Source: Bacillota bacterium
GTDB taxonomy: Bacteria; Bacillota; DTU030; DUMP01
NCBI GenBank assembly: GCA_012799605.1
Contig: JAAZKX010000051.1
Coordinates: forward strand, 1 to 64,000
Reading direction: 5' to 3'
DNA length: 64,000 nucleotides
Below the pieces are notes generated by a model. That model saw only the letters and a list, made by a program, of their open reading frames with translations. It was not told the DNA's origin and made no database searches. Position numbers and translations under genes: made by a program. Below are positions 1 to 64,000 of the stretch, piece after piece; positions within the stretch are counted from its first letter, which is position 1, and each line of letters starts with the position of its first letter.

Positions 1-440
1 ACCTTGTAGTGAAACACCCCGGCTGGCACCGTAATATCCACAACCGCTCCTACGCTTTTACCTAGGAGCGCTTTACCTACTGGCGAATGGTTAGAGATTC
101 TATTTTCTCTCGGATTCACTTCAGCCGATCCAACGATGGTAAAGCTAGATATTTGATTATTATCAGTGTTTTTCACCGTAACTGTAGAACCCAGCGTAAC
201 CTGGGCATCGTTGCTACTACGTTCAATGATTCGAGCCCGGGACAACAACTTTTCTAACTCAATTATCCGCCCTTCATTAAACCCCTGTTCACGTTTAGCA
301 TCATCATACTCTGAATTTTCGCCAAGGTCACCAAACTCGATGGCACTGCTTATACGTTCGGCAATTTCCCTGCGTTTAACTGTACGGCGCTGGTCCAGTT
401 CCTGCTCCAGTTTTTTTAGCCCAGATCGCGTTAACGGCAT
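1..440 (-). CDS. greA: Transcription elongation factor GreA (3' end cut by window edge)
   Basis: GreA rescues backtracked RNA polymerase by stimulating cleavage of the nascent transcript through the secondary channel. The reading frame starts at an ATG (438-440) behind AAAGGG and gives MPLTRSGLKKLEQELDQRR, the usual coiled-coil start. It continues through the acidic tip region (GDLGENSEYDDAKREQ) into the C-terminal FKBP-like domain (ISNHSPVGKALLG, ending VPAGVFHYK). About 146 codons are visible against a usual length near 158, so only about ten C-terminal residues lie outside the window. A consensus promoter lies about 140 bp upstream. Confidence 0.95.
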   Translation of the reverse strand, partial: MPLTRSGLKKLEQELDQRRTVKRREIAERISSAIEFGDLGENSEYDDAKREQGFNEGRIIELEKLLSRARIIERSSNDAQVTLGSTVTVKNTDNNQISSFTIVGSAEVNPRENRISNHSPVGKALLGKSVGAVVDITVPAGVFHYK

Positions 441-581
441 TTCCCTTTCGTTCACTCGTCCCCCCACCCTTTTGGCAATATTCCCGAAACGGTGTTTTCT
501 TCCACCTGGCGCATAAGAAAGACTACGAACCGCGCCTACAGTCCGTAGCTAGACCTAGTCCCCGAAACTCATTTGTAAATA

Positions 582-610
582 ATTATAAAATAATAGCACT
601 TAGGTGTCAA
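582..610 (-). promoter_or_regulatory. Sigma-A promoter for greA
   Basis: On the minus strand TTGACA (610-605) and TATAAT (587-582) are separated by exactly 17 bp, a perfect consensus. The -35 box overlaps the stop codon region of the gene ending at 607. The predicted start leaves a leader of roughly 135 nt before greA, containing partly self-complementary sequence around 515-550. This makes greA independently transcribed from the upstream cluster. Confidence 0.85.
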
Positions 611-1695
611 GAAAAACGGCGAGATGATCCGCTAAATTCGGCCTGCTTTCTAATAGCCTTTATTTCGTTTTCCCGAACCGCCCGATCAAAACTGCGTAGC
701 CCGGCTAGCTCAAATCCATGTTTGTTCCCCAACTGCATGATTTCATCGATCTGCTCCACGGAAAGGTTCCGCCCCAAAGTGAAGCTGTCTTGCCGACCTT
801 CCAGGGCCAAAATCATGGTCTCAGCCATACAAGCATACGATGTCCCGGGCGGAAAGCCGAAGTCGAAACCAAAGTCAACTGCCCCCGGAACCCGGACTAC
901 ACCGCCTTCGATAACCAAAACATCCGGGCGGGCCTTAGCCACTTCTTGTGACACATCGCGGGGCCTGGCAACATCACACACTACCGCCCCCGGTTTCAGA
1001 TCCTGGGGCTCGATAACCGGTGTCGCTGATCCAGTAACTGAAATTACTATATCCGCCTGAGTGAGGGCTGATTTAAGGTCAGCAGCTATACGCACCGCCA
1101 AGCCGCTTTCACGCAGGATCCGTCGGGCCAATCCTTCCAGGCGCCGGTCATTGCGGCTAGCCACGGTAAGATAGTTCACCTCCCGGGCCAAAATACGCGA
1201 GCAGGCTGAGCCAATAGCCCCATTGGCGCCAACGACTAAAACTTCTGCCTTTTTCAGATCGATACACATTTTTTTCGCTGCTAGCCGGATTCCAGCTAAA
1301 GCCATCCCTACTGTATAACTATTACCGGTGGTAACTGGAATATGCAGCTGTTTGGCTACTTCAGTACCCGCATCCCCCACTATGGCAGTAAATGCACCCA
1401 GCCCCAAAACTTGGGCACCCAGCTGTTCTGCTAGCCGGCCGGCCCGGACTATTTTTTTTATTACTATCTCCTCCGGCAATGACAACATTTGGTCAGCGGT
1501 CAAGGGCACATTTATAAACCAGCCCTCGGCCTCCGCTCGGGCCGAGCCGATGCCGGTAATGCGGGAAATCACACCCGGTGGCAGGGCACGCAAAGCAGCT
1601 TTCAGTGCGCTGTCGGGAAGCACCCGGGTCCAAGGGAACTGCCGATGAATATAACCAAGATCAAGGGGATGAAATATAAATGCGAATTTTTTCAT
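607..1695 (-). CDS. Acyl-ACP reductase-like (AAR family, COG5322) NAD(P)-dependent oxidoreductase
   Basis: This 362-residue protein resembles the long-chain acyl-ACP reductase of cyanobacteria, which reduces fatty acyl-ACP to aldehyde. Visible family blocks are LGLGAFTAIVGDAG near residue 97, TTGNSYTVGMA near 122, the Rossmann loop VVGANGAIGSACSRIL near 154, and the C-terminal segment SYACMAETMIL followed by GRNLSVEQIDEIMQLGNKHG. The Cys of SYACMAE (about residue 289) sits where the catalytic Cys294 of the Synechococcus enzyme is expected. The ATG at 1695 is chosen because AGGAGG lies 7 nt before it; an upstream GTG/ATG at 1722 lacks a site. It is the last gene of a three-gene cluster. Substrate is unproven; in Firmicutes such proteins are often labelled amino acid or shikimate dehydrogenase. 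Confidence 0.75.
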   Translation of the reverse strand: MKKFAFIFHPLDLGYIHRQFPWTRVLPDSALKAALRALPPGVISRITGIGSARAEAEGWFINVPLTADQMLSLPEEIVIKKIVRAGRLAEQLGAQVLGLGAFTAIVGDAGTEVAKQLHIPVTTGNSYTVGMALAGIRLAAKKMCIDLKKAEVLVVGANGAIGSACSRILAREVNYLTVASRNDRRLEGLARRILRESGLAVRIAADLKSALTQADIVISVTGSATPVIEPQDLKPGAVVCDVARPRDVSQEVAKARPDVLVIEGGVVRVPGAVDFGFDFGFPPGTSYACMAETMILALEGRQDSFTLGRNLSVEQIDEIMQLGNKHGFELAGLRSFDRAVRENEIKAIRKQAEFSGSSRRFS

Positions 1696-1721
1696 AGGGC
1701 GGCCTCCTGACTGATTTGACA

Positions 1722-2633
1722 TTATTGATTTAAGATCATAATGCGCGGTTTGAGATTCATTTTATCCAACAGGTCTTCATAATCTGCACTAGTAAGTTGG
1801 GCCCATGGTTTACCTGCTAAGGAAACTAAAACTGCTTCCATTACATTAGTACCGAAAGAGCGGCCATTAAATTCCGGTGTAGTGGTAACTAGCACTGCTG
1901 CCCCCCGTTTTTTTAGATCTTTTACATCGCTAGAAGTAACGGTATTGGTGATAATAATTTTAGCCGGTATCTCCGGCGGTAAATGGCGCTTGATAAAAAG
2001 AAAGTCGCCGGCTATGATATCATTTTCGAGGTAATAACGGGCAAAACGAGGATCGGCTTTTTGTACGTCTTGTTTCTTTCCAGTCGGATATAGCATGGTA
2101 AACGGCAATCGTACCACTATCGGCGCTATCAAAGCTGCCGCAAGCTTGAGTTTGGCCAAGGAACGCAAAGGGATTGGCAGCCCCAAAGCAAAAATAATGT
2201 CCCCACAAGTCAAATTGCAGCCGGCAGAGGTCAAGCCTTCAGCCATGCCCCAGCGATCCACCCCAGACACTAACAAAGCTCTTTTGCCTGCCAGCGGCAC
2301 CATAGCTGAATCGGATAGCTGACGGATTACCCTTCGCTCCAGTGTACTTTTTAACCCGCTGCCGTCCACTATGGGAGATTTTTGGGCTGCCTGAGCCAAC
2401 CGGCGTGCGTCACGGACAACATAGCGGCGCTTACCGGCCACTAAATACAAGTCTATGCCGCCCATGCCAAATGCATCCACCTTGCCATCCATTTTCTTAA
2501 TTAAAGTTTCAGCCTTATCCAGATCACCATCGGTCCCGATCCGCTCAATCAAAAACTTTTCGCCCAAAAACTCTGCTTCGACCGCATGGTCTCGCTGCGA
2601 GGAACCCAGGCTAACACTGACAACATGCCTCAT
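1722..2633 (-). CDS. Quinate 5-dehydrogenase-like conserved protein
   Basis: A 303-residue protein beginning MRHVVSVSLGSSQRDH, with conserved-looking blocks GTDGDLDKA, AFGMGGIDLYL, and VSGVDRWGMAEGL. I recognise it as a clostridial protein usually annotated quinate 5-dehydrogenase, but no biochemical support is visible and a Rossmann GxGxxG is not obvious. The start has GGAGGAG directly upstream. It lies 12 bp after the HTH gene and 26 bp before the AAR-like gene, so the three are probably one transcript. A role in the same pathway as the AAR-like enzyme is inference from context only. Confidence 0.6.
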   Translation of the reverse strand: MRHVVSVSLGSSQRDHAVEAEFLGEKFLIERIGTDGDLDKAETLIKKMDGKVDAFGMGGIDLYLVAGKRRYVVRDARRLAQAAQKSPIVDGSGLKSTLERRVIRQLSDSAMVPLAGKRALLVSGVDRWGMAEGLTSAGCNLTCGDIIFALGLPIPLRSLAKLKLAAALIAPIVVRLPFTMLYPTGKKQDVQKADPRFARYYLENDIIAGDFLFIKRHLPPEIPAKIIITNTVTSSDVKDLKKRGAAVLVTTTPEFNGRSFGTNVMEAVLVSLAGKPWAQLTSADYEDLLDKMNLKPRIMILNQ

Positions 2634-2645
2634 TTCCTTCTCCTC

Positions 2646-3203
2646 CTAATCAGTTTCGCGCTCGGTTGCCTCATCCGCTGCTTTGACCTTTCTGATTAAC
2701 CGGCGCAGTTTTTCAGGTTTTATCCGACAATCACCCTGAATGGGCGACCGCCCCAGCTCGACGCACACCACTTTTTTACCCAAAAGTGCTTCGACCACCC
2801 GCACCCGCATGTCCGATCCCAAAAAAATAACTGCATCATAAGTCCTCAATTCGGCTATGATCTGCATTACTTCATTAAGAAGTTCATTGCCGCTTTTCTC
2901 ATCAACAAAACGCCAGCGTTCCTCATCGGTAAGGATAAGCGTATATTCTATCCCCTCCTCCCGGGCCAGAGCCAAAAGCTGTTCTTTATCCCCTAAAGGA
3001 AATCCCACCAGCGCCAACCGCACTCCGCGGTGAACTTCGCCTAGTGACTCCAGCCGCGAAATAAAAGAACGCTCTGTACCCAATCGATGAGCTACTTCAA
3101 GCTGGGACAAGCCCGCTGCTCTTGACTCCAAGACATTGTCCACCACGTGATACAAGCGCTTACGGTCGATAACTTTATCACCAATACGGACAAACTGTTC
3201 CAT
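2646..3203 (-). CDS. Helix-turn-helix transcriptional regulator of the AAR-like cluster
   Basis: A 185-residue protein whose N-terminal third contains an HTH segment (GLSQLEVAHRLGTERSFISR, residues about 32-51), followed by an alpha/beta domain (VRLALVGFPLGDKEQ, then YDAVIFLGSDMRVRVVEALL) that could bind a ligand. The ATG at 3203 is preferred because GGAGGGG lies just upstream; a longer open frame to 3269 has no ribosome site. As first gene of the cluster it is probably its autoregulated regulator. I do not recognise a named family; the effector is unknown. Confidence 0.65.
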   Translation of the reverse strand: MEQFVRIGDKVIDRKRLYHVVDNVLESRAAGLSQLEVAHRLGTERSFISRLESLGEVHRGVRLALVGFPLGDKEQLLALAREEGIEYTLILTDEERWRFVDEKSGNELLNEVMQIIAELRTYDAVIFLGSDMRVRVVEALLGKKVVCVELGRSPIQGDCRIKPEKLRRLIRKVKAADEATERETD

Positions 3204-3358
3204 TTTTCCCCTCCTCCGCCCCTCATGTGCACGTCCATGTGCACATACCGATTTTACCAAGCCCTGCAAGAAAAAGCAAGGAAGGTCCTATCCGACCTAC
3301 CTTGCTGTTTTCTAGTTTCCGCAGGTAAAAGCTATTAAGTTTTTAATATAAGCTACAC

Positions 3359-5137
3359 CTAAGTCAGTTGAAAGCGGCCCACTATCTGTTCCAAACCCTG
3401 CGCCAATTCAGTAAGCATCTGGGCTGACGCTGTAATTTCTTCCATCGAAGCTGTTTGTTCTTCAGTGGCTGCAGCAATATTTTCAGTACCGGCATTGGTG
3501 TTTTCGGCGATGAGGCTGATTTTTTTTGTCCCGGTTACTACCTGATCAGCGTTAGCTGCCATCTCCTCCGAAGCCGCGCTTACCGCTTGTATTTGTTCCG
3601 CTACCTGTTCTACGGCAGCGAAGATAGATTCTAAAATTTCCCGGGCCGACTCTAGCAGCCGACTGCCTGAGGCCATTTCGGTCCGGCTGTCTGCCATGGT
3701 CTCGACGGCTCGTTTCGTATCCCGCTGGGTACGATCTACTAATTGGGCAATCTGCTCGGCTGCCGCTGATGCTTGTTCCGCCAACTTGCGCACCTCATCA
3801 GCTACCACGGCAAAACCTTTCCCTTCTTCGCCGGCACGGGCAGCTTCAATAGCAGCGTTTAAAGCCAGCAATTCAGTCTGATCGGCAATGCCTGTGATCG
3901 CCTCCACAATTTGCCCGATCTCCCCCGAGCGCTCTCCCAGCTTAGTAACCAGCTGCGCTAATTGTTCTAAAGAGCTGCTGATCACGTTATTTTGTTCGAT
4001 AACATTTTTTATCGCCTCGCTTCCTCGCTCTGCCGCCTGGGTCGTCTCCTGCGAAGATAGTGCTACTGACTGGGCGCTACCGGCGATTTGATCCATGGCT
4101 TGGGCCATTTGCTCCACAATTGCAGCCATACTAACTGTCTCTTCAACTTGCTCCCCCGCCCCTTTAGCCACTTCTTGGATACTCGCAGCTATCTGTTCAG
4201 TTGCCCGGGTGGTTTCCTCAGCCCCGGTAGTAAGCTGCTCAGCATGATCGATTATTTTACGGACGCTATCGCGCACAACGGTAATAATCTGGGCTAACTC
4301 CCCTACCATAGCCTGAAAACTCCGTCCCAGCTGCGCTACTTCATCCCGTCCGCCAATTTCCAGTCGGTAACTGAGATCACCGGCAGCAATCCGGTCGGCC
4401 GCCATAGCTAACCCTTGCAATGAGCGGACAGAACGCCGTGCCAGTACAGTGCCCACTACGATGCTAAACACAGCCCCAACAGCGATCACGATCAAGGTGA
4501 CCATAAGGGCATTATGAGCCGCGGTATTAGCATTTTGCCTCATTTCCACTATCCGCTGCTCATTAATACCCCGGACAACAGCAAAATTGCTGGTCATCCG
4601 GTTATGAATATCGACCATATCGACCAAAGCTATATGAATAGCCTCATTGGAGAAACCCTCATTATAAAGCTCAAACACTTCCATCTGACAGTTGCTGAAT
4701 TCAGCGTGAATATCTTGCACCCGGTTTAAGATCTCGTCTTCTTCCTGTTCTTGAGCAAACTCTTTCGCCTTGCTGAGCGCCTGCCTCACTTTGTTGCCAT
4801 CCACACCAGCCCTCATGGTGTATTCTGAATCTCCGGTCAAAAGATAAGCTCGTTGGGCAGCCAACTGGGCGGCAATTTGGGTATCTATGTCTTTGATAGC
4901 CATCGAATAAGGGTGTTCTTTGTCTACAATTGTCTGATATTCGGCCATAACATGCTGCAGGCTTACGTATGTATAGGCTCCGACACCTCCCATGATGGCT
5001 ACCAAAACCAAGTACCCGATTACAATCCTGGTAGCCAAGCTGGTGCCGTTGTGCTTTGCTGCCATCTCTATAGTTTCATTCTTGTCTTTTTGCCCTGGCC
5101 AACGCTTATACGGACGTGGACGGGCATGTTTTACCAT
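3359..5137 (-). CDS. Methyl-accepting chemotaxis protein
   Basis: A 592-residue chemoreceptor. A first membrane helix ([21 protein letters not shown], residues about 40-60) and a second near 215-235 bracket an all-helical sensor domain of the four-helix-bundle type. A HAMP linker ([19 protein letters not shown]) follows, then a long coiled coil with the kinase-interaction hairpin tip [20 protein letters not shown]. It ends in a typical methylation-helix region. The ATG at 5137 has AGGAG 8 nt upstream; a GTG at 5143 is too close to that site. It lies alone between cca and the AAR-like cluster. The ligand cannot be read from sequence. Confidence 0.93.
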
Positions 5138-5252
5138 TTTCACCGCTCCTTTCCGGGATTTGCAATCAGACTACATCAGACCCCAAGCCCGGTTTGCTCC
5201 AACACGGCGACAGCAAACTGCTATATGTACCATATTACCATTAAAAGGTGCT

Positions 5253-6596
5253 TTAATTTGTCGAACCGAGACGAAAGTAAGGGAGTTTTTGTTCAGCGAG
5301 CGCCAAAAGTTGGGACCGTGAGTTGAGGCGAGGATCATCCCACACCGCTTCCAGTAAGCTCTGCTTTAGGGCTCCGACCAATGGCCCCGGTTTAAGCCCA
5401 AGTTCCGCCATAAGTTCTGTCCCATCGAGGGCTAATTCAGCAGTAGTTAACGGCGGCCGCTCTTTAACAATCTGTCGGTAGGCAGCATCAAGCTCGGCTA
5501 TACCGGCCCGGCCGGGGTCAGCCCAAATAGCCATCCGGTCGGCTTTAATCAGCTCGATCATGAACCCAAAATTATCCCAACCCACTTTAGCAGCTAGCCG
5601 CCGTACCGGCGGCAGCCCTTCGGGGCCACGCCAAAACAACATATGGTGCCTTACCAACAACGTAACTGTGTTTACCAGTTTCCTGCTATAGCGAAGTCGG
5701 CCCAACACAGTAGGCACAAGTCTAGCTGACCGGGCCGCATGGCCGGGAAAACAACGCCCATGGGGGCCAATCTTGTATCCTTCCGCCTTACCGATATCGT
5801 GCAGTAAACCTGCCAACCGCACCGGCAGCTCAGGCGGGGTCAAGGAACAGGTTCTGATATTATGGCCTAGGACATCCTCCCGGTGGAGGCGGCCCTGCTT
5901 CACACCTTGACCGGTCAAAAGCTCGGGAATAATATAATTCATCAGACCGGTGTCCACCAGCAGCCATAGAGCCTGAAAAACACCACTGCCGGTCACCAGC
6001 CGGGACAACTCCTGCCCAATACGTTCGTTCGCTACTCGCTTGAGCCTTGCTTTCTCGGCTTCTATTGCTGCCAATGTATGAGGCTCGATTGAAAACTCAA
6101 GCTGGGCTACAAACCGGGCTGCCCGAAGCAGCCGTAAACCGTCTTCTTGAAACCGGGTTTTGGGATCTCCGACAGATCTGATCAATCCTTGTTCTAGATC
6201 TGCCTGGCCGCCCCACAGATCAACTATTTTGTCAGTGACCGGATCCCAGGCTAGGGCATTTATAGTAAAATCACGCCGCGCCAGATCCGCTTCCAAATCA
6301 GAAGCAAATTCAACCCGGTCTGGATGCCGGCCATCAGTATAGGAGCCCTCAGAGCGAAAAGTCGTAACTTCTACCGGATCGGGTACAAGTATGGTCACTG
6401 TACCAAAAGGGAGGCCGCTGGGGATCACCCAGTCAAACAGCCGGCTTACTTCTTCCGGCAGCGCGGCAGTGGCAATATCGAAATCTCGCGGTTTGGTTCC
6501 CATGAGCATATCTCGGACACATCCGCCGATTAAATAAGACCGGTAGCCTGCCTGTTGCAAAGTTATAATCGCCTCTATGACCGATTTTGGTATCAT
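5253..6596 (-). CDS. cca: CCA tRNA nucleotidyltransferase
   Basis: A 447-residue class II nucleotidyltransferase that adds or repairs the 3' CCA of tRNAs. It has the head motif LIGGCVRDMLMG, the metal-binding pair DFDIAT (DxD), and the RRDFTINALAWD motif. The neck follows (EDGLRLLRAARFVAQLEF), then an HD-type segment (LAGLLHDIGKAEGY, residues about 262-275) found in the longer bacterial forms. Start ATG is behind GAGGG. It is the last gene of the run dusB-HExxH protein-cca. The tRNA-Val gene in this window already encodes its CCA, so a repair role would suffice for that tRNA. Confidence 0.93.
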   Translation of the reverse strand: MIPKSVIEAIITLQQAGYRSYLIGGCVRDMLMGTKPRDFDIATAALPEEVSRLFDWVIPSGLPFGTVTILVPDPVEVTTFRSEGSYTDGRHPDRVEFASDLEADLARRDFTINALAWDPVTDKIVDLWGGQADLEQGLIRSVGDPKTRFQEDGLRLLRAARFVAQLEFSIEPHTLAAIEAEKARLKRVANERIGQELSRLVTGSGVFQALWLLVDTGLMNYIIPELLTGQGVKQGRLHREDVLGHNIRTCSLTPPELPVRLAGLLHDIGKAEGYKIGPHGRCFPGHAARSARLVPTVLGRLRYSRKLVNTVTLLVRHHMLFWRGPEGLPPVRRLAAKVGWDNFGFMIELIKADRMAIWADPGRAGIAELDAAYRQIVKERPPLTTAELALDGTELMAELGLKPGPLVGALKQSLLEAVWDDPRLNSRSQLLALAEQKLPYFRLGSTN

Positions 6597-6611
6597 TTAA
6601 ATCCCTCTTTT

Positions 6612-7574
6612 TCAGCTCCACGGATCTGATGGGAAAGCACTGAGCACACGACGCAAAATGCTGGGCTTAACTTCGCTGTCATCGTGACACATACCAATTT
6701 TAAGCCCTCGTAAAGTCAAGTATTCCGGCTCGGCCCCCAAATGCAGTGTTTGGGTCAGCCGCGATAAAGTACGGTTTCGCGCCCGCTCTAAAGCCAGGGG
6801 CAACGCCCGCCCTTCATTTAAGAGCTGGGACAACTCCTGCCCCAAATAAAAATGTGCCAAAGAAGTCATTGGATTCCCACAATAGCCGCTTCGGGTTTGG
6901 CCCAAAATTTCCGGCAGCTTGAAATTTAGACCCCACGAAATTGATTCCTTAAGCTCTGTTACTTCAGCGCGCATGGACCAGATTAGATTCTTGACCGTGC
7001 ACAGACCATATTCACGCAGCGCCCGGATAATCGAGTGCTCTAATGTATGGGCTGTTTCATGAGCTACAATCCCGCCTACTTGGCCTTGAATTTCTACTGC
7101 CACACCCTGATGATCCTGACCGTAAATAACAACCGTAATATCTTTCTCGGATCGTGGTTCCGTATACCCGCCTTGCACCTGCCAGCCGGCACCGGAGATA
7201 ACCGGTTGACCACGGCTACGTAGTGATTCCAAATTCAATACCTCCGCGGTCTCCGCCACAATAAAACCATCTTCGACCACAAGGCGCCCTGCTCCGGCAT
7301 GGGTTTGGCCGCTCAGCCGCGCCGCTAAGATTGTTTTCATCGTCCACGTAACAGGATTTAGGGCTTCGCCGCGGCCCAAATCTTTAATCCGGACCAACAT
7401 ACCGGCCGGATACAGCGCCCGCCGGCCCCAAGCTAGGGGCAACAACAAAGCTGTCGATCCAATGCCCAAACGGCTGAGGGTACGCTGCGAAAATTCATCC
7501 AAGAATATGCCTTCGACCGTACCGCCCGGCTGGGGAAAAATCCCATTCGCCACCGGTAAGACCAATGCTTTCAT
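6612..7574 (-). CDS. Unrecognised protein with an HExxH zinc-peptidase-like motif
   Basis: I do not recognise this 320-residue protein. Its most telling feature is HETAH (residues 172-176) in the context GGIVAHETAHTLEHSIIRAL, the gluzincin/zincin arrangement of two His ligands and a general-base Glu. A possible third ligand lies in the following helix (MRAEVTELKES, residues 201-211). The N-terminal half is beta-rich and the C-terminal part contains SGYCGNPMTSLAHFYLGQEL. There is no signal peptide or membrane helix, so a cytoplasmic location is expected. GGAGGAAGG precedes the ATG, and the gene sits 12 bp after dusB and 15 bp before cca in a tRNA-modification neighbourhood. Function unknown; a metallopeptidase is a hypothesis. 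Confidence 0.6.
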   Translation of the reverse strand: MKALVLPVANGIFPQPGGTVEGIFLDEFSQRTLSRLGIGSTALLLPLAWGRRALYPAGMLVRIKDLGRGEALNPVTWTMKTILAARLSGQTHAGAGRLVVEDGFIVAETAEVLNLESLRSRGQPVISGAGWQVQGGYTEPRSEKDITVVIYGQDHQGVAVEIQGQVGGIVAHETAHTLEHSIIRALREYGLCTVKNLIWSMRAEVTELKESISWGLNFKLPEILGQTRSGYCGNPMTSLAHFYLGQELSQLLNEGRALPLALERARNRTLSRLTQTLHLGAEPEYLTLRGLKIGMCHDDSEVKPSILRRVLSAFPSDPWS

Positions 7575-7586
7575 CGCACCTTCCTC

Positions 7587-8540
7587 CTAGCGGACTTTGA
7601 AGTAAGATTTGAGTATTTGTCTGACTCTTTCGGCTTCAGTGGCATGCATGATTTCCTCTCGCAAGCGCGCTGCCCCCGGTAACCCTTTCGTATACCAAGC
7701 CAGATGCTTACGCATCTGCACCACACCTTGCTGCTCCCCTTTACGGGCTACCGCCAACTCAAAATGTCTTAGCATCATGACCCAGCGCTCTTTCATTTCC
7801 GGTTCCGGCGGTGCTGCGCCGGTGGCCAAATATTTTACTGTTCGCCCTATCAGCCATGGGTTACCCAAGATTCCCCGGGCTAGCATCACCGCATCAGTAC
7901 CAGCAACCGCTAGCATTTTCCCAGCATCCTCAGGTGTAAATATATCCCCGCTGCCAATTACCGGCACCGGTACAGCTTCTTTAACCCGCCTTATTTCCTC
8001 CCAGTTAGCCCGGCCCCCATAAAACTGCGATCTGGTCCGGCCGTGAACAGTAATAGCAGCTGCCCCGGCTGCAGCCAGTTGCTCAGCTACTTCGACTGCA
8101 TTTTTGTGTTCTTCATCGAAACCCAAGCGAATTTTCGCCAACACCGGCAGCTCAACCGCCTCGACCATGGCTTGCACAATGGCCGCTGCCAACGAAGGGT
8201 TCTTCAGCAGCGCAGCCCCTTCCCCGTTATTCACAATTTTCGGCGCCGGACAACCCATATTAATATCTAAGGCGGCTGGTTTAAGCTCCCTTAGCTTTTG
8301 GGCCGCCCGGGCCATCAGATCCGGTTCTTTGCCGAATAGCTGAACTACCACCGGCCCTTTTTCGTCCGCCGAAACAGCCATCTGCCATGTACGGGGGTTA
8401 TTATAAAGCAAGGCCTGGGCACTGATCATTTCGGTCCAGACTAGTGCCGGGCCCTGTTCCCAGATTAACTTGCGAAACACATCATCGGTGATACCGGCCA
8501 TAGGGCCTACCACCACCTGGTTTGTTAATAATTTCAGCAT
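7587..8540 (-). CDS. dusB: tRNA-dihydrouridine synthase
   Basis: A 317-residue flavoenzyme that reduces specific uridines in the tRNA D-loop using NADPH. The TIM-barrel start VVGPMAGITDDVFRKL, the block DINMGCPAPKIVNNGEGAAL with the catalytic Cys, and VHGRTRSQFYGGRANW are typical of the DusB group. The flavin-phosphate region VIGSGDIFTPEDA and MLARGILGNPWLIG follow. AGGAGG lies 6 nt before the ATG. It follows coaX across a terminator (8558-8578) and begins the dusB-HExxH-cca group. dusB near coaX, ftsH and greA is a common clostridial order. Confidence 0.93.
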   Translation of the reverse strand: MLKLLTNQVVVGPMAGITDDVFRKLIWEQGPALVWTEMISAQALLYNNPRTWQMAVSADEKGPVVVQLFGKEPDLMARAAQKLRELKPAALDINMGCPAPKIVNNGEGAALLKNPSLAAAIVQAMVEAVELPVLAKIRLGFDEEHKNAVEVAEQLAAAGAAAITVHGRTRSQFYGGRANWEEIRRVKEAVPVPVIGSGDIFTPEDAGKMLAVAGTDAVMLARGILGNPWLIGRTVKYLATGAAPPEPEMKERWVMMLRHFELAVARKGEQQGVVQMRKHLAWYTKGLPGAARLREEIMHATEAERVRQILKSYFKVR

Positions 8541-8557
8541 TTTATCCTCCTAAGTGA

Positions 8558-8578
8558 GGAAAAGCCCCAGCGGGGCTT
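8558..8578 (-). terminator. Rho-independent terminator after coaX
   Basis: AAGCCCC/GGGGCTT forms a 7-bp stem with a 3-nt loop (8562-8578), followed on the minus strand by TTTT. It sits directly after the coaX stop at 8587 and before dusB. A T-rich stretch also follows on the plus strand, so it might work in both directions. Confidence 0.75.
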
Positions 8579-8586
8579 ATTGTTTT

Positions 8587-9372
8587 TCACTCATGGCCGG
8601 TTTGTTGTTGACGATTATAAATTAACTGCAGGCCGGTCAGGGTAAGATCTAAATTCACTTTATCGATAGTTTTGGATTGGGCTGCTACCAACGGGGCCAG
8701 CCCGCCAGTGGCCACTGCGAGGGCCTCGGCCCCAAGCTCGGCCCTTATTCGCTGTACCAGCGCATCAACTTGTCCGGCAAATCCATAGATAACACCCGCC
8801 TGCATACTGGCTACAGTATCTTTACCAATTGCGGTCCCCGGATCTACCAGATCGATGCGCGGTAGTTTGGCTGCTTTTCTAAACAGGGCCTCCGTCGCTG
8901 TCAAGATGCCGGGGGCAATCGCTCCGCCCAAATATTCCCCTTCGGCCGAAACAACATCAAAACTGGTAGCCGTGCCAAAATCCACCACAATTGACGGACC
9001 GCCGTAGAGGTAGTGAGCGGCGACTGCATTGGCCACCCGATCCGCCCCTACCTCCAGCGGGTTATCATACAATACTTTAATGCCGATATCCATTCCCGGC
9101 TTTAGCATCAACGGCGTGCATTTAAAATAGCGGCGCGCAAGTTTTTCCAAAATACATGTCAGCGGCGGCACCACCGATGCTATTACAACTCCGACAACAT
9201 CTTTAGGATCTAGTCCCGAGATAGTAAACAGTTCATACAAAAAAAGGCCGTATTCATCTTCAGTTTTTGACCGGTCAGTTCCTAGCCGCCAGCGGGTCAG
9301 TATTTTTGACCCCGACAAAACTCCGGCTATGATATGGGTATTTCCTACATCCAGAGCTAATAACAACCCCAT
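8587..9372 (-). CDS. coaX: Type III pantothenate kinase
   Basis: This 261-residue ASKHA-fold kinase phosphorylates pantothenate in the first step of coenzyme A synthesis; type III enzymes need a monovalent cation and are not inhibited by CoA. It shows the N-terminal phosphate loop LLALDVGNTHI, the substrate-binding block NPLEVGADRVANAVAAHYLYG, and VVDFGTATSFDVV followed by YLGGAIAPGI. The length is standard. ATG at 9372 has only a GGGGG-type site. It lies 15 bp after the thioesterase gene, suggesting the pair is co-transcribed from the ftsH side. Confidence 0.93.
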   Translation of the reverse strand: MGLLLALDVGNTHIIAGVLSGSKILTRWRLGTDRSKTEDEYGLFLYELFTISGLDPKDVVGVVIASVVPPLTCILEKLARRYFKCTPLMLKPGMDIGIKVLYDNPLEVGADRVANAVAAHYLYGGPSIVVDFGTATSFDVVSAEGEYLGGAIAPGILTATEALFRKAAKLPRIDLVDPGTAIGKDTVASMQAGVIYGFAGQVDALVQRIRAELGAEALAVATGGLAPLVAAQSKTIDKVNLDLTLTGLQLIYNRQQQTGHE

Positions 9373-9387
9373 AATGTTCGGTGCCCC

Positions 9388-9789
9388 CTACATACCCTCA
9401 GCTTTAGCCTGGGCCTGTTGTATAAAACGTTCCAGGTGGACAATAAACCGTTCATGTTCACCTTGGGCTACTTTCTCCTGCTGATCATGCGCCTCCACCG
9501 AAAAAACTAGCCGCCGGCCATCAATTTTCGTCAGTACAGCCCTGGCAGTGACCTGCATGCCCACTGGAGTAGCTGCCAAGTGCCCGATATTCACCCGGGT
9601 CCCCACGGTAGTCCATTGTGCCGGCAAGTGGGGCTGAACAGCTTCCATAGCTGCCCCTTCCAACAGGGCTATTAACATGGGGGTAGCCAATACTTCCACT
9701 CCTCCGCTGCCCAAACTGGAAGCGGTGTGCTTGGGTTTAACTATCTCCGTTATCTCCTTAGTAAGCCCGGGTTCAAGTGTAAACTGCAC
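9388..9789 (-). CDS. FlK-like hotdog-fold acyl-CoA thioesterase
   Basis: A 133-residue single hotdog domain. The block VEVLATPMLIALLEGAA followed by TTVGTRVNIGHLAATPVG matches the fluoroacetyl-CoA-thioesterase-like family, in which Thr, Glu and His of these blocks form the active site; all three kinds of residue are present here. Start is GTG (9789) with AAAGGAGAG upstream. The substrate is not predictable; most relatives are not fluoroacetyl-CoA specific. It lies 14 bp after ftsH and 15 bp before coaX, so may take part in CoA-ester housekeeping. Confidence 0.8.
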   Translation of the reverse strand: MQFTLEPGLTKEITEIVKPKHTASSLGSGGVEVLATPMLIALLEGAAMEAVQPHLPAQWTTVGTRVNIGHLAATPVGMQVTARAVLTKIDGRRLVFSVEAHDQQEKVAQGEHERFIVHLERFIQQAQAKAEGM

Positions 9790-9803
9790 TTTAGTCTCTC
9801 CTT

Positions 9804-11711
9804 TCAGGCCCGTTGCGGTGCTGTAGGAAACGAAATTCTTAGCTCAGCCATCCGGGACAGTTGTTTGGGAGAATCTTTTTTTTCGTCGTTTTCCGGCCGA
9901 TCAGTCGCTTCCGCATTTGAGTCCGAATCCATCAGCTGTTTAAATTCATCAGCTTCAAGCGTTTCTTTTTCAAGCAATGCAGCCGCTACCTTATCCAGCC
10001 GATCGCGGTTTTCTGTTAGCAAAGTTACCGCTTTATTGTAGCACAAGTCGACGAAATGCCGCACTTCACGGTCAATGGCCGAAGCCACTTCTTCACTGTA
10101 GTTTCGATCACGCGCTATATCCCGGCCTAAAAATACCTCTTCTTTTTTGTGGCCGAAAGTAAGCGGGCCCAGTTCTTCGCTCATGCCATATTCAGTAATC
10201 ATCTTCCGGATTACATTGGTAGCCCGCTCCAAATCATTTTGAGCACCAGTGCTGATTTCTTCAAGGGCCAGCTCTTCGGCCACCCGGCCCCCCAGCAGCT
10301 GGGTCACCCGGTCAAACAGTTCCGAGCGCGTCAGATAATAGCGGTCTTCTTTCGGCAAGCTGAGTGTATAGCCGCCGGCCCGGCCCCGGGGAATAATCGA
10401 CACCTTATGAACCGGATCAGCGTGCGGGAGCAGATGCCCTACAACAGCATGGCCGGCCTCGTGAAAAGCAACCAGCTTCCTCTCCCGTTCCGAAATCACT
10501 CGGCTACGCCGTTCCGGGCCGGCAATCACCCGGTCAATCGCTTCCTCTAGCTCATCCATCCCGATCCGCCTTTTGTTGCGCCGTGCTGCCAAAATGGCCG
10601 CCTCATTAAGCATATTGGCTAGGTCAGCCCCGGTAAAACCCGGAGTCCGGCGGGCCAACACGGCCAGGTCAACATTGTTCTCCAGTGGCTTACCCACCGC
10701 GTGCACCTTGAGGATAGCTTCGCGGCCTTTAACATCAGGTTGATCTAAAATTACCTGGCGGTCAAACCGGCCCGGCCTAAGCAGGGCAGGATCCAATACA
10801 TCCGGCCGGTTGGTAGCCGCCAGCACAATAACACCTTCGTTTACACCAAAACCATCCATTTCAACCAGTAGCTGGTTCAACGTTTGTTCGCGCTCGTCAT
10901 GGCCACCGCCTAAGCCAGCCCCGCGCTGACGCCCGACAGCATCAATTTCATCGACAAAAACCAAACAGGGCGCGTTTTTCTTCGCTTGTTCGAATAAATC
11001 ACGCACCCGGGCTGCACCCACCCCGACAAACATTTCCACAAAATCTGAACCGCTGATGCTAAAGAACGGAACATCAGCTTCACCGGCCACAGCTCTTCCC
11101 AGTAATGTTTTTCCGGTACCCGGCGGACCTACCAGCAGTACACCTTTAGGAATCCGGGCCCCTAAATCCAAGAACTTTTTTGGTTCTTTCAAAAATTGAA
11201 CAATTTCCTCCAGTTCTTCCTTGGCTTCTTCAGCCCCGGCCACATCAGCGAAGGTAACAGGAGCTTTATCATCCGGAGTATACAAACGCGCCCGGCTGCG
11301 GCCAAAAGACATAACCCGGCTGCCGCCGCCTTGGGTTTGTTGCATAATAAACATCCACACACCTACCAAAAGTATGATTGGCAGAAGCGTAGACAACAGT
11401 GTAGACCACCACGGCGGTCCTTGCGCAGGTTTATAATCTATCTCAACTTGCTTATTCTCTAATCTTTCTTCTAACCGAGCCAAGTCACCCAAAAAGGGCA
11501 AGCCAAATTGGGTGCCATCTTCCAGCTCTCCTTCCACTTTCGTGCTCGAGATGGTAACTTTGGCCACTTGACCTTGGTCCAGCAAGGCCAAAAACTGGGT
11601 GTAGTTCAGCTCCTGCTCGGACGGGGCGGAAGTAGAAAAGTAATTTATAATTGATAAGGCTATAATGATGAGCAGCAAGTAAAGGCTCATGCTGCGAAAA
11701 ATACGGTTCAA
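9804..11711 (-). CDS. ftsH: ATP-dependent zinc metalloprotease FtsH
   Basis: A 635-residue membrane-bound AAA+ protease for quality control of membrane and regulatory proteins. There are two N-terminal transmembrane helices (residues about 7-25 and 104-124) flanking a small extracytoplasmic domain. Walker A is [10 protein letters not shown] (195-204) and Walker [13 protein letters not shown]. The second region of homology is [20 protein letters not shown], and the zinc site HEAGH is at 417-421. I chose the TTG at 11711 because AGGAGG stands 7 nt before it and the protein then starts [15 protein letters not shown], as in relatives; a TTG at 11729 overlaps the ribosome site itself. It has its own promoter and a stem-loop at the predicted mRNA 5' end. 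Confidence 0.96.
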
Positions 11712-11741
11712 GTCAGGCCCTCCTCTCAAATCGGCCTTACG

Positions 11742-11769
11742 GTATCAGCTGGGCCGACTCAGCTGATAC
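11742..11769 (-). repeat. Perfect 10-bp inverted repeat at the predicted 5' end of ftsH mRNA
   Basis: GTATCAGCTG (11742-11751) and CAGCTGATAC (11760-11769) are perfectly complementary with an 8-nt loop. No T-run follows on the minus strand, so it is unlikely to be a terminator. From the promoter just upstream, transcription would begin at about 11769, placing the stem at the very 5' end of the ftsH transcript. Confidence 0.65.
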
Positions 11770-11775
11770 TAGTTA

Positions 11776-11804
11776 ATTGTAGCATATTTAAGTAAGGTGG
11801 GCAA
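11776..11804 (-). promoter_or_regulatory. Sigma-A-type promoter for ftsH
   Basis: TTGCCC (11804-11799) and TACAAT (11781-11776) on the minus strand are separated by 17 bp. The start codon lies about 58 nt downstream of the predicted start site. It lies in the gap after hpt, indicating ftsH-thioesterase-coaX can be transcribed separately from tilS-hpt. Confidence 0.65.
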
Positions 11805-11824
11805 CAAAACGAAAGCTGCACTGA

Positions 11825-12355
11825 TCAAGGATCCAGCACCGCAATAAAGGGTAGATTACGGTACCGTTCATTATAGTCTAGGCCATAGCCGACGACAAAG
11901 CGATCAGGAATCTGAAAGCCAACATAATCCACCTTAACATCCACTATCCGGCGGGATGGCTTGTCCAGTAAAGTACAAATTCCCAGGCTCGCCGGACCGC
12001 GGTTTAGCAGATGGCGGTATAGATAATCCAAAGTCAAACCGGTATCGATAATATCTTCTACGATCAGCACGTGCTTACCTTCCAAACTATCGTCTAGATC
12101 CTTCAAAATCCGCACCACACCGGAGGATTTCGTTGAAGAACCGTAGCTAGACACAGCCATAAAATCAAAAGTTACCGGCAGTTTGATCTGTTGGCAGAGC
12201 TCACTGAGAAAAACGACAGCCCCTTTTAGCACCCCGATCAGAAGAAGTGATTCACCTTGATAATCATGGGTAATTTGCGCCCCTAGCTCCTGCACCTTTT
12301 TCTTCAGCTTGTTTTCATCAATTAAAATTTCAGTTATTGCCTCAAGGTAGGTCAA
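11825..12355 (-). CDS. hpt: Hypoxanthine phosphoribosyltransferase
   Basis: A 176-residue purine salvage enzyme converting hypoxanthine or guanine plus PRPP to IMP or GMP. It has the PRPP-binding loop VLIVEDIIDTGLTL, the flexible-loop region FDFMAVSSYGSSTKSSG, and the C-terminal VGYGLDYNERYRNLPFIAVL. The start is TTG at 12355, with AGGAGG 9 nt upstream, giving the normal family length. The open frame extends to 12535 but that part is tilS in another frame. The start overlaps the end of tilS by 14 bp, indicating translational coupling; tilS-hpt is a common Firmicute pair. Confidence 0.93.
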   Translation of the reverse strand: MTYLEAITEILIDENKLKKKVQELGAQITHDYQGESLLLIGVLKGAVVFLSELCQQIKLPVTFDFMAVSSYGSSTKSSGVVRILKDLDDSLEGKHVLIVEDIIDTGLTLDYLYRHLLNRGPASLGICTLLDKPSRRIVDVKVDYVGFQIPDRFVVGYGLDYNERYRNLPFIAVLDP

Positions 12356-13784
12356 AAGTTTCTTCCTCCTTTTTATCAGTAGCCATCTTTTGGACATAAA
12401 TAAATAATTGTTCGGCAGTTGTGGCACGGACAATAAAACGCTCATCCACCCGAAATCCGGCAACCCAGACAATATCAGTACGATTAGTAACAAGAAGCAC
12501 CCGATCCCGCCGCTGGCGGGGAACTTTGCAGTCAATCAAAAAATCGCTCAGTTTCTTGCGGCCGCCTACCCCTTGGGGATAAAACCAATCCCCTCGGCGG
12601 CGGTTACGGACAAAAAGGTTGCTTCCCGTTTCATTATAGTCAAAAGACCCCATGGCCACAAGGGAATCGGGACAAATGTCCGCTTTTACCCCGACTGCAG
12701 TTCGTAACTGAAGCCCCAATTCTGCAATAGGCGTTAGGCCAGGAACAGCCAGCCGGTAGCAAAAATTTGGTATGCGCTCCTGTTCCGGACAGCCGCTAGT
12801 TACCATAATTTCGCTATATGTTCGCTGGGCTTGCACACCCCGAGGTAGATGAAGCACAGTGCCCACCCGAGCTGAGCCTAAAGCCAGCAAGGATTCGGTA
12901 TGGTCAAAGCTCAGATTTCGGTGATCGCCAGCCGCAGCCGCATAAGCCTGTCGCAGCACTCGGCGTTTTAACGCCAGCGGCAGGATCAAAAGACCGGCCA
13001 CATCTAGGGCCACTCCTTTGTTTACGGTTCTTATCAGCTTTGAATATGCCTTTTTAGCCACTGCCTTTAGATACTGATCCTCCTCTTGCCAGACCGCAGC
13101 TGACTGGGCCAAAACTTCCTTTATATTAGGGTTGGCTTCATCCCGTAGCCAAGGCAGTAGCCGGTAACGGATCCGGTTTCTCAGATAAGCCGGGTCTACA
13201 TTATAAGGATCATGGCGCGGGACCAAGCCAAAGGCAGCACTGCAGGCTTCTGTTTCTTTTCTGGTCACTTCCAGAAGCGGGCGGATCACCCAGCCGTATG
13301 TCGCCCGCCGTTTTGGGCGGATACCAGCAATGCCGGTCAATCCGGACCCGCGAACAAGATGAAGCAGTATCGTTTCGGCCTGGTCATCTTGAGTTTGTCC
13401 GACAGCCACTTTAGTAGCATCCAGCTGTTGGGCCAAATCCCGATAAAAAGCATAGCGGGCAACCCGGCCTGCCTGCTCGACCGTCAACCCCTGCTCTGCA
13501 ATCAATGCCGGCACATCAGTATCCCGCCGGTAAAAAGGCACACCCAGCTGGGCCGACAGTTCCTTAACCCAGTTAGCATCGGCTTCGGCTTGATCGCCGC
13601 GCATCAGATGATTTAAATGAGCTACGAACAGCTGCAGCTCATATTCCGGCGCCAGCTCCTGCAAAGCCAGTAGCATGGATACCGAATCGGCCCCTCCCGA
13701 TACCGCCACAATCACCTTATCTTTAGGTTTTAACAAACGATAACGTTGGCAAGTGGAGCGGACTTTATTGACAAATTCGACCAT
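12342..13784 (-). CDS. tilS: tRNA(Ile)-lysidine synthase
   Basis: About 480 residues. It modifies C34 of the tRNA-Ile with CAU anticodon to lysidine so that it reads AUA, using ATP and lysine. The PP-loop IVAVSGGADSVSML is near residue 25. Other family blocks are VAHLNHLMRG and VGQTQDDQAETILLHLVRGSGLTGI, with the C-terminal substrate-binding domains ending in a TilS-C region (RNRRRGDWFYPQGVGGRKKLSDFLID). The start is uncertain: ATG at 13784 follows GGTGAT by 7 nt, while ATG 13793 or GTG 13796 are possible. It overlaps hpt downstream. Confidence 0.93.
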   Translation of the reverse strand: MVEFVNKVRSTCQRYRLLKPKDKVIVAVSGGADSVSMLLALQELAPEYELQLFVAHLNHLMRGDQAEADANWVKELSAQLGVPFYRRDTDVPALIAEQGLTVEQAGRVARYAFYRDLAQQLDATKVAVGQTQDDQAETILLHLVRGSGLTGIAGIRPKRRATYGWVIRPLLEVTRKETEACSAAFGLVPRHDPYNVDPAYLRNRIRYRLLPWLRDEANPNIKEVLAQSAAVWQEEDQYLKAVAKKAYSKLIRTVNKGVALDVAGLLILPLALKRRVLRQAYAAAAGDHRNLSFDHTESLLALGSARVGTVLHLPRGVQAQRTYSEIMVTSGCPEQERIPNFCYRLAVPGLTPIAELGLQLRTAVGVKADICPDSLVAMGSFDYNETGSNLFVRNRRRGDWFYPQGVGGRKKLSDFLIDCKVPRQRRDRVLLVTNRTDIVWVAGFRVDERFIVRATTAEQLFIYVQKMATDKKEEETFDLP

Positions 13785-13965
13785 CAGAATCATCACCTAA
13801 TTTTGGGGGCTGTTTTGTCCCAACTAGCGTACCTTAAAGCAACTGCAGGGCTAGCCCTTATTTTACCGATCTAAAGTAAAGCGGCAGCTTGGAGCCGCCT
13901 GCTCATACCAACATATTCGCCCTAGTTATTATTATCTCCTTCTTGCCTCTATCCAACCGTCAATG

Positions 13966-13990
13966 TGAAAAACCCCGGCTGCCCGGGGTT
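13966..13990 (-). terminator. Rho-independent terminator after spoIIE
   Basis: AACCCCGG (13971-13978) pairs with CCGGGGTT (13983-13990) around a 4-nt loop, followed on the minus strand by TTTTT. It lies 16 bp after the spoIIE stop. A second, weaker 7-bp hairpin (GGCGGCT/AGCTGCC) near 13880-13898, also followed by T-rich sequence, may be a backup; the rest of the gap to tilS shows nothing else clear. Confidence 0.85.
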
Positions 13991-14005
13991 GGTGCCAATT
14001 TTTAT

Positions 14006-16402
14006 CTATGAAGCCTCAACACTTACTGCCAATACCGTCATATCGTCATCCACGCCTTCGGCTCGCCGCGCAGCTAGCGCTAAAATGCTTTGGGCCAGCT
14101 GCTCTGGTTCCTCCCGGCTTTGCTGAACATAATTTATCAGCCAGTCAATCCCGGCCGCGCGTTCTTGGCGGCATTCTAAGACTCCATCGCTGATCATCAC
14201 CAGTATATCCCCGGTGCACAGTTTCTTTTTAATCACTGCCAGATCCACCTCCGGCAAAATACCAAGCGGCGGCGCTCCGGGATTGATAACTGCCACCGTA
14301 CGGCCGCGTTTTAATAAAGTTGGGCACGATCCTACCTTGATAAATTCTGCCGCTGCAGTGTAAGGATCCATCAATACCAGATCCAAAGTGGCAAAGCATT
14401 CTTCCGTCGACCGGAGCACCAAGACTGAATTTAAAGTCTGCAGCACCACATCTTTGCCCAAACCTGCTGCCAACAAGCGTTCCACCAGCCGCACCGCCGT
14501 CCGGCTTTCTGCCGCGGCTTTAGCCCCACTTCCCATCCCGTCGCTTAAAATCAGCGCTTGCCGCCCATCGGGCAACTGGACGGCCTTAAATGAATCGCCG
14601 GATATATCGCCTCTTTTTTGAGGCCGGGTATACCCCGCCGCCACGAATTGGAATTGCGGGGCCGGCACTGCTTGAAGAACGCAGCCATCCTGATCATGAT
14701 CCAACCTACAACTGCAGATCTTGGCTTTCATCGGTTCACCTAGGGCTTTCCCCAACGCTGCAGCCGCCAGTTGCCGGCATTCCCGCCCTCCGGGACAATC
14801 CAAGTCCCGCAGCCAAACCTCTATTTTCCCGCCCAGGCTCTGCCATACATCCACCGCCCCGGCATTCAAATGATATTGTTTGAGCGAGCCTTGGACAGCT
14901 TCCTTCACATCTGCCAACACCTTCACATCTATTTTAAGCTCCCCGGCCAAATTAGACATCACCTTAGCCATCCCGGCCAACTGCGTCGCCACTAAATCGC
15001 GTTCTTCAATCAGCCTTTGCTTCCAGCTGATATTTGTTTTATAAGTGGTGAACAGATGATTAATCGCCTTAAGAAACTCCGGCAAGCGCTGACATTTTTG
15101 CCGGATACTTAAAGGTATATCCTCCACAGCCAAGCCGGCATTAAATTCAGCTAAAGACAGCAGTTCAAACGTGTTTTGATAGGTTTTAAAAAAATCCTGC
15201 TCCCAGCAGGTACTGTATAAGGGGCAACTTTCACACACGTGCGCCAACAAAGAAGCTAACAGACGGTTTAGTTGATCCTCATCCTTAGTCCGGGCTGTGG
15301 CCACGATTTCCTTAAATGCGGTTGACAATTCTTGCATCACCGCCGCCACCTGGGTCAAACGGGCACTAGCAGCTTGCCGCAGCCGCCCTTCATAATCTTC
15401 CTGCCGCCCTTGCTGCTCGCGGGTGCCCGGCACCAAACTGGCTGCCTCTTGGATCAAACCCCCAGGTGTAAGGGCAAAGAGGGCCAACGCCACCGCCGGC
15501 GAAAGCAAGCTTGCCCAAGTTAATCGACGGGGCAGTAAATAAAGGGACAGCGCTAATTCCCCCAACCCATAACCAAGCGCTGTCCCCGGTTTGCCGGTTT
15601 CTCGAAGAAGGCCAGCCAGTAATCCAGCAAAACCAAGAATACTAATTTGTTCCGCTGCGGCGGCCCCTGTGATCACAGCTACCGTGGCCACCAGTACTCC
15701 TGCCGCCGCACCCACCGTAGCACCGCCGGCTAGAGCCAGCAGCATCCCCAGATAACGGCCCAAAATTTCCCCCGGAACAAAAATTTCTCCTGAAAGACCG
15801 GCTGTTCCAGCCAAAGACACAGCGACTATCAAACCTAACGACATCAGCTGCTCATTGCTAAATACAGTACCGGGCTGATAATCCAACGCTGCCGGTAGCC
15901 CGTAGGAAAAAATCATACTACTTACAGCTGCCAGAACCGCTTCAAAAATCACCAAGCCCAGATCATACCACGTACCCCGGCTGGCCCACACCACACACCC
16001 GCGTACCATAAGCAGTGTCGCCGCCAACACCAATGCCCGTCGTCCGGGTAACGCCCCCGAAAATCTGATCCGGGTAAACCCGACTACCAGCAAGGCTAGA
16101 ACCACAAAATAAGGTAGGGTCGAGCCAAACCCTAAAGCTGTAATCATACCGGCTGCTATTGACCCGCTGACAAGCACTGCCGTCCACTTGGATTGCTGGG
16201 GCAAGACCGCTGCCAGTAGCGCCGGGCCAAACGGTACCACCCCGTAGAGCAAGTTGGCCCGCCCGACCAAAAAACAGCCGAAGGCAAGAGCCAAACCGCT
16301 CCAGGCAGTCTTTATGGTACCCATCTCCAACCGCCACGGTTTCCTCGCCGGGCGCAGCGGATACGGGCATAAACGCTTATATGCTTCCCGGTCTGCAGAC
16401 AC
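14006..16402 (-). CDS. spoIIE: Stage II sporulation protein E (PP2C-type phosphatase)
   Basis: About 798 residues. SpoIIE dephosphorylates SpoIIAA in the forespore to release sigma-F, and also acts at the asymmetric septum. The N-terminal third is a string of about ten hydrophobic helices. A central cytoplasmic region follows with the family's Cys-rich segment (CESCPLYSTCWEQDF), then a C-terminal PP2C domain with ALILSDGMGSGAKAAAESR and ILVMISDGVLECR, whose Asp residues bind metals. Start is GTG at 16402 (GGGGGG 8 nt upstream) or GTG at 16408. A Spo0A-type promoter candidate lies upstream. Its presence indicates an endospore former. Confidence 0.95.
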   Translation of the reverse strand: MSADREAYKRLCPYPLRPARKPWRLEMGTIKTAWSGLALAFGCFLVGRANLLYGVVPFGPALLAAVLPQQSKWTAVLVSGSIAAGMITALGFGSTLPYFVVLALLVVGFTRIRFSGALPGRRALVLAATLLMVRGCVVWASRGTWYDLGLVIFEAVLAAVSSMIFSYGLPAALDYQPGTVFSNEQLMSLGLIVAVSLAGTAGLSGEIFVPGEILGRYLGMLLALAGGATVGAAAGVLVATVAVITGAAAAEQISILGFAGLLAGLLRETGKPGTALGYGLGELALSLYLLPRRLTWASLLSPAVALALFALTPGGLIQEAASLVPGTREQQGRQEDYEGRLRQAASARLTQVAAVMQELSTAFKEIVATARTKDEDQLNRLLASLLAHVCESCPLYSTCWEQDFFKTYQNTFELLSLAEFNAGLAVEDIPLSIRQKCQRLPEFLKAINHLFTTYKTNISWKQRLIEERDLVATQLAGMAKVMSNLAGELKIDVKVLADVKEAVQGSLKQYHLNAGAVDVWQSLGGKIEVWLRDLDCPGGRECRQLAAAALGKALGEPMKAKICSCRLDHDQDGCVLQAVPAPQFQFVAAGYTRPQKRGDISGDSFKAVQLPDGRQALILSDGMGSGAKAAAESRTAVRLVERLLAAGLGKDVVLQTLNSVLVLRSTEECFATLDLVLMDPYTAAAEFIKVGSCPTLLKRGRTVAVINPGAPPLGILPEVDLAVIKKKLCTGDILVMISDGVLECRQERAAGIDWLINYVQQSREEPEQLAQSILALAARRAEGVDDDMTVLAVSVEAS

Positions 16403-16454
16403 CGGCACAACCCCCCGCTCAACTCAAAACCATAGGTAAATATTGGTACTTATA

Positions 16455-16488
16455 ATTATAACATACCGTCATGGTAAACATTGTCGGT
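16455..16488 (-). promoter_or_regulatory. Candidate Spo0A-dependent spoIIE promoter with 21-bp spacer
   Basis: On the minus strand a perfect -10 TATAAT (16460-16455) has CCGACA (16487-16482) exactly 21 bp upstream. The same bases form ACCGACA, a two-mismatch version of the 0A box TTCGACA. Bacillus subtilis spoIIE uses an over-long 21-bp spacer with Spo0A bound at the -35 region, so the geometry fits. Evidence is positional only. Confidence 0.5.
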
Positions 16489-16569
16489 TAATGTGGCTGT
16501 CAAATCTTTTCGCGGCACTTAAAAGAAGGAGTTTTCCTACAGGCTGTTGAATAATTATTGTACAAACTC

Positions 16570-16585
16570 AGATGTCTTGACATCT
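16570..16585. promoter_or_regulatory. 16-bp palindrome upstream of the R-M operon, candidate operator
   Basis: AGATGTC TT GACATCT is a perfect inverted repeat with 7-bp arms. It contains TTGACA, which could serve as a -35 box, so a bound repressor could block transcription. The words ATCTAAA and GTCTAAA follow. It lies 40 bp before the ribbon-helix-helix gene at 16625, whose product is the obvious candidate binder. No convincing -10 element is seen at the right spacing. Confidence 0.45.
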
Positions 16586-16624
16586 AAAAGTCTAAATGCC
16601 AGTCTGTCAAAAGGAGATAAATTC

Positions 16625-16792
16625 ATGGGCAACAAACGTAAAAGAACTACTATCTACCTACCTGATGAACTCCACCTTGAACTGAAAGTTTATGCTGCCA
16701 AAACACAGCAGGAGATGAGTAAAGTAGTAGAGCAATCTCTTCGGAAATATTTGAGGGAGGACATGAAACATGCCAATTCAAACGACGGCTAA
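16625..16792 (+). CDS. Small ribbon-helix-helix (CopG-like) DNA-binding protein
   Basis: A 55-residue protein, MGNKRKRTTIYLPDELHLEL and onward, with the RTTIYLP beta strand, the ELHLELKVYAAKTQQEMSKV helices and the SKVVEQSLRKYL end expected of a MetJ/Arc/CopG fold that dimerises and inserts a beta sheet in the major groove. AAGGAG lies 8 nt before the ATG at 16625; an upstream open extension to 16547 lacks a site. It overlaps the methyltransferase gene by 23 bp, so the two are translated together. It could be the control protein of the restriction-modification system, instead of the usual HTH C-protein. An antitoxin role is an alternative, but no toxin is adjacent. Confidence 0.75.
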   Translation: MGNKRKRTTIYLPDELHLELKVYAAKTQQEMSKVVEQSLRKYLREDMKHANSNDG

Positions 16793-17915
16793 AGAACTAC
16801 CATATTTAGACTGGACTGAAAAAGAACTACCCCAATCAAAGCGTACAAAGCATGTCCATGGCCTGCACCCATACTTGGGTAAATTTATTCCGCAGCTGCC
16901 GGAAATTTTCCTCAAAATGTACTTTGAGGAAGGAAGCACCATCTTAGATCCTTTTGTGGGCAGCGGGACAACACTAGTGGCAGCCAACAGTTTAAAAATG
17001 CATGCCATTGGCATCGACATTTCAGCTTTCAACTGTTTATTGACTGATGTAAAAACAAAAAAATACGACCTGCTGCAGCTTAAGCATGAACTAAATGACG
17101 CTATCGCTAAGACGGAAGGGTTATTTACTGACCAGCTATCCTTTTTTGGCCATTGTTCTGTTCCGCTAAAAACAGATAATGAATACATGAACACCTGGTA
17201 TTCAGACAGGGCTGTAAAGGAGCTCCTGGGTTATAAGTTCGTTATAATGCAAGGAAATTATAAGTATAAAGATGTAATGAAAATAATATTAAGCCGTGCC
17301 GCCAGGTCGGCCCGCCAAGCGCCTCACTATGAGCTAGATTGGCCCAAAGAGCCTGTGAAAGAACCCTATTATTGTTATAAACATAAGAAAATATGCTATC
17401 CCACCGATGAGGCACTTAAATTTTTGCGGCGCTATACTTTCGATACCTTTAGGCGTTTAAAAGAGTACAGCAAAATTAGAACAGACTATAAGGTGATGGT
17501 AAAGCATGGTGACAGCCGGACAATAAACATAAACCGACCTATAGATGGCATATTTACTTCCCCACCTTATTGCGGTCTGATAGATTATCACCAGCAGCAT
17601 GAATATGCCTACAACTTGTTAGGACTTCAGGATCTTAGCCACAAAGAGATCGGTGCCAAAGAGCAGGGACAGAGCAAAAAAGCAATTGAGGATTATAAAC
17701 AAGGGATAATTGAAGTCTTTTCCAATTGCAATCGCTTTTTAAACCAGGACGGAAAGTTAATCATCATCGTCAATGATAAATTTGACATCTATCAAGATAT
17801 TATCAATAAAAGCAATTTTGAAGTTGTACAGATTGTAAATCGGCAGGTAAACCGCCGTACCGGGCGCCGCTCCACAGATTTTACTGAAGATATCATCATT
17901 TGCCGCAAGGCTTAA
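16770..17915 (+). CDS. Type II DNA methyltransferase (amino-methyltransferase with SPPY motif)
   Basis: A 381-residue S-adenosylmethionine-dependent DNA methyltransferase. Motif I, ILDPFVGSGTT, is at residues 58-68 and the catalytic motif IV SPPY at 264-267. This order (I, then target region, then IV) leaves about 200 residues between them for sequence recognition. SPPY is the form usual in N4-cytosine enzymes, although some N6-adenine enzymes also carry it. The start HVHGLHPYLGKFIPQLPEIF is typical of restriction-linked methyltransferases. The gene ends 2 bp from the convergent endonuclease gene. Base composition is visibly more AT-rich than spoIIE. It should protect host DNA at the endonuclease's site. 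Confidence 0.85.
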   Translation: MPIQTTAKELPYLDWTEKELPQSKRTKHVHGLHPYLGKFIPQLPEIFLKMYFEEGSTILDPFVGSGTTLVAANSLKMHAIGIDISAFNCLLTDVKTKKYDLLQLKHELNDAIAKTEGLFTDQLSFFGHCSVPLKTDNEYMNTWYSDRAVKELLGYKFVIMQGNYKYKDVMKIILSRAARSARQAPHYELDWPKEPVKEPYYCYKHKKICYPTDEALKFLRRYTFDTFRRLKEYSKIRTDYKVMVKHGDSRTININRPIDGIFTSPPYCGLIDYHQQHEYAYNLLGLQDLSHKEIGAKEQGQSKKAIEDYKQGIIEVFSNCNRFLNQDGKLIIIVNDKFDIYQDIINKSNFEVVQIVNRQVNRRTGRRSTDFTEDIIICRKA

Positions 17916-17917
17916 TA

Positions 17918-18730
17918 TTAAAGGCCAAAATAATCCCTACTTATGACGGGCCGATATTCGCTGCCCACTTGTTCGAATACCTTTAATAAATATTCATAGG
18001 TTCCAGGCCCGCCCACTAGATCCCATAGCTCCCTACCCATTATCACAACCTCATCACTGACCATATTAAACCATCTCTTTGGATAAGGGTGCACATATTT
18101 TTCTCGCTGGCCATATGGGTTAAACGGGAGAGCAAAATAAACTTTGTGTTTATCACTACCATCGTGCAGGGCTGCCAGCTTTAACATTTTCTCTTTCGAA
18201 ACTTTAGTCTGATCGCTATTTGGTTTAGGTGATTTAAGCTCTATATAATAATGCGTGTTTGTTTCCTGATTTAAAACAAAAAGATCCGTGATCACTTTTA
18301 CCGTGACAAGTTTCCCATCGGTCCTGGACAAAACCTTTTTAAGTTCCCCTTCCCAATTTGGTTTGGTCCTTTGTTCCTTTGTTTTATGTTCCAAGGAATC
18401 CAAAATACCTTGGATCTCAGTTAATTGCCCCTGTTTTATTTGCCCGGAAATCATCTTTCCGCATTGGGCCTCACCGTGGTATTCTTTAGCAATGATGGCT
18501 GCAATCTGTTCGAAACCTGTCCGGCCCATGGTGGTAACCAAGGAACGTTCAAATTTCGATCCTTTCCAAACAAGTTCCGGTGCTAGCGCAAAGTGAAAAG
18601 GTTTTGAAATTCTCTCTTGTTCCGCATTCCAAGGTTCTGATACTAGTCGCCTTTCCATTACATTGTCCATAAACTTCCTGATAATATCTCTGATCCTGGC
18701 GGTTGTCTGTTCACAAATGGGCAACCTCAT
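17918..18730 (-). CDS. Type II restriction endonuclease, TdeIII/MjaII-like
   Basis: A 270-residue protein that I recognise as resembling the TdeIII/MjaII endonuclease group, whose members cut GGNCC. A PD-(D/E)xK-type site is visible: Asp149 in VKVITDLFVL, then Glu164 and Lys166 in YYIELKSPKPN. The C-terminal block LPFNPYGQREKYVHPYPKRW and GRELWDLVGGPGTYEYLLKVFE is characteristic of this group in my recollection. The ATG at 18730 has GGAGG 5 nt upstream; a GTG at 18742 would start inside the site. It is tail-to-tail with the methyltransferase. The specificity GGNCC is inference from family resemblance. Confidence 0.75.
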   Translation of the reverse strand: MRLPICEQTTARIRDIIRKFMDNVMERRLVSEPWNAEQERISKPFHFALAPELVWKGSKFERSLVTTMGRTGFEQIAAIIAKEYHGEAQCGKMISGQIKQGQLTEIQGILDSLEHKTKEQRTKPNWEGELKKVLSRTDGKLVTVKVITDLFVLNQETNTHYYIELKSPKPNSDQTKVSKEKMLKLAALHDGSDKHKVYFALPFNPYGQREKYVHPYPKRWFNMVSDEVVIMGRELWDLVGGPGTYEYLLKVFEQVGSEYRPVISRDYFGL

Positions 18731-18936
18731 AACCTCCTCCACTTATAATGTAACATATCCAGACGATAAAAAGGTCAACTTTTGTTCTACCCTCTAATAA
18801 ACCATGAGTCCCGCCCAAAATCCTTTCGGTGGGCCGCTCGTCGGCCTTAGTTAGCAGAGTATCATTTATTGGTTTCTCAATTATATTTTACCAGTAAGTT
18901 TTACTTCCTAAAGGCATAATTATTAAATAGGAGGTG

Positions 18937-18990
18937 ATGCGTTTACGGCGGGTGGCAAGATCATATTACAACCGATTAGGAGGGAGTTAA
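18937..18990 (+). other. Possible 17-codon leader reading frame before the symporter gene
   Basis: GGAGGTG ATG starts a frame of 17 codons (MRLRRVARSYYNRLGGS) ending in TAA at 18990, directly before the TTG start at 18992. The ribosome site is only 2 nt from the ATG, which weakens the case. If translated, it would run over the symporter's ribosome-binding site and couple the two. Otherwise the 261-bp gap between the endonuclease and symporter genes shows nothing recognisable. Confidence 0.25.
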
Positions 18991-18991
18991 A

Positions 18992-20380
18992 TTGTTGGAT
19001 GCAGCACTGGCGTTAAGCGATTTCCTCTGGGGTTGGCCACTTATTATCATCATCATTTTGGTGTCGGTATCTTTTTCCCTGCGTCTTCGTTTCTTTCAGT
19101 TCACCAAGTTGGGCTGGATCTTAAAAAACACTTTAATGAAAATCTTTGACCGCAAGGTCGAGGGCGAAGGTAACTTAACCCCGTTCCAAGCAGCAGCTAC
19201 TGCTTTATCAGCTACTATCGGCGTCGGCAATATTGCTGGAGTGGGCATAGCCATCAGCGTCGGCGGACCTGGGGCCATCTTTTGGATGTGGGTAGTTGCC
19301 TTCTTTTCCATGATCAATAAGTATGCTGAAATCGTGCTTGGTTTAATTTATCGCCAAAAAGACCCGGAAACCGGAATTTACCGCGGCGGCGGCATGTACT
19401 ACATCGTAAATGGGTTGGGGCAACAGTGGAAATGGTTGGCCTTTATATTTTCAATTATGTTTTCCTTCATGTTTTTTGTCTTCGGTTTTGTCCAGTCCAA
19501 TACGTTAGCCCTAACTTTAGAAAGCTCGTTCGGAATCCCGGTACTCACCGGTGGCATTATAATCGCTATTGCCGCCGGTATTGTTTTGATCGGAGGAATT
19601 AAGCGCATCGGTGAAGTGGCGGAAAAAATTGTACCGGTCATGGCCGTTCTCTACGCTATCGGCGCTCTGACCATTATCTTTATGAACATCAGGCTGGTTC
19701 CGTCCGTGCTAGCCCTAATTGTCCGGGAAGCCTTTACCGGCTCGGCCGCCGCTGGCGGTTTTGCCGGCTCGGCCGCTATAATGGCTGTGCGCCAGGGCTT
19801 CGCCCGCGGCATTTTTTCCAATGAAGGCGGCATGGGCTCGGCGCCTGCAGCCCACGCTACGGCTACCACCACCCACCCGGTACAACAGGCCATCTGGGGT
19901 GTATTTGAAGTCTTCCTAGATACAATAGTGGTTTGCTCGGCTACAGCTTTAGTAATTATATTTACCGGGGTACTGCCAACCGGGCTGGCCGGATCCGAAC
20001 TGACCGCGCTAGCATTTAGCACCGGGTTGGGCCGGCTGGGCAACGCCATTGTCACAGTCTCTATAATCCTGTTTGCCTATACCACTGCTTTGACCAATGA
20101 GTTTTATTGCGAAACTGGTATTTCTTATGCCTTAGGGAACACTGCCGCCGTCATAATTCGATACTTGTATATTTTGGGCCTGGTCTACGGTGCTGTAGGC
20201 GGGCTTCAGCACATTTGGGGCCTAGCTGATTTCTTTATGGCCATCGTGGTCATCATTAACCTGCTAGTAGTATTCGCCCTGCGCAAAGATGTTTGGGCCG
20301 CCACCTACGATTACTTCTGGCGTGACCCCGATGCCGAGCGGACATTTATCTGGACCGGGGCTTACACCGAAAAGCCCTAG
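18992..20380 (+). CDS. Sodium:alanine/glycine symporter (AgcS family)
   Basis: A 462-residue inner-membrane carrier importing small neutral amino acids with Na+. It has about ten transmembrane helices and the family blocks SATIGVGNIAGVGIAISVGG (residues about 68-90) and GIYRGGGMYYI. The signature ARGIFSNEGGMGSAPAAHA is also present, followed by a C-terminal hydrophobic run. The start is TTG at 18992 or the next codon, with AGGAGGGAG upstream. It is followed by a strong terminator and flanked by the endonuclease gene and pyrB. Alanine or glycine is the likely substrate. Confidence 0.92.
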   Translation: MLDAALALSDFLWGWPLIIIIILVSVSFSLRLRFFQFTKLGWILKNTLMKIFDRKVEGEGNLTPFQAAATALSATIGVGNIAGVGIAISVGGPGAIFWMWVVAFFSMINKYAEIVLGLIYRQKDPETGIYRGGGMYYIVNGLGQQWKWLAFIFSIMFSFMFFVFGFVQSNTLALTLESSFGIPVLTGGIIIAIAAGIVLIGGIKRIGEVAEKIVPVMAVLYAIGALTIIFMNIRLVPSVLALIVREAFTGSAAAGGFAGSAAIMAVRQGFARGIFSNEGGMGSAPAAHATATTTHPVQQAIWGVFEVFLDTIVVCSATALVIIFTGVLPTGLAGSELTALAFSTGLGRLGNAIVTVSIILFAYTTALTNEFYCETGISYALGNTAAVIIRYLYILGLVYGAVGGLQHIWGLADFFMAIVVIINLLVVFALRKDVWAATYDYFWRDPDAERTFIWTGAYTEKP

Positions 20381-20413
20381 GATCGCCGTAATATAAATAT
20401 AAGAAGAAAGTTT

Positions 20414-20446
20414 AAGGCTATCCGCTGTCCGCGGATAGCCTTTTTA
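20414..20446 (+). terminator. Rho-independent terminator after the symporter gene
   Basis: AAGGCTATCCGC (20414-20425) pairs perfectly with GCGGATAGCCTT (20431-20442) around TGTCC, followed by TTTT. It begins about 34 bp after the stop codon at 20380. Confidence 0.92.
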
Positions 20447-20606
20447 GTTAGATTTGACCGAGATATTTAGGTAGCGATTACAGGCCGAATTGTGGCATAA
20501 TTAGAGAGGTAATTTAAACCCCATGTCCGTGATGGCACCTTTTGTATACCGATGCTTAGCGCTGATTACAGTATAGGCATGAGACTGACCCGAAGGAGTG
20601 GTAATT

Positions 20607-21602
20607 ATGGCAACGAGGGGCAAAATATACCATTGTATTAATTCGCAACAGTTTGACCGGCCGCTCATCGAGAAGCTGTGCCGGCTGGCAGACCAAATCA
20701 GAAAAATAGCTGACACTAAAGAAGGTATGGATTTTTTGGAATCAACCCTGCATCATAAACGAGCCATGCTCTACTTCGTGCAACCTTCGACTCGGACTTT
20801 TCTATCATTTTATAGTGCCTGCCAGATCCTGGGCATAAAGTGCGCTGAAGTACGGGATCCGAAAACCTCATCCGAAGTAAAAGGTGAATCCGAAGAAGAT
20901 ACGGTCCGCATTTTCTCATCTTATTTCGATCTTATCATCATGCGCCATTTTAAAGCCAACTTTACCGTGACCATCGCCGAAATGCTCGATGGCACCGACC
21001 GACCTGTCCCGGTCATCAATGCCGGTTCCGGCAAAGACCAGCATCCTACACAAGCTCTGCTCGATATCTACACCTTAAAGCGCAGTTTTAAAGACCGCGG
21101 CGGTATTGATGGCAAAAGGATCGCTTTTGTCGGGGACCTTTGGCGTGGGCGAACCGTCCGGTCCCTGGCCCAGCTTCTGACCAAGTATCAAGGTATCAAA
21201 CAATATTTTGTCGCCCCAACAGAGTTTCAGATCAGTGCTGACCTTCAGGCTTATTTGAATGAAGCTGGGGTTTCATACGAACTGACTGATGACCTCAAAC
21301 GCATTATCCCGCTCGTTGACGCGATCTACATGACCCGGCTCCAAAGCGAATGGGATGAGGTGGATGGAACTTGCTGCCAATTGGATCTGGATAAATACTC
21401 CATTGGCCGTCGGCAGCTAGCATTACTGAAGCCTGATGCAATTATCATGCATCCTCTGCCCCGAAAAACAGAATTAGCCCGCGAAATAGATGCTGATCCG
21501 CGGGCAATCTACTGGAAGCAAGTCCGTAACGGAATGTGGATCCGGGCTGCTCTTATTGCTATGATCTTTCAACAGGAATCGGCAATTTTGTCGTATACTT
21601 AA
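20607..21602 (+). CDS. pyrB: Aspartate carbamoyltransferase, catalytic chain (stand-alone)
   Basis: A 331-residue carbamoyltransferase. The carbamoyl-phosphate loop STRTFLSF, SSEVKGES carrying the equivalent of Lys84, and HPTQALLDIYT are present. GDLWRGRTVRSL holds the Arg167 equivalent, MTRLQSEW matches the aspartate-binding MTRxQ motif, and MHPLPR closes the site, so aspartate rather than ornithine is the expected substrate. Odd points are PheLeuSerPheTyr where RLSFE is usual, and Trp-Arg before GRTV. ATG 20607 has AAGGAG 8 nt upstream. No other pyrimidine gene is adjacent, so it may be a paralogue outside the pyr operon. It is convergent with the next gene. Confidence 0.82.
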   Translation: MATRGKIYHCINSQQFDRPLIEKLCRLADQIRKIADTKEGMDFLESTLHHKRAMLYFVQPSTRTFLSFYSACQILGIKCAEVRDPKTSSEVKGESEEDTVRIFSSYFDLIIMRHFKANFTVTIAEMLDGTDRPVPVINAGSGKDQHPTQALLDIYTLKRSFKDRGGIDGKRIAFVGDLWRGRTVRSLAQLLTKYQGIKQYFVAPTEFQISADLQAYLNEAGVSYELTDDLKRIIPLVDAIYMTRLQSEWDEVDGTCCQLDLDKYSIGRRQLALLKPDAIIMHPLPRKTELAREIDADPRAIYWKQVRNGMWIRAALIAMIFQQESAILSYT

Positions 21603-21613
21603 CCTAGGCTCCC

Positions 21614-22726
21614 CTACAGGCCTTTGACTTTATACATCATTTCTTCATTATAGCCGATCACGATACGCATATAACCATTGAACAGAGCGTTTAGTTCATC
21701 ATCGCCAGTATCTACCAACAACGGTTGGCCATCGAGGGAAACGATTTTGTTTTTGGTGGCTATAATACGGATATTTTGCTTACCTACCCGTTTGATCACT
21801 TCAGCACTCAGCTGCTGATTTCCCCGGCCGAAGATATAGCCCTGCCCGCCGATAACAGTTACGATAATCTTTGCGCGCTGACCGTCCAGATGAGCGAGAA
21901 TATCCTGCTCACCTACATCGCTGGCAACCAGGCGGCGATTTTTGACCAGATCTATTCCTAGCAAAGTATTGGGAAGGTTTAATTTAGTCATGATCGGCCG
22001 GATAGAAGTGCCAGAGCCGATGATATACAAAATATCGGGCTCCATCTCCTCGATGACCCGGTCGGCAATCGCAGCGAGGGCTGCTTCATCACCTTCGGCC
22101 CGGCCGGATTTGAGACTTTGCACTAGCTGGCGTTCTTGCGGCACCTGTAAATAACCGTACAATTCGGCTGTTACATATCCCTGCCTAAATGCTTCTTCAT
22201 CAATATCCATAACTTCCGCTTCGGTTAAAGTCTCCAACTGGCCTTGAAGATATTTTAGAGCCACTTGTCCAGCAGCCCGGGGATGGTTAGCATATACTGC
22301 CGAATGAATTTTAACCCCGGCCGGTATCCCCAAGGCTGGCAGTTTGGTCCCTACTGCGTTATATATATTCCGGGCTGTACCATCGCCGCCAGCAAATAGC
22401 AGTAAATCAATGCCCTGGTCAAGCATCAGGCGGGCCGCTTGTTCAGTGTCTTCGGGACCTGTTTGTTCTTTTGGCTCGCCGATAACCACTGGAGTAAATC
22501 CAGCTGCCAGTGCCTCATTTTCCCCCATATCGCCGGGGCAGGTAATTATCTTCAGCCCAGCTCCCAACGGGGCTAACATCTTCAAAGCTTGGATCGTTTT
22601 TTTTGGGGCCTCGGGTTTGGCCCCCAGTTCGCGCGCCCGCTGCAATATTTTGACCCCATCAGTACCTTTTAGACCTACTTTGCCACCCATGCCCGCGATG
22701 GGATTAACAATCAAACCCAGTTTCAT
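21614..22726 (-). CDS. ATP-NAD kinase-like protein (AcoX-related)
   Basis: A 370-residue protein with the diacylglycerol/NAD-kinase fold. The N-terminal LGLIVNPIAGMGGKVGLKG and the nucleotide-binding FAGGDGTARNIYNA are clear, followed by LGIPAGVKIHSAVYANHP. The C-terminal half (ILYIIGSGTSIRPIM, then VTVIGGQGYIFGRGNQQLS) matches the AcoX-type extended family rather than the standard NAD kinase. The gene has no strong ribosome site and is the only minus-strand gene in this stretch, divergent from the HD hydrolase. True activity (NAD or another small molecule) is not known. Confidence 0.8.
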   Translation of the reverse strand: MKLGLIVNPIAGMGGKVGLKGTDGVKILQRARELGAKPEAPKKTIQALKMLAPLGAGLKIITCPGDMGENEALAAGFTPVVIGEPKEQTGPEDTEQAARLMLDQGIDLLLFAGGDGTARNIYNAVGTKLPALGIPAGVKIHSAVYANHPRAAGQVALKYLQGQLETLTEAEVMDIDEEAFRQGYVTAELYGYLQVPQERQLVQSLKSGRAEGDEAALAAIADRVIEEMEPDILYIIGSGTSIRPIMTKLNLPNTLLGIDLVKNRRLVASDVGEQDILAHLDGQRAKIIVTVIGGQGYIFGRGNQQLSAEVIKRVGKQNIRIIATKNKIVSLDGQPLLVDTGDDELNALFNGYMRIVIGYNEEMMYKVKGL

Positions 22727-22838
22727 CGTCCAACACCACTTTCTTAATGCATATTAAAATGAAAATCCCGAAAAACCATGGATGCCAGCCAACCTATGGC
22801 CGGCAATTCCCAGCTACTGGTGGATTACAGCCGCTTAC

Positions 22839-22867
22839 TTGACTGTATTGGTGGAAATCGGTAGTAT
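22839..22867 (+). promoter_or_regulatory. Sigma-A-type promoter for the HD hydrolase gene
   Basis: TTGACT (22839-22844) and TAGTAT (22862-22867) are separated by 17 bp, with the ATG at 22903 about 30 nt after the predicted start site. It lies in the divergent gap with the NAD-kinase-like gene. Confidence 0.6.
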
Positions 22868-22902
22868 TGGTAGCAAGAACAATTAGAAAGAAGGCGTTAT
22901 CA

Positions 22903-23481
22903 ATGGCTCATGCTCCAACCCGAGAAGAAGCTTGGACTCTGCTTCAAAAATATGCCCAAGACCAAAACTTGATCCGCCATTGTTTGGCCGTGGAGGCCGT
23001 AATGCGTCATTTTGCCCAGCTATTGGAAGAAACCGACGTAGAAAAATGGGGCGTTATCGGCCTAGCCCACGATGTGGATTACGAATTGTACCCGGAAGAA
23101 CATTGCCAAAGAGCTCCGGAAATTTTACGAAAGCACGGCTGGCCACAAGATTATATCCGTGCTGTAGTCAGCCACGGCTGGGGAATATGTTCCGATGTAG
23201 AGCCGGTGGAACAAATGGAAAAAGTTTTATACACCATCGATCAGCTGACCGGCCTAATTGTAGCCACCGCCCTAGTGCGTCCCAGTAAAAGCATTTTAGA
23301 CCTGAAGCCGAGGTCGGTAAAAAGAAAATGGAAGGAAAAAAGCTTTGCCGCCGGCGTCGACCGGGAATTGATAGAAAAAGGCGCGGAAATGTTGGGATGG
23401 GAACTTGATTTTGTTATTGCGGAAACCATCAAAGGCATGCAAACCGTAGCTGAAGAAATTGGCCTTAAAGGCAACGTCTGA
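22903..23481 (+). CDS. HD-domain hydrolase
   Basis: A 192-residue HD-superfamily protein. Putative metal ligands are His in IRHCLAVEAVMRHFA, the HD pair in GLAHDVDYELYP, and His in AVVSHGWG. The C-terminal VRPSKSILDLKPRSVKRKWK matches a common family of single-domain HD proteins in Clostridia whose substrate is unknown; phosphohydrolase activity is the usual guess. ATG 22903 follows AGAAGG by about 9 nt; an upstream start at 22867 overlaps the promoter. It is followed 27 bp later by a flavin reductase gene. Confidence 0.8.
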   Translation: MAHAPTREEAWTLLQKYAQDQNLIRHCLAVEAVMRHFAQLLEETDVEKWGVIGLAHDVDYELYPEEHCQRAPEILRKHGWPQDYIRAVVSHGWGICSDVEPVEQMEKVLYTIDQLTGLIVATALVRPSKSILDLKPRSVKRKWKEKSFAAGVDRELIEKGAEMLGWELDFVIAETIKGMQTVAEEIGLKGNV

Positions 23482-23508
23482 TTTAAACAAGGGGGGTTGT
23501 TTTACCTG

Positions 23509-24027
23509 ATGCCAAAGCTAAAGGAAGTCGATTTAACCGCTGTAACTGCAAAAATAATCACCCAACTGGGCCAGGGCGGAGCCTTTCTGACCGTAGCCGA
23601 TGACGACAGGGTCAACACCATGACCGTAGGTTGGGCTACATTAGGGCGCATGTGGGGTAAACCCGTTTGTGTAGTACCGGTGCGTTGTTCACGTTACACC
23701 CGCCAACTTATTCAACGAGCCGCATCTTTTAGCTTGAGTGTACCTTTAGCCGGGGCTTTGGAGACGGAGCTGGATTATTGCGGCAGCAAATCGGGCCGCG
23801 AAGTAGATAAGTTTAGCCAATGCGGCCTCAAGCTGCGGCCGGGAATAGCCATCAACTCGCCGGCCATTGCCGGTTGTGATATTGTGCTGGAATGCCGGAT
23901 CCTGCACCGGCAGACCCTGGAACCGCTCAATCTGGCACCTGAAATCAATACAAAGTGGTATGCTGACGATGACTACCATATATTATTCTACGGCGAAGTA
24001 ATTAAAACCTATGCCCAGCCCCAATAG
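23509..24027 (+). CDS. Flavin reductase-like / flavoredoxin family protein
   Basis: A 172-residue FMN-binding split-barrel protein. AFLTVADDDRVNTMTVGWATLG followed by WGKPVCVVPVRCSRYTRQLI is the typical flavin-binding half. The DYCGSKSGREVDKF segment and the C-terminal YHILFYGEVI complete the family pattern. Such proteins reduce flavin or act as small electron carriers in anaerobes. The start is uncertain: ATG 23509 is 12 nt from GGGGGG, while the TTG at 23497 overlaps it. It ends before a terminator and is probably co-transcribed with the HD hydrolase. Confidence 0.8.
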   Translation: MPKLKEVDLTAVTAKIITQLGQGGAFLTVADDDRVNTMTVGWATLGRMWGKPVCVVPVRCSRYTRQLIQRAASFSLSVPLAGALETELDYCGSKSGREVDKFSQCGLKLRPGIAINSPAIAGCDIVLECRILHRQTLEPLNLAPEINTKWYADDDYHILFYGEVIKTYAQPQ

Positions 24028-24041
24028 AACATACCAGCACC

Positions 24042-24068
24042 ACCGCCGCCTGAAGAGGCGGTATTTTT
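24042..24068 (+). terminator. Rho-independent terminator after the flavin reductase gene
   Basis: ACCGCC (24042-24047) can pair with GGCGGT (24057-24062), or CCGCC with GGCGG more closely spaced, followed by A and seven T. It separates this plus-strand unit from the convergent minus-strand gene ending at 24085. Confidence 0.8.
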
Positions 24069-24084
24069 TTACCCGGCAGCTGTT

Positions 24085-26226
24085 TTAACCATGTTCTTCT
24101 TTGATCATGCGGATAAACTCTTTCGCTAACCGGGGGTCAAATTGGGTTCCTGCGCAGCGCTTGATTTCAGCCAAAGCTTCCTGACGCGACATAGCTTTAC
24201 GATACGGCCGGTCTGAGGTCATAGCATCATAGGCATCGGCTAAAGCTAAAATGCGGCATTTGAGCGGAATCTCTTCGCCTTTAAGCCCCAACGGATAGCC
24301 CTTGCCATCCCAGCGTTCATGATGACAAAGCACATAGCGGGCGATATGGGCTATTTCCGGCGATGAACCGGCGATGCGGTAGCCTTTTTCCGGATGCTGC
24401 TCCATAATTTCCCGTTCCTCAGCCGTCAACGGTCCGCGTTTAAATAATATACTGTCGGGTACGCCCACTTTGCCCAGATCATGAACCTTAGCTAATAAAG
24501 CCAGATTAGCTTGTTCGCGCTCCGACAAGCCAACCCGTTGCCCTAATCGAGGACAAAGATCCTGCAAACGTTCAGCATGAAGTTTTGTAGTGTAGTCCCG
24601 CTCGGCCAAAGCAGCCGACAAGGCATGTACCAGCTGGCTCTTTTTTCTGATACTGCGGTGCAGCTTATTGCCCAGCATATGGCCATCGGCTTTCTTAAAA
24701 GTCTCCAGGATCGGTTCGTGCTTATAAGAAGTAGCAACACCGATGGACAGGCTAAGCGGTAACTGTGGGTTTTGTTCGTTATGATCAGCAAGAGCTAAAC
24801 GAATTCGCTTAATCACCGCCTTCGCTGCTTTTTCTTCAGTTTTGGTTAAAATGGCAGCGAATTCATCGCCGCCAATACGGGCAACCAAATCACCGGCCCG
24901 AATCGATCCTTGCAGAATATTGGCGCAAGTTTTAAGTAGCTTGTCCCCGTGGTGATGACCCATGGTATCGTTGACCAGCTTGAGTCCGTCTAAATCTGCT
25001 GTCAGCACAGTAATCGGAAAGCTGTTGCTATCGAGTTTCTCCAGCTGCTGTTCGAACCAAGCCCGGTTAAACAAGCCGGTAAGAGCATCATGCCAGCTAA
25101 GGTATTCTAATTTTTCCTCCCGCATTTTGCGTTCGGTAATATCCCAAGCTACGCCGCAAAACCCGGTAATTTCCCCTTCTCTGTTTTTTATCGGGGTGAT
25201 CGAAAGTTCGGCAAACCGTAATTTGCTGGTTTTATGTTTTAATTTCAACACCAAACCGCGGCATGGTTCCTTGGTGGCATATATATCTTTGAATGTCTTA
25301 ACTGCAGCTTGTGGATTGTGGACCAAATGGCGAAAATTTTTGCCGGTCAGGCTCCCCGGCTCGAAACCTAATAACCTGCAGGCTGCATCGTTGCAGAAGG
25401 TAATGTTCCCCCGCACATCTGTTTCATAATAGCCTTCCTGCAAAGTGTCTACAATCTGGCGGTATCTGGCCTCCGACAAACGCAAAGCTTCCTGGGCCCG
25501 TACCTGTTCCGTAATGTCAGTAATAGCCTGTAGGATCCCCTTGACCGTGCCATCCTCCCCTTTTACCGGACTGGCTCGGACATCCAAAACCCGCCCCTTA
25601 GCTGATGTGGCCGTATAGTGTAACGGCTCTTTGGTTTTGTAAATTTTAAGCGCCGGACACTGTTTGCACGGCATCTCTTGCCCTTTTATTACCTCATAAC
25701 AGTACTTACCCACCAGTTGATCAGCAGTCAGGCCAACTGAGCGGGCCGCACTGGCATTGGCCCATTTTATTGTCCGGGTTCGATCGGTAAACAACAATTG
25801 TTCAGCCAGACTATCGAGTATCACTGCTTTTTCTTGTTTTGCCGCCTCCAGATCATCCCTAACCTTCTTTTGTTGGATAATCCCTTCCACAGTCCGGGCC
25901 AACATTAGGCCCAAGCGCCGTTCCTGCGCGGATAAAGCGTGTTTACATTCCAGATAAAGAAAGCCTGTCCGATCCGGCTGAAAATAATATAAAAAGCAAT
26001 TTTTTCTTCCGTCAGCTTGAGACAGCGGCACTTCTGCCGGATTTTTAAATCCCCAGGTCAGCTCGATCAGCTGCTCATTATCCCCGGGTAAAGCCAGGGC
26101 AACCCGTTGGGCCCCAAAAAGGCGGCTTGATTTTTCCACTAGCTCGGCCAACAAATCGTCGGCAGTGCGGGGATAGGAAAACGATGTCACATCGTACATA
26201 GCCAGCAGTTCTGTTAACGCTTGCAC
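24085..26226 (-). CDS. GAF-PAS-PAS-GGDEF-HD-GYP cyclic-di-GMP signalling protein
   Basis: A 713-residue cytoplasmic sensor. A GAF-like N-terminus (LLAELVEKSSRLFGAQRVAL, residues about 23-110) is followed by two PAS domains: one with a Cys-containing insert (GQEMPCKQCPAL) near 205, the other with YYETDVRGNITFCNDAACRL. Next come a GGDEF domain with intact ARIGGDEFAAIL (diguanylate cyclase), and an HD-GYP domain with HDLGKVGVPDSILFK and HHERWDGKGYP (c-di-GMP phosphodiesterase). GTG start at 26226 is behind GGAGGG. It lies 7 bp after the FIST gene, so the two likely form one input-output pair. Confidence 0.9.
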   Translation of the reverse strand: MQALTELLAMYDVTSFSYPRTADDLLAELVEKSSRLFGAQRVALALPGDNEQLIELTWGFKNPAEVPLSQADGRKNCFLYYFQPDRTGFLYLECKHALSAQERRLGLMLARTVEGIIQQKKVRDDLEAAKQEKAVILDSLAEQLLFTDRTRTIKWANASAARSVGLTADQLVGKYCYEVIKGQEMPCKQCPALKIYKTKEPLHYTATSAKGRVLDVRASPVKGEDGTVKGILQAITDITEQVRAQEALRLSEARYRQIVDTLQEGYYETDVRGNITFCNDAACRLLGFEPGSLTGKNFRHLVHNPQAAVKTFKDIYATKEPCRGLVLKLKHKTSKLRFAELSITPIKNREGEITGFCGVAWDITERKMREEKLEYLSWHDALTGLFNRAWFEQQLEKLDSNSFPITVLTADLDGLKLVNDTMGHHHGDKLLKTCANILQGSIRAGDLVARIGGDEFAAILTKTEEKAAKAVIKRIRLALADHNEQNPQLPLSLSIGVATSYKHEPILETFKKADGHMLGNKLHRSIRKKSQLVHALSAALAERDYTTKLHAERLQDLCPRLGQRVGLSEREQANLALLAKVHDLGKVGVPDSILFKRGPLTAEEREIMEQHPEKGYRIAGSSPEIAHIARYVLCHHERWDGKGYPLGLKGEEIPLKCRILALADAYDAMTSDRPYRKAMSRQEALAEIKRCAGTQFDPRLAKEFIRMIKEEHG

Positions 26227-26233
26227 CTGAGCC

Positions 26234-27370
26234 TCACCCTCCTACTGTTACAGCTATACATTTATTATGAAACAAAGGAACTCCGGATGTGCTGCTGATT
26301 TCCCCGAAACTGAGGAATCCTAGCACCGATACACTGGGATCAACAGCTTTTAAGTCACAGACCAGCCTGCGCTCTAAATCTGCGCCCATTAAATAATAGC
26401 GCGAAACACAATCGAAAATGAACATCACCTTGGGCTGGGGCAGGGATGAAAAGGTACTGAACATCATTTTGCGCGCCTCGCGGGACAAATTGTCCTCCCG
26501 GCTCGGCGTCATCATTGTGGCTACAGTATTGGGAGGGATTTCAGTAACGAACACTATGCTCCCATCGGCTTCGACCTGTAATGGATCCCGGATTAAAAAT
26601 TCGCCCCCTTTGCCCAAAATGCCCAGCGGATGTTTCATGCAAACCTGGGGAAAGTCCCGTAATTCAAGGCCGCCTAGGCTGGCAGCATAACGAGAAAAAG
26701 CCGGCATTCCATCCAGTTCATATACCCGCTTACCGATTGCTTTGGTAACCTGCATCGGCTCCCCCATCGGCACCCAGCTGTGAGCCAGGCCAAAGTTGAA
26801 GTCAATACCGTGCACCAGAGCCAAGGCAAAACCATCGGTAGCTATGCCCTGGTCAGTAATCTGATAGGATCGGCTCAGGCCAAGATTGTCACCGGTCCCG
26901 CCGCCGACATAATTATAGCCGGGCCCAATAGAGTCGTGGAGCTGGCGTAGTAAGGCCGAGATATTGTTCCCAAAACCATTGGGAAAAACAAAGACTGTTC
27001 CGGCCGTTCTGCTGTCATAGCGTGGCAAAGGACCAATTTTAATTTTATCCGTATAGGCACTGCCTTCAGTCAAAAAACGCTGTTGTAGATAGGTTACCGC
27101 CCGAATATCAGACCCGCACAGGCAACACACTCCTACCCCTGATTTGAGGATTCCCTCTCGGGTAATAATTCCGAACGTAGAGGCCCCGACTAAGTTCGAA
27201 GACCCAATCACAGTTTGTACACCCGCCAAGACATCGGCGGGGTCATAATCACCGGCGGTAAATAAAAGCGTAAGGTCGGGCTGGCCGCATCGCTGTACTG
27301 CTTGGCCCGCTGCCAGCCGCCCAGCTTTGACCGCCGCCCGGCTTGTGCTAAAGCCAATCCCGCTTTGCAT
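26234..27370 (-). CDS. FIST domain sensory protein
   Basis: A 378-residue FIST protein, a sensory domain found with signalling modules and thought to bind small ligands such as amino acids. The N-domain shows DLTLLFTAGDYDPADVLAG and LVGASTFGIITREGI, and the glycine-rich YVGGGTGDNLGLSRSYQ follows. The C-domain ends PSVSVLGFLSFGEISS with PLFHNKCIAV, a typical FIST-C end. No signal peptide is seen. It is immediately upstream of, and probably co-transcribed with, the GGDEF/HD-GYP gene, suggesting it feeds a signal into c-di-GMP turnover. Confidence 0.85.
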   Translation of the reverse strand: MQSGIGFSTSRAAVKAGRLAAGQAVQRCGQPDLTLLFTAGDYDPADVLAGVQTVIGSSNLVGASTFGIITREGILKSGVGVCCLCGSDIRAVTYLQQRFLTEGSAYTDKIKIGPLPRYDSRTAGTVFVFPNGFGNNISALLRQLHDSIGPGYNYVGGGTGDNLGLSRSYQITDQGIATDGFALALVHGIDFNFGLAHSWVPMGEPMQVTKAIGKRVYELDGMPAFSRYAASLGGLELRDFPQVCMKHPLGILGKGGEFLIRDPLQVEADGSIVFVTEIPPNTVATMMTPSREDNLSREARKMMFSTFSSLPQPKVMFIFDCVSRYYLMGADLERRLVCDLKAVDPSVSVLGFLSFGEISSTSGVPLFHNKCIAVTVGG

Positions 27371-27482
27371 CCTAGACCCACCCTTCTGGCAGCAACAGTT
27401 ATGTTATGAGCATAGGGCTAATTGTTATTTCGGCATATAGTCTTTATCTTCCTGCTTGTCAGACACAATATTCCAAAGTGGT

Positions 27483-28517
27483 TTAGTCTGCAGCAACTAC
27501 TGCAATAGAATCTTCATACGGCGGGCGTAAAATGCCTGCTTCGGTAATAATGCCGTCTAAATAACGGTGAGGTGTGATATCAAAGGCGGGGTTAAACACC
27601 TTGGCCCCTGCCGGCGTAATCGGGCTTTGATTCAGCTGCGTTATTTCTTCGGGAGCCCGTTCTTCAATCGGGATTTCTTGACCACAGCTAAGGCTGAAAT
27701 CAAAGGAAGAGCGCGGGGCGGCTACATAAACAGGAATATCATGTTCTTTTGCCAGCACAGCCAAACTATAGGAACCGATTTTGTTGGCAGTATCACCATT
27801 TCGGGCAATACGGTCAGCCCCAAAGATGACCATATTTACCAGTCCCTTGTACATAACCCAACCGGCCATACTATCGGTAATCAATGTCACTGGGATGCCG
27901 TCTTCCATCAACTCCAAAACTGTCAGGCGGGCCCCCTGCAAAAGCGGCCGCGTCTCACCGGCAAAGACCCGGATATCTTTCCCCGCCTGATGAGCAGCCC
28001 GGATAACACCCAAAGCCGTTCCATAGCCACAAGTAGCTAAGGCACCGGTATTACAATGGGTAAGAATACCGGCCCGGGAGGGAACAACATTGTTGCCATG
28101 GCGGCCGATAGCCAAGTTGGTTTCCAGATCTTTCTGTTCCATCGCTTTTGCTTCCCGGATCAAAAGCCTTCGAATTTCAGCAACTGATTTAGGCTTTGCC
28201 TGCTCCAGCTGGGTCCAAATCTGATCCAAGGCCCAGAATAAATTCACTGCCGTAGGGCGTGTAGCCGCAAGCGTCTGCCGCACACAACTTAGATAATCCA
28301 GCAGCTCTTTTCGATCTTTTCCCTTATATTCCAAACCGCCGAGAGCCAGCCCATAGGCAGCCGCCACCCCAATAGCCGGCGCTCCCCGCACTGCCAAACG
28401 GCAAATTGCAGCCGCTACCTGCCGGTGATCAATACAGCGCAGGTAATTTTTTTGGCCAGGAAGCTTAGTTTGATCCAATATTACGAGGCAGTCGCCATCC
28501 CATCTCAATGCCCTCAT
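27483..28517 (-). CDS. mtnA: Methylthioribose-1-phosphate isomerase
   Basis: A 344-residue isomerase of the methionine salvage pathway, converting methylthioribose-1-phosphate to methylthioribulose-1-phosphate. It is related to eIF2B alpha subunits. It has LAVRGAPAIGVAAAYG near residue 40, LTHCNTGALATCGYGTALG with the catalytic Cys, and the late ADRIARNGDTANKIGSYSLA with the catalytic Asp. The length is typical. No S-box riboswitch is seen in the 260 bp upstream, and no other methionine-salvage gene is adjacent, so control and context are unclear. Confidence 0.93.
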   Translation of the reverse strand: MRALRWDGDCLVILDQTKLPGQKNYLRCIDHRQVAAAICRLAVRGAPAIGVAAAYGLALGGLEYKGKDRKELLDYLSCVRQTLAATRPTAVNLFWALDQIWTQLEQAKPKSVAEIRRLLIREAKAMEQKDLETNLAIGRHGNNVVPSRAGILTHCNTGALATCGYGTALGVIRAAHQAGKDIRVFAGETRPLLQGARLTVLELMEDGIPVTLITDSMAGWVMYKGLVNMVIFGADRIARNGDTANKIGSYSLAVLAKEHDIPVYVAAPRSSFDFSLSCGQEIPIEERAPEEITQLNQSPITPAGAKVFNPAFDITPHRYLDGIITEAGILRPPYEDSIAVVAAD

Positions 28518-28731
28518 ACTAGTCCCCCTTTTGCCCGGATTTATTAAACCGGCTTACCGAGGCAGTAAACGCGATCTAACACCAGCTTAGCTTTATTGTA
28601 AATTAAATTCGTCAACATCACCATAATTACCTGCCGGACTGAAATCTTCCCGGGACCAAGGGGAAAAAGAAAATAGCCATAAAAAATTACCAGAAATTTT
28701 CCCGGAACTTTTACCTTTTCTGCAGAAATAC

Positions 28732-28763
28732 AAAAAACGGCGCAGCTACAAACCGGCGCCGTT
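28732..28763 (-). terminator. Rho-independent terminator after tRNA-Val
   Basis: GCGCCGTT (28756-28763 on plus) and AACGGCGC (28736-28743) form an 8-bp stem followed on the minus strand by TTTTTTG. It starts 15 bp after the tRNA 3' end. The rest of the gap to mtnA (28518-28731) shows no recognisable gene. Confidence 0.88.
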
Positions 28764-28777
28764 ATCGTATCCTTAGC

Positions 28778-28852
28778 TGGTGGGCGGAGTAGGTTTCGAA
28801 CCTACGACCCCCTGCGTGTAAGGCAGGTGCTCTCCCGCTGAGCTATCCGCCC
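28778..28852 (-). tRNA. tRNA-Val (anticodon UAC)
   Basis: A 75-nt cloverleaf on the minus strand. The acceptor stem is GGGCGGA/TCCGCCC, the D stem GCTC/GAGC, and the anticodon stem CCTGC/GCAGG with loop CTTACAC, anticodon TAC. The T arm is GTAGG-TTCGAAC-CCTAC, the discriminator is A, and CCA is encoded. It is a single tRNA followed by its own terminator. Confidence 0.97.
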
Positions 28853-28918
28853 ACTTTGGTCATTGATCTTCGCGGTATAATTTTAGCATGTTGAAGCCGT
28901 GGCGTCAAGGAGAATAAA

Positions 28919-30427
28919 TTAATGGTAAAGTAAAATCCGGTCACGGTAATCACGCAAAATGTCGGATCGGAGATAATTGATTAGCTGGGCCAAAATAGTG
29001 GCTGCCTCTTCCCGGGTAAGATATGCCCCTGGTCGGGCTCGGTTGAAAGTATCCCCGGCGATGAGTCCTATCTGGCTGGCCACGATAAAACTGTTTTTCG
29101 CCCAGGACGGAATGTCACCATCGTCGACAAAGCCCGTATGGTAGCCACAACCCGGCCCTAAGTTCTCAAACCCCAGAGCACGGATTAGTGCTGTTACCGC
29201 CTGGGCCCGGGTGATTTTTCCTTGGGGCCCGAAATAGCCAGAAGCTACGCCGTGCATAATCCCTCTTTCGGTTATCGTCTTTAAATAAGGCCAATCTGCA
29301 TCTCGGACCGAAAGGTCGCGATAAGGATTCTCCTCCAGCTCCCCGGCCAACTCCCTCGGTTCCAGCCGCAGTGCCTTGGCTACTGCCAGCGCAAACTCGC
29401 GACGATTGACCGCGGCGGTAGGATGAAAATACTGGCCCCCTGTCTCCCAAGCACCGAGGCTCCCCATCAAAATAGCATCTTTTTCCGACCAGCGTCCGCG
29501 GATATCGCTAAATTGGGGGACCGACAACCTCTCTGTTTTGGCCGCACCGGTTAGATTTATAGTCTGCTCCCCCACGCGGCGCCGGGTGCCAACAGGTATC
29601 CCTTCTTCATCAAGACGGGGCAGGTTATAATCGACCTTAATTATCCCTTCTTCAGTTTCAGTTTGAAGATAACCGCCGGGGAAACTTATTTCCTGGGGCT
29701 TATTGGGTATATACTCCAATACCACTTTCGTAGTCTGGGCTATCTGGCTGTTAACTGTACCTTCCCAGCTGATTATCTCTCCGGCCTCATTTATTTGCTC
29801 ACCGGAGATGGTGCCGTAGCTGGTTAAAGTTTCCACTTGGCCCCAAGGTTGGCTGTAGCCGGTGCTGCTGCTGGTGGTTTTAACCATTACTTCCCCTTCA
29901 TTGCGGCCGATTGTATAAACTTTGCACCCTTCCATATTGCCGGCAAAATAAGATACTGCCGGCTCGCACAAGGTTACGTTAGAAAAATCTAACTGGCTTC
30001 GCTTGCTATCCAGCTTATATTGGCGGCGTCCTAACCGGATTGTTTCGTTGAAACGGATTACTTCATGTTTAGATTTAATCTCTTTGCCCTGCTGCTCCCA
30101 AGTTGTGACCACAGTAAGGCGCCGGCTGAGCTTGAGTTCATGCTGCTTGTTTTCTATGTTATAGGCATAGGTTGTACTCATCTGATTGTTACGGGGCCTG
30201 CCCTTTCTTATCTCGACAGTGCCGTTGGCCAAAATTGGCTCGCCGCTGATAACCACCAGCTCCTTGTAATTAGCTATAATCTGGGTCGCTGTTTCCGAAA
30301 TAAGCGCCCGCACACCTAGATCGAGCACGGCTGGTAGCGGTGGCGTCGCCGCCCATGCGGCCGCCGGGCCGGTTAAGATCATTACAACCAAAATCGCAAC
30401 TAGCATGATATTTTGTTTGCGCAGCAT
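28919..30427 (-). CDS. Exported protein with three C-terminal SLH domains
   Basis: A 502-residue secreted protein. A signal peptide (MLRKQNIMLVAILVVMILTG, cleaved near AWA-ATPP) is followed by a beta-rich central region of unknown fold. Three S-layer-homology repeats follow: FSDIRGRWSEKDAILMGSLG, then YRDLSVRDADWPYLKTITER, then FVDDGDIPSWAKNSFIVASQ, each with the tail pattern of FxPxxxxTRAEA type (for example GPQGKITRAQAVTALIRALG). These anchor proteins to secondary cell-wall polymer. It lies 5 bp after the next SLH gene, in one operon with it. Confidence 0.88.
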   Translation of the reverse strand: MLRKQNIMLVAILVVMILTGPAAAWAATPPLPAVLDLGVRALISETATQIIANYKELVVISGEPILANGTVEIRKGRPRNNQMSTTYAYNIENKQHELKLSRRLTVVTTWEQQGKEIKSKHEVIRFNETIRLGRRQYKLDSKRSQLDFSNVTLCEPAVSYFAGNMEGCKVYTIGRNEGEVMVKTTSSSTGYSQPWGQVETLTSYGTISGEQINEAGEIISWEGTVNSQIAQTTKVVLEYIPNKPQEISFPGGYLQTETEEGIIKVDYNLPRLDEEGIPVGTRRRVGEQTINLTGAAKTERLSVPQFSDIRGRWSEKDAILMGSLGAWETGGQYFHPTAAVNRREFALAVAKALRLEPRELAGELEENPYRDLSVRDADWPYLKTITERGIMHGVASGYFGPQGKITRAQAVTALIRALGFENLGPGCGYHTGFVDDGDIPSWAKNSFIVASQIGLIAGDTFNRARPGAYLTREEAATILAQLINYLRSDILRDYRDRILLYH

Positions 30428-30432
30428 TCAGC

Positions 30433-33015
30433 TCACTCCTTCACCCATACCAGAAGTACCGTCCGGCCCCGGCGGAGGAAAACTATCTCATCACCGGTTG
30501 CAAGCACAGCGCCAGTATAGGCACGGCCGTCTTTGATCACCAGGGCTGATCCGGTATCGAGCCCTTCCTGTTCGTAACCGCCGCTATATTCCCACACTTG
30601 CCTGGCTGGGCTGAAGTCGGCCGCATTGTCCAGATCCAAACCGAGTCCCAATTCAGATTGGCCCGGCCTGGTTTGGATTTGGGTTACGGCTGCTATTTTG
30701 CCCCGGCTTAATCTTGCCGTATCAAGTTCATCCTCAGGCCAGAGCGCCAAACCTAAAACCTCATCAGCTTCCGCCACAACCAGGGCTTGCGCATGATGAT
30801 AATGATCTTGCCAAAATCCTTGTTGAAATTCCTCTCCCGACAGCCTGTGCGGCTTTTCAGCCAGCAAGCTGAGTATCATCGTGTCACGATTAACCCCTAA
30901 ATCTTTGCTCCCGCGGCGACGGCGGCCCCAGCTGCCGGCAGAAAACTCTTGCTTCGCTGTCAAAGTAAAAGCTGTCCGGCCTACTTGATCAATATAGCCG
31001 CGGTAGACCAAATAACCCGGAAAATGTTCCAGCTCCCGGCCAATTACCGATACGGCCAAGCCGATAGTATCCCTTCCGGATCGGCAGGCTAGCACCTGTA
31101 TGCTGTCTCCGGCAGCCAAACTGTAAGGATCGATCAGTCGGCCATCTTTTACAATGACAGCCCCGGGGCTTAGTAACAACTCGGCCCGCGGCAGGGATAG
31201 TAATCCCAAGCCAGGGTTAATCCGGTCAATAGCCCCGCTATAAGCTGTTTCCGCTCCCCGCCAGATGACGGCCTGCAACAATTCCGGCCGACCAAAGCCT
31301 GCACTGACAGCCGCGTAAACCTCAGCCCCGGACAGCAACTGAGCTGCCGCCAAATCTATCCGCTGGTTCTTATGCCATAAAGCTGTGTCTGGCCGCAAGG
31401 GCAGATCCATCACAGCCCGATCCGCCTCCCAAATGCCACCATTTAAACGCTGGACATCAGTAAGGGCCAGCCAGCCGCTATGGGCTGGAAATTTTCCCAG
31501 CCGCCCACGATAGAGCTCAACATAATGAGCTTTACTCCCAGCTACTATTACCCGCTCCGCCCAAGTGGAAGTTGGGGAAGGCAGATAAAGCTGCACCCAA
31601 TCTCCTGGTTGGATAGAAGCCGCAGTACTCAGCCGGCCGCCTACTATCACCTGGGTACTGGCATTTAAATCATACTGCGCAGTTCTTCCATCAGCAAAAA
31701 CCAGAACCAAGCCGCGGGTATCTACAGTTCTCACCTGGCCGCTAACTTGAAGCGTGGGCGGATCAGGGGCTAAATCGGCAGCCGGATCGATTACAACTTT
31801 CAACGCCATCTGATCCAGCGTGACTGCCGCCGCCTCTAACCCAAGGGCTAACTCGGTCAAGGCCGCTGGGCGCCCGCCGATTAAAATATTTACCGTCGGC
31901 GCCAAAAACAAGTTATGGCTTACTTGGGCCTCATCCCGGATTACGATCTGGCCGGACTGTAAATCCAGCCGCTCAATATAGCCGCTTATTGTCGCCGGCC
32001 CGGCCGGCAGCACTTCTATGAACGGGACCGACCCGGCCCCCTGGATCAAGTAACGGATACTGTCACCCGGGCGGAGCACATTTCCGTAAGTTAGTTGCCC
32101 TTGCCGGTCCAACACTACTGTTTGAACCAAAGGATGGTTTTCATAATCAAAACTCAGTTTCAGAGCGGCTTTGCTGCCCCCCGGCCGGGCCAACAGCCAC
32201 AATACCGATTCAGCCTCCCGCCCGGCAATTTCTTCCCGTTCGACAGTGTACGACTCCAGTGTGGCTACCTCCCACGCACCGGCTGGCAACATACGCACCA
32301 GTTGGTCGAGAATCAGGGCCAGTTCGCCCCGGCTAACAGTACCTTTTGGGGCCAGCCGGTTAGAAGTTAGCGGCTCCAGCAGCCCCAGATCCAAGGCCTG
32401 TTGCACGGCCCCGACTAAATCAGACCTTATATTGGAAGCGTCGCTGTAGGCCGCCAAGGTATGGGCGTCTTTGGCCGCGGCTCGGCCAGCCGACAATTCC
32501 AGCGCTCGTATACACCAAGCAGCTATTTCCTCGCGCGTAGCAGGATCAGTCCAAGCACCAGTATCAGCCGCAGGCTGGGTATTACCACCGGAAATCAACC
32601 CCCTAGCGACGGCAACGTCGATAAAAGGTGCTGCCCAGGCAGACATATCTGCTCCCCGGCTACCTTGGTCCACTTCCGGCTGTTGAGCCAGGTGCTCCCA
32701 GCCCAGCAGGCGAACCAAAGCTGTTATGGCTTGCTCCCTGCTTACGGCTGCCTGCGGCCGAAAATTGCCACTACCATCGCCAGAAAGAACTCCTTGGGCT
32801 GCTAGCCGCACTATGGCTGCTGTTGCCGGTCCTGCCGGTAGGTCAGCAAAATTTAGAGCATTCATCAACGCCGGGGCATTGCTGATGCCGGCTAAATAAT
32901 GTCCGGAATCTACATCTTCGCTTTGCGCCCTAGCCAAACCGGTACCGACCATAATAATCGATATTAGAACCCATGTCAGCCCCCGGAGGCCGGATTGTAA
33001 TTTCTGCTGTGACAA
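30433..33015 (-). CDS. Exported protein with N-terminal SLH domains and repeated beta domains
   Basis: An 860-residue secreted protein. The signal peptide GLTWVLISIIMVGTGLARAQ leads into three SLH-like repeats in the first 250 residues (for example GVLSGDGSGNFRPQAAVSRE and LAPKGTVSRGELALILDQ). The remainder is a series of repeated small beta modules, such as ISGYIERLDLQSGQIVIRD and VSGQVRTVDTRGLVLVFADG, that look like duplicated copies of one fold. The start is TTG at 33015 with GGGAGG upstream. Its cell-wall anchor at the opposite end from its neighbour suggests complementary wall proteins. The modules' function is unknown. Confidence 0.82.
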   Translation of the reverse strand: MSQQKLQSGLRGLTWVLISIIMVGTGLARAQSEDVDSGHYLAGISNAPALMNALNFADLPAGPATAAIVRLAAQGVLSGDGSGNFRPQAAVSREQAITALVRLLGWEHLAQQPEVDQGSRGADMSAWAAPFIDVAVARGLISGGNTQPAADTGAWTDPATREEIAAWCIRALELSAGRAAAKDAHTLAAYSDASNIRSDLVGAVQQALDLGLLEPLTSNRLAPKGTVSRGELALILDQLVRMLPAGAWEVATLESYTVEREEIAGREAESVLWLLARPGGSKAALKLSFDYENHPLVQTVVLDRQGQLTYGNVLRPGDSIRYLIQGAGSVPFIEVLPAGPATISGYIERLDLQSGQIVIRDEAQVSHNLFLAPTVNILIGGRPAALTELALGLEAAAVTLDQMALKVVIDPAADLAPDPPTLQVSGQVRTVDTRGLVLVFADGRTAQYDLNASTQVIVGGRLSTAASIQPGDWVQLYLPSPTSTWAERVIVAGSKAHYVELYRGRLGKFPAHSGWLALTDVQRLNGGIWEADRAVMDLPLRPDTALWHKNQRIDLAAAQLLSGAEVYAAVSAGFGRPELLQAVIWRGAETAYSGAIDRINPGLGLLSLPRAELLLSPGAVIVKDGRLIDPYSLAAGDSIQVLACRSGRDTIGLAVSVIGRELEHFPGYLVYRGYIDQVGRTAFTLTAKQEFSAGSWGRRRRGSKDLGVNRDTMILSLLAEKPHRLSGEEFQQGFWQDHYHHAQALVVAEADEVLGLALWPEDELDTARLSRGKIAAVTQIQTRPGQSELGLGLDLDNAADFSPARQVWEYSGGYEQEGLDTGSALVIKDGRAYTGAVLATGDEIVFLRRGRTVLLVWVKE

Positions 33016-33089
33016 TTATATCCTCCCTTTCGGTACCAACCAGCAAACCATTGAGTCATAATCGCCCTATTAAAGCAACCGCGTTCCCT

Positions 33090-36000
33090 TTATTTGGGGC
33101 TTAATACCAGCCAAAAACCAGGCCGGTCTAAAATCGCATTGGCGCTCCAAGTGTTGAAGCGTCCACCCCGCAGCCAACCGTTTACGACTGGCTCAAAGTA
33201 GTGTAGCGTCATCGTTGTTGAAAAATCCCAGCTTGAATCAAAAGGAGCAGTCAAAATCACCTCTTCGCCCAGCCAGGCTAATTCCTTTTTTTGCCCACTA
33301 TTGTGAAGTTCGGCTGATACATGGTAAATAGGAGTGGCCGCTACCCAGCCGGAGGGTAGATGCCGATAAAGAGCTGCAGCCTCTGCTCCCCGAGCTTCTG
33401 CTACCGTTAGCAAAACTGAAGCCTGTTCCCGCTCGCGCCGGCTCAAATTGCGCACTTCAGCCGTATTTAGGGCCTGTGGCCTTAACTCGAATTTTAACCG
33501 CGGCGCATCTAGATATATGGTTCCCCGCCGGTCCACTTCGGCTGCCGGCATCATAATGGTAAAGCGGCGAGTATGGGCGTACTCCGGCCGGTCGAGATCG
33601 AGGCGGACTCGCGTATCTCTTAGGACATGGGCCGGAATCGTAATTACTATGCTGTCGCTACCGGCCCCGGCAACGATGAAATCCGTGGCCTGGGGAACAA
33701 ACTCCGGTTCACTGTAAGCCCGTTTAAGTGTACGGGCTGACGCGGTCAAGGTTTGGCCGGAGACACCGTCGATATTTACCGCCCGGATAGAAAAATAGTA
33801 GCGGGTATCGGGTTTAAGATCGCGGACGTAATAATACAAGATCCCAGATTCGCCTGTTTCCGGTTCAACCGCGCCGTAGATTTTGCCGCTGGTAGCGGCG
33901 ATAAATTCAAGCTTTCTCCCTGACTCGCCACCGTATATTTCAAAGCTTTCAGCCCCTACCGATGCTGGCCATCTGAGTTCGATGGTGTTGGCACTCACCG
34001 CTGTCGCTTCCAGCTCGGCCGGCGGCTTTGGTGCACCTATATAAGTGAAGGCATCAGGCAGTGTATAAGTGGATCCGTCAGGGTTCGTCACCGTTACATC
34101 GACAGGGCCCAGATCCCCCTCTGGTGTTATCGCCACAAGCTCTGTAGAGCTCTTTCGATCCACCGCTGGCGCCTGGGCGCCGCCGAAAAACACCTTTATT
34201 CCTTCATCAAATTGGGCACCGGTAATTTTCACCTCGGTACCGCCGCTGCTAGGGCCGCTATTAGGATCGATACTGCTAATATGGGGACCTGGTCTATCCT
34301 CATAGATGAAGCCAGAGATTAATTTATCCATGGCCCCATCAGGATTGATCACGGTGACGTTCACAGCACCAGCCGAACCTGGGGGCGTCACCGCCGAAAT
34401 TTGTTGCTGGGAGATAAAAGCGCTCCACGGCACTAGCCGGCTGCCAAAGAACAAGGCTGGCCCAAGGTCAGACCCTTCCCCTTCAGCTTTTTGTCCAAAC
34501 CCCTGCCCTAAAACTTCCACTGGTGTACCGCCCGTCGTCCGGCCGCTGGCGGGAATAACCCGCTCTATTTGGGGACTGCTTTTAGGCTCGGCCACATAAG
34601 TAAACCCGTTTTCCAGCCGAGCCGTGGCACCGTTGGGGTTTATCACCACTACGTCCACGCTAAAATCGCTGGCTTTTACCGGCGCCGCCGGAATTGTAAA
34701 GGTGATGGCCTGGCCATTGTTTATCACCTCAGGACCGGCCATCTCTTGGCCGCCTAAGTACACCTTGGCTCCGGCCAAAAACCCGCCGCCGTTTATTTGG
34801 GCCGGTATAGTCTCAAGATAAGGCCCCCGGGAAGGTACAATGCCATCTATAAAGATGGTCTCAGCCGGATCAGTATAAGTGAAGCCGCCGGGGATAGTAA
34901 ATACGCCGCCGTCGGGATTGATCACTGATACATCTACCGGGCCCGTCTTTTCTGCTGGCGGGCTCTCTATCTGCACATACTGCACATAGTTTTGGTCCGC
35001 CCTGTCTGGGTCAGAATCAGGTGCAAAGTCAATTACGTTAACTGGTTCATGGCCGAAAAGAACTGTAATCGGCTGCTTGGGTGAATGCATCAGATTTATG
35101 CCCCAAATATCGACTTTGGTGCCGCCTGTGATAGAGCCCCGGTTGGGTATAATCCGGGTTATTCTAGGTTGTAGGCGTGGATCGCGGATATACTCAAACG
35201 CCTGGGTCCAAGTATCGCTGGCGCCATCGGGATTTAGCACCGTTATATCGACTTTATGCTCAGGTTTTCCTGGAGGCGAGTAGACTAAAAGTCTAGTATC
35301 TGAGCTTTTAACACTGTCCACAAGCGCCGGCTGCTCATTAAAATACACCTTGGCCCCGCGATCAAAGCCGCTTCCTGATATCACCACCGGCGTGCCGCCG
35401 CTAGAGCGGCCTTGCTTTGGTTCTATCCCTGTTATTTTGGGGTCAGTAGTAGTATAACGGTAAGTAAAGGCATTTTTGACCGTAACCTCGGCACTGTCCG
35501 GATTTACAATCCGCACATCCACCGGGCCCGGCTCATGGGCCGGAGTCCTTACCCTAAGTACGGTACGCCCGTCACTTAACTCATCTATATCCGCCTTTTC
35601 ACTGCCAAAATAGACCGTGGGCCGGCTAATTTTTGGGGCCGGCTTCGAGCCGTTATTTTCTTCTCCTTTGTCAGGGTCATTGCCATCCCCGCCATGGTCC
35701 GGATCCCCATTCTTGTTTCCTTCTTCGCCTTCGTTACCTTCATCATTCTTGTTTTCGTCCCCGTTGCCACCAGCTTCCCCATTATCGTTTCCGTTCATAT
35801 CTCCCTGTTCGTTATTCGCATCTTCCGAATCGACCCCGTTTTCCGGGCTCGACCCCTTCTCCCCTTCGTTATTTCCGGTCTCGCCAGCATCTTCTCCATT
35901 ACTTGGCTCCACATTTCCAAAATCATAGCCGCGGATGGTGACTAAAGTGCCGCCGTCCACGCTGCCTTGGTTGGGCATGAGGGAATGAATTTCCGGGCGC

Positions 36001-39000
36001 GAGCGCGGATAGACATAGCGGTATTTCCCAGGTTGGGATTGTCCCTTATCCTTCGTGTTTATGACTATGACATCGACGCCGCCTTCTTCATCCACCCATT
36101 CCCGCGGCGCCTCTGGGGTAATAACTTCGAGGGTCTCATGATTGATCCAGGTTACCTTGGCTGCCTGCTTCCATTTAAAGTATACTGTGGCATCTTTACG
36201 AAAATTAGCACCGGTTATAGTCACCTTGGTGCCGCCGGAAACCGGCCCCAGCTCAGGATCAAGTGATTCTATTTCAGGCGAAGTGTCAGGTACGCGATAT
36301 TCATAGCCATTTGCTTTAAAAGCCCGCCCTGTGCTTTCATCGTCATCATAAACCAAACCAGCATCGGGGTTGATGAGCTCGATATCGGCCCAGCTATTCT
36401 TGGTTAAATCCGGACTCTCCGGAGTTTGGACAGCTATTTCAGTTGGCGAAATATATACCAGCGAGCTGGCCTCCTCCTCAAAATCAGGGTAGTCGGGAGC
36501 TGTAAATATCACCTTTGGACCCTCAAGATCGTCATCAGCATCTTCTACGTATCGGCTGACTGTGTCCTTATCTAAAAAGCCTTCTCCAGTCAGCAGGATC
36601 CACGTCCCGCCATCTACAGTCCCCGCGGCTGGAGTGACGGCCGTAATCTCAGGGGCACTTAGGTAAACAAATCGCCCTTCGACTGTGGCTTCGCCCCCAT
36701 CGGTATTTGTTATTCTTATTGGCGCCGGTCCCGGCCTCCCGGCCGGTATCTGGCAAGTAATTTTCTTTTTGGGCTGCCCGTTTTCATCGCGGACAATATT
36801 CCCTGAATCATCGAGCAGGTTGGTCACATCTACCTCGGTCGCTTGATTTGGACCAACATATACTTTGGCGCCGCTGAACACTCCGGTAGCAGTAAGCGTA
36901 AGAAGCGCCCCCCCTTCGCTGCTGGCAAAACGGGGCTGCACCGCCTCTATATAAGGCTGGCTGAGTTTATCGTCGTAAAAAAACGCTGCCGGCAGGAACA
37001 CTTCGCCAAAAGGATTGATCACCCTGATATCCTGCAGCCCTGCTGTCCCGGAGGGAGTCAAGGCCCAAATAGTGTCCAGCCCGTGCTCGCTAATCTCTAT
37101 GGCTATGAGTTCGGCCTCCTCCGGACCGATAAAAACCCTAGTCTTTTCTTCCCTGATCCGTTTACTCTGGCTCCAGTTAAAATTCTTGCCGGCTATTTCG
37201 ATCACCGTGCCCCCACCGATGGGGCCATAATTCGGCGTTACCGCCTCCAAATGCATCACGTTGCCGCGGTAATTAAAGCCTTTTTCCAAAATTCCTTCCG
37301 AACGCGTCTCTCCTTCAGGCACAGGTGGGTTTAGCACCCGTACCGGTACCGTACCCGGAGTATCCGCCGGTGGGATCAGCGCTTTAATGCGCATAAGCGG
37401 TGCCTCGACCTCATCGCCTTGATCATTATCAGCAGGCGGATCCAAATTAGAATCGGATTCAATCTCAAAATCGGCTGCGATATCGATTCCCAATACTTCA
37501 GCCGCCCTGTCGCCAAAATACACTTCCGGCAGTTCTTCCCCCCGCGCTTCAAAATAGTAGCCGTCAATATACACTGGGACACCGCCGGCCAGCGGACCTT
37601 CCGCAGTCCCCGTATCGGGGTTAATAACCCGTTTAATAATAAGTTTCTTTACCGGCGGCTCATATATATAGCCGCCATCGAGGTTGACCGACTCTTTAAC
37701 CGTAATCGAGCCATTATTTTCATCCTTTAACTCCCGGGTAATAGTAACTTGAACCATCTGGGGACCCAACTTCCCGCCCAACGGGGTGATGGCCTTGATG
37801 GTTTCCGCGTCTATAATTGCCGGCTCTTTAGAAGGGTTGCCACCGATGGTCACTTCGACCTCTTCCACATCGTTTGGTTTTTCGTCCGGGTTCAAAAAAT
37901 TAGCACCGGTAATATATATAGTCCTTTGTTCATCGATGGGGCCGCGGTTAGGGGTAACCCCGGTAATAAGAAGCAGCTTGTCCGGAATTTTATATTGAAA
38001 ACCATAGTTGATTTTGGCCGTCCCCTCGTCGGGATTGATAACTTCAACCGGATGCCAGCCGGCCTTCCCCGGGGGTGTTTTGGCTTCGATTGTTTTTGTA
38101 GTTAGCACCTTCACCTCAGTGCAGTCCGTACCGCCTATCAACACCCGGGTAGGATCTTCTCCGGAGCGAAAATCAGACCCCTCGATCAGGATCGTATCCC
38201 CCCCATCTACACTGCCCACATTAGGCGTAATAGTATCTATTTCCGGTTTGCTGGGTTCTTCCACATATATAAAGCCATTCGGTATTGTAACCGATATCAG
38301 TTCATTATCTTTGTTATAGATCTGAACGTCCACCGGCCCCAATTGACCGCGAGGAGTTTTAATAGTAAGCTGTTCGGCAGAATGTCCTTCCATTATTGTC
38401 GCATCTCTACCGTGTATTTTTACGCCCACATCCTCGGGAAAGTTGGTCCCGATAATAACAACCTCTTCCCCGCCGGAGATTTTGCCAAAGTTGGGTGTTA
38501 TGGAGGAAACGGTGGGGGTAATTACATATTCATAGGAATCTTCGGCGGTACAAGTACCGCCATCGGGATTTATTATTTTGATCGGGCTTAGGCCAGCATA
38601 ACCCGGCGGGGTTTCGATCTCCAAAGTGTTATGGTCTGTCACCTGTTTTACTTTGGCAAAGCCGCGCCCCATCTCGACCTGAATATCAACATCATCAAAC
38701 TCCTGGCCTTTGATCGTAACTAAAGTGCCACCAAAGGTAGAGCCGCCGGCTGGTTCAACAGTGTATATTTGGGGCTGGCTTTGCCTATACAGCAAGGTTT
38801 TTTCAGCGGAGCTCAGTAGCGTGGCCTGCTGCCCGTCCGGGTTAACAACCTTAATTTCTTTTCGGCCCTCGGTGCCGCGGGGGGCAGTAGCACCTATCTC
38901 CGTCGAATCTTTCACCTGTACTTCCTCGGCCTCAACCTCCCCTATAAAAAGCCGGAGCCCCCCCTGGAAGTTTTTACCCTTGACTACTATCGGGTAGCCA

Positions 39001-39194
39001 CCAAAAGTAGGCACCTGCCGGTAATCGTCATTTTTCGTATCAGCACGATAGGCTTCCGTTATCTCCGGCTGCGGCTCTGTATTTTCTTCTGCCCGAGCCG
39101 GCCCTGGTCCCGGCGTAGCCAGAAGGAGCAGCAAACTTAAGGCAAAGGCAACTATTTTTTTGCCATTCAACAGCTTCTTGATGATGTGAAGCAT
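33090..39194 (-). CDS. Giant exported protein with 16 IPT/TIG repeats and an FN3 domain
   Basis: A 2034-residue surface protein. The signal peptide is KIVAFALSLLLLLATPGPGP, cleaved near ARA-EENT. I count 16 immunoglobulin-like IPT/TIG repeats, each with a head such as ITPNVGSVDGGDTILIEG and a tail like TPPGKAGWHPVEVINPD. A fibronectin type III domain (PKPPAELEATAVSANTIELRW) and a C-terminal beta domain of about 230 residues follow. An acidic Asn/Asp/Glu/Gly-rich stretch of about 90 residues (35640-35915) interrupts repeat 11. ATG 39194 has GGAGG 9 nt upstream; the longer frame to 39332 lies over a repeat element and is rejected. No SLH or sortase motif is seen, so how it is held is unclear; it may bind its SLH neighbours. 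Confidence 0.88.
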   Translation of the reverse strand: MLHIIKKLLNGKKIVAFALSLLLLLATPGPGPARAEENTEPQPEITEAYRADTKNDDYRQVPTFGGYPIVVKGKNFQGGLRLFIGEVEAEEVQVKDSTEIGATAPRGTEGRKEIKVVNPDGQQATLLSSAEKTLLYRQSQPQIYTVEPAGGSTFGGTLVTIKGQEFDDVDIQVEMGRGFAKVKQVTDHNTLEIETPPGYAGLSPIKIINPDGGTCTAEDSYEYVITPTVSSITPNFGKISGGEEVVIIGTNFPEDVGVKIHGRDATIMEGHSAEQLTIKTPRGQLGPVDVQIYNKDNELISVTIPNGFIYVEEPSKPEIDTITPNVGSVDGGDTILIEGSDFRSGEDPTRVLIGGTDCTEVKVLTTKTIEAKTPPGKAGWHPVEVINPDEGTAKINYGFQYKIPDKLLLITGVTPNRGPIDEQRTIYITGANFLNPDEKPNDVEEVEVTIGGNPSKEPAIIDAETIKAITPLGGKLGPQMVQVTITRELKDENNGSITVKESVNLDGGYIYEPPVKKLIIKRVINPDTGTAEGPLAGGVPVYIDGYYFEARGEELPEVYFGDRAAEVLGIDIAADFEIESDSNLDPPADNDQGDEVEAPLMRIKALIPPADTPGTVPVRVLNPPVPEGETRSEGILEKGFNYRGNVMHLEAVTPNYGPIGGGTVIEIAGKNFNWSQSKRIREEKTRVFIGPEEAELIAIEISEHGLDTIWALTPSGTAGLQDIRVINPFGEVFLPAAFFYDDKLSQPYIEAVQPRFASSEGGALLTLTATGVFSGAKVYVGPNQATEVDVTNLLDDSGNIVRDENGQPKKKITCQIPAGRPGPAPIRITNTDGGEATVEGRFVYLSAPEITAVTPAAGTVDGGTWILLTGEGFLDKDTVSRYVEDADDDLEGPKVIFTAPDYPDFEEEASSLVYISPTEIAVQTPESPDLTKNSWADIELINPDAGLVYDDDESTGRAFKANGYEYRVPDTSPEIESLDPELGPVSGGTKVTITGANFRKDATVYFKWKQAAKVTWINHETLEVITPEAPREWVDEEGGVDVIVINTKDKGQSQPGKYRYVYPRSRPEIHSLMPNQGSVDGGTLVTIRGYDFGNVEPSNGEDAGETGNNEGEKGSSPENGVDSEDANNEQGDMNGNDNGEAGGNGDENKNDEGNEGEEGNKNGDPDHGGDGNDPDKGEENNGSKPAPKISRPTVYFGSEKADIDELSDGRTVLRVRTPAHEPGPVDVRIVNPDSAEVTVKNAFTYRYTTTDPKITGIEPKQGRSSGGTPVVISGSGFDRGAKVYFNEQPALVDSVKSSDTRLLVYSPPGKPEHKVDITVLNPDGASDTWTQAFEYIRDPRLQPRITRIIPNRGSITGGTKVDIWGINLMHSPKQPITVLFGHEPVNVIDFAPDSDPDRADQNYVQYVQIESPPAEKTGPVDVSVINPDGGVFTIPGGFTYTDPAETIFIDGIVPSRGPYLETIPAQINGGGFLAGAKVYLGGQEMAGPEVINNGQAITFTIPAAPVKASDFSVDVVVINPNGATARLENGFTYVAEPKSSPQIERVIPASGRTTGGTPVEVLGQGFGQKAEGEGSDLGPALFFGSRLVPWSAFISQQQISAVTPPGSAGAVNVTVINPDGAMDKLISGFIYEDRPGPHISSIDPNSGPSSGGTEVKITGAQFDEGIKVFFGGAQAPAVDRKSSTELVAITPEGDLGPVDVTVTNPDGSTYTLPDAFTYIGAPKPPAELEATAVSANTIELRWPASVGAESFEIYGGESGRKLEFIAATSGKIYGAVEPETGESGILYYYVRDLKPDTRYYFSIRAVNIDGVSGQTLTASARTLKRAYSEPEFVPQATDFIVAGAGSDSIVITIPAHVLRDTRVRLDLDRPEYAHTRRFTIMMPAAEVDRRGTIYLDAPRLKFELRPQALNTAEVRNLSRREREQASVLLTVAEARGAEAAALYRHLPSGWVAATPIYHVSAELHNSGQKKELAWLGEEVILTAPFDSSWDFSTTMTLHYFEPVVNGWLRGGRFNTWSANAILDRPGFWLVLSPK

Positions 39195-39280
39195 ATGTAT
39201 CAACCTCCGGATTAGGGTTGGTTTAAGGCAATAGCATACCTTATCATATCTATCGGCGCGGCCGGCTTCGCAGTTAAGGC

Positions 39281-39309
39281 CCTGCCACGGGGACGTAGCT
39301 TTTGGCAGG
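39281..39309 (+). repeat. Dispersed stem-loop repeat, copy 1
   Basis: CCTGCC and GGCAGG bracket the core ACGGGGACGTAGCTTTT. It lies 30 bp downstream of the chemoreceptor stop (39339, minus strand) and before the giant IPT gene. The core is shared with seven other copies to 60180. Confidence 0.8.
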
Positions 39310-39338
39310 TTGCCTGGTGCTCCCTGCCCCAATAGCTT

Positions 39339-40976
39339 TTAAAGCCGGATATCGGCAGCAAAGACTCCAATTCGAACTCCATCCTGACTGGTCAACGGAC
39401 AGGCGATTGTAACGCAAGGCCAATAAGTCAGCTTAGAAATGTAAACTTCCGATTCATAATCTTCACCGCGCCAGGCTGCCTGAAAATAAGGCCGGGGCGA
39501 AATATCCAGCTCTTTTAAATCGAACTCCTGTGAAACTACCGTTGCCCGGCCATCAGCACCAGCGATTAAAAAAGCCTCGAACAAATCATCGCGTTCTATT
39601 TCCTGATTTAATAGCTGAACTTGCCCCTGCATGACATTAGCAACAAAATTTGGTTGCCGGCACAGCGCGCGAACTCGCTCCCAACCCCGGTTTACTTTAT
39701 CCTTGAGCGCGCTGTCTGTTATATTTATCTGGGAAAATTCACGTAACAGTTCGTAAAGCTGCTCTGACATCCGGGTAAGCCGGTCCGAAGATGTAGCCAT
39801 CTCTTCCACGCTGGCCGTTTGCTCCTCTACCGCTGCTGCTGCCTCTTGGCTGCCAGCGGCTGTTTGCTGGGCACTTTGATTAACATCGTCCATCAGCGCA
39901 ATTACCGCCGATACTTGCTCCGTCTGTTCCTTTCCATAGACAGCGATTTGGGCTATCTTCGCCCGCAACCCAGCCAAAACTTCCACCATCGAAGCTAATG
40001 CTTTCCTGGCCGCCTGCGATTTTCCGCCGGCCTCGCGGGACTGCTCCGCCTGCTCATCCATAGCCACAGCCAGAGCGTTATCTTCGGCATGAATACGGGC
40101 TAATATAGTCGTGATCTCGCCAGCTGCCTCAGCCGCTTGTTCGGCCAGCTTGCGGATTTCAGCTGCTACCACAGCAAAACCCCGTCCTTGTTCCCCGGCC
40201 CGGGCAGCTTCAATGGCCGCGTTTAAAGCCAGCAAGTTGGTTTGTTCGCTTATTTGATGTACACTGGCCACAATAGCTTCCACTTGACGGGTACTTTCTG
40301 TCTGACGACGCACTTCTTCAGCCAGATCGCGGCTACGCTCGCTCGATAATTCTACTGTTTCTAGCAAAGCCTCTAAAGCTTCCCGGCTAAGATTGACATC
40401 GGCCACCACTTGTGCCGCCATCTGTTCACTTTCAAGAACGTGATCGGCAATGGCTTGGGCGCCTTTATCGATGGAACTTGTTTTTTCCAAAGTATTGCGG
40501 GCCGCATCTGCCTGCTGGGTAGCTTGGTTGGCTATCTCCTGCACTACCTCAGCTATCTGGTTCATAGCCATCCGGGCCTCGTTAGTGCCTGTATTTAATT
40601 GACCTGAAGCAGTGCGGGTCTGATCAGCCGCTATTTGCAGCTCTCCTAAAATTCTTTGCAGCCGTTTGGCTAACTCGTGCAGCGGTTGAGCCAGTGGCAG
40701 TGCCGGACCAGTTAATTTTGCCGGAAAAGATGCGTAAGTGTCGCCGGAAGATAACGCTTGTAGGTATTCAATCACCGGTTTTAAGGACCGGCGCTGGCCA
40801 AACGCATCTATCCGCAGAAAAACAACAGCGATAATGAGCCAAAACAGTATTAAAATAGCGCTACTTGAAGCAGAAAAACCGAATGTAATATATAACCAGA
40901 CCGAACCGCCGCCGCATAGGAAAGCAAGAAAAAAAGGCAGCAGTATGTGGGACAGCACATTTTCCTTGTTATCCAA
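39339..40976 (-). CDS. Methyl-accepting chemotaxis protein with C-terminal sensor-like domain
   Basis: A 545-residue chemoreceptor with an unusual order. Two adjacent hydrophobic helices at the N-terminus (residues about 10-30 and 35-52) have almost no external domain between them. A signalling coiled coil with tip [20 protein letters not shown] follows. After it comes about 110 residues resembling half of a Cache domain ([18 protein letters not shown] and [17 protein letters not shown], then [13 protein letters not shown]). The sensor would thus lie in the cytoplasm, behind the kinase-control region. Start is TTG at 40976 with GGAGG 8 nt upstream. It is read just before the surface-protein genes. 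Confidence 0.87.
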
Positions 40977-41133
40977 TCCTCTTCCCTCCTGGATAAATAA
41001 TTTGGGCCGTGCCCTTCGCCGTCTTGAGGCCCTTGTCTCTATACTTTTTCGCCATTAAACCAGATCTTTCCTGCTACCATTTGCGACACAAGCCGGCAAT
41101 ATGGGATTACTTCCACTGTTTCAACAATAATAA

Positions 41134-41151
41134 AGGGCCCCCAATGGCCCT
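41134..41151 (-). terminator. Second terminator-like hairpin downstream of the AOR operon
   Basis: AGGGCC/GGCCCT forms a 6-bp stem with a 6-nt loop, followed on the minus strand by TTTATTATT. It lies just after the stronger hairpin at 41164-41209, giving tandem termination before the chemoreceptor gene. Confidence 0.55.
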
Positions 41152-41163
41152 CCCAATCCTCAT

Positions 41164-41209
41164 GATATTAAAAGCAGACGGTTAGCCCAGCCCGACTAAC
41201 CGCCTGCTT
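41164..41209 (-). terminator. Rho-independent terminator of the AOR operon
   Basis: AAGCAGGCGGTTAG and CTAACCGTCTGCTT (minus-strand order, 41209-41196 and 41185-41172) pair over 14 positions with one G-T pair, followed by TTAATAT. It begins 9 bp after the MoaD-like gene's stop. Confidence 0.85.
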
Positions 41210-41217
41210 GCTAATTT

Positions 41218-41490
41218 TTATCCGCCTCCGACGAGGGGAAAGATCGCCACCACATCCTCGTTTTCAAGCTTGGTCTTCAGCCCTGCCGGCAGATGTTCCA
41301 GATGCCGCCCATTGATTAAGATAATCGCTTCATCGCTTAGCCCGCCCGGGCCATAGACCGCTTTCTGAAAGCCGACTCCATGTTTTTCGGCTAGGGCTTG
41401 CAATAGTTCTTGGACGGTGTCCGACCTAAGCGAGGTTTCTTTTTGGCCGGTGAGCTGGCGGATGGTGGCAAAAAACCGTACCGTTGCCAA
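41218..41490 (-). CDS. MoaD/ThiS-family sulfur carrier
   Basis: A 90-residue ubiquitin-like protein, MATVRFFATIRQLTGQKE, ending in VVAIFPLVGGG. The C-terminal Gly-Gly is the site of thiocarboxylation. In molybdenum/tungsten cofactor synthesis MoaD supplies the dithiolene sulfurs. Start TTG at 41490 directly abuts the stop codon of the aldehyde oxidoreductase gene, so translation is coupled. A MoaD-like partner right after an AOR gene is a recurrent arrangement, supporting tungstopterin use by that enzyme. It is the last gene of the six-gene operon. Confidence 0.87.
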   Translation of the reverse strand: MATVRFFATIRQLTGQKETSLRSDTVQELLQALAEKHGVGFQKAVYGPGGLSDEAIILINGRHLEHLPAGLKTKLENEDVVAIFPLVGGG

Positions 41491-43293
41491 TTAGGCCAGC
41501 CCTAATTCAGCCAGTTTTTCCCCAGTGGGGACACCATCATCGTCCCAGCCCCGCACTTGGTAATACTTGGACATCATTTCTGGCACTTTGCTCACTTTAC
41601 CTTTATTGGGGCCAGTGGCAATAGGCTCTTCGATCATCCGCGGCGGCAGTTTGTCATCGGCTGCAGTAAGGCCGGCTTCTAGGTTGAACAGGCGCTCCAA
41701 ATTCCAGATGCGATCACCGGCTTGCATAAAGTCATCCACTGTGTACTCTACACCGGTGGCCGCGCTGAGCATGGCAGCAATTTCAGGCGCACCGATGGCA
41801 AACGTGGTGAACAGGCAAATACCGGTAGAATCCAAAGCTGCCGTCAAGTCCTGGAATGTCTTTAGCCAGCCGGGTTTTTCGTCGATGCTATCGGGATCAA
41901 GCTTTTCCGGTATACCTAGTATTTCAGGTGAGATTAAGTAGCCCCGCACGTGACAAGCACCGCGGTTTGAAGTAGCATACTCAAGCCCTATACCCTGGAT
42001 GCCGCGCGGATCATAGGCTGGCATCTCCTGTTTCTTCACGCTCATAGACAGCTCGGGCCGGCCGTATCTTTCTGCCAGTCGGTACGACCCTTCGGCCAGC
42101 TCAGCCCCGAGGCCGCGTTTGTAGCCGGCATCTTCGGTAAGCTTCACAATAGCCTCGGCGTTACCAAAATTCAATGCTAGCCCAGCTGCTTCTCGATCAA
42201 TGAGGCCTTCCTCAAATAGCTCCATGGCGCAGGCGATGGTGCTGCCCATAGTGATGGGATCTATGCCCAGCTGATCACATAGATTGTTGGCCTTAATAAT
42301 GGCATCCACATCGTCTACACCGCACTGGGAGCCGTAAGCCCATGTTGCTTCGTATTCCGGGCCCTCGCCGGCCACAGCATAAGGACCAGATTTGACAGCT
42401 GATACCTGGCCGCAGGCGATGGTGCAAGCAGTGCAGGCTTTATTGCGCACATATTTGGTGTCAGCCATGGTTTCGCCACTGATCTTGTCGGCAGTCTCAA
42501 AATAACCGGTGCGGAAATTGTAGGTGGGCAGCGACCCAGCCTCATTTAGTATATTTATCAGCACGTTGGTACCGTAAGTGGGAAGTCCGCCTGATGTAAC
42601 CGGATGGGCCTTAAGCTTGGCCCGGGCATCAAGGACAGCTTCACGAAAAGCGTCCTTGTCTGCTACTTTCACTCCGCCGGTGCCACGCACCACGATGGCT
42701 TTGAGCTTTTTTGACCCCATAACAGCGCCGACCCCAGTACGACCGGCAGCCCTATGCTTATCGTTAATGATGCCGGCAAACAAAACCAAGTTTTCGCCCC
42801 CGGGACCGATACAAGATACCTTGGCCTCAGGATCGGTCTCTTCAAGCAACAAGTCCGTGGCCTCATCGGTTAATTTGCCCCATAGGTGTTCAGCACAGCG
42901 TAGCTTGACCTTATCATTATAAATCCAAAGATACATCGGTTTATTTGCTTTTCCTTCGATGATAACCAGATCATAGCCGGCATATTTTAGCTCGGGACCG
43001 AAAAATCCACCAGAGTTGGAAGCAGCGACTGTACCGGTAAGCGGCCCCTTGGTGACGACGTTATAGCGGCTACCGGAAGTGGCCAACGTCCCGGTTAAAG
43101 GGCCGGTGGCGAAGATCAATTTATTCTCTGCCGACAGTGGGTCGATATCAGGGGCTATTTCATCCCTTAAAATTTTCTCTGCCAGCCCTCGGGCCCCAAT
43201 AAATTTCCGGGCCAAGCTGGTATTTAAAGGTTCCGTACTAACTTTTCCGCTGGTAAGATCCACCCGCAGTATTTTCCCTACCCAGCCGTACAT
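41491..43293 (-). CDS. aor: Tungsten-type aldehyde:ferredoxin oxidoreductase
   Basis: A 600-residue enzyme interconverting aldehydes and carboxylic acids at a tungsten bis-pterin centre with one [4Fe-4S] cluster. The N-terminus [17 protein letters not shown] and [13 protein letters not shown] is followed by [20 protein letters not shown] and [15 protein letters not shown] in the N-domain. The cluster motif [11 protein letters not shown] (Cys-x2-Cys-x3-Cys) comes later, with a further Cys in DSTGICLF near the C-terminus. ATG 43293 is read from GGAGGTG, in the overlap TAATG with the preceding ferredoxin gene. The longer frame to 43521 lies inside that gene and is rejected. Aldehyde range is not predictable. 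Confidence 0.93.
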
Positions 43294-43772
43294 TAGGACC
43301 CCACCTCCTCGACTAATCTGGCAAACCGGGCCGAATAATCCTTTTTCCGTCCTAAAGTGGCAGTATCTTGGGGCACATATTCGATTGCCTGTTCCGGGCA
43401 CCAAAGAGCGCACTCCGGTTCCCCACCGCAATAGTCGCATTTTACCGCTTGTTTGGTGGCAATGCTGTAGTTGATATTGCCGAAGGGGCAAGCCATGACA
43501 CACATGCGGCAGCCGATACATTTGTCCCCGTCCACCTCTACTACACCGCTGACCTCATTTTTGACGATAGCTCCTGTTTTGCATACTGCCATACAGTACG
43601 GTTCATCACATTGCAGGCACGTTAGCGGGACCGAGATACCGGCCTTAAACCGGAGTACTGAAATTCTAGCCGCCGCCGGCCGGAACTCACCTTCATGCTT
43701 AAACGAACAGGCTAGTTCACAACTGCCGCAGCCGCGGCAACGGTCGGGGGAAATAAGCAGGATATTACTCAT
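43293..43772 (-). CDS. Four-cluster ferredoxin subunit of the AOR complex
   Basis: A 159-residue HycB/AorA-like polyferredoxin. Cysteine groups [38 protein letters not shown] and [14 protein letters not shown] can hold four [4Fe-4S] clusters, making an electron wire. Its stop overlaps the AOR start by one base (TAATG), implying a tight complex. A good ribosome site (GGAGGAGA) precedes the ATG. It most likely transfers electrons between the tungsten enzyme and the NuoF/G-like subunits encoded upstream. Confidence 0.9.
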
Positions 43773-43826
43773 AATCTTCTCCTCCCCTTAAAAATTTGTA
43801 CCTGTGCAAAGGTAGACAGCGAAACC

Positions 43827-44597
43827 CTAATTCACCTCCCGTTTATTTCTTCCAACCTTGGTCATAGATTCCGCCTGTGCTCGCTGGCGGCAGCGCGGGC
43901 ATAGTTTTTTATCCACTTCCTGACCTAATTCTTTTTCAATCCAATCCAACTGCTTACGGGTAGCGAAAGCCTCTCCACAACGTTCACAGCGTACCAGCAC
44001 AAATTCCTGCCCCCAAATTTCTCTTATATTATTCTTTTCCTTCACTTCGATCGCACCAGCTGGACACACCCTGGCACAAGCAGCACAACCGATGCAGTTT
44101 TCCGGCGGATCTCCAAAAGGAGGGCCCACTTCTTTTTGCCGCCCGCGGAAACTAGTGCCGATAGCACCGATGCCTTGGGTGGCACATGCCCGCACACAGC
44201 GCAAACAAAGTGTACACTTATCAGGCCTGACCGGAAGCCGCTTAGACCTGACGATCCCATAGCGCGCTGCCAGCTGCCGGATAGATTCATTGTCGCCGTT
44301 TCGAGCCAACAATAAATTAAACAAGAACTGGCGTGCCGCCTTTACCCGGGGGCTGTTTGTTCTAACCTCTGTTGCCCTTTGGGCCGGATAAATACATGAG
44401 GCTACCAGCCGGTTGCGGTTTCTTTCTTTTACCTCTACTATACACAAGCGACAACTTCCCACAGGCTCGAGCCCTTCGTGGTTGCACAACGTCGGTATAT
44501 CGACCCCTAGTTTTTTAAGCACATCGAGAAGAAGCTCCCCCGGCAGAACTTGGACTTCTTTTCCATCTACATTCAAGCTGCTCGTCGGCTTATCCAC
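43827..44597 (-). CDS. NuoG-like iron-sulfur subunit without a catalytic domain
   Basis: A 256-residue protein. The N-terminal [2Fe-2S] domain has [21 protein letters not shown] and ASCIYPA. The His/three-Cys cluster motif usual in NuoG and HydA is not evident. Two [4Fe-4S] motifs follow ([15 protein letters not shown] and [16 protein letters not shown]). The C-terminus has a zinc-ribbon-like pair (CERCGEAF and CPRCRQ). It stops where [FeFe] hydrogenases carry the H-cluster domain, so it is an electron-transfer subunit only. GTG 44597 is chosen because AGGGGG lies 7 nt upstream; it overlaps the NuoF-like gene by 8 bp. Confidence 0.85.
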
Positions 44598-46536
44598 GCT
44601 GTCGCCCCCTTGGATCAAACTGCCGAATAAAATCCCATGCTTTCTTGATCCTGCCGGTGGCAGGGACAGCCAGCGGTTTTACCAAAATAGCATTGAACCG
44701 GCAAACTTCCACACAGCTTCCGCAGCGGGTGCAAGTGGAATTATCGATCCTGTGAACTGCTTTGATCTGGCCGCTAATGCTACCCGTAGGACAGACGCGG
44801 CTACAGGCACCGCAACCTTGGCAACGCTTGGGATCAACTTCGTATCGGAATAGTTCTGGACAGACGCCAGCGCGGCAAAAGCCAGCCAAGTGTTCTTCGT
44901 ATTCGTGGCGAAAATATTGAAGCGTAGATAGTACCGGGTTAGCAGCCGTCTGACCGAGGCCGCAAAGGGCGGTCTCTTTTAAGCCCAGTGCCAGCTCCTC
45001 AATCAGCTCAATATCTCCAGGTTGCCCTTTTCCCAAAGTTAAGTCTGTTAGCAGATCCAGCAACATCGGTATTCCTTCGCGGCAGGGCAGGCATTTTCCA
45101 CATGATTCTTGGCCTAAAAATTCGAGAAAATAACGGGCAATATCTACCATACACGTTCTTTCATCCATCACAATCAGGCCGCCGGAGCCCATCATAGCTC
45201 CTGCTTGATCTAAATGTTCGAAGTCCACCGCCACATCGATTAAGTGCTCCGGAATACAGCCGCCGGAGGGCCCGCCGGTCTGGATCGCCTTTAATTTCCG
45301 ACCCCGCTCAGGACCACCGCCAATGTCATATACAATCTTTCGCAGCGAAGTCCCCATAGGCACTTCCACCAGCCCAGTATTTTTAACTTTCCCGACTAGG
45401 GAAAACACCTTGGTCCCGGGGCTTTTTTCACTAGCGCCCAACTCCTTGAACCACTTCCAACCGCGATTAATAATATGCGGTACATTGGCCCAAGTCTCAA
45501 CATTATTTAAAACAGTGGGCCTACCGTATAAACCTTTTTCCACACTGCGAATATAGGTCACCCGCGGCTCCCCCGGTCGGCCTTCAATAGATGCCATCAA
45601 AGCGGTGGATTCACCACAAACAAAAGCACCGCCACCGCGATAAAGGCTAATATCGAACGAAAAGCTTGTTCCCAATATGTTCTCACCAAGGAGCCCCATG
45701 GCCCGGGTCATAGTTAAAGCCTGCTGCAGATGTTTTACTGCCAACGGATACTCAGCCCGGACGTAAATATAGCCCTGTTTAGCCCCAATGGCATAAGCTC
45801 CGATCACCATTCCCTCAATAATACTATGGGGGTCGCCCTCCATAATGCTACGATCCATAAAGGCCCCGGGATCCCCTTCATCGCCATTGGCGATGACATA
45901 CGGCAGCTCACCCGCTAGTGCAGCCTGCCGGCATGTTTTCCACTTCAGCCCGGTCGGAAAACCAGCCCCACCTCGGCCCCGCAGACCCGATAATTCGATT
46001 TCCGAAATAACATCATCCGGCGTCATCGTAGTCAACGCCCGAGCTAAAGCAACATAGCCGCCGGCAGCGATATAATCAGCGCTGCTTTCAGGATCAATCT
46101 GTCCGCTATGAAATAAGGCCACCCGCTTTTGCAGCTGATAAAAGGGTATATCTTGCACTCGGGCTAATGTTTCGCCAGTGGCCGGATCGCGATACAAAAG
46201 GCGCGGTATCAACTCTCCCCTTAGGACAGTTTTTTCCACAATGTCGGCGGCATCCTCAGGCCGCACTTTTTGATAAAAGATATTATCCGGTGTGTATACC
46301 ACCAGCGGACCATGCTGGCAAAAACCATGGCACCCAGAAGTCTTGATCTTGAGCCCTACCTTAACCGGCAGCTGACGGCGTTGCGCCTCTGCCTCAAGTG
46401 CTGCCAGCACTTTTAGACTGCCGCTGGCCCGACATCCGGTCCCTCCACAGACCCAAAGCGTTTTAGCCTCCGAAAGCCCGGATCCACACAGCCGATCCCG
46501 GTACTGGCTCAATGAGCTTGCGTCAGTAAATCTCAT
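44590..46536 (-). CDS. NuoF/HydB-like flavoprotein subunit (NAD(H) and FMN site)
   Basis: A 648-residue subunit. An N-terminal thioredoxin-like [2Fe-2S] domain ([12 protein letters not shown] and [15 protein letters not shown]) precedes the NuoF core with [16 protein letters not shown] (FMN/NADH site), [14 protein letters not shown] and [19 protein letters not shown]. The N3-type cluster is [11 protein letters not shown] with a later Cys in [10 protein letters not shown]-terminal extension has two ferredoxin motifs ([14 protein letters not shown] and [13 protein letters not shown]). This architecture is that of bifurcating hydrogenase HydB and NADH-dependent formate dehydrogenases. It overlaps NuoE by 4 bp and NuoG-like by 8 bp. 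Confidence 0.92.
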
Positions 46537-47003
46537 GGCTCCACCTTCTGTATTATTTCTTGTACCCTGTTGGGCGTAACCTCGCCATATGTCTGGTCAT
46601 CGATCACCATAACCGGCGCCAAGGCACAAGCCCCGAGGCAATTTACCGTCTCTAAACTGAATTTGAGATCCTCAGTCGTCCCCCCCGGGGTGATACCTAA
46701 TATATTTTCCAGCTCTGTTAATACTTGGGGGGCACCCCTCAAATGGCAGGCAGTGCCCAAGCAGACCTTGATAATATGCCGTCCGCGAGGTTTTAAGGTC
46801 AAACTCTTGTAAAACGTCGCCACACTATAAACCTGGCTTAAAGTCACGCCTAAGTAAGCGGCCACTTCTTTCAATGCTTTCTTAGGTAAATAGTTGTACT
46901 CATCTTGTAAATCAAGAAGAAGACCCAACAACGCGCTAGAATGACGGGAATACCGGGAAAATAGCTGCGCTAAGTCGATATTTTCCGATTTCAACCCGGA
47001 CAC
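46533..47003 (-). CDS. NuoE/HydC-like [2Fe-2S] subunit
   Basis: About 156 residues. A helical N-terminus ([20 protein letters not shown]) leads into a thioredoxin-fold [2Fe-2S] domain with [12 protein letters not shown] and [16 protein letters not shown], giving the expected four Cys ligands (C-x4-C and C-x3-C). It partners the NuoF-like subunit encoded next with a 4-bp overlap. Start is uncertain: GTG 47003 has AGAAGG 8 nt upstream, while the frame extends to GTG 47012. It is the first gene of the six-gene AOR operon. Confidence 0.9.
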
Positions 47004-47166
47004 AGAGCACACCTTCTTTTTCTACCTCGGCGCCAGCAAAAGGGCTAGTACCGACTAATTTTATTGGCCCCGATATGATACTATTCTTACCTTACTGTCT
47101 AATATTATTGTTCTCCATGAAAAAACAATTTCCTGCCTTGCTGTGAATATACACTCACTTTCTGCG

Positions 47167-47209
47167 CCTGCCGCAGGCACCCGCGGGGACGTTGCTTTTA
47201 GCAGACAGG
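47167..47209 (+). repeat. Dispersed stem-loop repeat, copy 2
   Basis: CCTGCCGCAGG precedes CGGGGACGTTGCTTTT and a degenerate GCAGACAGG end. One base differs from the common core (GACGTTGC for GACGTAGC). It lies just beyond the folK terminator and before the AOR operon. Confidence 0.7.
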
Positions 47210-47214
47210 GAAAC

Positions 47215-47249
47215 AAAAAACCGCCCCAGTTGCTTTGCCCTGAGGCGGC
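47215..47249 (-). terminator. Rho-independent terminator after folK
   Basis: GCCGCC and GGCGGT (with further pairing inwards) form the stem on the minus strand, followed by TTTTTTG. It begins about 22 bp after the folK stop at 47271 and would end the bioB-folate operon. Upstream of nuoE (47004-47160) no convincing promoter was identified. Confidence 0.82.
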
Positions 47250-47270
47250 GCTCGTCTCTTGTCTCTATTT

Positions 47271-47735
47271 TTATTCTTTCTCAGCCAGCTCCTTATAAAG
47301 CTGCGCTACAGTTTTATTGTATATTGGATGAACAAAAAATGGGGCCAATTCATATATAGGGCCAAGGACAAACAGGCGATTATGGGCATCCGGATGAGGT
47401 ATCTTTAGCTCGTTTTCATCCATAATCAAATCATCGTAAAAGATTATATCCAGATCAATATTTCTAGGGCCCCAACGAATTTTTCGTACCCGCCCCATTT
47501 CCTGCTCGATGTCTTGAAGTAACTTTAGTAACTCCAGCGGGGACAGGTTGGTTTTTACAATACAAGCCCCGTTTAAAAAGGTGTCCTGATTTTGATAACC
47601 ATATGGCTCTGTTTCAATTAGGGGCGAAATTTCAGTTACTCTAAGGCCCCGCTCTTTCATCTTTTCCAAAGCTCGTTTTATATTCTGCTCTTTATTACCA
47701 ATATTGCTGCCCAAAGCTATTATCGCCTGCGGCAT
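47271..47735 (-). CDS. folK: 2-amino-4-hydroxy-6-hydroxymethyldihydropteridine pyrophosphokinase
   Basis: A 154-residue enzyme that transfers pyrophosphate from ATP to 6-hydroxymethyl-dihydropterin before condensation with p-aminobenzoate. ALGSNIGNKEQNIKRAL at the start, the pterin-binding TEPYGYQNQDTFLNGA, and the catalytic RWGPRNIDLDIIFYDD are all standard. It overlaps folP by 16 bp and is the last gene of the folate cluster, followed by a terminator. No dihydroneopterin aldolase gene precedes it, which is unusual. Confidence 0.95.
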   Translation of the reverse strand: MPQAIIALGSNIGNKEQNIKRALEKMKERGLRVTEISPLIETEPYGYQNQDTFLNGACIVKTNLSPLELLKLLQDIEQEMGRVRKIRWGPRNIDLDIIFYDDLIMDENELKIPHPDAHNRLFVLGPIYELAPFFVHPIYNKTVAQLYKELAEKE

Positions 47736-48913
47736 TTGATCGCCTCCACCATCTTAATGACCCTGGCATTTTCCCGCACGTCGTGTACCCGGATCAAATC
47801 AACATCGTGATAAGCGCACAGGGCCGTAATAGCCAAAGTGCCCTCTAGCCTGTCAGCCGGCGATTCGAGAGCCAGCGCCGTCCCGACAAAGGATTTGCGT
47901 GAAGCACCGATCAAAAGTGGTCGACGGAAACTCTTAAGCTCGGACATCCGGTCCATGATTTCCATATTGTCTTCATAGGTTTTGCCAAAGCCAAGACCAG
48001 GATCGATGATTATATTGTGCTCAGGCACGCCCAAGTCCCGGGCACGGGCTATTTTATTGGCAAAATACTGCATAATCTCTTTAATAAGATCAGCGTAGGT
48101 AGGGTTTGTTTGCATGTCCTTGGGAGTCCCTTTGATATGCATAAGGATATAAGGCGCTTTGCTTTTGACTACAACCTCGATCAGTTTTTCATCAAAACCA
48201 AAGCCGCTGATATCATTGATAATATCAGCGCCGGCATCCAAAGCAGCTTGAGCGATACGAGCCCGGTATGTATCCACCGAGATTAAGGTTTCGCTGTGGT
48301 TTTTCCTGATGGCCGCCACTGCCGGGATAATTTTGGCATACTCTGTAGCTTCATCGACCGGATCCGAACCCGGGCGCGTAGACATGGCGCCGAGATCAAG
48401 CACATCGACCCCGTCCTGGACCATTTTAGCAGCAGTTTCGAGAATCTCAGCCATGTTTTGTTTACGTGAGCCGGCGTAAAAAGAATCGGGGGAGATATTG
48501 ATTATCCCCATCAGCCGCGGCCGATCAAATGTGAGTTTCCGCCCCCAAGGAGAGGTGATGGAATTCGGCTTTGGGGTTTCAAAATAACTTTTGAGCGCAC
48601 TCCGTACCCGGCCGAGCCCAAAATAGGGCATCAATTTGAGCTTGTCCAGCAAAATATTGTAATGCTTTCTCGTACCTAGCAAAATAACATCCGATACTTC
48701 GACATTGCAGTTTATAACATTCTTATGCACAACAGCATCGCCGCCCAAAGACAGCATTTCCTGCTTTAAGATATTGGCACCCGGTGCCGGAACATCAAAG
48801 GCTTTAAGAGGAATTATCTCTGCCTTGCGACCAAATATTTTATTTGAAGCCGGATGTATACCGACCTTTTTTAGCTCACTGTTAAGATAAGCCGGGGATA
48901 TATTTATTATCAT
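47720..48913 (-). CDS. folP: Dihydropteroate synthase with N-terminal extension
   Basis: A 397-residue enzyme joining hydroxymethyl-dihydropterin pyrophosphate to p-aminobenzoate. The TIM-barrel core begins near residue 135 with LMGIINISPDSFYAGSRKQ. It continues with VDVLDLGAMSTRPGSDPVDE, ADIINDISGFGFD, IIIDPGLGFGKTYEDN and LIGASRKSFVG. The first roughly 130 residues are an extra domain (FGRKAEIIPLKAFDVPAPGA) seen in the long DHPS forms of some anaerobes, role unknown. ATG 48913 overlaps the 3' end of folE2; a longer frame to 48955 is unlikely. Confidence 0.93.
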   Translation of the reverse strand: MIINISPAYLNSELKKVGIHPASNKIFGRKAEIIPLKAFDVPAPGANILKQEMLSLGGDAVVHKNVINCNVEVSDVILLGTRKHYNILLDKLKLMPYFGLGRVRSALKSYFETPKPNSITSPWGRKLTFDRPRLMGIINISPDSFYAGSRKQNMAEILETAAKMVQDGVDVLDLGAMSTRPGSDPVDEATEYAKIIPAVAAIRKNHSETLISVDTYRARIAQAALDAGADIINDISGFGFDEKLIEVVVKSKAPYILMHIKGTPKDMQTNPTYADLIKEIMQYFANKIARARDLGVPEHNIIIDPGLGFGKTYEDNMEIMDRMSELKSFRRPLLIGASRKSFVGTALALESPADRLEGTLAITALCAYHDVDLIRVHDVRENARVIKMVEAIKCRRR

Positions 48914-48929
48914 GATGCCGTCTGTCTCC

Positions 48930-49700
48930 TTATAACTCTTTTTCCACCCAAGCAAAAGCCTCGTGATTGTGGATGCTCTCGAAACTCTCTACTTCTACTT
49001 TGTACCAGGTAAGCCCTTGTTCTTTTTCTAGAAGCAAGGCTATATCCCGGGCTACATCCTCCACAAACTTGGGTGTGTTATAAGCTGTCTCGGTCACGTG
49101 TTTTTCATCCTCGCGTTTAAGAAGAGAAAAAACCGGGCTAGATGCGCATTGTTCCGCAATTTCCACCAGCCGTTCAAACCATATTTTTCTTTTTGTCTTA
49201 ACCAAAATCGTAACATTGGCCCGCTGATTGTGGGCCCCGAAGCTACTGATCTCCTTAGAGCAAGGGCATAGGGTTTGCACCGGCACAGCCACGCCGATAA
49301 TTATATCGCTGCTCGTAGGATGCATTTGACCGCTGATAGTCGCTTCAATTTTAAGCGGCGACAAGTGCCCGCTTACCGGCGCCTTTTTCCACATAAAATA
49401 AGGGAAGGTACATTCAAAAAAACTGCTTTCAGCATCAAGCCTTGTTTGCACAGTTTCTAAAATATCTAAAATAATGTGGGGGTTGAGAACCTCTATATTT
49501 TTTAATACCTCGACAAACCGGCTCATATGGGTTCCTTTAACATCGTGTTTTAAAGATACCGACAGGCTAATCGAGGCTACGGTATTTTGAAACCCTTTAG
49601 CTCGATCATATACCTTGAGGGGCCAGTCGATATTTTTAATCCCCACCCTGTTTAACGAAATCCCCCGGCGGTCAATTTGGCTTTGCACATCTTTTAGCAA
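48930..49700 (-). CDS. folE2: GTP cyclohydrolase FolE2
   Basis: A 256-residue type IB GTP cyclohydrolase, the metal-flexible enzyme converting GTP to dihydroneopterin triphosphate. Family blocks are VGIKNIDWPLKVYDRAKG at the start, VSLKHDVKGTHMSRFVEVL, the VQTLCPCSKEISSFGAHNQR segment with the metal-binding Cys, and HNHEAFAWVE near the end. It starts 1 bp after the pterin synthase gene and overlaps folP, so the order is pterin synthase, cyclohydrolase, DHPS, HPPK. It shares no similarity with FolE. Confidence 0.94.
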   Translation of the reverse strand: MLKDVQSQIDRRGISLNRVGIKNIDWPLKVYDRAKGFQNTVASISLSVSLKHDVKGTHMSRFVEVLKNIEVLNPHIILDILETVQTRLDAESSFFECTFPYFMWKKAPVSGHLSPLKIEATISGQMHPTSSDIIIGVAVPVQTLCPCSKEISSFGAHNQRANVTILVKTKRKIWFERLVEIAEQCASSPVFSLLKREDEKHVTETAYNTPKFVEDVARDIALLLEKEQGLTWYKVEVESFESIHNHEAFAWVEKEL

Positions 49701-49701
49701 A

Positions 49702-50058
49702 TCATTCCCCCCTGTAAGCTACACCGCAACTTTCAGTTTCCCAAATCTCTATTTCATCCAGTCGGCAATTTTCCCGGTACAGTTTATCATAAAGCTGATT
49801 CCAAACCCAGCGGGCAATATTCTCAGCCGTAGGCTGCTCAATAAAATCGTTAATATACGCATGATCAAGTTTATCAAGCACCTCGGCAGTTACAATGCCT
49901 TTTAGTTCCACAAAATCTATAATCATATCTTCTTCATCGGGCTCACCTTTAATCTTGACCACAAGGCCGTAGGTGTGCCCGTGAAGCCGCTCGCATTTAC
50001 CGTGGTATTTGATCAAATTGTGAGCCGCATCGAACTTAAATTTCCGAATAAGAAGCAT
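49702..50058 (-). CDS. COG0720 pterin synthase, PTPS-I/III type (CExxHGH)
   Basis: A 118-residue member of the QueD/6-pyruvoyl-tetrahydropterin synthase family. Zinc ligands are His13 (FDAAHNL) and the HGH at 26-28. The catalytic region reads CERLHGHTYGL: Cys22 is followed by Glu23. QueD has CxxxHGH, PTPS-III (which replaces FolB by making 6-hydroxymethylpterin) has ExxHGH, and the combination CExxHGH marks the dual PTPS-I/III group as I recall the literature. The late WETESCGVAY is the second active-site block. ATG 50058 has GGAGG upstream. It sits between bioB and folE2, in a cluster without folB, fitting the folate role. Confidence 0.88.
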   Translation of the reverse strand: MLLIRKFKFDAAHNLIKYHGKCERLHGHTYGLVVKIKGEPDEEDMIIDFVELKGIVTAEVLDKLDHAYINDFIEQPTAENIARWVWNQLYDKLYRENCRLDEIEIWETESCGVAYRGE

Positions 50059-50138
50059 AAAACTACCTCCTTGCAGCCTGGGCCCAGCCTGAACACAGGC
50101 GCCAAACCCTGGCATCTTTTCTCTATCACACTTTACCA

Positions 50139-51164
50139 TTACCAGGCCCTGGGGGCAACACCGTCTGGGGACTGGGGCTCGACACTATAGCCAAGCCCCC
50201 TTAACATAGCCATATCTTCATCTATCCCTTGGCCAGTTTTTGTCAGATAGTTTCCGATCAGCATGCCGTTTAGGCCACCTATCAGCCCCAGCGGCTGCAG
50301 GGGGCCAAGATTGATCTCCCGACCAGCAGCGAAGCGGATATTTTTTTGAGGCAAAATAAAACGCATGATGGCAAAGGTTTTTAAAATCTCCATCTCAGGG
50401 AGAGGTTTGGCCCCTTTGAGCCGAGTGCCTGGCACCGGCATTAAGATATTGATGGGCACAGCATCAACATCGAGCTCCCTGAGCAAAAAAGCATGCTCCA
50501 GCCGCTGCTGGGGCGTCTCCCCTAGGCCGATAATCATCCCCGAACAAACTTCCATCCCCGCTGCCTGGGCCCATTTGATCGTGTCTAGCCGCAGCGTATA
50601 ATCATGGCTGGTGACAACGCGGGGAAAGTAGCTGGGGGCCGTCTCCAGATTGATGTTGTAGCGCTCAACGCCGCAGCTAGCCAAAAGTTGGGCCGCTTTG
50701 GGGGTCAAAGTTCCCAGACAGGCACAAAGCTTTAAGTTCGTTTTCTCCTTGATGGCCGAAAAAGCAGCCAAAATGGCTTTAAATTCATCCTCATGGCCAG
50801 TATACCCTAAACCGCAGGTGGCGATATCACAGCGCTGGGCCCCATTTCTTTCATGCTCCACAGCCTGGGCCACAATTTGATCAATACTAAGTAGCCCATG
50901 CCCTTTAAACTGAGCCTCACTGTGGACCGATTGGGCACAAAAGGCACAATCTTCCGAGCAGCGGCCCGCCTTGGCGCTGATCACAGCGCATAAATCCATC
51001 TTATCCCCGACAAACTTTTCCCTGATTTTATTGGCCAGGGCCAACAGTAAAATAACGTTGCTGCCAGTGGCAGCCAAAAGTACCGCCGCCTGATCATAAG
51101 TTATCCTGCCCCCGGCTAACACATAATCTGCAGTATCGATGATCTGGTTCGCCAATTTATCCAT
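50139..51164 (-). CDS. bioB: Biotin synthase
   Basis: A 341-residue radical SAM enzyme inserting sulfur into dethiobiotin. The SAM cluster motif CSEDCAFCAQ has Cys69, Cys73 and Cys76. Other family blocks are LCACLGTLTPKAAQLL, VERYNINLETAPSYFPRVV with the [2Fe-2S] region following, and CSGMIIGLGETPQQRLE. The C-terminal FAAGREINLGPLQPLGLIGG is also present. A strong promoter and a BirA operator lie about 150 bp upstream. No other biotin gene is adjacent; the next gene is the pterin synthase, 80 bp on, with no clear terminator between. Confidence 0.95.
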   Translation of the reverse strand: MDKLANQIIDTADYVLAGGRITYDQAAVLLAATGSNVILLLALANKIREKFVGDKMDLCAVISAKAGRCSEDCAFCAQSVHSEAQFKGHGLLSIDQIVAQAVEHERNGAQRCDIATCGLGYTGHEDEFKAILAAFSAIKEKTNLKLCACLGTLTPKAAQLLASCGVERYNINLETAPSYFPRVVTSHDYTLRLDTIKWAQAAGMEVCSGMIIGLGETPQQRLEHAFLLRELDVDAVPINILMPVPGTRLKGAKPLPEMEILKTFAIMRFILPQKNIRFAAGREINLGPLQPLGLIGGLNGMLIGNYLTKTGQGIDEDMAMLRGLGYSVEPQSPDGVAPRAW

Positions 51165-51282
51165 AGAAGCCTAGCCCCCTTCATTATCTGTGTCTGTATC
51201 AGATCAAAACCAATCGAGGCCGCTTGTTTATGGGTGGGGATAAATACCAGAGGGGTCATATGCGCCTGCTTTGGCGTTATTA

Positions 51283-51313
51283 TTGTAAACCCCCTGCTAA
51301 ATTAAGTTTACGA
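51283..51313 (-). promoter_or_regulatory. BirA biotin operator at the bioB transcription start
   Basis: GTAAAC (minus strand, 51311-51306) and GTTTAC (51290-51285) form an inverted repeat with a 15-nt spacer. The outer bases extend it to TCGTAAAC and GTTTACAA. This matches the bacterial BirA consensus of two GTTAAC-like halves about 15 bp apart. It begins 7 bp after the -10 box, over the predicted start site, where repression by biotinyl-AMP-bound BirA would be effective. Confidence 0.8.
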
Positions 51314-51317
51314 TAGT

Positions 51318-51346
51318 AGTATAGCCCAGCCCCCCCTTTCAGTCAA
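51318..51346 (-). promoter_or_regulatory. Sigma-A promoter for bioB and probably the folate genes
   Basis: TTGACT (51346-51341) and TATACT (51323-51318) are separated by exactly 17 bp on the minus strand. The leader to bioB is about 147 nt. This is the only clear promoter seen upstream of bioB, the pterin synthase, folE2, folP and folK. Confidence 0.8.
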
Positions 51347-51406
51347 ACAGAATCACCGCTGCCCGTAGCCAAAACGTGGTGGAAAAGCGATAATGTCTCA
51401 TTAGAG

Positions 51407-51450
51407 CAGCCACGGGAACGTAGCTTCTGGCTGGCGCCCCCGTGGCTGGT
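51407..51450 (+). repeat. Dispersed stem-loop repeat, copy 3
   Basis: CAGCCACGGG (51407-51416) pairs with CCCGTGGCTG further on, bracketing AACGTAGCTTCT. The core is GGGAACGTAGC, one base from the consensus. It lies within 5 bp of the trpP stop codon (minus strand) and may act as its 3' hairpin. Confidence 0.75.
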
Positions 51451-51454
51451 CAGT

Positions 51455-51976
51455 TCATTTTGGCAGTTTTAGCCCTATTGACCGCGCTGGCCTTAGAGCA
51501 ATCGTGTAAATTACCGGCGTCAAAATTGCATTGATGATCCCGGTGGGAAGCACTACAGTCAGAAACAGAGCCTTAAACGATACTGGCAGCCCTATTATCA
51601 GTTGGGCGCTGCCCAAAAATGCCAGCCCACTGATGATTGTTCCTACTAAGCCTACTATGCCAGCTAGCAAAGAATCTAACATATATCTTTGAAATAGCTG
51701 GATTATAAGCATAGCTACTATAGCCGTAACAATTTTATCGACTATATTGGGTATCTGGCCGCCAGGCATGCTAGTAGTCAGCGCAGCTATAATCCCAGCC
51801 GCCAATCCTGCCGGAAGAACAAGGGATTTTTTTCTCAGCAACAATAGCGCGACAAATAACATCGTAATTACAAAATCCGGCTTCATGCCGGCCACAAGCC
51901 CAACTGTAATTTGATGAAGCAACAATCCAATCGCTAATAATAGAGCTGTAAGGGCAAGTTCTTTTGTTTTTACCAT
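51455..51976 (-). CDS. trpP: Tryptophan transporter TrpP
   Basis: A 173-residue membrane protein with five or six helices (ELALTALLLAIGLLLHQITV, then DFVITMLFVALLLLRKK, then SLVLPAGLAAGIIAALTT). Size, the opening MVKTKELALTALLLAIG and the tryptophan-specific T-box leader identify it as the TrpP family of tryptophan uptake proteins rather than BioY, which it superficially resembles as a small substrate-binding membrane protein next to bioB. It is transcribed alone, behind the T-box, and ends at a dispersed repeat. Confidence 0.88.
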   Translation of the reverse strand: MVKTKELALTALLLAIGLLLHQITVGLVAGMKPDFVITMLFVALLLLRKKSLVLPAGLAAGIIAALTTSMPGGQIPNIVDKIVTAIVAMLIIQLFQRYMLDSLLAGIVGLVGTIISGLAFLGSAQLIIGLPVSFKALFLTVVLPTGIINAILTPVIYTIALRPARSIGLKLPK

Positions 51977-52063
51977 TATTATTCTCCTTTAATAAGCTGG
52001 ATTTTAATCGATATGGGTCTTTAGCATCCTTTCATAACACCCTTATCAGCTCCCTTCGTGCCA

Positions 52064-52350
52064 TATTAAAACCCCTCGTCACCTGAACAAGGGACGAGGG
52101 GTTTGGCTCGCGGTACCACCCAAATTGAGCCGCTGTGGGCTCCGCTTAAGGTATAGGCGCAAATAGCCTATACCACAGTCCTTTAACGGAGGACGTCCGG
52201 CAGCTACTACTTCCTTACGGGTTCGATCTGCTTCTCCCGGGTCCATTCGGCCAGCATTCACATTGCCGGGTTTCACCCAACCGGCTCTCTGTCAATGTTC
52301 CCGCTGCTTACTCTTCCCGATCAAAGAATTTAGCTGATCATATTTATCGA
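52064..52350 (-). promoter_or_regulatory. T-box riboswitch (tRNA-Trp) with terminator, controlling trpP
   Basis: The minus strand carries the T-box core GGGTGGTACCGCG (52121-52109). It is followed by a terminator hairpin of 12 bp (AAACCCCTCGTC 52069-52080 with GACGAGGGGTTT 52093-52104) and TTTTAAT. Upstream, the specifier region reads GAATGGACC with TGG at 52245-52243, the tryptophan codon. Uncharged tRNA-Trp would bind codon and T-box, favour the antiterminator and switch on trpP when tryptophan is scarce. Open frames within this region are spurious. Confidence 0.93.
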
Positions 52351-52355
52351 TAGTA

Positions 52356-52385
52356 ACAGTATCATGGCTACCCTCTGGTTGTCAA
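52356..52385 (-). promoter_or_regulatory. Promoter of the trpP T-box transcript
   Basis: TTGACA (52385-52380) has TACTGT (52361-52356) 18 bp downstream on the minus strand. The -35 is perfect, the -10 weak, as is common before T-box leaders. Confidence 0.5.
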
Positions 52386-52404
52386 GAAAAATCGCGCGGG
52401 GCCT

Positions 52405-52451
52405 ACCTGCCAAAAGCTACGTCCCCGTGGCAGGTACCCCCGCGGCAGGTA
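52405..52451 (-). repeat. Dispersed stem-loop repeat, copy 4
   Basis: ACCTGCC (52405-52411) and GGCAGGT (52429-52435) bracket AAAAGCTACGTCCCCGT, so the core reads ACGGGGACGTAGCTTTT on the minus strand. A partial second arm (CGCGGCAGGTA) follows and abuts the stop codon of the radical SAM gene at 52452. Confidence 0.85.
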
Positions 52452-53840
52452 CTAGCCTGATATCCTTTTCGGTTCCGGGGTAAAGTGACGCCGCTCTAAC
52501 TTTTCGGCCAAATCCAGCCATTCTTCCGATCGTCGGTCTAAAAACGCCGCCTGCGCCCCATGCAGAACATCCCCGGCCCCGTCATGAGTAGGTTTGGCTC
52601 CCGTTTCAGCCACAATATCGCGCAGGGATGACGGTGCATCGATTATGGGACAGGGCGCGTAGTGGGTATCGTTGAACGGCTGTCGCTTCTGGTAAGCCTT
52701 AAATAAGGGCGAGGCTAAAATCTGTTTCAGACTGCGATTGCGGATATTGTCAGTGGCAAAATGCACAAAAGCACAAGGTTCCACCATTCCAGCTGCGTTG
52801 ATGTGAAAATACATACGGCCGCCAGCTATACAGCCGCCGGTAAAGTGGCCATCGTTCCAAAAATCTGCGACTAAAATCGGCTTCGTTGCCCTTATTTCCG
52901 CCACCCGATCCACCAGCCAGGCTCGCTTTTGCGGTGTGATCATAAGGCTAAGATCAGGGTCACGACCGATGGGAAGGTAGTGGAAAGTCCATACATATGT
53001 TACACCTTTATCTACCAGAAAATCCATGAAATCATCGGAGTAAACTATTTCTATGTTATCACGGGTCACAGTGAGGGAAGCACCGAAATAAACACCGCGC
53101 GCACAGAGCCTATCCATAGCGGCCATAACCTGTTGGAATACGCCTTGGCCACGCCGGGCATCAGTCTGCTCCTGCCATCCTTCCAGGCTAAAAGCCGGTG
53201 ACAGATTGGCTACCTGAGCCAGTTGGTCCGCCACTTCCTCTGTTATCAGGGTGCCATTGGTGTAAGCCATAAAACCTAAATCTTGATGGCGACTCACCAC
53301 ATCTATCAGCTGAGGATAAGCAAAAGGCTCGCCGCCAGAAAAAACGATCCAATAAATACCAAGTTCCTTGGCTTCATTAAAAATACGGTCTAAAAGTTCC
53401 GGCTCCAGCTGGTCCGTTTGTTGATATTCACCAGCCCAACAGCCGGAGCAGCGCAGATTACATGCAGATGTAGGATCCACAAGGATCAGGCTCGGAATCT
53501 TTATACCTAATTTTTTAGCAAGAGCATTACGCCGCGGCCCTCCAAGGAGCATAGCATTTACAACCCAAGTTTGGATAAAGTTTTTCAACATCCGTGGATT
53601 GTTGCACAGGCGTTTGATTTGGGCCATTATCTTTTCATCACCCATCATACGGGTACGAAGAGCTTCAATATTTTCCTTCTGGCCTTGGTCGAGAGCTATT
53701 TTTTGGGCGAAATCCAGGATGCGGGACAGATTGTTTTCCGGGTCCCGGTCCAGGTATTTTAGGGCTTGGTCGATAGCCATGTCGGCGGCCATTTTCTTTA
53801 CTCGCTCAGCGCTTAGGGTAGGAACATTAAAAAGCGCCAT
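52452..53840 (-). CDS. Radical SAM/SPASM-type protein of unknown product
   Basis: A 462-residue radical SAM enzyme. After a helical N-terminal domain of about 130 residues comes VDPTSACNLRCSGCWAG with the CxxxCxxC cluster site, then WIVFSGGEPFAYP. Further Cys residues follow in GCIAGGRMYFHINAAGMVEPCAF and HYAPCPIIDAPSSLRDI, indicating an auxiliary cluster. The family with this N-terminal helical domain and a metal-sensing ArsR neighbour is widespread in Clostridia, without a known product to my knowledge. ATG 53840 has AAGGAGG upstream. It is co-directional with the ArsR gene 77 bp upstream. Confidence 0.8.
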   Translation of the reverse strand: MALFNVPTLSAERVKKMAADMAIDQALKYLDRDPENNLSRILDFAQKIALDQGQKENIEALRTRMMGDEKIMAQIKRLCNNPRMLKNFIQTWVVNAMLLGGPRRNALAKKLGIKIPSLILVDPTSACNLRCSGCWAGEYQQTDQLEPELLDRIFNEAKELGIYWIVFSGGEPFAYPQLIDVVSRHQDLGFMAYTNGTLITEEVADQLAQVANLSPAFSLEGWQEQTDARRGQGVFQQVMAAMDRLCARGVYFGASLTVTRDNIEIVYSDDFMDFLVDKGVTYVWTFHYLPIGRDPDLSLMITPQKRAWLVDRVAEIRATKPILVADFWNDGHFTGGCIAGGRMYFHINAAGMVEPCAFVHFATDNIRNRSLKQILASPLFKAYQKRQPFNDTHYAPCPIIDAPSSLRDIVAETGAKPTHDGAGDVLHGAQAAFLDRRSEEWLDLAEKLERRHFTPEPKRISG

Positions 53841-53917
53841 AATGATACCTCCTTGGCGATTCTCCTCTCCCTTTCTATACCTCGCCGGATGTCCCATATA
53901 TCACCTCCACCGACAGC

Positions 53918-54316
53918 TTATGCAGGCGCCAGCTTAAAAGGCGTTACCATCCCCAACTCTTGAGCATGAAACAAAGCAGCCACAATTAGCGTCATCAAAC
54001 GCCGATCGCGCAGGGAATAAAACACCTCTTTCCCGGCCCGCTTTTTACTCACTAACCGCATTTCATATAAAATCCGCAAATGATGAGATACTGCCGGTAA
54101 ACTAAGGTCCAGCAAGGATGCCATTTGTTGAACGCTCAGTTGTCGCCGTCCTAAGATAAATAAAAGCTTGCTCCGCGTGTCATGAGATAGTATTCTAAAC
54201 AGCTCGTTAACCCCATTTAAGGCCTCAATTTCTGGTAAAAGGTCGCTGTAGTGGCCACTACATTTGAAACAACTGCCAGACCCTGCCACCTTCGCACCCA
54301 CTTTCTGTTGATACAT
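53918..54316 (-). CDS. ArsR-family transcriptional regulator
   Basis: About 132 residues. A winged helix (DTRSKLLFILGRRQLSVQQM, then LLDLSLPAVSHHLRILYEM with the recognition helix) is followed by the wing KKRAGKEVFYSLRD. The N-terminus carries SCFKCSGHY, a CxxC that could bind metal or sense redox. Start choice: a promoter -10 box lies at 54361-54366, so ATG 54343 would have almost no leader; ATG 54316 with AAAAGG just upstream is preferred. It likely controls the radical SAM gene that follows. Confidence 0.82.
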   Translation of the reverse strand: MYQQKVGAKVAGSGSCFKCSGHYSDLLPEIEALNGVNELFRILSHDTRSKLLFILGRRQLSVQQMASLLDLSLPAVSHHLRILYEMRLVSKKRAGKEVFYSLRDRRLMTLIVAALFHAQELGMVTPFKLAPA

Positions 54317-54360
54317 TGTCCTTTTAATAACAATTAAGCCCATGTTTAATCGTCACTTAA

Positions 54361-54389
54361 ATTATACCATCGCGGACCCCATATTGCAA
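54361..54389 (-). promoter_or_regulatory. Sigma-A-type promoter for the arsR-radical SAM pair
   Basis: TTGCAA (54389-54384) and a perfect TATAAT (54366-54361) are 17 bp apart on the minus strand. The predicted start falls about 35-40 nt before the chosen ATG. Confidence 0.65.
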
Positions 54390-54401
54390 ATATTGACTAC
54401 A

Positions 54402-54481
54402 CAGGGCCTGGCTGCCAAAAGCTATGTCCCCGCGGCAGGTGCAGGGCCTAGCTGCCAAAAGCTATGTCCCCGCGGTGGGCG
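54402..54481 (-). repeat. Dispersed stem-loop repeat, tandem copies 5 and 6
   Basis: Two direct 40-bp units (54402-54441 and 54442-54481) both contain GCTGCCAAAAGCTATGTCCC, with core GGGGACATAGC on the minus strand. They differ at a few positions only, so the duplication is recent. Unit 2 contains the last codons and the TAG stop of the DUF362 gene (54448-54450). Confidence 0.85.
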
Positions 54482-55554
54482 AGGAACTCTACGATTTTTT
54501 TGGTTCCAGGCGGGCAGCCGGGTAGGTTGTAGGTTAACCCGGCGGTGCAGGCGCCGATACCGATTCCTTCCTCCTGCCGGCCACGAAACTCTTGGCCAAT
54601 TTTTATTTTTCCGCCCAACTGATCCAATTGCCCTGTTTCCTGTAGCCGGGCCAGGGCACGAATAAGACTGCCATAGCAAATGGAACAGGCCGAACGGGCA
54701 TCGACATATTTGGCCAGTTGGCGGGCAAGAGGTGAGGCTACGGCGGCTGAAGCTGGCTGCGTTTGGGTACCCAGCCTAATGATTTCAGCCGCATTAAGAT
54801 CAGCGCTGCCCAGGCCCAATTGTTCTGCGAGGGTAATATACCGGATTGAGGCTGGATCAAGGCCGATCTGTTCAGCTGCATAGGCATCTACCAACACTGG
54901 ATCAGAGCCTACAATAATCTGGTTCATAGCTACTGGATTGCCGCCTTCCTCGAAGGTAAGATCACCACAGATCCCGTCCACCACCACCAAATTTGTCGTT
55001 AAGGCAGCGTTCAAAGCAGCGATAGGCCGGTGAAGGCCTAAAGTATGAAAACGCCGTTTTTCCCGATCAGGGATACAGCCCTTTAAGTTTTTTAAAGCAC
55101 AGGTAAGGGCGGTTTGGCAGTGGGCCTTAAGCACCGGAACATTGATCAGATAATCAAGCTCGATGGCAGTTTTGCAAACGGAAAGATCAAGTCCGGCCGC
55201 CCGGACCAAAACCGCTTGATCATCTTTAAGATCCACTAGCTCTACATTGTATTTCGCTGCCAGACGGTCATAACCACAAATGGTAAAAGCGCGCGTGGTG
55301 CTGTAGCCAATAGCGCTGCTTTCGATGATCATCAGCTGCCGGCATCCGATCCCATTGAGGTATTCAATAATACCTGCCACCACCTCAGCATGGGTGGTAG
55401 CCCCGAGCGCGGCTGGCTGGTCCAAAACCAAGTTGGGCTTAATACCAATTCGAGCTTCGGTATCTATGCTATCAGCCAAAGAAGCAGCCTCCAGGGCAAC
55501 CTGCACCATGTGCAAAGGCCGGTTGCCGTACTTTATCACTAAGCGATTTTTCAT
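54448..55554 (-). CDS. DUF362 domain protein
   Basis: A 368-residue protein. The block IGIKPNLVLDQPAALGATTH at the start, INVPVLKAHCQTALTCALKNLKG in the middle, and VVDGICGDLTFEEGGNPVAM are typical of DUF362. Many relatives carry ferredoxin motifs; here the C-terminal part has only scattered Cys (ACSICYGSL, GIGACTAGL and GCPPG). The molecular role of the family is not established. ATG 55554 has GGGGAGGG upstream. Its last ten codons (AHRGDIAFGS) are read from a dispersed repeat unit, so the original C-terminus may have been replaced. Confidence 0.82.
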   Translation of the reverse strand: MKNRLVIKYGNRPLHMVQVALEAASLADSIDTEARIGIKPNLVLDQPAALGATTHAEVVAGIIEYLNGIGCRQLMIIESSAIGYSTTRAFTICGYDRLAAKYNVELVDLKDDQAVLVRAAGLDLSVCKTAIELDYLINVPVLKAHCQTALTCALKNLKGCIPDREKRRFHTLGLHRPIAALNAALTTNLVVVDGICGDLTFEEGGNPVAMNQIIVGSDPVLVDAYAAEQIGLDPASIRYITLAEQLGLGSADLNAAEIIRLGTQTQPASAAVASPLARQLAKYVDARSACSICYGSLIRALARLQETGQLDQLGGKIKIGQEFRGRQEEGIGIGACTAGLTYNLPGCPPGTKKIVEFLAHRGDIAFGS

Positions 55555-55719
55555 CTTTGTTCCCTCCCCGGGCTTGTTTGTTTATAGCATTCATTATACC
55601 AGATCAGTATCGATATCATACTTTCTGGCCACCGCACGAGCCCGATAGAGCAGGAACCGGAGCATAGGGTTAAAGCTGGCGAATAAGTATTAACTATGCG
55701 CTATGATGGAGGGAGAACG

Positions 55720-56355
55720 ATGATTAACGGTCTGGCTGGGGCAGGTTATCTTATTTCCTTCGGTTATGTTTTTATGACCTTACGGGAACAAAGGAACAAT
55801 TTTTTGGTCTTGAGCGAAATCCAGACGGGCAGCCGATGGATAACGATCAGTAGCCTGTTGGCTGTTATAGCCGCCCTATTCCAATTAGCACCTGTTTTTC
55901 TGCCGGTGGTGGGAATGGCATTATCTCCGCTCAGCAGCATTCCCATGGTTATCAGCGTCCTGATGTTTGCCGATAAAGCTGCCGCCACCTTTTTGATCAC
56001 GGCAGCCCTGTTGTTTTTGTTCAATGTGGAGGAAGCAATTATTTTTTTACTGGCCACCGGCCCGTTAGGTTTAGCTGCGGCAACAGCCGCTATATCCCGG
56101 GGGTCCAGTTTGAAAAAAGGTTTATTGCCTGCCTCGTTGCTATCTTTCGGAATTCTTCTTTTGGTTTTTCTGATCGGCCTGCCGGGTTTAACGAGCCTCG
56201 TCAGCGTTCTGAATGCTGGGGCACTGTTAGCAATAGCTGCCTTTAGCTACCTTTATAGTTTATTATTTATGGGCATTACACGCTTTCTACAACAGCGCAT
56301 AATGCCCCTTATGGCCTCAAAAGAAGTTAAACTGGGCCCGAAGGAAAAACTATAG
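55720..56355 (+). CDS. Multi-pass membrane protein of unknown function
   Basis: A 211-residue protein with about six hydrophobic helices (LAGAGYLISFGYVFMTL, ITISSLLAVIAALFQLAPVF, and others). The N-terminal part, with LREQRNNFLVLSEIQTG, has no motif I recognise. GGAGGG lies just before the ATG at 55720; an earlier ATG at 55696 has no site. It is the only plus-strand gene between 24 kb and the right edge and is convergent with the dehydrogenase gene. Confidence 0.65.
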   Translation: MINGLAGAGYLISFGYVFMTLREQRNNFLVLSEIQTGSRWITISSLLAVIAALFQLAPVFLPVVGMALSPLSSIPMVISVLMFADKAAATFLITAALLFLFNVEEAIIFLLATGPLGLAAATAAISRGSSLKKGLLPASLLSFGILLLVFLIGLPGLTSLVSVLNAGALLAIAAFSYLYSLLFMGITRFLQQRIMPLMASKEVKLGPKEKL

Positions 56356-56389
56356 CCATACAGGATCCGAAGCCCAGCCATTTTACATT

Positions 56390-58195
56390 TTAACCCTTTG
56401 GTTCAGGGGTTATTTCCCATAGCACACCCGATTTGGGAATTGCATTGGGAGCCATATCAGCAAATTCCCATACTCCGAAATCCAAGACATACATTGCCCG
56501 GCCATCTTGGCTAAACTCCACATCGATAGTTCGTTTCAACCCATCCCCGCGCCGGCCGGCCCGGGCTTTGTCCTTGCTTTTTATAAACCATTTATAATCC
56601 CCGCTTTGGGGATCAATGCTTATCACCCCGCTTGGAACTTGACGCTTAAGATCCTCAGTCAAAGGCTGCCCATCACCAAAAACGGCTGCAAATAGCCCTT
56701 GCTTGGGAAACCCTTCCGGAGCATAGGCTATTTTCATCGGTGAATAATGCGGTGGCAACGAAGTTAAGGGAGCGGCTACCTCTGGCGGATCTTTGATTAC
56801 CGGATTGCGGTTAATACCCCGTTCAGATACAAATTTCTTATCTGTCAAAGGGGTTGTCCCAGCATAATCAGGCCACCCGTACCAGGCCCCTTCCTCCAGT
56901 TTTACAATCCAGTCCGGAGAATTAGTCGACGCTCTCACTCCCCGATCATCGTATCCGAGCACAGACGCATACATATTGCCCTCTCGATCTTGGGTCAAAC
57001 CGTAAGGATTACGTAGCCCATCGGCAAAAATGGACAAAGTCCCATCATCCGGATCGAGCCGGTGGATAGCTGCACTGGCCGGAACTTGACCTTTGACCTT
57101 CTCCCCCGGCTCCCGCGTTTGACCAAAAGGTGCAAACGCTCCGGTCGTCTGTTTGGCCATGGGATCTGTCTGTTTTAGATCGAGGGAGCGATAATTTTCC
57201 CCGGTGAGTGTAAAGTCCCGGGAAGGAATATCGTGAAAATCCGGATAGCGGTCGGCCCAAGCATACACAAAATTATCCGAGCCTACCACCCCGGCATTGG
57301 TAGCACTTCCTTGACCAAAATAGATCGCACCATCAGGGCCAAAGATGAGGTCGCCATTTTGATGATCCCCCAAAGAAGGAAGGTCGGCAACCAGATCGCG
57401 GCGTTTTTTTGTATCCAACTCTAATTCAGTGATCTTTCCCCGATGCGAAACATAAAGGCAGCCATCTTTATAAGTCAGGCCGCCGATAGGCCCTTCGAAT
57501 TTACTAGCAACAGGCTTTAGCCGCCCGTTATTATCCAGGCTTAATATCCGGGCCTCCGTAGTTTTGGGGCCATAAGAAAACCCAGATTCGGCGATATAGA
57601 TCATACCTTGCTCATCCAAAGCCAGGCTGGTTGGATAAGTCAGGCCTTTGGCGATCACCCGGGCTTTAAACCCAGCCGGCAACTCCAGATCACGTGGATC
57701 GGTACTGGCAGCCCCCCGCAACAGAACCGGTGTGGCCACAAGGGCTAAAATAATCAACCCCACCCCGATTCTGAGCCCCCGATAGGTCCTGGTAACTGCA
57801 AATCTCTGATATAAAAAGGCCAATGAAATTCCATAAGCCAGCAAAACAACTAATGCCGTCAGATGATCTTGAGGACTCTTTAAGGACGGGGGAAAACCTA
57901 ATGCTATCGGAACCAAGGTCAATACCCCGCCGGCCCAAAAAACAATACCTAATAAAGCGCCGGTCAAGGCCCTCATACCCGGCTTTAGCTGCCGCTCCCG
58001 TGCAAAAAGGCTATAAACCAAGCCCCCTATTATACCCATCAGCGCAACTACGGCCGTCCCGCTCACTAGATCCACCCGGTTAAGCAGCAGACCTAAAGCC
58101 GGTAATAACCACATGCCCCAAAACGAAAAAACCAGAATATGGCTGGCTAATAAACCAGAAATTAATCCACCGAAAAGGAAATTATTCGCTAACAC
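56390..58195 (-). CDS. Membrane-anchored glucose/sorbosone dehydrogenase-like propeller protein
   Basis: A 601-residue protein in two parts. The first roughly 170 residues contain five or six transmembrane helices. The rest is a six-bladed beta propeller like PQQ-dependent soluble sugar dehydrogenases, with repeated blade motifs (YPTSLALDEQGMIYIAESG, GDLIFGPDGAIYFGQGS, NPYGLTQDREGNMYASV). VLWEIT closes it. The propeller most likely faces outside the cell. Whether PQQ is bound is doubtful in an anaerobe without visible PQQ genes. Start is GTG at 58195 behind GGGGA. Confidence 0.75.
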   Translation of the reverse strand: MLANNFLFGGLISGLLASHILVFSFWGMWLLPALGLLLNRVDLVSGTAVVALMGIIGGLVYSLFARERQLKPGMRALTGALLGIVFWAGGVLTLVPIALGFPPSLKSPQDHLTALVVLLAYGISLAFLYQRFAVTRTYRGLRIGVGLIILALVATPVLLRGAASTDPRDLELPAGFKARVIAKGLTYPTSLALDEQGMIYIAESGFSYGPKTTEARILSLDNNGRLKPVASKFEGPIGGLTYKDGCLYVSHRGKITELELDTKKRRDLVADLPSLGDHQNGDLIFGPDGAIYFGQGSATNAGVVGSDNFVYAWADRYPDFHDIPSRDFTLTGENYRSLDLKQTDPMAKQTTGAFAPFGQTREPGEKVKGQVPASAAIHRLDPDDGTLSIFADGLRNPYGLTQDREGNMYASVLGYDDRGVRASTNSPDWIVKLEEGAWYGWPDYAGTTPLTDKKFVSERGINRNPVIKDPPEVAAPLTSLPPHYSPMKIAYAPEGFPKQGLFAAVFGDGQPLTEDLKRQVPSGVISIDPQSGDYKWFIKSKDKARAGRRGDGLKRTIDVEFSQDGRAMYVLDFGVWEFADMAPNAIPKSGVLWEITPEPKG

Positions 58196-58289
58196 CTGAT
58201 TTTCCCCTTTCGCACCAAATTTATACTGCTATTTTGCCCTGCTAAAAAAGTTTAATGCATGGGGGAAAACTAGGTTTTTGCCAGTTAGA

Positions 58290-58318
58290 CCAGCCACAAG
58301 CTACGTCCCCGTAGCTGG
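58290..58318 (-). repeat. Dispersed stem-loop repeat, copy 7
   Basis: CCAGC and GCTGG bracket CACAAGCTACGTCCCCGTA; the minus-strand core is ACGGGGACGTAGC. The TAG in the core (58303-58301) is the stop codon of the thioredoxin-like gene. Confidence 0.8.
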
Positions 58319-58564
58319 GGTGTTTAGGGCTTCAAGCAGCAGCTGTTTAATCTCGTTTAGTTTAGGCACGCGCCCTGATACAACCACTTGCTGGTTTATC
58401 ACCAGGCCAGGGGTCAGCAAAATGTCGTATTCCATGATGTCTTTGATATCTGTAACTTTCTTCAGCTCTGCTTCAAGGCCCAGCTCCTCGACCGCCTTAC
58501 GCGCTGCTTTTTCCAATGCCCGGCATTTGCGGCAACCGGTTCCCAGAATTTTAATTTCCACTTT
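58301..58564 (-). CDS. Thioredoxin-like CxxC protein (redox-active disulfide protein 2 type)
   Basis: An 87-residue thioredoxin-fold protein. GTGCRKCRALEKAARKAVEE carries the CxxC disulfide near the N-terminus, and LTPGLVINQQVVVSGRVP holds the cis-Pro region. GTG 58564 is preferred because GGGAGG lies 9 nt upstream; ATG 58579 overlaps that site and has no site of its own. It is the third gene of the arsR-permease-thioredoxin unit, a recurrent trio. The last residues (PATGT) and the stop come from a dispersed repeat. Confidence 0.85.
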   Translation of the reverse strand, partial: KVEIKILGTGCRKCRALEKAARKAVEELGLEAELKKVTDIKDIMEYDILLTPGLVINQQVVVSGRVPKLNEIKQLLLEALNTPATGT

Positions 58565-58602
58565 AACCGCCCTCCCCATGATAATTTTAAGCCTTTACAC
58601 CT

Positions 58603-59652
58603 TCAAACTAACGCCCCAAAGATATAACCACTCAAAGTAGCCATAACCACCACTAAGATCACATATACAAGTGTTTTTTTCGTTCCCATAATGTTTCGAA
58701 TGGCCAACATGCTAGGAAGGCTCAAAGCCGGTCCAGCCAACAGCAAAGCCAGAGCCGGCCCCTCCCCCATACCCAAATCAAGAAGTGCTTTTACAATAGG
58801 TACCTCTGTGAGCGTGGAAAAATACATCAAGGCTCCCAATACGGAAGCAAACAGATTAGCGCTAGCAAAATTGCCTCCTACATAGCGGGCGATCCATTCG
58901 GGTGGCAATACAACCTTAATTGCGCCGGCCAAGAACACTCCCAGCAACAAAACGGGGAAGATAAGCCGGGCAAATTTCCAAGTCTCAACCATCCAATCTT
59001 CAAACTCACCTTCTTCAAACCACCGGCTTACGATCAGGAAAACAAAATTAACTAGGGCGATAATAATGGCTATTTTCCCCCAGAGTGGAATATTGCCGGT
59101 ACCTACTAGCAGTATGGATACCAATAAACCGAAGAAAATAAGATGCTGCCAAGCGGGGCGAGCATCAGCCTCAGCAGCAAATAAGGCTGAATCTGAACTT
59201 CCACCTTGTTCGGTTTCATGTCCGCGCTCGAATACCAGCGCCATCACAAGCCCGATAAGCAAAGAAAAGATCACCGCCCCCACAGCCCGAGCCAACCCCA
59301 TTTTAACGCCCAGGGCCCGCGCTGTAAGCACTATGGCCAAAACATTGATAGCCGGGCCGGAGTATAAAAAAGCAATAGCCGGCCCAATTCCAGCGCCTTT
59401 ATGGTAAATCCCAGCAAAAAGGGGCAGCACCGTACACGAACAAACTGCCAATATAGTCCCCGAAACTGAAGCCACGCTGTAAGACACCCACTTGCTGGCT
59501 TTAGGGCCAAAGTGTCTCAAGATCATGTCGGTAGACAACAAGGCTGCGATGCCACCGGCGATAAAAAAAGCTGGTACCAAACATGTCAACACATGAGCTG
59601 ACAGATATTCGAGCAGCTCGTTCCAGCCACCCTGTAACATCATGGTTAACAT
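58603..59652 (-). CDS. Permease of the DUF318/ArsP family
   Basis: A 349-residue membrane protein with eight or more helices. VSGTILAVCSCTVLPLFAGIYHKGAGIGPA contains the family CSCT motif, and FLYSGPAINVLAI and LTEVPIVKALLDLGMGEGPA are further family blocks. ArsP members export organoarsenicals such as methylarsenite or roxarsone, and other members have unknown cargo. The central cytoplasmic loop carries a His/Glu/Asp-containing stretch (ERGHETEQGGSS). It overlaps arsR by 1 bp (TGATG) and is followed 23-38 bp later by the thioredoxin-like gene. Confidence 0.87.
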   Translation of the reverse strand: MLTMMLQGGWNELLEYLSAHVLTCLVPAFFIAGGIAALLSTDMILRHFGPKASKWVSYSVASVSGTILAVCSCTVLPLFAGIYHKGAGIGPAIAFLYSGPAINVLAIVLTARALGVKMGLARAVGAVIFSLLIGLVMALVFERGHETEQGGSSDSALFAAEADARPAWQHLIFFGLLVSILLVGTGNIPLWGKIAIIIALVNFVFLIVSRWFEEGEFEDWMVETWKFARLIFPVLLLGVFLAGAIKVVLPPEWIARYVGGNFASANLFASVLGALMYFSTLTEVPIVKALLDLGMGEGPALALLLAGPALSLPSMLAIRNIMGTKKTLVYVILVVVMATLSGYIFGALV

Positions 59653-59957
59653 CAGCGGCCAAACTCCTTTCCGGTCACATAGTCGGGCCCGGCCAGGGCC
59701 TCAAGAAAAGAAATCGCCCAGTTGCATCCGTCCGGGTTAATTTTATAGTGGGTCCATTTACCTTCCTGCCTGCTACTGACCAGGCCTGAGTTGCATAGGA
59801 TTTTCATATGGTAGGATAAGGTAGATTGCGGAATATCGAGTTGTTCTTCCAAGACGCAAGCGCACCTTTCACCGCCACGAAGTAGCTTTAATATCCGTAA
59901 CCGTTTTTCATCCGCCAAGGCCTTGAAAATTTTTACCCTATCCTCAAATTGCGGCAT
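59652..59957 (-). CDS. arsR: ArsR-family metalloregulator
   Basis: A 101-residue winged-helix repressor. ALADEKRLRILKLLRGGERCACVLEEQ contains the alpha-3 CxC (Cys-Ala-Cys) characteristic of arsenic-sensing ArsR proteins. LDIPQSTLSYHMKILCNSGL is the recognition helix region, with an additional Cys close by, and RQEGKWTHYKI the wing. It is the first gene of the unit with the permease and thioredoxin. Promoter and candidate operator lie upstream, fitting autoregulated derepression by As(III) or a related thiophile. Confidence 0.9.
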   Translation of the reverse strand: MPQFEDRVKIFKALADEKRLRILKLLRGGERCACVLEEQLDIPQSTLSYHMKILCNSGLVSSRQEGKWTHYKINPDGCNWAISFLEALAGPDYVTGKEFGR

Positions 59958-59974
59958 CGTATCATACCTTTCAT

Positions 59975-59990
59975 ATCCAAATATCTTGAT
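59975..59990. promoter_or_regulatory. Candidate ArsR operator
   Basis: ATCCAAATATCTTGAT is an imperfect palindrome (12 of 16 positions self-complementary) lying 6 bp downstream of the -10 box, over the expected transcription start. Spacing and composition fit ArsR/SmtB operators, which have AT-rich inverted repeats around the start site. Confidence 0.55.
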
Positions 59991-59996
59991 GTGATT

Positions 59997-60025
59997 ATTA
60001 TATGTCTCAGATCGACATTTGTCAA
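59997..60025 (-). promoter_or_regulatory. Consensus sigma-A promoter of the arsR unit
   Basis: TTGACA (60025-60020) and TATAAT (60002-59997) are separated by exactly 17 bp. Such a perfect promoter is typical of genes held off by a repressor. Confidence 0.88.
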
Positions 60026-60077
60026 TGTTAACTTCAAGCCGGGGGCCTTTAGTTTGATCCAGCTAGCTAAGCCAAAC

Positions 60078-60112
60078 AAAATTGAGGCCGGCTTGTAGCC
60101 GGCCTCAATTTT
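60078..60112. terminator. Perfect 15-bp bidirectional terminator hairpin after the Mrp gene
   Basis: AAAATTGAGGCCGGC (60078-60092) pairs perfectly with GCCGGCCTCAATTTT (60098-60112) around TTGTA. The A/T ends provide a T-run on either strand. It would terminate the Mrp transcript (minus) and shield the arsR promoter. Confidence 0.85.
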
Positions 60113-60149
60113 CCCCTGTCCCCACTATAGCCGCTAATAGCAAAACTGC

Positions 60150-60180
60150 ACCTGCTAACACCTACGTCCCCGCGGGTGGT
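60150..60180 (-). repeat. Dispersed stem-loop repeat, copy 8
   Basis: ACCTGC, then ACACCTACGTCCCCGCGG; the minus-strand core is CGGGGACGTAGG. The TAG (60164-60162) is the stop codon of the Mrp gene. Confidence 0.75.
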
Positions 60181-61016
60181 GGGATGTGCTTTCCCAGTTC
60201 AGTGAGAACTTCTGCCTCATATGTTTCTATTTCTCCCCGGTCGCCCAGTTCAGCCAGTTTGGGATCGAGCGGTAGGCCGCCTAAAAACTTCAGGCCTTCT
60301 GCCCGGGCTGCTTCTTCTACATGGCTGGGGCCAAAGAGTTCTATTTTCTCGCCGCAGTGCGGACAGATAAGATGACTCATGTTTTCCATTACACCCAAAA
60401 TAGGCACTTGCAGCATTTCAGTCATCCGGATGGCTTTTTTCACCACCATCACCGCCAGCTCTTGGGGCGAAGATACCACGATAATGCCATCTAGCGGCAA
60501 GGACTGTAATACTGTAAGCGGGGCGTCGCCTGTTCCTGGCGGTAGGTCGATGACTAAATAATCCAGATCACCCCAAACCACATCGGTCCAAAATTGCTTG
60601 ACGGCCCCCCCAATTAATGGGCCCCGCCAGACTACCGGGGCATCTTCTTGGGGCAGTAATAAGTTAAGCGACATTATCTTTATCCCGAGCCGGCTGCAGG
60701 GCGGAATAAGGCCCGATCTGGCGCTTCGGGGCCGGTCATTAATTCCAAACAGCTTCGGGATCGAAGGGCCAGTGATGTCAGCATCCAGCACCCCGACCTT
60801 ATTCCCCTGCCGAGCCAAAGTGCTGGCCACCAAAGCTGTTACTGTGGATTTCCCCACCCCGCCCTTACCGCTCATTACTGCAATCACACGGCTGATAGTA
60901 CTGTGATCTGGCACCGGTAGCTTTTCCAAAGCTTGTTGAGGGTTAGAAGGACAAGTTTGGCAATGGCTGCCGGGCCCCAGTTCGCAACTGCTACATTCTC
61001 GATTTTGGTCGGTCAT
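60162..61016 (-). CDS. Mrp/NBP35-type iron-sulfur carrier ATPase
   Basis: A 284-residue P-loop ATPase implicated in iron-sulfur cluster delivery. The N-terminus has clustered Cys (CSSCELGPGSHCQTCPS), which could hold a cluster. The deviant Walker A is MSGKGGVGKSTVTALVA (residues about 48-64), with DADITGPSIPKLFG and VIDLPPGTGDAPL following. The C-terminal CPHCGEKIELF has the conserved CxxC of the family that bridges a cluster between subunits. ATG 61016 has AGGAGG upstream. Final residues PAGT and the stop come from a dispersed repeat. Confidence 0.92.
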   Translation of the reverse strand: MTDQNRECSSCELGPGSHCQTCPSNPQQALEKLPVPDHSTISRVIAVMSGKGGVGKSTVTALVASTLARQGNKVGVLDADITGPSIPKLFGINDRPRSARSGLIPPCSRLGIKIMSLNLLLPQEDAPVVWRGPLIGGAVKQFWTDVVWGDLDYLVIDLPPGTGDAPLTVLQSLPLDGIIVVSSPQELAVMVVKKAIRMTEMLQVPILGVMENMSHLICPHCGEKIELFGPSHVEEAARAEGLKFLGGLPLDPKLAELGDRGEIETYEAEVLTELGKHIPPPAGT

Positions 61017-61142
61017 CTTTTCGCCTCCTGATGCAAATTATGTCCCTTTTATACTAACTCCTCCTAGTATTGAACGCAAGCCCAAAACATCTACTTCTAA
61101 GTTATCAGCCGGCCAACCCGAAAAAATTTCATCATAACAAGT

Positions 61143-61203
61143 CAGGCCTTACCCGTTAAACCTCGCCGTCGGGCCAAAGGCCGTAAATACGGGTTAAGGC
61201 CTG
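61143..61203 (+). repeat. Long imperfect inverted repeat with inner hairpin
   Basis: CAGGCCTTACCCGT (61143-61156) pairs with ACGGGTTAAGGCCTG (61189-61203), one base bulged, with an inner GGCC-AAA-GGCC hairpin. On the plus strand ATTTTATTTT follows, giving terminator character in a direction where no gene runs. It lies between the Mrp gene and the small membrane protein gene. Confidence 0.6.
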
Positions 61204-61230
61204 ATTTTATTTTGCGGTTAGGGCTCAAAT

Positions 61231-61392
61231 TTATTCTGTCTTACGTTCTTTAGATTCGGCGATGCTTTCTAAGGCTTCGGCCGTCCGTTTATGATACCAC
61301 AAGAAGGGGACCACAGCAGCCATAGATAGTGCGAACATGGTGGTCGTCGCCCATACGTCCGCCCGGTCTTGGCTACCCCATAAACCCCACAT
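61231..61392 (-). CDS. Small single-span membrane protein (53 residues)
   Basis: MWGLWGSQDRADVWATTTMF is followed by the hydrophobic run ALSMAAVVPFLWYH and a charged tail (KRTAEALESIAESKERKTE). ATG 61392 follows AGGAGGTGG by about 10 nt. One central helix with a basic-then-mixed cytoplasmic tail suggests a small inner-membrane protein. I do not recognise a family. It lies 81 bp downstream of the SbcC-like gene. Its codon structure and ribosome site make it more likely real than chance. Confidence 0.6.
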   Translation of the reverse strand: MWGLWGSQDRADVWATTTMFALSMAAVVPFLWYHKRTAEALESIAESKERKTE

Positions 61393-61473
61393 AGCCGTTT
61401 ACCACCTCCTCTGGTCTCAGTTGTTCCCCATGGATGGGAAAACATGCAGACAAGAAGTGGTAAGGGTTATGAC

Positions 61474-64000
61474 CTACAGCAAAGAAGCCAGATCATATCT
61501 TTTACCCGGCAACTGATCATACATTTCCGGGTGGCACGTGAGGATCAGAAGCTGAAAGCGATCTTTGGCCGCCTTTTCAAGTAGCTGCAAAATCCTCCGG
61601 CGCCGTAGCCGGTCGCTGTTTACTAAAGCATCGTCTAAAACCACCAACTGCCGCCCTTCGCTGCTCAAAAATTGGGCCAACGCCAATCGGGCCAACAGTA
61701 GCATTTGTTCCTGGGTTCCGATCGAGAAGGCGGCCAGCGGTTGAAGCGGTTGTTCCCCCTTCACCTTGAGCCCGGACAATGTCAAGTCAGCCCCTAGCTC
61801 CAAACTGCGGCCGCTCCTTTGGGTCACTTGTTGAAAGAGGTCGTTCAGCCCTTGACGAATAGGTTCGGTAAGGTCAGCCAGCATAGCCCCATGGCGGGCA
61901 TGGGCCAGGCGGTGCAGAAGCTTGATCGCCCGAGCAGTTGTTTTCAACCGATCGTATTTTTTACGCTCCAGTTCATATTCTTCCTCTAACCGGCTTATTT
62001 TCGAGTACAGGCCCGCTTCGGATTTAAGGTCGATCTGTGCCCGTAAAGCAGCGATTTCTTCCTTGAGCTGGGCCAACTGCTGTTTTTTCTGTTCCTCCAC
62101 TTGGGCCAGTCTAAACGCATCCCGTTCCAAAAAATCAGCGTCCGGCGGTAACTTCCCAGCCAGCTGTGTTAATCGTTCCTCTTGCTGCGTTTTTTCTTGC
62201 CGGGCCTGCTCCTCATCCTGTTGTAATTGGCTTTTTTGCCCCCCGTGCCGGGCCAGCACTTTTTCCTTTTCTTCAATTGCTGTCTGGATCAGTTGGCGAA
62301 GCCGGTTTAATTCATGTTCCAGCGTTTGGCGCCGGGTTTCAGCTTGACGCCAATTTGCCTCTAGTAGATCCTTATCTTCTTTGGCTTCCTGTTCTTGCTG
62401 CTCCAGAAGCCGAGCCTGCTGTTCCAGCTGGGCCGTATCGGCCGGCGTAATCGATCTTAGCTGGGTCACTTCTAGCCCGAGCTCTAAGCACTGCTGTTTT
62501 AATTGCTTTTGCTTTTCAGCCCGGGCTTGGTTTAGTTCTTTCCAGGATCCATATTCGCCTAATATATCTGCCCGTTGAGCCAATAATTGATCGATTCGCC
62601 GGCGTATGTCCCGGGCCGCTTGGAATCTTTCCAGAAGTTCATCCACACTGTCAGCTCGATGAGCGGTTAAGATGCCAGCCAATTCACCCTTGTCCTCCTG
62701 CAGCTGGGCAAGGATTCCTTTAAGCTCCTTTGCTCCGGATGCAATTTTGAGCCTGCCGATCGAAGCAATTTCGAGCTCCACTTCCGCAGCCGAAACATCC
62801 AGCCGCAGCGGCCGGGCTGGGCTAATGCTGTGCACCGTGCGTCCCTCGGTGGTAATGACTGTAACTTCAAGCTCTTTAAGCGGGCGAAAGTCAAGCCGCA
62901 GTCCTTGAGCCAAAGCCTGGCCCTGGGCAATTTCAATCTGCCGCTGCAGTTTTTGGGCCGTCGTTATGGCCAGAGCTGTCGGTACTGGCTTGGAGGCTAA
63001 TTTTGCTTTTAGGCTGACAATATCGGTTTCAATCTTATCACCGGTAGCGGCGGCGTGCTGCAGCTGGTCAATTTTACGCAGCAAAGAGATGCTCTGGTTT
63101 AATTTGTACGCTTCTGCCAGCTTGCGATTTGCTTCCTTTCGCTCTGTTGTCAGCCGATCGACATCTTTGCGCCGGACATCCAGCCGCTTCTTCAACTGCT
63201 CTATCTGAGGTCGCTGAAGGGTCAGTTCATCTTTCTTGGCCGCTATTTCCAATGCCGCCGCCTTTTGTTTACGCTCCCAGGCTGCAAGATGATTCAAATC
63301 CTGATCGAGCGCTTGCCAGTGCTGCTTCGCTGCCTGAGCTTGAGCCGTGGCAGTTTTGATTTGGGCCCGGAGCTCTTTAACTTTTTCTATCCGGCCCAGC
63401 AAATGCTGATGTTTTTTATCCAGGTCCCGAACTTCCTCCAGAACCGCCCGGGCTAGGTTTTCCTGCTGTTGTAGCTCTGCCGCGCAGGCGGAAATTTCCT
63501 CCAGTTCGCGCTCCGCTTGCTTCAGTTCCGCGGCCAGCTCATGCAGCCGCGTTTCTGTCCGGCAGATTTCAGATCCGGCCTGGTAGACGCCTGTTTTCGG
63601 GGTATAGATACTGGCATAACGATTTTCTATCAACTGTAGCAGCCGGTCATCCCGAGCGGTAAAAATCGTCGCCCCGGCTGCCTGTCGGAAATGGTCTTCC
63701 ACCGGACGAGAAAGCCTAGGTGAAGTAAATCGTTCTTTATCCTGGGGTACCCATAACAAATGAGCCAAGCCCCAATCGGGATTTTTGGTCAAACCCCGGC
63801 CGGGGAATTTAGCCAGCATAAACTTCCGTACCCTTTCGTCGGCACTTTTACCCTCGGCCAAGGCCAGATAGTTTTCCCCAACCTGCTCGGACAAAATGCT
63901 GCTTGCTCGATCCAAAAAACCTTTCTGCAACCGGTAGCGTTGGCCGCCGACCGAAAACTCTACATCTATCTGGGGGCTAAGGTCTGTGCCCCAGGGACGA
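61474..64000 (-). CDS. SbcC/YhaN-like ATPase (N-terminus beyond window edge)
   Basis: At least 842 residues are visible, and the frame is open to the right edge, so the true start and Walker A lie outside. Long coiled-coil segments (residues about 120-290 and 440-700 of the visible part, rich in Glu, Gln and Lys) flank a central beta-containing domain. The C-terminal ATPase half has the signature SIGTQEQMLLLARLALAQFL, and Walker B is RQLVVLDDALVNSDRLRRRR followed by a His switch (LTCHPEMY). Such Rad50-like proteins tether and process DNA ends, usually with an SbcD-type nuclease encoded next door. The GTQEQ form resembles YhaN more than SbcC. Confidence 0.82.
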   Translation of the reverse strand, partial: RPWGTDLSPQIDVEFSVGGQRYRLQKGFLDRASSILSEQVGENYLALAEGKSADERVRKFMLAKFPGRGLTKNPDWGLAHLLWVPQDKERFTSPRLSRPVEDHFRQAAGATIFTARDDRLLQLIENRYASIYTPKTGVYQAGSEICRTETRLHELAAELKQAERELEEISACAAELQQQENLARAVLEEVRDLDKKHQHLLGRIEKVKELRAQIKTATAQAQAAKQHWQALDQDLNHLAAWERKQKAAALEIAAKKDELTLQRPQIEQLKKRLDVRRKDVDRLTTERKEANRKLAEAYKLNQSISLLRKIDQLQHAAATGDKIETDIVSLKAKLASKPVPTALAITTAQKLQRQIEIAQGQALAQGLRLDFRPLKELEVTVITTEGRTVHSISPARPLRLDVSAAEVELEIASIGRLKIASGAKELKGILAQLQEDKGELAGILTAHRADSVDELLERFQAARDIRRRIDQLLAQRADILGEYGSWKELNQARAEKQKQLKQQCLELGLEVTQLRSITPADTAQLEQQARLLEQQEQEAKEDKDLLEANWRQAETRRQTLEHELNRLRQLIQTAIEEKEKVLARHGGQKSQLQQDEEQARQEKTQQEERLTQLAGKLPPDADFLERDAFRLAQVEEQKKQQLAQLKEEIAALRAQIDLKSEAGLYSKISRLEEEYELERKKYDRLKTTARAIKLLHRLAHARHGAMLADLTEPIRQGLNDLFQQVTQRSGRSLELGADLTLSGLKVKGEQPLQPLAAFSIGTQEQMLLLARLALAQFLSSEGRQLVVLDDALVNSDRLRRRRILQLLEKAAKDRFQLLILTCHPEMYDQLPGKRYDLASLL

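Follow-up and report, generated by a model that had tools for sequence, protein, structure and literature searches.

A CExxHGH pterin synthase that very probably stands in for FolB in the folate cluster of a Bacillota bacterium

The PTPS-III and PTPS-I/III enzymes are reportedly the subject of works by Pribat et al. 2009 and Phillips et al. 2012. PTPS proteins have been sorted by an active-site motif, which is CxxxHGH in PTPS-I, ExxHGH in PTPS-III and CExxHGH in the hybrid PTPS-I/III (PMC5041015), and this published scheme agrees with the one cited in the original prediction made from the DNA described here. Replacement of FolB by PTPS-III has been validated in several organisms (PMC3223725), and in the Plasmodium PTPS the exchange of Glu-38 for Cys, Gln or Leu abolished the formation of 6-hydroxymethyl-dihydropterin (PMC2229834).

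The 64-kb stretch of DNA that was analysed (the window) covers almost the whole of a contig of 65,416 bases, which belongs to an assembly of 1.57 Mb in 89 contigs, 92.5% complete and with a reported contamination of 0.37%. Profile matches bore out the predicted arrangement, in which a COG0720 gene with the motif CERLHGH is followed on the same strand by contiguous folE2, folP and folK without folB, each gene abutting or overlapping the next (Table 1). 3' of folK the cassette has a terminator-like end, seen by eye, which consists of an inverted repeat rich in GC together with a T run. With its called start, FolP is extended N-terminally by about 140 aa. In the other loci of CERLHGH-type genes no bioB, the upstream neighbour here, was seen close to the enzyme, and none of queC, queE and queF neighbours the gene at this locus. 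The Rfam scan around the cluster gave a single match, a T-box leader (RF00230, 108 bits, 52087-52333, minus strand) upstream of a gene for a TrpP-type tryptophan transporter. A 30-bp repeat at 52406-52435 and 39281-39310, part of a palindromic stretch and common to other contigs of the genome, is perhaps a REP-like element.

Table 1. Features of the folate cluster and of its upstream side (positions in the window)
Feature	Position	Strand	Evidence and remarks
folK, HPPK	47271..47735	-	TIGR01498 E=2e-46
folP, dihydropteroate synthase	47720..48955	-	TIGR01496 E=1e-92; called with a TTG start; real start perhaps internal
folE2, GTP cyclohydrolase IB	48930..49700	-	PF02649 E=6e-87; TTG start, coupled to PTPS stop
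COG0720 enzyme (PTPS-III / PTPS-I/III type)	49702..50058	-	CERLHGH; proposed 7,8-dihydroneopterin triphosphate to 6-hydroxymethyl-7,8-dihydropterin lyase
bioB, biotin synthase	50139..51164	-	upstream neighbour; ends 80 bp before PTPS start
24-bp remnant	51381..51404	-	same sequence as the end of a probably mobile repeated element; upstream edge of bioB-fol block

The enzyme gene is an intact ORF of 118 aa (sequence MLLIRKFKFDAAHNLIKYHGKCERLHGH...), and its ATG at 50058 was preferred because a good Shine-Dalgarno sequence, AAGGAGG, lies immediately 5' of it; a longer frame starting at 50139 was rejected on the same ground. Analysis of the protein revealed a match to PF01242 (Pfam PTPS) with E=9e-37, and the AlphaFold model (pLDDT 97.5) is a tunnel-fold, QueD-like subunit whose best PDB match is E. 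coli QueD (TM 0.91), the Plasmodium PTPS being matched as well; both profile and fold place it in COG0720, as had been predicted. The Zn ligands are His13, His26 and His28, and Cys22 stands next to Glu23, so that the one heptapeptide CERLHGH carries both the ExxHGH motif of PTPS-III and the CExxHGH motif of PTPS-I/III.

The two whole-genome searches called for at the outset, for folB and for a second queD, found neither. No folB was detected in the cluster or anywhere in the assembly by a profile that matched 10 of 14 control genomes, and the COG0720 gene is the only one in the assembly. FolB above the cut-off was likewise absent from all 31 whole genomes having close CE[RK]LHGH relatives (the carriers); the motif uniformity among these genomes is partly selected, because they were collected by similarity and KCERLHGH is contained in one of the six scan peptides. 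A second sample comprised 30 relatives having a COG0720 gene: FolB was present in all 25 whose protein is without the motif Glu, 24 of these having QueC too, and four of the five with CExxHGH are without both FolB and QueC. The pooled Fisher P is 2e-16, a value that is only nominal because the genomes are related and hence non-independent data points. Among the 80 closest loci, some of them on short contigs, FolE2 was encoded in 70, FolP in 32, FolK in 29 and QueC in none, and all 80 carry CE[RK]LHGH, a motif selected in part by the scan peptide. The phylogenetic tree placed the CExxHGH proteins on one side of a supported branch (97/86).

Clustering with folE2, folP and folK and the absence of FolB from the genome are what is expected of a PTPS-III. 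That the enzyme would supply 6-hydroxymethyl-dihydropterin for folate in the place of FolB is strongly supported because the gene cluster, the lack of FolB in the whole genome and the co-distribution seen among the carriers agree, and this part of the original prediction stands. The best explanation is very probably an enzyme of PTPS-III type that dispenses with dihydroneopterin aldolase and is folate-only in this organism. In the proposed route FolE2 would convert GTP to 7,8-dihydroneopterin triphosphate, the Zn tunnel-fold CERLHGH enzyme would cleave the side chain via Glu23, the counterpart of Plasmodium Glu-38, to give 6-hydroxymethyl-7,8-dihydropterin, and FolK and FolP would then lead to dihydropteroate. 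We infer the catalytic activity of the CERLHGH protein itself from the observed sequence, gene cluster, FolB absence and co-distribution and from the predicted fold.

Comparison with the 13 genomes of the host's class revealed the COG0720 gene in no other of them. FolK, FolB and the COG0720 gene are all missing in 10 of the 13, including one listed as 100% complete and as a single contig (G003), and for this reason de novo folate synthesis by the known route seems to be beyond these ten. FolB and FolK were found in only two other class genomes, G001 and G008. In G001, of the same genus, both genes lie within a tetrahydromethanopterin-type C1 cluster (L147, G001:C75:1000-16000, 6330-14832) that also encodes Mch, Ftr, a GXGXG-domain FhcC-like protein, DUF1464 and DUF6513/DUF4346 proteins, a FolE2-like cyclohydrolase and a RimK-like ligase, and they were rejected as a counter-case on that account; in G008 the adjoining protein resembles the DUF1464 protein of G001, as judged by likeness to that protein alone. 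Tetrahydromethanopterin-type C1 genes do occur, as G001 illustrates, in this Bacillota-like class.

A 12.6-kb DNA query matched class relatives at 67-73% on both flanks, one holding the hydrogenase genes and the other TrpP, a radical-SAM gene and additional genes, and bioB-PTPS-folE2-folP-folK gave no DNA match in these relatives. The GC content of the fol genes is 0.41-0.48 versus about 0.52 for most neighbours. The nearest row to the enzyme in the tree is Tepidanaerobacter (support 98/97), and the best match of FolE2 (78%) lies on the same contig as that row. The 24-bp sequence upstream of bioB probably represents what remains of an insertion-sequence end, and the repeated element that it matches occurs at the ends of contigs both in this genome and in a genome of another family (G009). 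Absence of the gene from class relatives and lack of a match for the block could also mean that the contig is a binning contaminant, which would render the whole-genome inferences void for the host, but this is very unlikely given the matching flanks, the low reported contamination and the recurrence of the 24-bp repeat on further contigs of this assembly. Horizontal acquisition of the four-gene cassette into a native contig is the probable reading, because the cassette is absent from class relatives, the contig is otherwise native and the sister of the enzyme is Tepidanaerobacter; we infer a Thermosediminibacterales-like donor. A lineage with relatives that seem to be without de novo folate synthesis has apparently gained a folate cassette.

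A role in queuosine synthesis, which had also been suggested for the enzyme, is not supported for this host. QueC was not found in this genome, nor was there a convincing one among the 13 class genomes, and the class-wide lack helps since in an assembly 92.5% complete the absence of any single gene is weak evidence. Weak partial QueC matches (E 1e-4 to 1e-8), seen in many genomes and judged by E-value and coverage alone, were taken to be other ATP-pyrophosphatases. Judged from the absence of QueC, de novo preQ0 synthesis appears to be missing, and because the pathway that it would feed is missing the enzyme is probably not also a queuosine maker in this organism; queA is present with tgt adjoining, so that the host does have the final steps by which queuosine is inserted, and this together with the lack of QueC suggests that the host salvages a queuine or preQ1 precursor. 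A dual-function PTPS-I/III enzyme serving folate and queuosine is therefore unlikely here, even though CERLHGH retains both Cys and Glu, the hybrid class has been described and the protein passes the NCBIfam QueD model (97.9 versus a cut-off of 89.25). Three of the eight carriers with convincing QueC (G175, G177 and G180, two Phascolarctobacterium and one MAG labelled Acholeplasmataceae) have the CERLHGH gene as sole COG0720 gene, but the other 23 of the 31 carriers are without convincing QueC, and in the remaining five QueC carriers a second COG0720 gene, C[KS]N[LI]HGH without Glu and interrupted in G179, stands beside queC. That the enzyme is no more than a QueD, an unrecognised aldolase filling the gap in the folate cluster, is extremely unlikely: a non-homologous aldolase could exist in the host, fold and identity are closest to E. 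coli QueD, and the CExxHGH protein L111 belongs to a queE-queC operon, but QueC, which would use the QueD product, was not found in the genome-wide search, no queC, queE or queF adjoins the gene, the enzyme sits with folE2-folP-folK, CExxHGH proteins separate from QueD in the tree and FolB is missing from every carrier.

The folate-only reading of the CERLHGH enzyme also bears on the motif, which had been taken as a mark of both activities and does not track dual function across the clade. CExxHGH permits dual function but does not by itself establish it, because most carriers are without QueC and five of those with QueC have a separate QueD; the retained Cys22 may still allow QueD chemistry in vitro. 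From QueC presence and the single COG0720 copy, the enzymes of G175, G177 and G180 are real dual-function candidates. These single-copy proteins (L058, L067 and L082) have AAHYLP and a Cys after DH[AS], where most folate-only members have AAHNL and Tyr; these could be dual-function residues, but the three proteins are phylogenetically close. L111 (554-2371), the fifth CExxHGH relative of the second sample, has CENIHGH, comes from a genome with FolB (G085) and lies nearest the QueD side of the tree, and its operon makes it a counter-example to ExxHGH as a folate mark; the motif alone is therefore no proof of folate function either. It is conceivable, if a little short of probable, that most of the clade is folate-dedicated with an ancestral QueD Cys and that bifunctionality is limited to a few lineages such as Phascolarctobacterium, in which case the published motif would need to be read differently. 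It is the genome context, rather than the CExxHGH motif, that shows whether an enzyme of this type works for folate, for queuosine or for the two together, which bears on automatic annotation and on the residues that keep QueD activity.

Compared with known systems, the Plasmodium PTPS (1Y13) has its catalytic Glu-38 at the ExxHGH position, like Glu23 here, but is without the Cys and about 22% identical. E. coli QueD (4NTM/4NTN) has the same fold, 38% identity and the Cys, Zn and Asp-His residues, whereas the CERLHGH enzyme has an extra Glu beside the Cys, no queC/queE context and a host genome without QueC. The enzyme differs from the PTPS-III / PTPS-I/III group in that it resides in a host without de novo queuosine synthesis, so that the hybrid label would fit its chemistry at most and not its role, and in that its cassette was apparently acquired by a lineage whose relatives have no FolK or a FolK of a tetrahydromethanopterin-type cluster. 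With the same group (PMC5041015, PMC3223725, PMC2229834) it shares ExxHGH with the Cys kept, the Zn His triad, the folate cluster and the absence of FolB, and as FolB substitution by a PTPS-type enzyme and the CExxHGH hybrid motif are already published, the CERLHGH enzyme is a further example.
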